Positions 1 through 33,804 of a DNA stretch of 33,804 bases are shown one piece after another (the first letter of the stretch is position 1; each line of letters begins with the position of its first letter). The notes under the pieces are model-generated. The model was not told where the DNA came from. It made no database searches and saw only the letters and a program-made list of their open reading frames with translations. The position numbers were made by a program, and so were the translations under genes. Source of the stretch: Lishizhenia tianjinensis. Lineage in GTDB: Bacteria > Bacteroidota > Bacteroidia > Flavobacteriales_D > Crocinitomicaceae. The stretch lies in assembly GCA_945902115.1 (NCBI GenBank), contig CAMDLY010000024.1, positions 1 to 33,804 of the forward strand, read 5' to 3'.

Positions 1-900
1 ACGCCAACAGGAGGAACATACAATTGGTCAAATGGAGGAACAGGATCGAGTATTACGGTATCACCAACAGCTACAACAAACTATACGGTGACGTATACTG
101 TTAATGGTTGTTCATCACCTCTTACAACTACGCAAGTAGTGGTTACCCCATCGCCAGTGGTAACGATTACAGGTAATCAAACAGTCTGTGTAGGAACTCC
201 CACTAATTTAACAGCAGTAGGAACGCCCTCTGGAGGTGTTTATACGTGGTCTAATGGAAGCACTAGTGCATCAATTACTGTGACACCTACCACAACGACG
301 ACCTACACGGTGACATATACAGTGAATGGTTGTAGCATCACGCAATCAGCTGTAGTTACAGTATTACCATCTCCGCTACTTACGGTTTCGAATCCTACGA
401 TATGCGCGGGAGGTACGGCAACTATTCAGGCTACCGCAAGCCCAGCAGGAGGCACATACAGTTGGTCAACGGGAGCAATGGGAGCGAGTACTACGGTAAA
501 CCCGACGGTAACGACAACGTACACGGTGACGTATACAGTGAATGGTTGTAGCATCACACAACCAGCTGTGGTAACAGTTTCACCTTCTCCAGCAGTTACT
601 GCAACTACTTCCACAATATGTGCAGGAGGAACAGCCACGTTAACAGCTACGGGTACGCCAACAGGAGGGACATACAATTGGTCAAATGGAGGAACAGGAT
701 CGAGTATTACGGTGTCACCAACAGCTACAACAAACTATACGGTGACGTATACGCTACAGGGATGCGGAACAACGACCTTTACCACTTCTGTTAGTGTGAA
801 CCCAATTCCAACAGTTCAAGTTGATGATACAACTATTTGTCAGGGTCAAACAGGTTCGATTATGGCTGTAGGGTCTCCACAAGGAGGGACCTACCAATGG
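1..900 (+). repeat. Tandem 216-222-nt coding repeats
   Basis: Equivalent points of successive units fall at about 1, 223, 439, 655 and 874, giving unit lengths of 222, 216, 216 and 219 nt. Bases 1-98 and 655-752 are nearly identical, with two differences that I can see. The stretches starting at 304 and 520 are also closely similar. Units next to each other are less alike than units two or three apart, which suggests duplication of multi-unit blocks or gene conversion. The array probably continues upstream of the window. Confidence 0.85.
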
Positions 901-1497
901 TCCAATGGTTTAACAACGCAGACGATATCAGGTTCTCCTTCTTCTACACTTGTTCTTTCAGTATTTTATTCACTGAATGGATGTTCATCATTAGCTGACA
1001 GTGCTACCATTTTTGTTAATCCGATTCCAAGTATAAATCTTGGTGCGGATACATTAGTATGTGAAAGCATCCTTCCAATTGTGCTTTCATCGCCCTCTTC
1101 GGGTCCAAGCGCACAGTATTTGTGGAATACTGGGAATACAGCGCCTTTACTAACGGTTACTGGCGAGGGTGCTTATTCTTTAGTGGTGACTTTAAATGGT
1201 TGTTCGAATACGGATACAATTCAAGTTTTAATTGATCCATGTTTGTCAATCACTGAAAATGACAATTTAAATTTGGTAGTGTTTCCAAATCCGACCTGGG
1301 ATATCATACATGTGCAAAGTGGCCACTATAGTATGGAACGAATTTCCATAATTGATAACCTCGGTAAAGAGGTTTTACTATTCTCTCCTAAGGCTTCAGA
1401 GATACTTATTAGTGCAGAACCACTGTCTCCGGGCGTTTATTCTCTTATAGTCAGAATGAATGGAATAAATATTATTAGACGGATAGTGAAATACTAG
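1..1497 (+). CDS. Secreted Ig/PKD-like repeat protein with T9SS sorting tail (5' partial)
   Basis: The reading frame is open from base 1, so the start lies outside the window; a GTG at 88 sits inside a repeat and is not the start. The visible 498 residues are Thr/Ser/Gly-rich repeats of 72-74 residues. Each has a Cys-Ala-Gly-Gly-type segment, a GGTYxWSNG core, a TTxYTVTYT strand and an NGC turn. The last repeats are more diverged. The final ~85 residues (VVFPNPT, then an LSPGVYSL strand and basic end) match the Por_Secre_tail type A sorting domain, so the protein is probably exported by the type IX system and attached to or released from the surface. Bacteroidota proteins of this build are often adhesins or cell-surface scaffolds; the ligand is unknown. 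The stop shares a CTAG tetranucleotide with the convergent asd gene. Confidence 0.85.
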   Translation, partial: TPTGGTYNWSNGGTGSSITVSPTATTNYTVTYTVNGCSSPLTTTQVVVTPSPVVTITGNQTVCVGTPTNLTAVGTPSGGVYTWSNGSTSASITVTPTTTTTYTVTYTVNGCSITQSAVVTVLPSPLLTVSNPTICAGGTATIQATASPAGGTYSWSTGAMGASTTVNPTVTTTYTVTYTVNGCSITQPAVVTVSPSPAVTATTSTICAGGTATLTATGTPTGGTYNWSNGGTGSSITVSPTATTNYTVTYTLQGCGTTTFTTSVSVNPIPTVQVDDTTICQGQTGSIMAVGSPQGGTYQWSNGLTTQTISGSPSSTLVLSVFYSLNGCSSLADSATIFVNPIPSINLGADTLVCESILPIVLSSPSSGPSAQYLWNTGNTAPLLTVTGEGAYSLVVTLNGCSNTDTIQVLIDPCLSITENDNLNLVVFPNPTWDIIHVQSGHYSMERISIIDNLGKEVLLFSPKASEILISAEPLSPGVYSLIVRMNGINIIRRIVKY

Positions 1498-2468
1498 CTA
1501 ATTAATAGTTTGGCAATTTGAACGGCATTCGTTGCTGCACCTTTCCTAAGGTTGTCAGCGACAATCCAAAGATTAAGAGTGTTTGCTTGACTTTCGTCTT
1601 TACGGATACGTCCTACAAAAACATCATTCTTCCCCTGAGCGTATTTCGGCATCGGATAGGAGAAGGTGTTCGTGTCATCGAGAATGGTGATACCTGGAGT
1701 ATCGGAGAGAACAGACCTTAGCTCAGATAATTCAAATGCACTATTAAACTCGATATTTACTGCCTCAGAATGGCCTCCAACAACGGGAACTCTAACAGCT
1801 GTAGCCGTCACATTGATTTTAGGATCTAGGATTTTTCTTGTTTCGTTAGTCAACTTCATTTCTTCCTTGGTGTAACCATTTTCAGTAAATGCATCGCATT
1901 GGGGAATACAGTTTTTATCTATTGGGTATTTGTATGCCATTTCTCCTTCTACACCGTTTCTTTCATTTTCCATTTGTTGGACGGCATTTACTCCAGTTCC
2001 TGTTATGGATTGATATGTTGAAACCACCACGCGCTTAACCCCATACTTTTTATGTAAAGGAGAAAGAACCATGACTAATTGAATGGTGCTACAATTTGGA
2101 TTCGCAATTATTTTATCATCTTTCGTTAACAGATGGCCATTTATTTCTGGCACAATTAATTTCTTACTTGGGTCCATCCGCCAGGCTGATGAGTTATCAA
2201 TCACAGTAGTACCTGCATCAGCAAATTTTTGTGCCCATTTCAAGGAGGTATCACCCCCTGCCGAAAAAATAGCAATGTCTGGTTTCATGGATATAGCAGT
2301 TTCTAATCCAACTACAGTATAAGTTGAACCTGAAAACTCTATTGTTTTACCTACGGATTTTTCAGAAGCGACTGGTATCATTGTTGAAACTGGAAAACAT
2401 AATTCCTGAAGAACCTCCAACATGACATTACCAACCATCCCTGTTGCACCAACGACTGCTACTTTCAT
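1494..2468 (-). CDS. asd: Aspartate-semialdehyde dehydrogenase
   Basis: Converts L-aspartyl-4-phosphate to aspartate semialdehyde with NADPH in the cytoplasm. This is the branch point to lysine/diaminopimelate, threonine and methionine. The 324 residues are a normal length. The N-terminal dinucleotide-binding motif GATGMVG is at residues 7-13, the catalytic cysteine is Cys126 in NPNCST, and the substrate-binding region RVPVVGGHSE places Arg226 and His233. The ATG start at 2468 gives the expected N-terminus MKVAVVGATG. The stop codon TAG lies on the palindrome CTAG shared with the stop of the convergent secreted protein gene. No operon partner is visible; the next gene upstream is divergent. 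Identification is firm. Confidence 0.97.
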   Translation of the reverse strand: MKVAVVGATGMVGNVMLEVLQELCFPVSTMIPVASEKSVGKTIEFSGSTYTVVGLETAISMKPDIAIFSAGGDTSLKWAQKFADAGTTVIDNSSAWRMDPSKKLIVPEINGHLLTKDDKIIANPNCSTIQLVMVLSPLHKKYGVKRVVVSTYQSITGTGVNAVQQMENERNGVEGEMAYKYPIDKNCIPQCDAFTENGYTKEEMKLTNETRKILDPKINVTATAVRVPVVGGHSEAVNIEFNSAFELSELRSVLSDTPGITILDDTNTFSYPMPKYAQGKNDVFVGRIRKDESQANTLNLWIVADNLRKGAATNAVQIAKLLIS

Positions 2469-2526
2469 TTATTAAATATTTAACTTATTATTAATTGATT
2501 ATTCTCTACGCTGCGCGTAAAATTAA

Positions 2527-2534
2527 TATATTTG
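2527..2534 (+). promoter_or_regulatory. Bacteroidota -7 box (TATATTTG) before the lamin-tail gene
   Basis: TATATTTG fits the Bacteroidota TAnnTTTG -7 consensus. It ends only 7 nt before the ATG at 2542, so transcription would begin at or just before the start codon and the mRNA would be almost leaderless. I see no TTG at the usual 17-23-nt spacing upstream, so the assignment rests on the -7 element alone. Confidence 0.45.
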
Positions 2535-2541
2535 AAAACAC

Positions 2542-5130
2542 ATGAAATCTATTCTTGTATTTTTCTTCTTTTTAGCTGTCTTTCTTCTGAGTTTTAACAC
2601 GCATGCCCAGATATTTGAAGATTTTAATGACGGAAATTTTTCCGATAACCCTACTTGGTCAGGAACTCCGAACGATTTTATTGTTAACTCAAGTCAACAG
2701 TTGCAACTAAATAATACGGTGGCTGGTACGTCTTATTTGTCAACTTCACACAACCTTCAAGACCTAAATAATAAAGAGTGGCGCATTTGGGTTAAACAAA
2801 CCTTCTCACCTTCTTCTAGTAACTATGGAAAAGTTTTTTTAACCGCTGATAATGCAGATTTATCCATTGCTCAAAATGGATTTTATCTCCAATTTGGAGA
2901 GGCAAATGCTATTGACGCTATTCGACTATTTAAACTACAGGCTGGCGTTTCCACACAGTTATGTGCTGGTGCAGACGGCCAAATTGCAAATAGCTTTAAT
3001 GTTAATGTAAAGGTGGTTCGCGATAACTCCGGGAATTGGAGTTTGTATGCGGATTTAACTGGAGGTCAGAATTTTATCTTGCAAGGGACAGCGAATGACC
3101 CTAGCGCCCTATTGGGAAATCAATTTGGGATATTGAATATCTACACATTAAGCAATGCCAATAAATTTTATTATGATGATATCTATGTGGGTGACGAAAT
3201 AGTTGATTTAACACCTCCAGTTTTAGTAAGTGCAACTGCAATTTCAGCACTTCAAATTGATGTGCTATTCAATGAGGCAATTACCACCTTGAGTGGCGAA
3301 AACACAAATAATTATGACATTCAACCATTTCAGAGTGCAGCATCAGCATCAATTGATTTAATAAATCCAGCATTGGTTCATATAATTCCAAATTTCCCGC
3401 TTCAAAATGGTAATACGTATACTCTTCTAGCGAGTTCAATTAGCGATTTGGCAGGAAATATCACTAGTAATTCTCAAAGCTTTCAGTTTCAATATTTAAT
3501 TGCTGATTCGGCCGTTAAAGGAGATGTGATAGTGAGTGAAATTTTTGCAGACCCTTCGCCAATTATTGGACTCCCAGAAGTAGAGTTTGTAGAAATTTAC
3601 AATAAAAGTAACAAGATATTCAACCTCAATGGTTGGAAAATTGGTGATGCGTCATCGGATGGAACTATTGGAGATACTTGGATTCTTCCTGGCGAATACC
3701 AACTATTGACAGCGACAGCAAATATTCCATTATTTACTTCAGCTGCTTCTGGTGTCACTAGTTTTCCAAGTCTAAATAATGCAGGTGATGATGTTGTCCT
3801 AAAGGATGGGAACGGGAATATTATTGATAAAGTAAGCTATTCAGACGATTGGTATCAAGACGAGATAAAAAGTGATGGGGGTTATTCTTTGGAGCTCATT
3901 AATCCCAACGATCCATGCTCGGACCAAAACAATTGGATTGCCTCTAACGCAGTGCTTGGGGGTACACCTGGAATAATTAATTCTGTTTACAATGTCGCCG
4001 TTGATATGGAAGGACCGGGAATTGACTTAGTATTAGCCTCATCTCCAAATTTTTTAGAATTTCATTTTGATGAAGGCATGGATTCACTTTCTTTAGTTCT
4101 TTGCTCTCTATCTTTTGCCCCAAGTTTAACGGTGCAGAATAGATATATCCAGGGAGAATACCCTACACTCATGACCGTTCAATTCAATGAAACGATTACT
4201 CCATCTCAACTTTACACGTACACTATAAATCCTATAGCAGATTGTTGGATGAACAGCATTGGCAGGAATGGAGAATTTATTTTACCGGAACAACCGCAGA
4301 AGGGCGATATAATAATCAATGAGATTTTACAAAATCCGTTGAATGGAGGGCAAGATTGGATTGAACTTTATAATAAATCAGAAAAAGTTATCAACTTAAA
4401 AGATTGGCAGATGGCAAATTTTGATAACGACACAATCGACAATTTCAAAACAATTAGCTCCAATTATTTACTTCAACCAAATGATTATGTTGTCCTGGGA
4501 AAAGATTCCAACTTTGTGAAGGAGAATTATCCTTTTTCGATTCCGGGTAAATTTTTATTCACTGAATTACCGAGTTATAACAACGATTCAGGAACAGTTT
4601 ATGTGATGTATAATTCAGAGATAATCGACGATGTTTCATATTTAGATGCATGGCATTTTAAGTTATTAGACAATACAGACGGAGTCAGTTTGGAGAGAAT
4701 AGATCCAAATGGTGAAGCTTCTAGTTCATTTAATTGGCATTCTGCTGCCGAAGACTTTGGATTTGCCACCCCAGGGAGAAAAAATTCACAATACTTACCG
4801 GCTGTTTCAAACGGTACAATTACCCTAACAAATGAGGTTTTCTCTCCTGATAACGATGGATTTGAAGATATTATGCAACTTTCGTATGCTCTTTCAGAGC
4901 CTGGCTTACTTGCGAAGGCACAAATTTACGACGAACAAGGGAGATTGGTTAGAACACTTTTCTCAAATGAGTATTTGGGTACAGAAGGTGTCTTTTATTG
5001 GGATGGCACTAATGATAATGAAACAAAGGCGAGCATAGGAATCTATATCTTAAGGGTTGAAGTGTTTTCAACAAATGGAGGTGTATTTTTTACTTCTAAA
5101 AAAGCAATTACCTTGGCGGGTAAGCTTTAA
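2542..5130 (+). CDS. Secreted lamin-tail-domain protein
   Basis: An 862-residue exported protein. Residues 1-23 are a hydrophobic signal peptide ending AQ. Residues ~24-215 look like an all-beta jelly-roll module. Residues ~217-315 resemble a bacterial Ig-like (SbsA/Big_5 type) domain, with PPVLVSA and a later SDLAGN motif. Two lamin-tail (LTD) domains follow, at ~325-460 (VEFVEIYNKS, LNGWKIGD) and ~595-740 (WIELYNKS, LKDWQMAN). The last ~95 residues form a FlgD/CHU-like beta domain with FSPDNDGFED and a GIYILRVEV strand. I do not see the PNP motif of type A sorting tails, so the T9SS route would depend on the CHU-like C-terminus. LTD proteins in this phylum are usually surface or secreted and sometimes nuclease-linked; I see no nuclease domain here. 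The exact role is unknown. It is followed after 22 nt by the barrel gene. Confidence 0.8.
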   Translation: MKSILVFFFFLAVFLLSFNTHAQIFEDFNDGNFSDNPTWSGTPNDFIVNSSQQLQLNNTVAGTSYLSTSHNLQDLNNKEWRIWVKQTFSPSSSNYGKVFLTADNADLSIAQNGFYLQFGEANAIDAIRLFKLQAGVSTQLCAGADGQIANSFNVNVKVVRDNSGNWSLYADLTGGQNFILQGTANDPSALLGNQFGILNIYTLSNANKFYYDDIYVGDEIVDLTPPVLVSATAISALQIDVLFNEAITTLSGENTNNYDIQPFQSAASASIDLINPALVHIIPNFPLQNGNTYTLLASSISDLAGNITSNSQSFQFQYLIADSAVKGDVIVSEIFADPSPIIGLPEVEFVEIYNKSNKIFNLNGWKIGDASSDGTIGDTWILPGEYQLLTATANIPLFTSAASGVTSFPSLNNAGDDVVLKDGNGNIIDKVSYSDDWYQDEIKSDGGYSLELINPNDPCSDQNNWIASNAVLGGTPGIINSVYNVAVDMEGPGIDLVLASSPNFLEFHFDEGMDSLSLVLCSLSFAPSLTVQNRYIQGEYPTLMTVQFNETITPSQLYTYTINPIADCWMNSIGRNGEFILPEQPQKGDIIINEILQNPLNGGQDWIELYNKSEKVINLKDWQMANFDNDTIDNFKTISSNYLLQPNDYVVLGKDSNFVKENYPFSIPGKFLFTELPSYNNDSGTVYVMYNSEIIDDVSYLDAWHFKLLDNTDGVSLERIDPNGEASSSFNWHSAAEDFGFATPGRKNSQYLPAVSNGTITLTNEVFSPDNDGFEDIMQLSYALSEPGLLAKAQIYDEQGRLVRTLFSNEYLGTEGVFYWDGTNDNETKASIGIYILRVEVFSTNGGVFFTSKKAITLAGKL

Positions 5131-5152
5131 CTTTATATAAAAAAGTGAAAAT

Positions 5153-5596
5153 ATGAAAAAGTTACTCCTAATCGGTTTATTGTTATCATCAATTACCACT
5201 GTTTCATGGTCTCAGCAGTATTCCACTGCAATTGGTATTAAAGGGGGGTATCCTTCTTTAGGAGGAATCGACATCAAACATTTTTTAAGTTCTGGCTTGG
5301 CAGTAGAAGGGACTATAGGCGGATATTCCAATACGCTTTTGATTTCTGCAATGCTTGAATACCAAAAATCGCTACCTGAGCCAACAGGCCTGGATTGGTA
5401 TTTGGGAGTTGGTCCCATACTTGGTGTTAGTTCAGGTTCAGTTGTTTTGAGTGCAAATGGCGTGATTGGAGTTGATTATACATTTCAAGATTTTCCCTTG
5501 AATATATCTTTGGATACCGGGCCTATTGTATCCTTGAGTCCTAGCGTCGGCATGGGTTGGGGTGGAGGTTTAGCTATCCGCTATGCCCTTAAATAA
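5153..5596 (+). CDS. Small outer-membrane beta-barrel protein
   Basis: A 147-residue protein with a clear signal peptide (residues 1-20, ending SWSQ). The mature part consists of alternating hydrophobic and glycine-rich strands ending in an aromatic/aliphatic C-terminus (IRYALK). This pattern is typical of the short 8-strand outer-membrane barrel families common in Bacteroidota. No catalytic motif is visible. It lies 22 nt after the lamin-tail gene and overlaps the following LETM1-related gene by 14 nt, so it is very likely cotranscribed and translationally coupled. The function is unknown; porin, adhesin-anchor or structural roles are all open. Confidence 0.6.
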   Translation: MKKLLLIGLLLSSITTVSWSQQYSTAIGIKGGYPSLGGIDIKHFLSSGLAVEGTIGGYSNTLLISAMLEYQKSLPEPTGLDWYLGVGPILGVSSGSVVLSANGVIGVDYTFQDFPLNISLDTGPIVSLSPSVGMGWGGGLAIRYALK

Positions 5597-6830
5597 TAGA
5601 ATTTCTCCAGGTTCGAAAAATTGGATTGCCAAATATTTTGAGCTTGCAGACAATGAAATTATTTCTTTATCATTAAACGAAAACAACGACGACCTTGAGG
5701 ATTTACTCGAATTGGTTTCTTCGAAAACAGGTTTGGTATTCGGGGTTGCGAATTCCTTCATTTTTACGAATCATTTAAATAATGAAAATTACACGAGCGA
5801 TGAGTCAATAAAGTTGCTCCTTTTTGAATCTCTTATTTTAGCCTATTTACAAAGAAGCAGGGAAGAATTTAATAAGGATGCTTTTATCCAATCACTCTGT
5901 CAGTTCTATAAAATTTGGAAAGATGGTGGTTGGGTGGATAAATGGCTTAAGGGAAATCAGACACATGAGTTGGAGAAAATTTTGTCAATGCGTGTGAAAG
6001 TAAATACCTCAATTTTTGGAACAAATTATTGGATAAATCACCTTTCCAATGCCCTGTTATTTTTAGATGTATTGCTCTTCATTGAATTTTTGGAAGGAAA
6101 ATCATTCTCATATAGGGAGAAAAGAGATAATTATGCATTTTCTGTATTGACAGGAATTGTTGCAGCAGCACTTGCAGACGGGTTAATTGATCCCAAGGAA
6201 CAAAAGATAATTGATCACTTGCTGGCCTCCGCAGACTTACCACGGAAGTTTGAACAGGAATTGGAGCGGTACATGAACAAAACAAATACGTTAGGCACTT
6301 TCGATTTTGAAAATAAGCAACTAGCCAAAATTACTTTCAAGCTAGCTCTTTTTTTAACGGAGGGCAATACTTTTAATGTGGAAGAAAAGGAGGAAAGAAC
6401 ACAATTATTAGGAAATCAATTCAAACTGTCTAGTCTCGAAATAGAGGAGTGCAGATTAACTTATGATGCTTTTATTTTTGATAGCAACGTTCAATTAAAT
6501 CAGATAAAAGAGGATAATCAAATTAAGCTGGTTTACAAAGGATTCTCGAATAGGTGGATAAGAATTCTCGGCAGAAATAAGGAGAAATTTGTAAATGAAT
6601 TAAATGAGAGCAAAGAGCTACTAGCACTAATAAAAAAATCTACCCAACAAGAACTTAGCAAGGAAGAAAAGGAAAAAGTAAAAACACAATTTATGGATGT
6701 ATTGAAATCTGTTCCTTCAATAGGAATATTTTTATTACCAGGTGGGGCTATACTTCTTCCCTTGATTTTGAAAATAGTGCCGGATTTAATGCCTTCGGCG
6801 TTTAAAGAAAATGAAATAAAGAAAAAATGA
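5583..6830 (+). CDS. LETM1-related / TerB-like protein
   Basis: A 415-residue protein resembling the group annotated in Bacteroidota as LETM1-related biofilm-associated proteins. The middle part (~residues 183-225) is an alpha-helical TerB-like segment with an acidic ALADGLIDPKEQ motif, of the kind that binds metal in tellurite-resistance proteins. Near the C-terminus (~380-405) the hydrophobic stretch IFLLPGGAILLPLILKIVP and the following PSAF match the signature after the membrane segment of LETM1 proteins. No signal peptide is present. Mitochondrial LETM1 acts in cation/proton exchange and ribosome contact; the bacterial role is not established and I do not infer transport. The start at 5583 overlaps the preceding gene by 14 nt, and the stop overlaps the next start (ATGA). 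Confidence 0.7.
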   Translation: MPLNNRISPGSKNWIAKYFELADNEIISLSLNENNDDLEDLLELVSSKTGLVFGVANSFIFTNHLNNENYTSDESIKLLLFESLILAYLQRSREEFNKDAFIQSLCQFYKIWKDGGWVDKWLKGNQTHELEKILSMRVKVNTSIFGTNYWINHLSNALLFLDVLLFIEFLEGKSFSYREKRDNYAFSVLTGIVAAALADGLIDPKEQKIIDHLLASADLPRKFEQELERYMNKTNTLGTFDFENKQLAKITFKLALFLTEGNTFNVEEKEERTQLLGNQFKLSSLEIEECRLTYDAFIFDSNVQLNQIKEDNQIKLVYKGFSNRWIRILGRNKEKFVNELNESKELLALIKKSTQQELSKEEKEKVKTQFMDVLKSVPSIGIFLLPGGAILLPLILKIVPDLMPSAFKENEIKKK

Positions 6831-7255
6831 AATGTACCATACATGTATACCTATTGAATGAATTGTACTCTCAAGAAATTGCAGAAAACAATCACGATGG
6901 AAAAGAAAGTGCTGACAATAAAAAATACCTTTGGGAGGATGAATTGAGTATTAATTCTCAGGTTGTCTCAGTTTTAGAAGAGGAAAATGCATCGTATACC
7001 TTGCAAGGGGCATTATCGGATGGAAATACCTTTTGTGAAGAAGTCAGATCAATGCGTTTGGTAAAAATTCAATCAGAGAATAGCCCTGCCTGCGAAATCG
7101 GGGTGTCTGAATCCATTCTCAACGCATTAAAAATAGAAAAGGAAAACAATGAGATAGTTATTTCCTTCTTCATAAATGACAATGAGCCTTTTGCTAATCC
7201 TCTCCCGGGAATTTATATTTCGAGTAAAGAATTCCCAAAAAATCTCATATTCTGA
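6827..7255 (+). CDS. Conserved-looking hypothetical protein, 142 aa
   Basis: I do not recognise this family. It is an acidic, soluble-looking protein of 142 residues with no signal peptide or membrane segment. It contains two cysteines in the middle (FCEEV, PACEIG) and alternating beta-like segments. The start overlaps the LETM1-related stop by 4 nt (ATGA), and its TGA stop overlaps the next start by one base (TGATG). It is therefore embedded in a translationally coupled operon between a LETM1-related protein and an ABC ATPase. That placement is the best evidence that it is a real gene and a working partner of one of them. Confidence 0.65.
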   Translation: MKCTIHVYLLNELYSQEIAENNHDGKESADNKKYLWEDELSINSQVVSVLEEENASYTLQGALSDGNTFCEEVRSMRLVKIQSENSPACEIGVSESILNALKIEKENNEIVISFFINDNEPFANPLPGIYISSKEFPKNLIF

Positions 7256-8181
7256 TGTACCGAATCAATAAAATATCTTTGTCATTCGACCGGATCATTT
7301 TGAGAAATGTGAATCTTACGGTCAAGAATGGTGAGCTTTTGGGTTTGGTTGGAAAAAGTGGGGCGGGTAAATCCTCGTTACTTAAAATTATGGCAGGTAT
7401 ATTATCTCCAACTTCAGGGCAATTGAGCTGGAATGACCAAAACATGCCGTGCGCAAATGAATTACTCATACCAGGATATAAAAATGTTTCTATTGTAAAT
7501 CAAGATTTTAAATTAGACAACTACCATACAACGGAGGAGAATATAAGAGAGTCAATTCTCAGTTTACCATACGCCAAGAGAGAACGAAGAATAAAAGAAT
7601 TGATTCAACTGTTTCAATTACAAAAGGTTGCCCAAAACAGAGCATCGCTTCTCTCTGGAGGAGAAAAACAACGCTTGGCTATAGCTCGGGCAATTGCTCA
7701 TGCACCTGATGTGCTTTTATTGGATGAACCCTTCGGACACCTTGATTCTGTATTGAAACTGAGGTTGTCTGAAGTAATACTTAAATTAAGGCAAAAGGAA
7801 AATATAGCTATCGTTCTTGTTTCTCATGACCCTCAAGATATTTTAGGTCTCTGTGATAATATTACCTTTTTAAGAAACGGGAGATTATCCAAGAAAAGGA
7901 AGCCTCAAGCAATTTATTATCAATTAAATAACAAAGACATTGCGCTCTTATTTGGCCCTGTGAATGAATATAAAACAACTGAGGAAGTATCTTATTTTAG
8001 ACCAGATGAATACGAGATATCTAAGGATATTGGCATTCCAGTAGCTTTTCAACATGCATTTTTTATAGGAGGATTTTATCAATCGTATATGCAACATCAG
8101 CAACAAAATTTTGTATTATATGCCTCAGAGCCTTTAAGTGATGTTCATTTTATCACAATAAAAAGAAAATTATCGATTTGA
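7255..8181 (+). CDS. ABC ATPase with C-terminal TOBE-like domain, no adjacent permease
   Basis: The nucleotide-binding domain is complete. Walker A is GKSGAGKSS at residues 33-41, the Q-loop Gln is ~83, the signature LSGGEKQR is 133-140, Walker B VLLLDE is 153-158, the D-loop GHLDS follows, and the switch His is 191. Residues ~232-305 add a beta-rich tail with YFRPDEYEIS, which resembles the TOBE domain of importer ATPases of the CysA/PotA/FbpC/ModC kind. Such ATPases normally work with an EAA-loop permease and a binding protein, but none lies in this window. The next gene, overlapping by 4 nt, encodes a six-helix BrkB/YihY protein instead. The substrate cannot be told from sequence. The ATPase identity is certain; the importer class is likely. 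Confidence 0.9.
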   Translation: MYRINKISLSFDRIILRNVNLTVKNGELLGLVGKSGAGKSSLLKIMAGILSPTSGQLSWNDQNMPCANELLIPGYKNVSIVNQDFKLDNYHTTEENIRESILSLPYAKRERRIKELIQLFQLQKVAQNRASLLSGGEKQRLAIARAIAHAPDVLLLDEPFGHLDSVLKLRLSEVILKLRQKENIAIVLVSHDPQDILGLCDNITFLRNGRLSKKRKPQAIYYQLNNKDIALLFGPVNEYKTTEEVSYFRPDEYEISKDIGIPVAFQHAFFIGGFYQSYMQHQQQNFVLYASEPLSDVHFITIKRKLSI

Positions 8182-9020
8182 ATTTAGTTAAGAAATATTC
8201 TTCTACAATTGGTGATTATTTTAGAAATCAAAATAATCATGCAGCGGCATTAGCTTATTATAGTTTATTTGCCTTAATACCCATTGTATTTGTGAGTCTT
8301 TCCATATTTGGTAGAGTTATCGGTCAAGATACCGTAAAGGCTATCATCGAGAATTTTTTAATCAATCAAGTAGGTATTCAAGACACCACCTCCATTATGG
8401 GGTTTTTAGTGAATACGCAATATACAAAGCCAAATCTTTGGATGGAGTTATTAAGTATCGTCGCAATTTTTGTTACCACGTCGGCGATGACTTCTTCAGT
8501 AAAAAGAGGATTAAATGACGTTTTAAAAGTCCCTTTTAAAAAGAGAAAAAGTATCGATTTCATAAAATCAGTCATTCAATTTCGTATTCTTTCCATACTG
8601 GCAATTGCGGTATTTATGATGCTGATGATTATAGTGTATTTCAGCCAATTATTCATTATTTCTATCTTGGATATGTGGTTTATTGATGAAAGTATATTAT
8701 TTCAATCCCTACTTTTTATTTTCGAGACCTTTCTTTCATTGTTGTCATATTTTTTAGTATTTTTAGGTGTTTATAGGTTTGGGCACGATGCGCAAGTTAC
8801 CCTTAAGGAAGTGGTAAAATCCGCTATTTTTTCTTCTTTCATACTATGCATCAGTCAATTTGCTACAAAATACTATTTACAGCAGTTTTTCGTTTTTAAA
8901 GATGCTGGACTAACAGGGACAATCCTTGTATTACTGACATGGATTTATTTTACCTCACAAATATTGTATTTGGGAGCACACAGTATTTATTTGAATCAAA
9001 AGAATAACAGTTCAAATTAA
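8178..9020 (+). CDS. YihY/BrkB family inner-membrane protein
   Basis: A 280-residue integral membrane protein of the YihY (old name BrkB/RNase BN) family, which is normally 270-320 residues. About six hydrophobic segments are visible: 23-48, 87-107, 136-165, 176-200, 214-228 and 246-272. The family hallmarks are HAAALAYYSLFALIP near the N-terminus and a LTWIYFTSQILYLGA segment near the end. Earlier claims of ribonuclease activity for this family were withdrawn; the present role is unknown and possibly envelope transport. The start is a TTG at 8178 whose bases overlap the preceding stop as TTGA. The first internal Met is at residue 74, after the first conserved helix, so TTG is the credible start and translation is probably coupled to the ABC ATPase. 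Confidence 0.88.
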   Translation: MNLVKKYSSTIGDYFRNQNNHAAALAYYSLFALIPIVFVSLSIFGRVIGQDTVKAIIENFLINQVGIQDTTSIMGFLVNTQYTKPNLWMELLSIVAIFVTTSAMTSSVKRGLNDVLKVPFKKRKSIDFIKSVIQFRILSILAIAVFMMLMIIVYFSQLFIISILDMWFIDESILFQSLLFIFETFLSLLSYFLVFLGVYRFGHDAQVTLKEVVKSAIFSSFILCISQFATKYYLQQFFVFKDAGLTGTILVLLTWIYFTSQILYLGAHSIYLNQKNNSSN

Positions 9021-9041
9021 TTTCAATTTAATTAATTCGCT

Positions 9042-9947
9042 ATGAAAAATATATCTCTGTTGGCTCTATTTTTTGCTATATTCTCTTGCTCTCCAAAAAT
9101 GTTGAGGAAGCCTGTTTATAGCACAACTGTTTTTCGCGGTGAAAGAGGCGAAAAAGAGGTGAATATTTACAATAAAAATCGGGCTCAACGTGAAAAAGAC
9201 ATGGCAGAGGCGATTGAAAAAGCTGACGCTACGAAAAGGGTACTAGAAACTCAGCAAAAGACATTATCCAACATTGATTCGACCCAAAGAGTATCATCTA
9301 TTGATAAGAAATTACAACAGCTTTTTAGCAGAACTCAAGAAATAATTAATGAGTTAAATGCTGTATCGCCTTACACATCAAATGGTCACGAAAAAGCATT
9401 AAAATTATCTGAAGAATTGAATAATTTGATATACAATCAGATTAATCCCCTCGCAGAGATAATAGAATCAAATCAACATGTGCTTAGAATTGGCTCTGAC
9501 ATTTCTTTTGAACCCGGCAGTGCGAATTTAACGAAAGAAGGTAAAAAGCAAGTGTTGAACATGGTTAATGGAATGGAAAAGGAAATTATTAAATGGCAAA
9601 ATTATCTTAATCATCACAATGAGCATATTTTTAGTGAAAGTGAATTTCAAACGATTTTAGTTATTAACGGCTATGCCGATACTCAAGGAAGTAAGAATGA
9701 ATCAGAGCGAAAAGATCAGAATATGAAACTATCGAAAGATCGCGCTAGTGCAGTAGCAAAAGAATTTGACATCCAAATGAAGTCCTTGATGGAAAAGTAC
9801 AACGTTAAGGTTAGTCTTGAGGTCTTCGGAAGGGGAGAGGACACTCCACCAAATTATAAGCCTAGTAAGAAACTTGATGATGAAAGCCGACGAATGTGCA
9901 GCATTAGTCTTGTGGTTGGTCCAAAAATGCTACTCTATGATAATTAA
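9042..9947 (+). CDS. OmpA-like peptidoglycan-binding lipoprotein
   Basis: A 301-residue protein. Residues 1-16 form a lipoprotein signal peptide with lipobox Ile-Phe-Ser-Cys16. Residues ~45-145 are charged and probably coiled-coil. Residues ~150-297 form an OmpA-C-like domain. It has DISFEPGSANLTKEG, GYADTQGS with the conserved Asp213, and LSKDRASAVAKEF with Arg234. These two residues hold the diaminopimelate group in this family, so peptidoglycan binding is likely intact. The region between the first strand and the GYAD motif is longer than usual (about 50 residues). It sits 21 nt after the BrkB gene and may end the long forward transcription unit. It ends exactly where the convergent LptD-like gene ends (9947/9948). 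Confidence 0.85.
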   Translation: MKNISLLALFFAIFSCSPKMLRKPVYSTTVFRGERGEKEVNIYNKNRAQREKDMAEAIEKADATKRVLETQQKTLSNIDSTQRVSSIDKKLQQLFSRTQEIINELNAVSPYTSNGHEKALKLSEELNNLIYNQINPLAEIIESNQHVLRIGSDISFEPGSANLTKEGKKQVLNMVNGMEKEIIKWQNYLNHHNEHIFSESEFQTILVINGYADTQGSKNESERKDQNMKLSKDRASAVAKEFDIQMKSLMEKYNVKVSLEVFGRGEDTPPNYKPSKKLDDESRRMCSISLVVGPKMLLYDN

Positions 9948-12482
9948 TTAAAGGAAAACGGGTGGGTTTCTAAAGTCGAATTTAGCATCTTTGAATAAAC
10001 TAGAGGTATTTCTTATGCTTAAAAGAAAACTCTTGTTTCCACCTATTGGTACCAAGTAGAAACTTAAGGCCCAACAATGTAAGTTTCTATTCAACGTGAA
10101 AAATGCGTTCGTTAGGGATCCATTCATCAAGTTAAGATTTACATTTCCACTTAAGTTCCAAGTTTTAGTAAAACTTACGTCTCCACTGAAAGAAATGGTT
10201 TGAATTTGGTTGTATGTTTTGATATTACTTGAAGAGATATTTTGATTGGCTAGCAATGAATATATATGAGAAATACTCAATTTCCATGGAATATCGAAAT
10301 AAATAGCTTGTTCCGGGTGCAAGGAAAAATAGGCATAGGCGCTATTCCATTGCTGAGTGCTAGCTTCAACTTTCTCTTCCATCATTTTTCTACTTTTAAT
10401 TGGAGCTAAAAGTAAAGAGGTGGTGAAATTACCAGTGAGAAATCTACCTAAGCCCTGATTATTGCTCCATGCATATGAAGATAAACTAGCCCCTGTATTA
10501 TTCCAAGAGTACGGGCTAAAAGATGCATTTGAAACGAAATTCAACCAATTTTTAGGACTAATCCTCAAATTCATACTGATTATTGAAAGCCGCATGGAAT
10601 CTTTTAAAAAATCGTAATTCCCAGTTATGGAGAATTGGTCAATCAATCGGATTTTTTTGAATCCTGAAATCGTGTCTTTTTCAGATTTCACCTTAAGTTC
10701 TAAGGTATTATTAAATCCAAAGGTTAGAAAGGATGCACCAACTGTGTTACCTACATTATAGATGCTTCTTTCATAAGGGGAATATTGCACAAAAGATTGA
10801 TTCACACCAATACTATCTGCTAACAAGGAATTTAGTTTCGGTACGAAACGATAACCTAGCGAAGGAGTGAGTAAGTGCCTCAATTTGGCCTTCGATTTCC
10901 CGTGAAATTCATAGTAACTGTAAACAAGTGTAGTTGCTGTTACATTCAAATTAAATTCGTGAGCCATTCCTGGGACTTGAACCGTATCTGTTTTGGTTGA
11001 ATTTGTGTTTGGATCGTAGAATTTTTTCGTTTGTTGAAAATTTATTTTATTGCCATAATTCATTACCGGATTAATTTTTAACGTGTTTGAAAACAAGCCA
11101 ACGGATGTTTGCAGAGAGATAGCCTGTGAAACACCATTTAAAAATTGTTGCCCTATCTTTTGAAAATCCGCCTGATTTAACAATGAATCAGCGAAACTCG
11201 ACCTATTTTGACCTTCAAAATTGTAGGTGAGACCAATTCTAGTTATTGCTTTTGCTACTTCATTTTTTGGTAAAGGTAGTAGGCGTTTAAATGGAAAGAT
11301 ACGCGTAAGGTTCGCATTTAGAATTGGACTAATGAGTGCGATATTCTTCGCAACAGAATTTTGTCGTAAAGACCATTTAAGTCCCATTGTAAATGGCTTT
11401 CCTGGAAATAAACGACTCATATTGATATCTGAATTGAAACTATTACTGAAATATTCTGGGTTTATGGGATCTAGGTTATTTTTCGAGTTATTATCAGAGA
11501 TAAGGTTAACACTAGAGGAAAAATTCCAATAAGGTGAAGCTTTTGGGTCTTGACGGTGAGACCAAATTAGACTGAATTTATTTTTATTACTCTCCGTTGG
11601 AAATCCAAGCCTGAATTGTTGGAAACCAAAAGATAATTTACCAATGTATCCATACCTCTTGGAATAGTCTAATTCATTCCTCAAACCCCAACTCCCTCGA
11701 TTATATAAATTGGCATAAAGTGTCGTTTGTAAAAAGTCATTTATTGGGATATAATAACCAAGATTCTGGACCCCAAATCCGTATGCCGACAACGGGACGA
11801 ATTCAGGAAATAATAAGCCTTTCACCTGTTCTTTTTGTTTTGTGGGGATCAACGCAAAAGGTAAACCTAAAGGTGTAGGGATACCGTTTATATGTAGGTT
11901 TAAAGGTCCTGTTACAATACGTTCATCAGGAACTATAACTCCTTTTGACAATTGAAAATGGTAGTGAGGTTCTGGTAAATCACATGTAGATAGTTTGCCA
12001 TGGCGAAGATGTAATTCGTCATCTGCTTGTTTTTTTGCTTTCTCCATCCTGAAATACAACTCTTCTTGTTTTAGCGATAATTCTTCCAGAAAGCCTTTTT
12101 TAGTTTTTGTATTATACTTCAATGAAACACATTGAATGGTTTCGTTACCCTCCGTGAATACCGGGAATTCAATTTTATTACTGTCTTTGTCAAAGGAATA
12201 GCGTGCTTGAAGTTCATTTTTTTCTAGGTCAATGCAAATGTAGCCTGCGCTCATTTCAATCCCATCCATTTGAACATTGGCCTGACCGTACAGATGCACC
12301 TGTTTTTTTTCAATATCGTTGTAAATAGAATCTTTCGCGCTATACTTCACGATAGATTTTACCACTTCATCGTTCACTGTTAATGTGTCATTGATTCCTT
12401 GCTGAGCAGTAACTTGGTTTGAAAACTGCATTATTAACAATGCAACGAAGAAAAATTCACGACAACGACTTATTACATTCAA
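9948..12482 (-). CDS. LptD-like outer-membrane LPS assembly protein
   Basis: Predicted outer-membrane translocon for lipopolysaccharide. After a signal peptide (ending TAQ), residues ~25-165 form an OstA/LptA-like jelly-roll (HLYGQANVQMDG, YICIDLEKNELQA). A long C-terminal beta barrel of about 650 residues ends in a hydrophobic strand region. The segment with GRxxTCDLPEPHYHF-like spacing (LSTCDLPEPHYHFQLS) and NGIPTPLGLPFALIP is typical of Bacteroidota LptD-like proteins. Only one Cys is seen there, so the E. coli disulfide scheme does not carry over. The frame stays open to an ATG at 12590, but that would overlap the divergent amidase gene by 53 nt. A TTG at 12482 gives a compact signal peptide (MNVISRCREFFFVALLIMQF) and fits a -7 box at 12521-12528, so I chose it; a GTG at 12512 is also possible. 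Confidence 0.85.
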   Translation of the reverse strand: MNVISRCREFFFVALLIMQFSNQVTAQQGINDTLTVNDEVVKSIVKYSAKDSIYNDIEKKQVHLYGQANVQMDGIEMSAGYICIDLEKNELQARYSFDKDSNKIEFPVFTEGNETIQCVSLKYNTKTKKGFLEELSLKQEELYFRMEKAKKQADDELHLRHGKLSTCDLPEPHYHFQLSKGVIVPDERIVTGPLNLHINGIPTPLGLPFALIPTKQKEQVKGLLFPEFVPLSAYGFGVQNLGYYIPINDFLQTTLYANLYNRGSWGLRNELDYSKRYGYIGKLSFGFQQFRLGFPTESNKNKFSLIWSHRQDPKASPYWNFSSSVNLISDNNSKNNLDPINPEYFSNSFNSDINMSRLFPGKPFTMGLKWSLRQNSVAKNIALISPILNANLTRIFPFKRLLPLPKNEVAKAITRIGLTYNFEGQNRSSFADSLLNQADFQKIGQQFLNGVSQAISLQTSVGLFSNTLKINPVMNYGNKINFQQTKKFYDPNTNSTKTDTVQVPGMAHEFNLNVTATTLVYSYYEFHGKSKAKLRHLLTPSLGYRFVPKLNSLLADSIGVNQSFVQYSPYERSIYNVGNTVGASFLTFGFNNTLELKVKSEKDTISGFKKIRLIDQFSITGNYDFLKDSMRLSIISMNLRISPKNWLNFVSNASFSPYSWNNTGASLSSYAWSNNQGLGRFLTGNFTTSLLLAPIKSRKMMEEKVEASTQQWNSAYAYFSLHPEQAIYFDIPWKLSISHIYSLLANQNISSSNIKTYNQIQTISFSGDVSFTKTWNLSGNVNLNLMNGSLTNAFFTLNRNLHCWALSFYLVPIGGNKSFLLSIRNTSSLFKDAKFDFRNPPVFL

Positions 12483-12493
12483 ACCTTTGGAAC

Positions 12494-12501
12494 TAATTTT
12501 G
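12494..12501 (+). promoter_or_regulatory. -7 box (TAATTTTG) for the amidase operon
   Basis: TAATTTTG fits TAnnTTTG and would place transcription start near 12507, giving a leader of about 30 nt before the ATG at 12538. It is interleaved with an oppositely oriented box at 12521-12528 serving the LptD-like gene. I see no clear -33 TTG at normal spacing. Confidence 0.4.
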
Positions 12502-12520
12502 TAACGTGCCACAAAACTAT

Positions 12521-12528
12521 CAAATTTA
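12521..12528 (-). promoter_or_regulatory. -7 box (TAAATTTG, minus strand) for the LptD-like gene
   Basis: Read on the minus strand, 12528 to 12521 is TAAATTTG, a TAnnTTTG match. Transcription would begin near 12515, downstream of the ATG at 12590. That rules this ATG out for such a transcript and supports the TTG at 12482 (leader about 32 nt) as the working start. Confidence 0.4.
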
Positions 12529-12537
12529 ACTAACTTA

Positions 12538-13674
12538 ATGAAGAACGATAAATTATACAGGTTATTGGGTGTTAGAGTAAATCTAGTCATTGTTGCATTA
12601 TTTTTTTTCGGGATAACACATCATTCTCAGACTAATCCAATCAAAACTATCGTTATTGATGCTGGTCATGGAGGAAAAGATCCAGGGTGCCACGGGGGAT
12701 TTTCAAATGAAAAAGAAGTTTGTTTATCCATGGCTCTGAAGCTTGGAGCGATGATTAAAGATAAATATCCGGGAATCAAGGTTGTTTACACCCGAGATAA
12801 AGATGTATTTGTTGAATTGCTAGAACGAGCGAATATTGCCAATAGCGTAAAAGCAGATTTATTCATTTGTATTCATGCAAATGCGGGCAGTAACGTAGCA
12901 TATGGTTCTGAGACATATGTTTTGGGACTTCATAGAACTGAGGCTCAACAAAAAGTTATGGAACGAGAGAATGCAATCATTGAATTAGAAGATGACAAAG
13001 GTGCCAAATATAAAAGTTTTGATATGTCTCCTGAAGCAATGATTGCCATGCAGCTTCAGGGAACTGTATATAGAGAGTATTCGATTCGTTTTGCAGAACA
13101 ATTGCAAAAAGAGTTTAAAAAAATGGGAAGATTTGATAGGGGAGTTAAGGAGGCAGGATTTTATGTTTTATATAAAACAGCTATGCCCAGTGTGCTCATT
13201 GAAACAGGCTTCCTAACAAATCCCACAGAGGAAAAGTTATTGGCTAATACATCAGGTCAAGTGGAAATGGCGAAAGCCATGTTCAGCGCATTTGAACGCT
13301 ACTATAATCAAATGATGGGTAAAGAAACAATAGAAAATACAATCCCGCCGAAAGTTAATCCCATTCAAGATACACCGAAACCAACTCCAATTACTCCTGA
13401 CTCTTCGGGGCTAGTCTTCCGAATTCAGGTCGAGACTTCAGACAAAAAAATATCCTTAAACTCTTCTCGTTTTAAAAATTTTGAAGTTTACGAGTACACC
13501 CAGGATAAATTTTACAAATATTGTATTGGAATATTTCCCAATGACCTAAATAGCGCGAGGTTAAAAAAGACAGAATTAATTGAACTCGGATTTAATAATG
13601 CTTTTGTGGTAGCTTTTTTAAATGGAGAACGCATTAGTATTGAAAAAGCTATTAATTTAGCAGAAAAGAATTAG
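12538..13674 (+). CDS. N-acetylmuramoyl-L-alanine amidase with SPOR-like tail
   Basis: A zinc-dependent cell-wall hydrolase of the Amidase_3 family that cleaves the bond between muramic acid and the stem peptide in the periplasm. Of its 378 residues, 1-30 include a signal peptide. The catalytic domain spans ~36-255, with DAGHGGKDPG (His44), the following Glu pair (58/60), CIHANA (His113) and VLIETGFLTN (Glu222). A Pro-rich linker (~264-293) leads to a ~75-residue C-terminal module with RIQVETS and a YKYCIGIFPN core, which looks like a SPOR-type glycan-binding domain. This would direct it to denuded septal peptidoglycan. It heads a forward operon with an MlaD-type protein, matching a gene order common in Flavobacteriia. 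Confidence 0.93.
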   Translation: MKNDKLYRLLGVRVNLVIVALFFFGITHHSQTNPIKTIVIDAGHGGKDPGCHGGFSNEKEVCLSMALKLGAMIKDKYPGIKVVYTRDKDVFVELLERANIANSVKADLFICIHANAGSNVAYGSETYVLGLHRTEAQQKVMERENAIIELEDDKGAKYKSFDMSPEAMIAMQLQGTVYREYSIRFAEQLQKEFKKMGRFDRGVKEAGFYVLYKTAMPSVLIETGFLTNPTEEKLLANTSGQVEMAKAMFSAFERYYNQMMGKETIENTIPPKVNPIQDTPKPTPITPDSSGLVFRIQVETSDKKISLNSSRFKNFEVYEYTQDKFYKYCIGIFPNDLNSARLKKTELIELGFNNAFVVAFLNGERISIEKAINLAEKN

Positions 13675-13675
13675 G

Positions 13676-14713
13676 TTGAGATTTTCAAAGGAAATAAAAG
13701 CAGCAGTAGTCGCTATTTTAGCGATTGTCTTATTGATTTTAGGGGTTAATTTTTTAAAGGGGAATAGTATTTTCGGTGGAGATCGAGAATTTTATGCCTA
13801 TTTCCAAAATTCTGGCCAACTAACAGTCTCAAGCAATGTCACCTTGAATGGAGTGACTGTAGGAAAAGTGAAGAACATAGAATATGTTCCTGGAAATCCA
13901 CCTTCAAAACAAGTGAGAATAACCTTTAGTATTCAAAATGAAGAAGTTGAAATTCCAAAAGGCAGTATTATTGAAATTGGAAACATTGATTTATTAACCA
14001 AAGGGCTAATTATTTTGTTGCCGGAGAACCTAACAAAAGGCAACTATTCCGCAGAGTCTGAAATTCCCGGACGAATTTCTAAAGACATGGTTTCTCAAGT
14101 TAAAGCATTTACAGACCCTATTACGAACAAGTTACAAACGATGATGGCCTCCGTAGATAAAATGGTTTATTCCTTGTCTTCTTTTTGGGATTCAACGGCG
14201 ACTACAGAAATTGAAGGAAGCCTTAAGCAAGTTAAATTAACGATTCAAAAACTTGGAAATGTTGCCGACGAATTGCAATTATTTGTAGCTGAAGAGAAAT
14301 TGCAATTTTCTAGAATTATGGCTAATGTAGAAAACATCACCAATAATTTGAAGAAGTCAAATGATCAAGTAACGGCAATTCTTGGAAACACCAAAAAGGT
14401 TTCCGATGACCTTGTGAACGCGAATTTCAAATCTGTGATTCTGGATGCTCAAACGACAATTAAAAAATTGAATTTAGTTCTAGATGATGTTGAGTCTGGC
14501 AATGGGACCCTTGGTAAGCTGATTCACGACGAAAAACTATATTTGGAATTGGTAGAATCGAATAACGAACTTCAGAATTTGGTCTCGGATTTTCAATTAC
14601 ATCCGGAAAGATACATCAATTTTTCACTGTTAGGATCTAAAACAAAAGGGGTTCCGATTTCCAAGAAAGAAGAAAAAAAATTAAGATTAATTTTGGACAG
14701 TATACCTGATTAA
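13676..14713 (+). CDS. MlaD/MCE-family lipid transport protein
   Basis: A 345-residue protein with one N-terminal membrane helix (residues 8-26) followed by a single MCE/MlaD domain (~37-115, with NSGQLTVSSNVTLNGVTVGKV). A long helical, periplasmic C-terminal part follows. MlaD proteins form rings on the inner membrane that pass phospholipids between the two membranes, normally with MlaE permease and MlaF ATPase; those partners are not in this window. The start is a TTG at 13676, one base after the amidase stop. It gives a basic N-terminus (MRFSKEIKAA) directly before the helix, and no ATG lies near. The position between amidase and Fe-S genes is a recurring arrangement in the phylum. Confidence 0.9.
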   Translation: MRFSKEIKAAVVAILAIVLLILGVNFLKGNSIFGGDREFYAYFQNSGQLTVSSNVTLNGVTVGKVKNIEYVPGNPPSKQVRITFSIQNEEVEIPKGSIIEIGNIDLLTKGLIILLPENLTKGNYSAESEIPGRISKDMVSQVKAFTDPITNKLQTMMASVDKMVYSLSSFWDSTATTEIEGSLKQVKLTIQKLGNVADELQLFVAEEKLQFSRIMANVENITNNLKKSNDQVTAILGNTKKVSDDLVNANFKSVILDAQTTIKKLNLVLDDVESGNGTLGKLIHDEKLYLELVESNNELQNLVSDFQLHPERYINFSLLGSKTKGVPISKKEEKKLRLILDSIPD

Positions 14714-14724
14714 GCAACTTTATA

Positions 14725-16023
14725 ATGATTGAAATTATAATTTTCTCAATTCTCTTATTTTCTGGTTTTGGTTGGTTTGCTTACAATGTAAGCAAAGTAC
14801 GATATAACATATTGCTTGGTAGGGATGTTGATAGGTCCGGTAATGCAAAGGATCGTTGGAAAACGATGCTCTTGGTTGCTTTTGGACAAAAGAAAATGTT
14901 TACGAAACCTATAGCGGCATTTTTGCATCTTACATTATACGTGGCTTTTGTCATCACGCAAATCGAACTAATTGAAATTATCGCCGATGGAGTGTCTGGA
15001 GAACATAGAGTTTTTCGTTCAGCTTTAGGAGGATTTTACACTTTTACAATCAGTTTTATTGAAATACTAACCTTATTAGCTTTTATCGGTACAGTGGCAT
15101 TTTTGGCCAGAAGAAATTTACTTAAACTTCCAAGATTTACCATGGCGGAGCTTAAAGGTTGGCCTACTAGAGACGCTAACTTGATATTGTTGATGGAGAT
15201 TGTGTTGATTGTATGTATTTTCACCATGAATGGTGCCGATGAAGCCATGCAAGAGGAAAGCTATGGTTTTTTAATTTCGTCTTTTGTTGGTGCTACGGTA
15301 TTTAACGGGATGCCTCAAGATACATTACACGTATTGGAATCTGTAGGTTGGTGGGGGCATTTTCTTATGGTCCTAACGTTTATGAATTACCTTCCCTATT
15401 CAAAACATTTCCATATCTTTCTTGCTTTCCCAAATACCTATTATTCTAACCTCGAGAAAAAAGGTAAATTATCAAATATGGCAGCTGTGACCAATGAGGT
15501 GAAACTTATGTTGGACCCTTCAGCAGACCCATATGCAACCCCTGTAAGTGACGTTTCTCCTTCTCGGTTTGGAGCAAAAGATGTGACAGATCTTACTTGG
15601 AAAAATTTATTGGATGCTTATACTTGCACCGAGTGTGGTAGATGCACATCTTCGTGCCCGGCTAATATAACCGGTAAAAAACTCTCTCCAAGGAAAATCA
15701 TGATGGATACCAGAGATAGATTGGTAGAAATAGGTGAGTTAAAACGAAAAAATGGAAATGATTACGAGGATGGAAAAAGTCTGATTGGAGATTATATTAC
15801 TGAGGAGGAAATTTGGGCTTGTACTTCATGTAACGCATGTGTTCAAGAGTGCCCTATAAACATCGACCCACTATCCATTATCATAGATTTAAGACGATAC
15901 CTCGTAATGGAAGAGTCCAAAATGCCTACAGAATTAACAGGTATGTTAACGAATATAGAAAATAACGGAGCTCCTTGGCAATTTTCACCTTCTGACAGAT
16001 TAAATTGGGCAAATGAAGACTAA
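14725..16023 (+). CDS. Membrane-bound (4Fe-4S)2 reductase subunit, HdrC/NarI-like fusion
   Basis: A 432-residue protein. The first ~250 residues hold about five or six membrane helices resembling the NarI/HdrE-type quinone-side module. The C-terminal part carries two 4Fe-4S motifs, CTECGRCTSSC (Cys301, 304, 307, 311) and CTSCNACVQEC (Cys366, 369, 372, 376), each followed by Pro. The layout matches heterodisulfide-reductase-related proteins that pass electrons between quinones and a soluble partner. The CCG-domain protein encoded at 16448-17236 is the expected partner, as HdrB-type subunits are. The substrate is unknown. The end overlaps the following HAD-like gene by 11 nt. Family placement is firm; the reaction is not. 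Confidence 0.88.
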   Translation: MIEIIIFSILLFSGFGWFAYNVSKVRYNILLGRDVDRSGNAKDRWKTMLLVAFGQKKMFTKPIAAFLHLTLYVAFVITQIELIEIIADGVSGEHRVFRSALGGFYTFTISFIEILTLLAFIGTVAFLARRNLLKLPRFTMAELKGWPTRDANLILLMEIVLIVCIFTMNGADEAMQEESYGFLISSFVGATVFNGMPQDTLHVLESVGWWGHFLMVLTFMNYLPYSKHFHIFLAFPNTYYSNLEKKGKLSNMAAVTNEVKLMLDPSADPYATPVSDVSPSRFGAKDVTDLTWKNLLDAYTCTECGRCTSSCPANITGKKLSPRKIMMDTRDRLVEIGELKRKNGNDYEDGKSLIGDYITEEEIWACTSCNACVQECPINIDPLSIIIDLRRYLVMEESKMPTELTGMLTNIENNGAPWQFSPSDRLNWANED

Positions 16024-16444
16024 TGCACAGATAACACTACTTAACCTAAAAGAGGAGGGGAAACATATTTCACCCGTTCTCTCGGAGGATATAAAAAATT
16101 ATTTGATTGATATCGATGGAACTATTTCTGATGATATCCCAAATGAAGAACCAGAGAGAATGGCCACAGCAGCATTATATCCTGACGCATTGGAGATAAT
16201 TAACAGTTGGCACGATGAGGGCCATGTTATCACTTTTTTTACTTCTCGACTAGAGGAACATCGCGAGGTTACTGAGAACTGGTTAGATATGCACGGGTTT
16301 AAATATCATGGAATTTTAATGGGCAAGCCGAGAGGAGGGAATTATCATTGGATAGATAATCACATTGTTCGTGCGACAAGATATACTGGGAAATTTACTC
16401 AGCTTACAGAAAGAGCGTCGAATATTCAAGTTTTTGAAGATTAA
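16013..16444 (+). CDS. HAD-like phosphatase, small stand-alone form
   Basis: A 143-residue protein with haloacid-dehalogenase motifs. Motif I is LIDIDGTI with Asp33 and Asp35, motif II is FFTSR with Thr77/Ser78, the motif III lysine is probably Lys105 (GKPRGG), and the motif IV acidic residue is Asp115 (WIDNH). All four core elements are there, without a cap domain, so a small phosphorylated substrate or a polymer end is plausible. Related Bacteroidota proteins are often labelled phosphoheptose isomerase, but no SIS fold is present here. The gene sits between two electron-transfer genes, overlapping the first by 11 nt and lying 3 nt before the second, so it is in the same operon. Its link to the Fe-S proteins is unknown. 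Confidence 0.75.
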   Translation: MKTNAQITLLNLKEEGKHISPVLSEDIKNYLIDIDGTISDDIPNEEPERMATAALYPDALEIINSWHDEGHVITFFTSRLEEHREVTENWLDMHGFKYHGILMGKPRGGNYHWIDNHIVRATRYTGKFTQLTERASNIQVFED

Positions 16445-16447
16445 ATT

Positions 16448-17236
16448 ATGAGCATGAAAGTTCCAACAATGGCAAGTTTATTGGCAGAGGGAAAATCACC
16501 AGATATTTTATTTTGGGTGGGGTGTTCCGGTAGTTTTGATGACCGAGCAAAAAAAATAACTAAGGCCTTAGTGAAGATTCTCAATCACTGTAAAGTTAAT
16601 TTTGCCGTTCTCGGAACGGAGGAAAATTGCTCCGGAGACCCTGCAAAAAGGGCGGGTAACGAATTTACCTTTCAAATGCAAGCTATGATGAATATTCAGG
16701 TTTTGAATGGTTATGAAATCAAGAAAATTGTTACTGGCTGTCCGCATTGTTTCAATACATTAAAAAATGAATACCCCGAGTTAGGTGGAAACTACGAAGT
16801 TTTGCACCATACCCAGTTAATCCAGGATTTGATTTTAACGGGTAAGCTTACTTTGGAAGGAAACCAATCTTTTAAAGGAAAAAAAATCACTTTTCACGAC
16901 CCTTGTTACTTGGGAAGAGCAAATGATGTTTACGAAGCACCGCGCAGTCTGATAGAAAAATTAGATGCGGAACTAGTAGAAATGAAACGTTGTAAAACCA
17001 ACGGATTATGCTGTGGAGCGGGGGGAGCTCAAATGTTTAAAGAGGCAGAAAAAGGTAATAAAGAAATCAACATTGAAAGGACTGAAGATGCATTAGAAAC
17101 CAATGCTAATATCATTGCTACTGGATGTCCATTTTGTAATACAATGATGACTGATGGAATCAAAAATGCTGATAAAGAAGCAGAAATTAAAGTAATGGAT
17201 ATTGCTGAACTCATAGCAAATGCTACCGACTTATAA
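16448..17236 (+). CDS. CCG-domain (Fe-S)-binding protein, HdrB/GlpC-like
   Basis: A 262-residue soluble protein with two cysteine-rich (CCG) domains. The first has Cys26, Cys61, Cys98 and Cys101 (GCPHC). The second has Cys153 (HDPCYLGR), Cys182, Cys188-189 (CCGAGG) and Cys227/230 (GCPFC). This is the pattern of HdrB, GlpC and LutA-type subunits, which hold an unusual Fe-S cluster at the active site. It probably forms a complex with the membrane Fe-S protein at 14725-16023. M1 and M3 are both possible starts. The 3' end overlaps the next gene by 17 nt. Confidence 0.9.
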   Translation: MSMKVPTMASLLAEGKSPDILFWVGCSGSFDDRAKKITKALVKILNHCKVNFAVLGTEENCSGDPAKRAGNEFTFQMQAMMNIQVLNGYEIKKIVTGCPHCFNTLKNEYPELGGNYEVLHHTQLIQDLILTGKLTLEGNQSFKGKKITFHDPCYLGRANDVYEAPRSLIEKLDAELVEMKRCKTNGLCCGAGGAQMFKEAEKGNKEINIERTEDALETNANIIATGCPFCNTMMTDGIKNADKEAEIKVMDIAELIANATDL

Positions 17237-17663
17237 TCTTTTTGAAGGCTTAAACAACGAAAGTAGGGTTTGGCATTATATTGCCGATAGAAAGCTTACT
17301 GACGCTGAAATTGATCTGGCTAATCGACACCTTACGAGTTTTAATTCGTCATGGACAGCTCATGGTAAAAAACTGCACTCTGCGACAACGATATTATTTA
17401 ATCAGTTAATTATTTTGGCAGCCGATGAGTCATTGGAACAAGCCTCAGGATGTTCTATTGACAGCTCGGTGCGTGCGATAAAAGAATTAGGCAATATACT
17501 TGAGGTAGATTTTTTTAATAGAATGAATGTCCTTTCCTACAAGGATGACGAAGTAATATTGTTGCCTTATTCTCTAATTCGTAAAAATACAGGGATACGT
17601 TATTTTAACCCACTGGTGACATCCTTAAAAGAGGTTAGAGAAAGTTGGTTAATTGAGAGCTAG
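17220..17663 (+). CDS. Conserved small protein (family mislabelled 'ABC transporter ATPase')
   Basis: A 147-residue soluble protein with features I recognise from a family that follows the Fe-S genes in many Flavobacteriia: SRVWHYIADRKLTDAEI near the N-terminus, FNSSWTAHGKKL in the middle, and ASGCSIDSSVRAIKELG. Databases often name it ABC transporter ATPase, yet no Walker A, Walker B or signature motif is present, so that name is unsupported here. The conserved Cys-Ser-Ile-Asp segment and the Trp-Thr-Ala-His-Gly segment might form an active or binding site; this is inference. The start overlaps the CCG protein gene by 17 nt, and the stop lies on a CTAG shared with the convergent gene. Confidence 0.75.
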   Translation: MLPTYNLFEGLNNESRVWHYIADRKLTDAEIDLANRHLTSFNSSWTAHGKKLHSATTILFNQLIILAADESLEQASGCSIDSSVRAIKELGNILEVDFFNRMNVLSYKDDEVILLPYSLIRKNTGIRYFNPLVTSLKEVRESWLIES

Positions 17664-18535
17664 TTTATAAGCGATTTTAATATCGTCAATTCTTCGACTT
17701 TTTCGCTGTTACCAACCTGTTGGAATGAGTAAATCAAATTTGTTAACATCCTTTTAATTATGGATGTATTGGAGCAAGGCTCAAAATATTCGCGACGTTG
17801 TTCAATATTCAGGCCGCTTAAGAATTGTTCTATTTCTTTAACGTCGAAAATGCTTCCTCTCGAAAATGCATTGATGTAAAAGAGAACGCCAAATTCATTC
17901 TGTAATTCTCCGAAATGGTTGGAGTGGAACTCATCCATATACGCTAAAACGAAATGATTAGGCAAGTTTACTCCATAAATAGGTAAATCAAGGGATTGAG
18001 CTACTATGCTATAAATCAAACATAAACTTAGTGGATTTCCTTTTTTGCTTTCTAAAACAGTATTTATAAAGGAATTTACAGGGGAGTGATAATTTTTACT
18101 GTCTCCACTAAACTTGTACATATCAAAAAATACACGATTGAAAATCTTAACCTTTTCATAAGATGTTTGATTGTCGTTCAGCTCTAACCATATATCTCTC
18201 CTCAGATTATGTATGACCTCCTTTGATTTTATTTCATCTATGCCTGGATATTGGTATTTAGCTAGGAGAATGGCACCTTCAAGAAGGTCCTTTTCAGAAC
18301 TGTTAACCCAATTTTTTAGTAATCGCTGAATTTCTGTAAACTGAATTTCATGTATTAAATGCTCAATGCGGTTTTGAAAGACTAACCCATAATAATCGTG
18401 CTCCCAAGAATGCTCCAAGAATGGAATGACTTCAGTACCACATTTTTTTATTTCCTCTTTAACATGAGCGTATACCTGGTCGTCTGGATCATCTATTAAT
18501 TTAACTAAAGCTTGAATTTGAACTGTCCCAATCAT
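17660..18535 (-). CDS. SirB1-type transglutaminase-like protein
   Basis: A 291-residue protein. The N-terminal ~110 residues are helical and HEAT-like. The centre has the Transglut_core2 (SirB1) pattern KKGNPLSLCLIYSIVAQ with Cys172, and GVNLPNHFVLAY with His194. In papain-like transglutaminase folds these would be the Cys and His of the active site, but most members of this family have no proven activity. It has no signal peptide, so it is cytoplasmic. It is the only gene on its strand here: it converges with the small conserved protein at a shared CTAG stop and diverges from a lipoprotein gene. A -7 box at 18541-18548 lies only 5 nt ahead of the ATG. Confidence 0.8.
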   Translation of the reverse strand: MIGTVQIQALVKLIDDPDDQVYAHVKEEIKKCGTEVIPFLEHSWEHDYYGLVFQNRIEHLIHEIQFTEIQRLLKNWVNSSEKDLLEGAILLAKYQYPGIDEIKSKEVIHNLRRDIWLELNDNQTSYEKVKIFNRVFFDMYKFSGDSKNYHSPVNSFINTVLESKKGNPLSLCLIYSIVAQSLDLPIYGVNLPNHFVLAYMDEFHSNHFGELQNEFGVLFYINAFSRGSIFDVKEIEQFLSGLNIEQRREYFEPCSNTSIIKRMLTNLIYSFQQVGNSEKVEELTILKSLIN

Positions 18536-18540
18536 TGGTA

Positions 18541-18548
18541 CAAAAATA
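18541..18548 (-). promoter_or_regulatory. -7 box (TATTTTTG, minus strand) before the SirB1-type gene
   Basis: On the minus strand 18548 to 18541 reads TATTTTTG, fitting TAnnTTTG. The ATG at 18535 follows after 5 nt, so the transcript would be leaderless or the true translation start lies slightly inside. No -33 element at standard spacing is evident. Confidence 0.35.
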
Positions 18549-18564
18549 TGCGGGTTGTATCAAT

Positions 18565-18714
18565 ATAAACTTTATATACTAAGAAGTTTATCAAGGATAA
18601 AATGTTAATTTGATTGTAACCTTACTATATTATTATCGTTAAAACCATTCATTATCAAGATTAACTTTTGCTACAGGTTGATTTATTAAGGAGCTCATTT
18701 GAGCTCCTTTTTTT
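18565..18714 (+). ncRNA. Candidate structured small RNA ending in an intrinsic terminator
   Basis: The forward strand shows three successive inverted repeats. ATAAACTT/AAGTTTAT (18565-18572 with 18584-18591) comes first. GTTAATTTGAT pairs with ATCAAGATTAAC (18604-18614 with 18654-18665), giving 11 pairs with one bulged G. The 9-pair GC-containing terminator is at 18688-18709. No forward-strand gene lies upstream, because the preceding gene converges with another and runs the other way. A forward terminator here therefore implies a separate short transcript. AT-rich inverted repeats arise by chance and I see no convincing promoter, so this remains a candidate. Confidence 0.3.
18688..18714 (+). 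terminator. Intrinsic terminator, forward strand
   Basis: A perfect 9-bp stem AAGGAGCTC / GAGCTCCTT closes a 4-base loop (ATTT) and is followed by a run of seven T residues (18708-18714). There is no T-run on the other strand, so it acts forward. It lies directly upstream of the lipoprotein gene and does not follow any annotated forward gene. Confidence 0.75.
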
Positions 18715-18721
18715 ATATTTG
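18714..18721 (+). promoter_or_regulatory. -7 box (TATATTTG) before the small lipoprotein gene
   Basis: TATATTTG fits TAnnTTTG and begins on the last T of the terminator T-run. The ATG at 18731 follows 9 nt after the box, so the mRNA would have a leader of only a few bases. The promoter and the terminator of the upstream element are thus fused. Confidence 0.4.
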
Positions 18722-18730
18722 AAATAAAAC

Positions 18731-19054
18731 ATGAAAAATATCCTACTTTTTATTGTCGCGAGTTTAGCTATATCGTGTGCTTCTAAAAAAGAAGTTACAC
18801 AGGTAAAAAAGAAGGAACCTTTTACTGGGGTGGTCCGATTCACTGGGACGTCTTGCCGGGTTAATATAGAAATACTAACTAATGAGAATCCAGAATATCT
18901 TGGAAAAATGGTTTACGCACTAAATCTTGAAACAAAATTTCAAAAAAACGGCTTAAAAATTAACTTTGATCTTGTTCCCAGTAAAGCCCTTACGCCAGAT
19001 GGATGTAATGCTAGTTTAGTGGCTACGGTAATAAACGTTTCAGTTTTGAAGTAG
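18731..19054 (+). CDS. Small lipoprotein, unknown function
   Basis: A 107-residue protein with a lipoprotein signal peptide ending Ala-Ile-Ser-Cys16, so it is probably anchored in the outer membrane. The mature part starts with a lysine-rich stretch (SKKEVTQVKKKE) and continues as beta-rich sequence with two cysteines (TSCRVN, DGCNAS) that could form a disulfide in the periplasm. I recognise no family. It is a single gene with its own -7 box, and its last 15 nt overlap the 3' end of the convergent patatin gene. Confidence 0.7.
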   Translation: MKNILLFIVASLAISCASKKEVTQVKKKEPFTGVVRFTGTSCRVNIEILTNENPEYLGKMVYALNLETKFQKNGLKINFDLVPSKALTPDGCNASLVATVINVSVLK

Positions 19055-21250
19055 TGCCTTTAGTTTACGCATAGATTCTTTGTTGTAGGAATCATAGAGT
19101 GCATCACTCACCATGCGCTTTTCTTTGTTGGTTAGGGTCCATGATAGAGAAACTCTCTTTTTACTTTCACTGGTAAGATTAAAAGTTACACGATCCAAGG
19201 TAAATGGCAGATTGCCACGAAATAAATTCTCCATTAATTCGATGTCATAATCCTGATGTTTTGTGAAGTTGACATTCAAATTAGAAAATGGCAGGATTAA
19301 TTTATCAAGTAGTGAGAGAGGTTGAAAACGTTCATCATCTAAAATGCGTTTTGTGTCGCGAACTTCCACAATTATTACGCCTGATGTGTTTTCTAGTATC
19401 CAATTTTTAAAATGATGGAGATATAATAGACTTGTTTTTATTCCGTAATTGTCTCTTATTCCAGCATCCATTAAATGCATTTCCGGTTCTGTTGGTAATG
19501 AAATCATTGGCATTATGTAGGGAAACGAAGCATTGGCTCTGATCACTGACGTAAACCTAACTTTTGTCACATCCTGCTTTTTAAAAAAGGAACGATAATC
19601 CAAAAACTCGTAATTGGCGTCTTGGGTATTTGGAAGAAGGCATTGCAGTGACTGACTCGAAGTAAGGCATCGCCTTCCATCTTCCACAATTATAGGACTG
19701 AAAATCATGAGGGGTATTTGCGCTTGCTTTTCAAAATATTCGTAATAGCTCAAGGGCTTATCAAATACATACTCTAAGTTCTTGTTAAGTTGCTCCTCAA
19801 ATGCAATTCCTCGTTCTAAAGGATATGATTTCCCTTTATAGTTAAAAGACTTTAGGCGCATAAAAATATCACTACTAGATATGGAGAAGGATAATTTATT
19901 TAGAAAATCGCTCGATATTGCCTTTTTATAACGGTCTTCAAACCTAGATATTTTTCTATTTTGTGCATCTTGTAACAATAGGCTTCGATAAAATGCAGCA
20001 CCCATCATCCCACCTGATGCGCCAGTAATTAATTGCACTTTTTTGGAGAATTCGTTGTTCAATTGAAGATCACAATGTTTCATTACCTCGAAAGTCCAAA
20101 AGGTACTTCTAGACCCACCGCCAGAAGTAGCTATGATAACTAATTTAGGTTTTGCAGAATTTTGCCGACCCTTCCAATTATTCAATATTCCTAATAAGTT
20201 ATTTTCTGATAATCTCCTCCCAGTTGAGTCTCGGTAGTGTTCTTTTAGAGCAGCAATAGAATAAGCTTGTCTAAGATTGTTAGCATAATCTAACCCTAAA
20301 AGATAGCTGTTATACTGAAAAAATGAACTATTCAAACTTAAGTAAATGGCCAATGTGAAACCTGCTACAATAACAAAATATGCCCATCTATGAAACCAAG
20401 TAGCGAGAGCATTGAAAAACATGTTTATTAGAGAAAGCAATGTGACAATAGACATCGCGGCAGGCATTTCAAGGAACTCGTAGTCACGAAAAAACCCCAT
20501 CCCTAAAAAAGCAAAAAGTGTTATGCATTCGAATAAAAAAACATTTATCCTATTTTCAGCATAAATCTGTTCCACCACTTCTATATCGAGATGGCCTGTA
20601 GATCTGCTTTTGTAAATTCTCATTTTCCGACCAATATAATAGATGGGGTTTTTTGGTTCAACTCGGAAGTAGTTATACCACTTATTATGTTGTCTTTTGA
20701 AATTTTGAAATGGAGGAGTGCTAACATCAGGCTCATCGTCGTTTATATCAACGTTTCTTCTAATTCTAAAAAAATATAAAAGAGCAATCAACGTAAAACT
20801 CGTGATCCCAGTGTATAATCCGAAAATCTTATTAAAAATTTCACCGAATTCTAGAAGCTCCTCGTTCGCAAGAAAAGTACATGTTTTATAAGTGAAATAA
20901 ATTAGAAAACTAATGGGAAGAATAGAGTTATTCAGAATAAATTTAAAAAAAGGGGTGGAAACTACAAGTAAAAAAGGAAATCTCGGTCCTAATTTGGCAT
21001 AGCTGTATGCTTGAAAAGTCATAAAAAAACCACCAAGAGCAATTCCTAATAAAAAAAAACTAAAAAAGGATAATTGTCCGTGATATTCAGGAGCATAAAA
21101 AAGAAAGGGCACGCCGAAAAAAGATGCTAAATTTCCGGAAACAATGCCAAATAATAAAACCCAATAGATAAGGCCAAAAAAGTTATATTTCACATGAGCT
21201 GAAAGCAGTCGAAAAGGGAAGAAGTCTCTGATGAGCGTTAAATTTTTCAT
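19040..21250 (-). CDS. Membrane-anchored patatin-like phospholipase
   Basis: A 736-residue protein. The first ~330 residues hold about seven hydrophobic segments, interrupted by a ~80-residue charged stretch after the fourth. The C-terminal half is a patatin domain with the oxyanion-hole run TSGGGSRS (~373-380), the nucleophile Ser412 in GASGG, and the dyad Asp595 in DAGIRDNYG. Asp-Ala-Gly replaces the usual Asp-Gly-Gly/Ala and is accepted in the family. Patatins hydrolyse acyl chains from phospholipids or other lipids. Here the enzyme would act at the inner membrane, with its catalytic part probably in the cytoplasm. It lies 3 nt after the arginase-family gene, so it is the last gene of a three-gene minus operon. 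The 3' end overlaps the lipoprotein gene by 15 nt. Confidence 0.85.
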   Translation of the reverse strand: MKNLTLIRDFFPFRLLSAHVKYNFFGLIYWVLLFGIVSGNLASFFGVPFLFYAPEYHGQLSFFSFFLLGIALGGFFMTFQAYSYAKLGPRFPFLLVVSTPFFKFILNNSILPISFLIYFTYKTCTFLANEELLEFGEIFNKIFGLYTGITSFTLIALLYFFRIRRNVDINDDEPDVSTPPFQNFKRQHNKWYNYFRVEPKNPIYYIGRKMRIYKSRSTGHLDIEVVEQIYAENRINVFLFECITLFAFLGMGFFRDYEFLEMPAAMSIVTLLSLINMFFNALATWFHRWAYFVIVAGFTLAIYLSLNSSFFQYNSYLLGLDYANNLRQAYSIAALKEHYRDSTGRRLSENNLLGILNNWKGRQNSAKPKLVIIATSGGGSRSTFWTFEVMKHCDLQLNNEFSKKVQLITGASGGMMGAAFYRSLLLQDAQNRKISRFEDRYKKAISSDFLNKLSFSISSSDIFMRLKSFNYKGKSYPLERGIAFEEQLNKNLEYVFDKPLSYYEYFEKQAQIPLMIFSPIIVEDGRRCLTSSQSLQCLLPNTQDANYEFLDYRSFFKKQDVTKVRFTSVIRANASFPYIMPMISLPTEPEMHLMDAGIRDNYGIKTSLLYLHHFKNWILENTSGVIIVEVRDTKRILDDERFQPLSLLDKLILPFSNLNVNFTKHQDYDIELMENLFRGNLPFTLDRVTFNLTSESKKRVSLSWTLTNKEKRMVSDALYDSYNKESMRKLKALLQN

Positions 21251-21253
21251 CGG

Positions 21254-22213
21254 TTAAACTTTCAAATGAGAGATAAAGTCTCGTACCAAATAGCTGAGGG
21301 CTTTACCGGTTAATTTATGGTCCGCTGCTGTCATTGGTGCAGACTCAGGCAGATGTAAATATGAAATATTCTGTATTGATTTTGCTAAATAATAAAGTAT
21401 TTGTCGTAACTCGTTCAATGACCACCCCGAAGGTGAAATGGCAGAGCTCGGGAAGTATGCAATGCAATCCATATCGAGTTCCAATCCGCAGGGTATGTCA
21501 TTCAGGGAAGTTGAAATTCCTTGAACATCTTTATCGATAAATCGAATATTAAATAAATAGTCTTCAAAAAATGTATGAAAAATATTACGATCACTTAGGT
21601 GTTTTCGAATGTACGAGTTGTTATACGCCTCATGCAATCCCAGCACATGGTAATGAGTTAAAAAACCCTCTTTTAAGGCAAATGAAAAAGAATTACCACT
21701 GTGTCGAGAATCAGGATTTCTAGTGTCTGCATGCGGATCTATATTGACGACAGCAAATTCTGTTTTTTTTGAATTTGCCCAACGAATTAAAGGTAAAGCA
21801 TTATTATGGCCCCCTCCTATAACCAAAGGAATTTGATTATCCCTTAGTTTTTGAAGTAAAACTTGATATACGAATTCGTCAAGTTCTTCGACTAGTTCAC
21901 TTGATACCTGAGTATTTTTATTAGTTTGTGTAATGCAACCAAGGAGACTTACAATATTAGTATCAAAACTGTCATGCACCTGTGTTTGGCTAAATTGTTC
22001 CAAAAAAGCAGGAAAGCCATTTTCTGCGCCACTAAATCCATTATTCACTCTTGGACCAATTGACTCACAAATTCCTAGCAATTGAATTCTTGCTTCTGGA
22101 ATGTATGAAAGAACATCTCCAATCCTTGTTTCGCCGATTCTCTGAGAGTAAGCTTGTGTTTCAAGAATAGATTTTTCGTTTAAAAAACAGAAATTCTCGT
22201 ATTTACTTAGCAT
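21254..22213 (-). CDS. Arginase-family hydrolase (formimidoylglutamase-like)
   Basis: A 319-residue cytoplasmic protein of the ureohydrolase fold. All six expected manganese ligands are visible: His136 in GGGHNNA, Asp159, His161 and Asp163 in DPHADTR, and Asp247 and Asp249 in ELDMD. The sequence RHSGNSF after the DxHAD motif and the overall length fit the formimidoylglutamase/HutG-like branch better than arginase. However, no other histidine-utilisation gene is nearby, so the substrate is uncertain (agmatine and guanidino-acids are alternatives). The start at 22213 lies inside the end of the thioesterase gene (11-nt overlap). Confidence 0.85.
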   Translation of the reverse strand: MLSKYENFCFLNEKSILETQAYSQRIGETRIGDVLSYIPEARIQLLGICESIGPRVNNGFSGAENGFPAFLEQFSQTQVHDSFDTNIVSLLGCITQTNKNTQVSSELVEELDEFVYQVLLQKLRDNQIPLVIGGGHNNALPLIRWANSKKTEFAVVNIDPHADTRNPDSRHSGNSFSFALKEGFLTHYHVLGLHEAYNNSYIRKHLSDRNIFHTFFEDYLFNIRFIDKDVQGISTSLNDIPCGLELDMDCIAYFPSSAISPSGWSLNELRQILYYLAKSIQNISYLHLPESAPMTAADHKLTGKALSYLVRDFISHLKV

Positions 22214-22616
22214 ATTTCTTTAGTTTTTCGTGAAAAAAATCAGGACATTGCATAGGTCTTTCGCTTAATTTATCTAAGAACACTAAAGTTGTTTCAGCTT
22301 GTGCAATAATTTTATCTTCACAGGTAATCACATAACTAAAATATATTCGAGCACCTGTTATGCGATCAATTTTAGTGATGATAGTTAATTCATCATCATA
22401 AAAAGCAGGGGACTTATAACGAATCGAAAATTCAGATACGGGTAATAAAATTCCTTTTTTCTCCAATTCTTTGTAGACGACTCCTAAATTCCTAATTGCC
22501 TCAACTCGACCGACTTCTAAATACTGAGCATAGTTTCCGTAGTAACAGTAACCCATCTGATCTGTTTCGCTGTAGCGAATGCGTATGGTGAATAAGAAAG
22601 AATATGTATAATCCAT
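22203..22616 (-). CDS. Acyl-CoA thioesterase, YbgC/4HBT hotdog family
   Basis: A 137-residue hotdog-fold protein. The motif RYSETDQMGYCYYGNY carries the catalytic Asp19 and the following Gly/Tyr residues, and VGRVEAIRNLG follows, as in YbgC and 4-hydroxybenzoyl-CoA thioesterases. It hydrolyses acyl-CoA or acyl-ACP thioesters; the chain preference is not readable. It is the first gene of the minus operon with the arginase-family and patatin genes, and is divergent from dnaA. A thioesterase gene facing away from dnaA is common in Flavobacteriia. Confidence 0.92.
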   Translation of the reverse strand: MDYTYSFLFTIRIRYSETDQMGYCYYGNYAQYLEVGRVEAIRNLGVVYKELEKKGILLPVSEFSIRYKSPAFYDDELTIITKIDRITGARIYFSYVITCEDKIIAQAETTLVFLDKLSERPMQCPDFFHEKLKKYAK

Positions 22617-22858
22617 TTTTTATTTTGTCGAGTTCATTCTAAGTTAAGTAATTTATATATATATTGCTTAGAATTCGAGGACGGTTTAAAAAAATGAGAA
22701 AAAATCTATACATGTAAAAAAGATTAAAAAGTCAAGGGGTAAACTACTTTTTTTATAACTTTTTTATTCAAATATTTGTCATCTGAAATAATGACAAAGA
22801 AATTAAGTGATTTCTATTGATCCTTTCGAATTACAACCATAAATAAATTAAATTTAAT
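22617..22858. promoter_or_regulatory. 242-bp divergent control region upstream of dnaA
   Basis: Very AT-rich. It contains an imperfect long inverted repeat (ATTCTAAG at 22636-22643 with CTTAGAAT at 22667-22674) around a TATATATATA core, T-rich runs, and a perfect dyad at 22775-22798. I find no good match to the DnaA box TTATCCACA and no TAnnTTTG box. It may control both genes, and an origin of replication is possible but not shown. Confidence 0.5.
22775..22798. promoter_or_regulatory. Perfect 8-8-8 dyad upstream of dnaA
   Basis: TTTGTCAT at 22775-22782 is repeated in inverted form as ATGACAAA at 22791-22798, with an 8-base spacer. It lies 60 bp before the dnaA start. The spacing places the half-site centres 16 bp apart, about one and a half helical turns. 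It could be a dimeric repressor site or an mRNA hairpin; it has no T-run, so it is not a terminator. Confidence 0.4.
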
Positions 22859-24289
22859 ATGAGTAAAAGTCACGAAAGTGCTTGGGAGTCTTGTTCGAAA
22901 GTAATCAAAGACAATGTTCCTCTTCAAGCTTTTAAAACTTGGTTTGAACCAATCGTTCCAATAAAGTTGGAAAATAATGTTCTCACTATTCAAGTTCCTT
23001 CGCATTTCTTTTATGAATGGTTAGAAGAACATTACATTACACTATTGAGAAAAGTAGTAAAGAAAGAATTGGGTGCTGAGGGAAGCCTTGAGTATAGTAT
23101 TATTATGGAAAATAATGTCAAATCATCTAGTCCCTATACCGTTAAAATACCTGCCAACAATACGAATTCATTGCGCAACGAGCCTGTTTCAATGCCAATC
23201 AACGGAAATGAAAAACAAATTCGTAACCCATTTATTATCCCAGGCCTTAAAAAAGTTAACATAGAATCTAATCTTATTCCCGCTTTTACTTTTGAAAATT
23301 TTGTGGAAGGGGAATGTAATAGGTTAGCGCGAGCTTCAGGTTATGCAGTCTCATCTAAACCCGGCGGAACAGCATTCAATCCTCTATTAATTTATGGTGG
23401 GGTTGGTTTAGGTAAAACTCATTTAGCACATTCAATAGGAATATCAATTAAAGAGAACTATCCCAATAAGACGGTTTTATATGTTCAGTCTGAGAAATTT
23501 GCTCATCAATTTATTGATGCAATAAAAAATCATACAACAAATGACTTTGTTCATTTCTATCAAATGGTAGATGTGTTACTTATTGATGATGTACAATTCT
23601 TTGCAGGAAAAGAGAGAACTCAAGATGTTTTCTTTTCTATATTCAATCACTTACATCAGAACGGGAAACAAATTGTTTTGACTTCAGACAAAGCACCTGT
23701 AGAGATGCAAGGAATGGAACAACGCTTATTGTCAAGGTTCAAATGGGGGCTTTCGGCAGACTTAGGCACACCGGACTTGGAAACAAGAATTGCTATTCTT
23801 GAGAAGAAAATGTACGGAAGCGGAATTGAACTTCCGAGGGAAGTAGTAGAATATCTAGCATATTCAATAAATACCAACGTTCGAGAAATTGAAGGTGCGT
23901 TAAATACGTTATTAGCACAAGCATCTTTGAATAAAAAAGCTATAACATTGGATTTAGCAAAGCAGATGGTCGATAAATTCGTTCGAAATACTGCAAGAGA
24001 AGTTTCAATTGAATACATTCAAAAAGTAGTTTGTGATTATTTTGACTTACCGATAGAGATGCTCAAATCAAAAACGCGCAAGCGAGAGGTGGTACAAGCT
24101 AGACAAATCTCAATGTATTTTTCTAAGAAAATGACAAAGTCTTCATTAGCAAATATTGGTGCTCATTGTGGAGGAAAAGATCATGCTACGGTCTTACATG
24201 CATGTAGGACAGTTGTTAACCTTTCAGAAACGGATAAGCAATTTCGCCATTACCTAGAGGAATTGGAGAAAAAGCTGACGATTCAATAA
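22859..24289 (+). CDS. dnaA: Chromosomal replication initiator DnaA
   Basis: A 476-residue AAA+ protein that binds DnaA boxes at the origin, opens the duplex and loads the helicase. Domain I (~1-75) includes SWxxxxK-like helices and a KTWFEPI motif. A Ser/Asn-rich linker (domain II, ~90-135) follows. Domain III has Walker A GGVGLGKTHLA (180-190) and Walker B LLIDDVQFFAGK (240-251), with an arginine-rich QRLLSRFKWG segment. Domain IV has the DNA-binding signature CGGKDHATVLHA. The phosphatase, RsmI-like and aminotransferase genes follow with 2-nt gaps or overlaps, so dnaA heads an operon. The upstream gap holds a perfect dyad that may regulate it. Confidence 0.99.
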   Translation: MSKSHESAWESCSKVIKDNVPLQAFKTWFEPIVPIKLENNVLTIQVPSHFFYEWLEEHYITLLRKVVKKELGAEGSLEYSIIMENNVKSSSPYTVKIPANNTNSLRNEPVSMPINGNEKQIRNPFIIPGLKKVNIESNLIPAFTFENFVEGECNRLARASGYAVSSKPGGTAFNPLLIYGGVGLGKTHLAHSIGISIKENYPNKTVLYVQSEKFAHQFIDAIKNHTTNDFVHFYQMVDVLLIDDVQFFAGKERTQDVFFSIFNHLHQNGKQIVLTSDKAPVEMQGMEQRLLSRFKWGLSADLGTPDLETRIAILEKKMYGSGIELPREVVEYLAYSINTNVREIEGALNTLLAQASLNKKAITLDLAKQMVDKFVRNTAREVSIEYIQKVVCDYFDLPIEMLKSKTRKREVVQARQISMYFSKKMTKSSLANIGAHCGGKDHATVLHACRTVVNLSETDKQFRHYLEELEKKLTIQ

Positions 24290-24291
24290 AA

Positions 24292-24756
24292 ATGCACATC
24301 TTAATGGTCTGTTTGGGGAATATTTGTAGATCCCCATTGGCAGAAGGATTGCTAAGAAAGAAGATTTATAATCACTCTTTAACTTGGCATGTCGACTCCT
24401 GTGGTACTGCTAATTACCACATTGGTAGCCCTCCTGATAGTCGGATGATTTCCACAGCCGCAATCTATGGCACAGACATAAGTGACTTAAAAGCAAGGCA
24501 ATTTTCTCAGTCAGACTTTGAAAAATATGATATCATATATGTCATGGACAAAAGCAACTATGCTAATGTCGCGCGTATTGCGCAAAATGAATCACACCGA
24601 AATAAAGTTCGTTTATTGTTGAACGATTGGAAGCCTTCAAGCAATTTAGAAGTTCCTGATCCGTATTATGGAACAGAAGATGATTTTAAGCAAGTGTATG
24701 AGCTATTAGACGAAGCACTTGAACATATCCTAAATAAATTAAAAAGTGAAAAATAA
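24292..24756 (+). CDS. Low-molecular-weight protein-tyrosine phosphatase
   Basis: A 154-residue cytoplasmic phosphatase. The P-loop VCLGNICRSP gives nucleophile Cys7 and Arg13, and the general acid is Asp123 in VPDPYYG. Both are intact and the length is normal. Such enzymes dephosphorylate tyrosine kinases, often those controlling exopolysaccharide export; no kinase is in this window. The gene begins 2 nt after dnaA and overlaps the RsmI-like gene by 11 nt. The dnaA-phosphatase-methylase order recurs in Bacteroidota, so linkage here need not mean shared function. Confidence 0.95.
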   Translation: MHILMVCLGNICRSPLAEGLLRKKIYNHSLTWHVDSCGTANYHIGSPPDSRMISTAAIYGTDISDLKARQFSQSDFEKYDIIYVMDKSNYANVARIAQNESHRNKVRLLLNDWKPSSNLEVPDPYYGTEDDFKQVYELLDEALEHILNKLKSEK

Positions 24757-25462
24757 AGGAAGTTTATTTTTAATTCCCAATACCTTGGGTGGAGAATCTG
24801 TTGTTGATATTATTCCTCAGGGTGTAATTGAAAGAGTGAATCAAATTCGGACGTTTGCTGTAGAAGATGTAAAATCTGCTAGACGTTTATTAAGGAAAAT
24901 GGATCGTTCATTTCCTATTGACGACTCAACATTTCTTTTATTATCAAAACAAACAAAAGAAGCTCAGTTGATGGAAATGTTGCTTATTCTTTTGAAAGGG
25001 GAAGACATTGGAATTATTTCAGAAGCGGGTTGTCCGGGCATTGCTGATCCGGGTGCAGAGCTTGTAAGCCTCGCTCATACCCAGTCAATATATGTCTATC
25101 CAATGGTTGGGCCATCTTCTATTTTTCTTTCACTTATGGCCAGTGGATTCTCGGGGCAGAAATTTACCTTTCATGGGTATCTGCCAAAAGAGAGAAAAGA
25201 TAGGATAAAACATATCAGAGATTTTGAAATGGATACCAAAAGATCAGGTAGCACACATATTTTCATGGATACACCTTTTCGTAATATGAATGTTTTGGAT
25301 GATTTGCTGAATGAGTTGGGGGATAATACCCACTTATGTATTGCGAGTAATATTTCCATGCCGAATCAAAATATACAGTCTAAATCTGTTTTGGAGTGGA
25401 GAGAGCATGCCTACGAGCTGAATAAAATACCTGTAATATTCATCATTGGAAAACCACAATGA
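24746..25462 (+). CDS. RsmI-like SAM-dependent methyltransferase (tetrapyrrole methylase fold)
   Basis: A 238-residue protein. GSLFLIPNTLG at the N-terminus, ISEAGCPGIADPGAELV at ~91-107 and VGPSSI at 121-126 mark the tetrapyrrole-methylase fold used by RsmI, which 2'-O-methylates C1402 of 16S rRNA. It is about 40 residues shorter than E. coli RsmI and lacks the usual C-terminal part, as in a short Bacteroidota subgroup. The target is therefore likely rRNA but not certain. The start is GTG at 24746 inside the end of the phosphatase gene; a later start would remove the first beta strand. The stop overlaps the next ATG by 4 nt. Confidence 0.85.
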   Translation: MKNKGSLFLIPNTLGGESVVDIIPQGVIERVNQIRTFAVEDVKSARRLLRKMDRSFPIDDSTFLLLSKQTKEAQLMEMLLILLKGEDIGIISEAGCPGIADPGAELVSLAHTQSIYVYPMVGPSSIFLSLMASGFSGQKFTFHGYLPKERKDRIKHIRDFEMDTKRSGSTHIFMDTPFRNMNVLDDLLNELGDNTHLCIASNISMPNQNIQSKSVLEWREHAYELNKIPVIFIIGKPQ

Positions 25463-26619
25463 ACGATTCCTTTGAATTTCTTGTTCAAAAAGATATAACC
25501 TTCTTAAATTTCGGTTCTTTCGGTTCTTGCCCTAAGGAAATCTTCTCCTTTTATCAGCAAAAGCAATTAGAACTTGAAAGACAACCAGTCTCTTTCATAG
25601 TTGAAAAAGGTATTAAAGAGCTCAACCAGGCGAGGGAAGCATTAGCAACTTATGTAAATTGTGGCCCAGACGATTTGGTATTTGTAATTAATCCCTCGTA
25701 TGCGATAAACACCATAGCCAAATCATTTCCTATGTCAATTGGAGATGAAATTCTATCCACCAATCTTGAATATGGGGCCTTAAACAGAACATGGAATTAT
25801 TATTGCAATCAAAAAGGAGCTAAATTCATACAGCAGGAAATCCCGTTACCAATTTCCACCAAAGAAGAAATAGTAGATGCGTTTTTTCAGGGGTATACAA
25901 AAAATACAAAAGCTATTTTCTTAAGTGAAATAACCAGTTCCACGGCTCTGATCTTGCCAGTTCATGATATTTGTATTGAAGCTAAGAAAAGAGGATTAAT
26001 TACTATAGTTGACGGAGCACATGTGCCGGGACAACTTTCGTTGGATTTACAGTATTTACAGGCAGATATTTATACTGGAGCGTGTCACAAATGGATGATG
26101 GCACCAAAGGGAGCTTCGTTTTTATATGTGCATAATTCTCAACAAAGTTGGATAGACCCTCTCCTAATTAGTTGGGGTTATCAAAGTGATTTTCCTTCCC
26201 ATTCACGTTTCATCGACTATCATCAAACCTGCGGTACTCGCGATTTTAGTGCTTTTTTAACGGTGCCATTTTGTATTCATTTTATGGAAAATAACAAGTG
26301 GAAGGATGTTTCATTATTCAATAAGAACACTGCGTTGGAGTGGGCCTTGAATTTGCAAGATGAATTTGGATTTGATCCCTTGTGCCCGATTAATCATAAT
26401 TTTATAGGTCAAATGTTTTCCATACCAATTCGAACAAACGACCCCATAAAATTGAAACATATTTTGTTAAATGACTACCAAATTGAAATCCCGGTAACAC
26501 AATTGAAGGATAAGTTTTTTATTCGTTATTCTGTTCAAGCTTTTAATGACGATTCAGATTATAAGACACTTGAATACGCATTAAAAAAATTGCAAAAATC
26601 TAAAATCATCGAATTTTGA
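25459..26619 (+). CDS. Class V aminotransferase-like PLP enzyme
   Basis: A 386-residue fold-type I pyridoxal-phosphate enzyme. FLNFGSFGSCP at the N-terminus resembles isopenicillin-N-epimerase and cysteine-desulfurase relatives. The cofactor-binding Asp185 is in VDGAHVPGQ (His188 next to it), and the Schiff-base Lys211 is in GACHKWM. I see no cysteine loop typical of IscS/SufS, so desulfurase activity is doubtful; epimerase, lyase or aminotransferase roles remain open. It overlaps the methylase gene by 4 nt (ATGA) and ends the dnaA operon or reads on 25 nt to the kinase gene. Confidence 0.88.
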   Translation: MNDSFEFLVQKDITFLNFGSFGSCPKEIFSFYQQKQLELERQPVSFIVEKGIKELNQAREALATYVNCGPDDLVFVINPSYAINTIAKSFPMSIGDEILSTNLEYGALNRTWNYYCNQKGAKFIQQEIPLPISTKEEIVDAFFQGYTKNTKAIFLSEITSSTALILPVHDICIEAKKRGLITIVDGAHVPGQLSLDLQYLQADIYTGACHKWMMAPKGASFLYVHNSQQSWIDPLLISWGYQSDFPSHSRFIDYHQTCGTRDFSAFLTVPFCIHFMENNKWKDVSLFNKNTALEWALNLQDEFGFDPLCPINHNFIGQMFSIPIRTNDPIKLKHILLNDYQIEIPVTQLKDKFFIRYSVQAFNDDSDYKTLEYALKKLQKSKIIEF

Positions 26620-26644
26620 GGTTTTTTTAATTAAATTAGAAACC

Positions 26645-28804
26645 ATGAGTCTCAATGTTCGCATCCTTATTTTTTCATTTCTTATTGGCCCATGGTGCTT
26701 TGTTGCTCAGCAATCCTATGATAGTATCAAAAAAACCTATAAGGATAAAAAACCCAATGAAGTTGTTAGAGAACTGGATAGTAAATTGGAATTTTATAAA
26801 TATAGTAATGCTGAATTACACCTACTTTTATTAAAAGATATAGAAGTAATTCCCTCCAATCAATTAGATAAAAATACCCAGAGAATAAAGACATGTGCGC
26901 TCGCGGAAGGGTATTTGCATATTGGGAATACAAAACAGAGTATTAAGCTCATTACTGAGCTGATTACACCAAATTTACGGTCTTTAAACGAGAGAGAGGA
27001 AGCGCTCTATTTGTGGTTTATTACACGTGAAAAATCTAAAAAAGTGGAAGCTTTGTCATTGGCTTCAAATCGATTAAAGAAGTCAAAATACTCAAGAGAC
27101 ATAAATAAAATCTACCGATCATACAAAGATTTATCGTTCGTTTATTTGATACATTCCAATGCGGATTCTGCAATATTTTATGCCTCTTTATCAACCGCGG
27201 AAGCCAAACGATTATCTGATAAAACTAGACTCATGGAAGCCATGAGGTACCAAGGTAAAGTTTATCATTATTTTGAGTATTATGTTGAGGCGGTAAAGAA
27301 AAAATTACAAATGATTCAGTTTGCCATTGAGTTCAATAATAATTATTTTAGGGCATATGGCTATTTTGAAATTGCATTGATTTCACTTGAATTACAGAAT
27401 TATAATCAGGTAAGCCAGTATTTAGAAAGAGCTCGAACATATTTCAAAAAAATAAGTGATCAAAGAGGAGAATTAACGGCTATTATTTTTGAAATTCAGA
27501 ACAATTATTCGCAAGGAAAAACAGTTGATTTCCCAGTACTTTTATCGTTAAGCCAGAGATTAAACAAATTTGAGGATCAATTGAGTAAATCCTTGGTTAG
27601 AATCGTGATGGCGGTTCATTTTAGAAACGAAAAGGAATTTAAAAAATCAATTAAAGAATTAGAAGAGGCTGAGAATTTATTGGTTGGTATGGAAGAGGAA
27701 AAACTGAAATACCTAATTCACAAAATATTGGCAATAAATTATTTAGAAATTAAGGATTTGAAATCAGCAAAGATTCACCTTGATAAGGCTTTCCCCCCTT
27801 TTAAAACGGTAAACTTAATGTTAGGTGAAACATACTTATTCCTTGCAGAATTACAATTGAAAAGAAATAATCTTACCGAAGCACTCAAGTATCAAAATGA
27901 GTACATCGAAGTAACAAGAAGTAATGATAAACAGCAATTTGCGCGCGCGGTGGAGCAACTTACTGAGGGTGATTTAAGAGAGGAAAGGGAAAAATTGATT
28001 TCTGAACAGCAAGCAAATCTGTTAGAAGGACAAAAGGAGAAGGAAAGAATTTCTTTTCTAAAGGATCGTCAGCTTATTATTGGAATTTCTTTAATTGTGG
28101 TAATTATTATGGTTCTTTTGATTTTATTTATTCGATTGAGAGCAGTTCGTTCCAGACAATTACAACGTGAGGCCGAAATGTCTCAAACACTTTTAAGGTC
28201 TCAAATGAATCCTCATTTCGTATTTAACGCCATGTCGGTTATACAGAGTTATATCTATGCCAATGATCCAGATAAATCTTCAAAGTTTCTCGTTAATTTT
28301 TCAAGGTTAATGCGACTAATACTTGAAAATTCACCTAAAGAAATGATTTCTTTAGAATTAGAATATGAAATTCTAGATAAATACCTCAATACCCAAAAAA
28401 TGAGGTTCGAAGACAGGTTTGACTATGAGCTGAACTTTGATGAAGAACTTCTTTTTGCAAAAGCTATGATCCCTCCTATGATAGCTCAGCCTTTTGTGGA
28501 AAATGCTATTGAACATGGTCAGTTGCACAGTATTGAAGGGGGCAAAATTAACGTTACAATTACCAAACGAGATGATCTGCTTGAAGTGTTGATTGAAGAC
28601 AATGGCGTTGGTAGAAAAAAATCCGCTAAAACCAATAAAATTAAAGAACACAAAAGTATGGCGATCGACATAACGAAAGAACGCATAGATATACTAAACC
28701 GTAAGTACAAAGTGAATGGATTGGCCGATATTACGGATTTATTTCCCAATGGCAGAGGAACTAGAGTAAGGATTTTGTTACCACTAAAATTTGAAGTAAT
28801 TTAA
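26645..28804 (+). CDS. TPR-containing LytS-type sensor histidine kinase
   Basis: A 719-residue kinase. A signal peptide (~1-22) leads to a periplasmic helical TPR-like region (~30-440), a charged coiled coil, and one membrane helix (477-498). The His_kinase domain of the LytS/YehU type follows: SQMNPHFVFNAMSV with phospho-acceptor His524, then PPMIAQPFVENAIEHG (N-box) and IEDNGVGRKKS (G-box). TPR-type sensors in Bacteroidota detect envelope signals that are mostly unknown. The LytTR regulator gene starts 2-17 nt after its stop, so the two form a two-component pair. Confidence 0.92.
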   Translation: MSLNVRILIFSFLIGPWCFVAQQSYDSIKKTYKDKKPNEVVRELDSKLEFYKYSNAELHLLLLKDIEVIPSNQLDKNTQRIKTCALAEGYLHIGNTKQSIKLITELITPNLRSLNEREEALYLWFITREKSKKVEALSLASNRLKKSKYSRDINKIYRSYKDLSFVYLIHSNADSAIFYASLSTAEAKRLSDKTRLMEAMRYQGKVYHYFEYYVEAVKKKLQMIQFAIEFNNNYFRAYGYFEIALISLELQNYNQVSQYLERARTYFKKISDQRGELTAIIFEIQNNYSQGKTVDFPVLLSLSQRLNKFEDQLSKSLVRIVMAVHFRNEKEFKKSIKELEEAENLLVGMEEEKLKYLIHKILAINYLEIKDLKSAKIHLDKAFPPFKTVNLMLGETYLFLAELQLKRNNLTEALKYQNEYIEVTRSNDKQQFARAVEQLTEGDLREEREKLISEQQANLLEGQKEKERISFLKDRQLIIGISLIVVIIMVLLILFIRLRAVRSRQLQREAEMSQTLLRSQMNPHFVFNAMSVIQSYIYANDPDKSSKFLVNFSRLMRLILENSPKEMISLELEYEILDKYLNTQKMRFEDRFDYELNFDEELLFAKAMIPPMIAQPFVENAIEHGQLHSIEGGKINVTITKRDDLLEVLIEDNGVGRKKSAKTNKIKEHKSMAIDITKERIDILNRKYKVNGLADITDLFPNGRGTRVRILLPLKFEVI

Positions 28805-28821
28805 ACGTGAAATTCAGAGCC

Positions 28822-29565
28822 ATGAAAAAAATTCTAATTATTGACGATGAAAAACCTACAAGAGACTTGATCAAACGCATGATTGATTCTTTTGGCTTTG
28901 ATGTTGAGGTTTATGACGATGGTCAAAATGTGCAAAGTGGCATTGAAGCCATTAACCGAATTAAGCCAGATTTGGTTTATTTAGATATTCAGATGCCAGA
29001 CGGTAATGGATTTGATGTGCTAAAATCAATTGATAATATAACTTTTTCAGTCATTTTCGTCACAGCTTTTCAAGAATATGCTATTCAAGCTATTAAGTTT
29101 AGTGCGATAGATTATATTTTGAAACCTATAGATGCTGACGAGTTGAAAGAAAGTTTGAATAGTGCTTTGATAAGGTTGAGTGAAAAGTCAGATGACTCTA
29201 TTTTTCAAGCGCTACAACACAATATTTCGCCCGCAAATAAAAGAAAGCTTGTATTAAAAACGCAAGAAAGCAATTATGTGGTAGATATAGAAGAAATCAT
29301 AAGATGTGAATCTGATAAAAATTATACATTTTTCTATCTTAAGTCTGGGAAAAAAATTTTAGTATCGAGAACATTAAAAGATTTTGATATTCTTCTCTCG
29401 CCGTTTCAATTTTTTAGGGTGCAACAATCACATTTAGTTAACCTAAATTATGTTGACCGGTACGATAAACAAGATGGAGGATCTGTCATAATGAAGGATG
29501 GAGCATCTATCCCTCTTTCTCCGGTGAAGAAGGAACAGTTTTTTAAAATGCTAGAGACACTTTAG
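28822..29565 (+). CDS. LytTR-family response regulator
   Basis: A 247-residue regulator. The receiver domain (1-125) has Asp8/Asp9, phospho-acceptor Asp55 in YLDIQMPDGNG, Thr81 and Lys101 in ILKPID. The C-terminal LytTR DNA-binding domain (~145-245) has DIEEIIRCESDKNYT and RVQQSHLVNL, both typical. It should be phosphorylated by the kinase just upstream. The frame is open from a GTG at 28807, but the ATG at 28822 gives the normal receiver N-terminus MKKILIIDDE, so I chose it. The stop overlaps that of the convergent trans-sulfuration gene in a TTAG tetranucleotide. Confidence 0.95.
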   Translation: MKKILIIDDEKPTRDLIKRMIDSFGFDVEVYDDGQNVQSGIEAINRIKPDLVYLDIQMPDGNGFDVLKSIDNITFSVIFVTAFQEYAIQAIKFSAIDYILKPIDADELKESLNSALIRLSEKSDDSIFQALQHNISPANKRKLVLKTQESNYVVDIEEIIRCESDKNYTFFYLKSGKKILVSRTLKDFDILLSPFQFFRVQQSHLVNLNYVDRYDKQDGGSVIMKDGASIPLSPVKKEQFFKMLETL

Positions 29566-29580
29566 CTTAAAGCATTTTTT
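29545..29580. terminator. Possible bidirectional terminator across overlapping stop codons
   Basis: AAAATGCT (29545-29552) and AGCATTTT (29571-29578) form an 8-bp inverted repeat with an 18-base loop that contains both stop codons of the convergent pair. On the forward strand the right arm runs into six T residues (29575-29580), and on the minus strand four T residues close the arm. The stem is AT-rich and the loop is long, so strength is uncertain. Confidence 0.35.
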
Positions 29581-30701
29581 AAATCATCGATTAAGTCATC
29601 AGCGTCTTCTATTCCCACACTTAAGCGAATTAATGAATCAACGACTCCACTTTTTTCTCTGACATCTTTTGGAATCGAGGCATGTGTCATGGTGGCTGGA
29701 TGCCCAATTAATGATTCTACACCACCCAAGGACTCGGCCAAAGCGAAAATCTTCATTTTTTTAACGGTATCTAGCGCATCTTGCAACTGGTTACCTTTTA
29801 ATGTAAAAGAAATCATACCTCCGAAACCTCTCATTTGTTTTTTAGCTACTTCATGATTTGGATGAGTCTCAAATCCCGGCCAATATACATTTTCGATTTT
29901 TGGATGATTTTCTAAGAAATGAGCAATTTTTTCACCATTTTCGCAATGACGTTGTACCCTTAAGTGCAATGTCTTAATACCTCTTAGTACTAAAAAGGAA
30001 TCCATTGGTGCTGTTACAGCGCCGGATGAATTTTGAATTCGGTAAATTTCTTTGGCTAATTCATCATTTGAAGTGACTAATGCCCCCATAACAACGTCTG
30101 AATGACCACCGAGATACTTAGTAACAGAATGCATAACAATATCTGCACCAAGGTCCAATGGATTTTGTAAAAAAGGAGTAGCGAACGTATTGTCTACAGC
30201 GAGTATTGCACCTGAGCGTTTCGCAACAGTTGACATTGCCGCTATATCAACAATATTCATCATGGGATTTGTTGGTGTTTCGACCCATATTAACTTAGTA
30301 TTTTTTGTAACCGCAGCTTCTACTGACGATACTTTTTGCATATCTACGAAGTGAAAAACGATGCCATACTTTTCAAATATAGTTTTGAAAATCCGGTAAG
30401 ATCCACCATATAAATCGTTGGTCGAAATCACCTCGTCACCAGGATTTAATATTTTAATGATGCAATCGATTGCGGCAAGACCAGAAGCAAAACAGGCACC
30501 ATATTTCCCGTTTTCAATCGCAGCTATATTCTTCTCTAGGGCATGCCTAGTTGGATTTTGAGTTCGTGAATATTCGTATCCTTTATGATTTCCAACGCCA
30601 TCCTGAACGTATGTGGACGTTTGGTATATTGGAGTCATAATAGCTCCTGTGGATTCGTCTGGATGGACTCCAGCGTGTATGGCTTTAGTACCGAATTTCA
30701 T
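29562..30701 (-). CDS. Cystathionine gamma-synthase/lyase family PLP enzyme
   Basis: A 379-residue trans-sulfuration enzyme. With the ATG at 30701 as start, Tyr44 and Arg46 lie in EYSRTQNPTR, the cofactor Asp170 in VDNTFATPF, and the Schiff-base Lys195 in SVTKYLGGHSDV. The late ESLGGVESLIGHPATMTH segment is also conserved. It makes or cleaves cystathionine in methionine/cysteine metabolism; synthase and lyase activity cannot be separated from sequence alone. The frame continues to a TTG at 30722, but a -7 box at 30720-30727 overlaps that codon, so the ATG is preferred. Confidence 0.93.
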   Translation of the reverse strand: MKFGTKAIHAGVHPDESTGAIMTPIYQTSTYVQDGVGNHKGYEYSRTQNPTRHALEKNIAAIENGKYGACFASGLAAIDCIIKILNPGDEVISTNDLYGGSYRIFKTIFEKYGIVFHFVDMQKVSSVEAAVTKNTKLIWVETPTNPMMNIVDIAAMSTVAKRSGAILAVDNTFATPFLQNPLDLGADIVMHSVTKYLGGHSDVVMGALVTSNDELAKEIYRIQNSSGAVTAPMDSFLVLRGIKTLHLRVQRHCENGEKIAHFLENHPKIENVYWPGFETHPNHEVAKKQMRGFGGMISFTLKGNQLQDALDTVKKMKIFALAESLGGVESLIGHPATMTHASIPKDVREKSGVVDSLIRLSVGIEDADDLIDDLKNALS

Positions 30702-30719
30702 AATTTTTCGCTTTGTTGG

Positions 30720-30727
30720 CAAATGTA
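30720..30727 (-). promoter_or_regulatory. -7 box (TACATTTG, minus strand) before the trans-sulfuration gene
   Basis: On the minus strand 30727 to 30720 reads TACATTTG, fitting TAnnTTTG. Transcription would begin near 30714, about 12 nt before the ATG at 30701. A TTTG further upstream is separated by about 26 nt, a little more than the usual 17-23. Confidence 0.45.
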
Positions 30728-30790
30728 ACGAAAATAGGTGTTCGCGTTTGTTTCAAAGTTCTCAAAAGTATAATTCTAAATTCTAAAATT

Positions 30791-31201
30791 ATGAAACTGT
30801 TCACTAGTTGTTGTTTTTTGTTCTCAATGCATATAATTTATGCACAATACAGTTTTTCGGTAAAAAATTTAAATCAAATTGATATGGAAACGAAAGAGTT
30901 AATATCAACAATTGCGGTGAATCAATTCTTTAATTTTTCTCTGAAAGATGGTTTTATGGTCCATAATTTAATTGATAGCGAAGGTAATATTGAAGACAGT
31001 CAATTTTATAAAATAATTAAAAAAGAAAAAAAGAAGGACTTAATATGGCTTTCCTGTAAGTCCGGAGTTTCGGGAAATATTTATCAGTACTTTATCAGTG
31101 AGGGAGACGAAACTGGTACTCAACTGTTTCAATATTTAGAGGAAAATTCGGTATATCAAATGGAAGGGGAGTTTGGTAAATGTAAAACATTCAATCAATA
31201 G
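30791..31201 (+). CDS. Small secreted protein, unknown function
   Basis: Starting at the ATG at 30791, the 136-residue product has a signal peptide (MKLFTSCCFLFSMHIIYAQ) and a mature beta-rich, charged domain with KKEKKKDLIWLSCKSG and a single later Cys. An earlier in-frame TTG at 30713 would add 26 residues ahead of the signal peptide and overlap the divergent gene's promoter, so I reject it. I recognise no family. The 3' end overlaps the convergent alkyltransferase-like gene by 11 nt. Confidence 0.6.
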   Translation: MKLFTSCCFLFSMHIIYAQYSFSVKNLNQIDMETKELISTIAVNQFFNFSLKDGFMVHNLIDSEGNIEDSQFYKIIKKEKKKDLIWLSCKSGVSGNIYQYFISEGDETGTQLFQYLEENSVYQMEGEFGKCKTFNQ

Positions 31202-31538
31202 GTATTTCTTTGGAAGGACTCCAAAATACCCTATCGAAGTTTACAATTTTGTTGTCAACTATTTCTATTCCTTCAGCAATGAGTAATTCCTCCATCTCCG
31301 TTGGGCTGGAAAAGTGCATCTTCCCAGTTAATAAACCAATCCTGTTTACCACACGATGAGCGGGTATCTGCTTTGTTGCATGTGATGCATTCATTGCCCA
31401 ACCTACCAATCGAGAAGATCTTGTTGCCCCAAGGTAATTGGCAATTGCGCCATAGCTTGTAACTCTGCCAAAAGGAATTAGTTTTACTACCTCGTAAACT
31501 AGATCGAAGAAATCCTTGTTTTTATCAGAAATTCTCAT
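31191..31538 (-). CDS. Alkyltransferase-like (ATL) protein, MGMT family without the acceptor Cys
   Basis: A 115-residue protein with the DNA-binding domain of O6-alkylguanine-DNA alkyltransferases: FGRVTSYGAIANYLG, SSRLVGWAMNAS, then PAHRVVNRIG. In active enzymes this last motif is PCHRV; here Ala60 stands at the acceptor position. ATL proteins bind O6-alkylguanine without removing the alkyl group and hand the lesion to nucleotide excision repair. Alanine and tryptophan are known replacements in that class. The gene is alone on its strand between a convergent secreted-protein gene and the pyrophosphatase gene. Confidence 0.9.
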   Translation of the reverse strand: MRISDKNKDFFDLVYEVVKLIPFGRVTSYGAIANYLGATRSSRLVGWAMNASHATKQIPAHRVVNRIGLLTGKMHFSSPTEMEELLIAEGIEIVDNKIVNFDRVFWSPSKEIPID

Positions 31539-31671
31539 TCTTCAATGATTTATTGTAATCCTATAGTATATTATTTTTGAAAAGATTGGTTATTGATTCA
31601 ACGGGTATAGGATTTATAACTTCAAATCAAGTCTAGGCAATTTACTAGCTGAATAGTTAAAAGTTGATTAC

Positions 31672-31699
31672 AAAAAAAAGGCAGTTTCTTCTGCCTTTT
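31672..31699 (-). terminator. Intrinsic terminator of the pyrophosphatase gene
   Basis: On the minus strand AAAAGGCAG (31699-31691) pairs with CTGCCTTTT (31684-31676) across a 6-base loop and is followed by a total of eight T residues (31679-31672). It begins 6 nt after the stop codon of the pyrophosphatase gene and is a clear stop signal for it. The rest of the gap, 31539-31671, shows no further structure I can support. Confidence 0.85.
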
Positions 31700-31704
31700 C
31701 ATAT

Positions 31705-33804
31705 TTAGTGTTTTGCACAACAATCGCCTTTTTCTTCCTGTGCGGTTTTACCAATCCACTTATCGTCTTTATCGTAATATTTCATGCAACTCGCTTTTTC
31801 CTCTGGGGAACATTTCAAAGTTTCACACATCAATGCACATTCCTCTTTGGACATATCAGCGCATTTTGACATATCACATTTCATGTTGGAACCTGATGTT
31901 GTATTTACAACAGTTTTAGGAGTAGACACATTCTTGTCTTCTACCGCATGACCACTACCCAATATTGGGGCAATTACCAAGCCTATTAAACAGGTAAGTT
32001 TAATTAGAATATTCATGGAGGGACCTGAGGTATCTTTGAAAGGATCACCAACTGTATCCCCTGTGACTGCCGCTTTATGGGCATCTGATCCTTTGTAAGT
32101 CATTTCGCCGTTAATTTCAACTCCTGCTTCAAATGATTTCTTCGCGTTATCCCAAGCACCGCCTGCATTGTTTTGAAATACAGCCCAAAGAACACCCGAT
32201 ACAGTAACGCCTGCCATGTAACCACCAAGCATTTCAGCAATTAATTGATTGTTATCTCCGTAAACTAGTTTACCTAAAAGAACTATGGCTATTGGAAACC
32301 CAATGGTTAAAACACCCGGCAACATCATTTCACGTAAAGCAGCTTTGGTGGATATTTCCACACATTTTCCGTATTCTGGCTTACCAGTTCCTTCCATAAT
32401 ACCCGGAATTTCTTTGAACTGCCGACGAACTTCGTATACCATGTCCATTGCCGCTTTACCAACTGAATTCATCGCTAATGCAGAGAAAACAACTGGAATC
32501 ATTCCCCCAATGAATAACATAGCTAAAACAGGAGCTTTGAATATATTTATTCCATCAATACCAGTGAAGGTAACATAGGCAGCAAAAAGTGCTAATGATG
32601 TCAAGGCAGCCGAAGCGATAGCAAAGCCTTTTCCTGTTGCCGCCGTTGTGTTTCCTACAGAATCTAGTATGTCTGTTCGTTGACGAACTTCTTTAGGGAG
32701 CTCGCTCATTTCCGCAATACCACCTGCGTTATCCGAAATTGGTCCGAAAGCGTCAATTGCTAATTGCATAGCTGTTGTTGCCATCATTGCTGAAGCTGCT
32801 AAAGCTACCCCATAAAATCCTGCTAATTCATAAGAGCCCCAGATGGCAGCTGCAAATAAGATTACCGTTGGGAAAGTAGAAATCATTCCAGTTGCTAGAC
32901 CCGCTATCACGTTAGTTCCTGCACCAGTAGAAGATTTTTGTACAATTTTCAATACTGGTTTCGTACCTAGTCCAGTATAATACTCAGTTACTGAAGATAT
33001 AGCTCCACCAACTACTAAACCTACTAAAGTTGCATAAAACACTCTTAATGATGAAATTTCTTTCACGCCTTCACCAAAGAAATTCATTGACATAGATTCT
33101 GGTAACATATATCTTACCAATACGAAACAAGCAATAGCTGTAAGAACAATAGATTCCCAGTTTCCAATGTTTAGTGCTTTTTGAACTTGCGCTTCTTTTG
33201 CATCATTACTTGTAATTTTAACAAGCATTGTTCCAATAATTGAGAAAAGAATTCCAAAGCCAGCAATCGACATCGGTAATAAAATTGGACCAATTCCTCC
33301 AAAAGCATCATTTATTACTCCTCCCATATCTTTGATAACATAGTTACCAAGAACCATGGCAGCTAATACGGTTGCAACATAAGAACCAAATAAATCGGCA
33401 CCCATTCCAGCAACGTCTCCAACATTATCTCCTACGTTATCTGCAATAGTTGCAGGGTTTCGAGGATCATCTTCTGGAATTCCAGCTTCTACTTTTCCTA
33501 CTAGATCTGCTCCGACGTCTGCAGCTTTTGTATAAATACCACCACCAACACGAGCGAACAATGCAATAGATTCAGCTCCTAGAGAGAAACCTGCTAATGT
33601 TTCAAGAACAATTGTCATTTTATCAGTTCCACCATTTGCCCAATCTCCACCCATAAAGAAGTGGAAGAATAAAATAAAGAAAGTTGTTAAACCTAAAACA
33701 GCTAAACCAGCAACACCTAAACCCATTACAGTTCCACCACCAAAAGCAACTTTCAATGCTTGTGGTAAACTTGTACGAGCTGCTTGAGTTGTGCGAACAT
33801 TTGT
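31705..33804 (-). CDS. hppA: Membrane-bound ion-translocating pyrophosphatase with Cys-rich tail (5' partial)
   Basis: The frame stays open to the window end, so the N-terminus is missing; the TTG at 33756 is internal (a Leu in [10 protein letters not shown]). About 700 residues are visible. The substrate motifs are present: [47 protein letters not shown] and [16 protein letters not shown]. The sequence [10 protein letters not shown] has Ala where potassium-independent enzymes have Lys, so this is likely the potassium-stimulated type; H+ versus Na+ pumping cannot be decided. The enzyme splits PPi and pumps ions outward. After the last helix an extra ~70 residues contain eight cysteines, including a tandem C-X4-C-X7-C-X3 repeat. 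A clear terminator follows. Confidence 0.95.

Follow-up and report, generated by a model that had tools for sequence, protein, structure and literature searches.

The membrane-bound pyrophosphatase at the end of a Lishizhenia tianjinensis contig carries, beyond its last transmembrane helix, a tail with a 43-residue module of six regularly spaced Cys that, judged from sequence, represents a new accessory domain of a known pump and is listed in neither Pfam nor NCBIfam. The reading that we tentatively favor, with a probability of roughly 0.45, is that it is a thiolate module, tethered in the periplasm, which binds soft metal. The tail would then serve the pyrophosphate-driven ion pump as an accessory module in the periplasm, with a flexible linker from transmembrane helix 16 (TM16) carrying a compact helical mini-domain of ~43 residues that contains much Cys and Met. 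On the outer face of the pump, its thiolates and thioethers would bind soft metal ions, e.g., Cu(I) or Zn(II), and such a tethered metal buffer might shield the pump or add to metal handling in the envelope. The gene lies at one edge of the window (the whole stretch of 33,804 nucleotides analyzed, contig CAMDLY010000024.1), where the following features were assigned.

31705 to 33804, minus strand: membrane-bound pyrophosphatase, predicted sodium-translocating type, 699 residues seen (Pfam H_PPase, NCBIfam NF001955)
31957 to 32034 (ends approximate), minus strand: TM16, the last transmembrane helix, with the catalytic/gate segment (sequence, end of the family match, AF2 helix)
31879 to 31956, minus strand: linker between TM16 and the module, predicted to be disordered (pLDDT below 50, linker composition of relatives, dN/dS)
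31750 to 31878, minus strand: six-Cys module, 43 residues, ending in YDKDDKWIG (relatives' copies, AF2 pLDDT 82-90)
31708 to 31749, minus strand: C-terminal stretch with a CC pair ahead of AKH (sequence)
31675 to 31700, minus strand: terminator-like stem-loop and T run directly 3' of the stop codon (repeat search against shuffles)

Membership in the membrane-bound pyrophosphatase family is indicated by scores above both curated cut-offs: 760.5 bits against 29.7 for Pfam PF03030 (E value, 2.2e-228) and 1076.5 bits against 1059 for NF001955. The translation contains the DTSGP..NILIKL segment in TM16, whose catalytic and gate roles are taken from family knowledge and from passages of PMC5150537. 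The open reading frame (33804-31705, minus strand) closes with a stop codon at 31707-31705, and its 5' end is truncated by the contig edge; the remaining N-terminal part, about 111 residues, lies on another contig of the same assembly (G000:C63). Window positions 33385-33804 overlap G000:C63:12780-13199 over 420 bases with 22 mismatches and identical protein, and the overlapping ends look as though strain variants broke the assembly. The terminator-like stem gave two matches (one per strand, the same repeat) against a mean of 0.2 in shuffles. The order of genes across window positions 26645-33804 is pyrophosphatase, MGMT-like, Cys/Met PLP enzyme, LytTR regulator and sensor kinase; a Crocinitomicaceae metagenome-assembled genome (MAG; locus L105) has the same order, its genes being judged by eye.

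The Pfam match stops at residue 611 of the 699. The tail that the initial annotation had put at ~70 residues is real but longer, with 88 residues past the Pfam domain. Its Cys pattern is exactly as first described: six Cys spaced C-X4-C-X7-C-X3-C-X4-C-X7-C are followed by the acidic YDKDDKWIG stretch and then by a CC pair before the terminal AKH, giving eight Cys in total, and 31878-31708 starts exactly at the first Cys of the module and stops with the final codon. When the tail was shuffled with the same eight Cys, any Cys triple was repeated in 455 of 20,000 trials (2.3%). The spacing had been attributed to duplication of a 17-residue unit, a view that found no support outside the Cys columns (p = 0.085 for 37 nonredundant copies against shuffled columns). 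Since the two halves are not significantly alike apart from Cys, a single module explains the spacing better than a recent duplication does. Of 93 module-bearing tails, 81 have a CC pair after the module. The linker of the window protein is Cys-free, whereas those of relatives abound in Cys, Met and His.

Solved membrane pyrophosphatases terminate at TM16. The pump studied here has the same catalytic and transmembrane core, TM16 segment included, as the solved enzymes of Thermotoga maritima (4av3) and Vigna radiata (4a01), and residues 11-721 of a full-length relative (P0004) align to residues 18-728 of the 735 in 4av3. Unlike the solved pumps, which end right after TM16, the window pump continues past the family match into the tail with its six-Cys module. 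Passages of PMC5150537 describe the family as having 16 transmembrane helices, a cytoplasmic hydrolytic center and an exit channel on the periplasmic or lumenal side, with TM16 bearing gate residues and changing shape on substrate binding. The tail starts where TM16 exits the membrane, and a periplasmic location is therefore expected. By analogy, YceI and OmpA domains at the same terminus in other pumps also support this position. Thus, the tail should be periplasmic, in agreement with the side of the membrane first proposed.

These other domains belong to a wider pattern. The premise that pyrophosphatases usually stop behind their last helix does not describe the class Bacteroidia, in which 28 of 29 chosen pumps have an extension of 31-211 residues past TM16; outside the class, an extension was found in 5 of 17, and four more were unreadable because the motif used was missing. 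A Pfam scan of 10 tails identified YceI in six, all from relatives of the same order (L059, L060, L062, L063, L199 and L201), and OmpA in two from other Bacteroidota (L158 and L165), where two further OmpA-like tails (L159 and L168) were recognized by eye. Long C-terminal domains of 200-220 residues were seen in L059-L063, L199 and L201. The window tail has no Pfam match to YceI or OmpA, its best hit being DUF354 at chance level (E 0.13). A second Cys motif, C-X3-C-X3-C-X5-C-X3-C-X3-C or similar, was noticed by eye near the end of other pyrophosphatase tails (L226, L227, L229, L231-L233, L240, L242 and L244). A recurring stretch, NVKVVITNTNGKAKATV...EVKAKVEALK, follows the module in L106 and many Flavobacterium tails and had no Pfam match in the one tail scanned. 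The Cys module is one of several C-terminal attachments at the same site, beside YceI and OmpA. Extra C-terminal domains are also reported for the pumps of Paucibacter and other Burkholderiales, where they are OmpA-like rather than Cys-rich, and the role of the Paucibacter domain is left unresolved in the relevant passages of a review (PMC11210485). OmpA and YceI fusions at the equivalent terminus were found here in Bacteroidota. Searches of open-license papers listed no description of this pyrophosphatase Cys module.

With the tail (residues 612-699) as the query, 319 proteins matched at an E value of 0.01 or better; the best 120 of these 319 matches all belonged to PF03030, and all had the module. 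In the 121 proteins formed by the best 120 of 319 matches and the query, the module occurs once in 99 and twice in 22, and what is duplicated there is the whole module. A sample across the phylum gave a match in 18 of 392 genomes, one of them judged to be due to chance (G228, locus L020, E 6e-4, antisense to a 323-residue ORF), and a sample of relatives gave a tail match in 16 of 40. In the class Bacteroidia, matches at E 0.01 were found in 61 of 396 genomes, covering 20 of 198 genera and 12 families. The open frames that hold them span 787-906 residues, apart from that of the window (699) and two shorter ones (256 and 287), and every locus fetched from 20 genomes (20/20) was a pyrophosphatase C terminus. 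In a collection of named genomes, 324 stretches encode a relative, and among the matches listed 80 of 80 are pyrophosphatases. Carriers in this collection include cultured Flavobacterium and MAGs titled Crocinitomicaceae; Flavobacterium fontis and F. seoulense both have the module, and two Crocinitomicaceae MAG tails are identical to those of members of the window's genus (L105 to G405 and L110 to G393). MAGs titled Rhizobium, Bifidobacterium and Polynucleobacter have tails that look flavobacterial and were not taken as evidence of spread beyond Bacteroidota.

No convincing stand-alone module was found among 7 short and 10 mid-length matches, in a search that requires shared five-residue words and could therefore miss distant stand-alone relatives. 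Four of the seven short matches retain remnants of TM16. The others (P0122, P0124 and P0125), on contigs of 568-2601 bases, have an internal Met as their start; they look like truncated gene calls but, containing no TM16, are no proof of truncation. Among the mid-length matches, 8 of 10 carry PF03030, and the remaining two (P0137 and P0138) begin within TM16. In all copies examined, the module was seen only on the pyrophosphatase pump.

A profile built from six-Cys copies matched 249 rows, from which removal of rows with more than eight gaps and of repeats left 185 distinct copies. All six Cys stand at the spacing of the window in 168 of the 185, and Cys 3 to 6 are present in 184. Losses are confined to Cys 1 and 2, save one copy without Cys 2 and 3, and Cys 2 is lost with Cys 1 kept in seven copies. 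The four-Cys core following TM16 (Cys3-X3-Cys4-X4-Cys5-X7-Cys6), present in the window module, also occurred in 49 of 51 tails found by profile without selection for a Cys pattern. In 157 distinct full-length copies, Cys 2 is conserved in 150 and replaced by Met in 4, by Leu in 2 and by Val in 1. A form shorter by two residues, common in one Flavobacterium genome set, retains only one of Cys 1 and 2.

The ratio of nonsynonymous to synonymous substitution (dN/dS) across 43 locus pairs, drawn from 91 loci with each locus used once, was 0.10 in the module, against 0.35 in the preceding linker and 0.29 in the residues that follow; independence of the pairs is incomplete, since four species enter twice (L037/L098, L038/L105, L044/L110 and L054/L095), and most loci came from a search with the pattern M[TS]K[ED]ECA[KAL], which favors conserved modules and somewhat lowers the module dN. 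The adjoining enzyme core had a value of 0.027. The linkers shift rapidly in length and sequence, with gaps in 372 of 1712 aligned columns. By these sequence comparisons, the module is under purifying selection.

The pump is present in all 25 sampled genomes of the window's genus, and the tail has at least four Cys in 24 and the four-Cys core in 14 of them. A shorter, partial or different Cys tail is found in 10 of the 25; among these, L047 is cut at a contig end and L203 ends at TGA. One further genome (G402) has a tail without Cys, and its gene reads with an in-frame TGA. In-frame TGA was also considered in pyrophosphatases of other families and proved to be an ordinary stop in the three inspected. 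Since the module is partial or absent in 11 of 25 members, it would not be essential to the pump. The findings that were said to speak against a genuine tail, i.e., frameshift or misassembly, absence from relatives and unconserved Cys, were all looked for, and none holds.

On a tree of 63 pump cores stripped of their tails (5 candidate rows were left out as short), the module label changes 15 times, gains and losses pooled, with at least 11 changes forced by well-supported branches; this number may be too high, because the strict pattern could label modules lacking Cys 2 as non-module, as with L224 (G057), a module that has lost Cys 2 and was scored 'cysnomod'. The mean in shuffles was 20.6, and 4 of 500 shuffles were equally low, so that clustering on the tree is weak. 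The pattern suggests that the tail comes and goes while staying on the pyrophosphatase pump.

AF2 predicts the module block as short helices at tail residues 35-39, 43-52 and 57-64, with a pLDDT of 82-90, the module having been modeled as part of longer chains. A full-length model repeats these helices and places a low-confidence helix, corresponding to TM16, at residues 588-616; its mean pLDDT of 61.8 is too poor for topology. Neither Pfam nor NCBIfam gave a significant match for the module, and Foldseek with the model gave none at an E value of 0.001 or better, a second look (VIA) covering 11 chains. EF-hands gave weak leads only (2y4q and 2pmy): at E values up to 10, none of the Pfam matches of 18 copies was to an EF-hand family, and the family was also absent from the matches of two scanned tails. 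The Cys 2 place presumably corresponds to a ligand position of the would-be EF-hand loop and, unlike in an EF-hand, holds Cys, Met, Leu or Val and no oxygen ligand. Matches to ROP (E 0.41 and above) and to a leucine-rich repeat (E 2.5e-4 for the whole sequence, with no single stretch passing) were judged to be due to chance.

Several observations lead us to favor soft-metal binding. First, linkers in 93 module-bearing tails contain 9.6% Cys, 10.0% Met and 3.9% His, and the modules themselves contain 14% Cys and 8.9% Met, compared with 0.9% Cys, 2.2% Met and 1.8% His in the 23 other proteins of the window. Second, where Cys 2 is replaced in distinct full-length copies, Met takes its place in four of seven. 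Third, Cys totals are often odd, and a different Cys-rich motif ends several other tails. Fourth, of the thiol-oxidase families covered (DsbA, DsbB and VKOR), DsbB and VKOR had no match in any of 25 genomes, 16 of them from the window's genus, and DsbA had none in the window's own genome. Several points count against metal binding: the Leu or Val found at Cys 2 in some copies may reflect burial and not ligation, disulfides would fit the fixed spacing and compact fold equally well, the linker of the window protein lacks Cys, DsbA-family matches occur in some relatives, and the module is incomplete or missing in part of the genus. Metallothioneins and other Cys-rich metal buffers combine high Cys content with variable length and copy number. 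The tail resembles them in being Cys-rich, with Met and His in relatives' linkers, and in varying in length and copy number; it differs in being borne by a pump, with a fixed spacing and a fold predicted to be helical, and its metal binding is putative, as suggested by composition.

A disulfide-stabilized helical mini-domain, with bonds such as Cys3-Cys6 and Cys4-Cys5, could instead dock the pump to an envelope partner, as OmpA or YceI could. This explanation is possible but doubtful. It would account for the near-invariant Cys 3 to 6 with their fixed spacing, the predicted helical hairpin and the occupation of the same site by other accessory domains, and it is helped by DsbA-family matches in 9 of 25 relatives' genomes. 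It sits less well with the missing DsbB and VKOR, with the lack of a DsbA match in the window's genome and with the abundance of Cys, Met and His, at no fixed spacing, in relatives' linkers. Moreover, 40 of 92 tails have an odd number of Cys, so that complete pairing within one chain can be no rule, and Cys 2 can be lost while Cys 1 is kept.

Metal loading or Cys oxidation might also alter TM16 and thereby tune pyrophosphate-driven pumping to the redox or metal state of the envelope. The tail is joined directly to the gate-bearing helix reshaped on substrate binding, as passages of PMC5150537 describe it, and the restriction of the module to the pump is something that a free-standing buffer would not require. 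A linker of variable length that is predicted to be disordered would, however, be a poor lever, and almost half of the genus members lack a complete module; we consider such a sensor distinctly unlikely. The broader proposal of a pump equipped with a periplasmic receptor for metal or redox state that acts via TM16, as one of a set of exchangeable domains (Cys module, YceI and OmpA) in Bacteroidia, is likewise unlikely.

A neutral or weakly selected low-complexity tail without specific function is very improbable: the rapid change of the linkers and the patchy presence on the pump tree would fit it, but the low dN/dS of the module, the retention of Cys 3 to 6 and the presence of the module in 12 families largely refute it, as far as sequence comparison allows. 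An artefact of frameshift or misassembly has a vanishingly small chance of being correct, since, despite the location of the gene at a contig end, the tail lies ~2 kb from the break, a terminator-like stem stands behind the stop and the same tail occurs in many independent assemblies.

Many members of one bacterial class add domains to this pump where the solved pumps end. The cultured Flavobacterium carriers make the module open to experiment. If the module only docks the pump, this would suggest that the pyrophosphatase has envelope partners still to be found. If it binds metal, as we favor, or switches with redox state, it would offer a direct handle on the way in which envelope conditions act on a primary ion pump.
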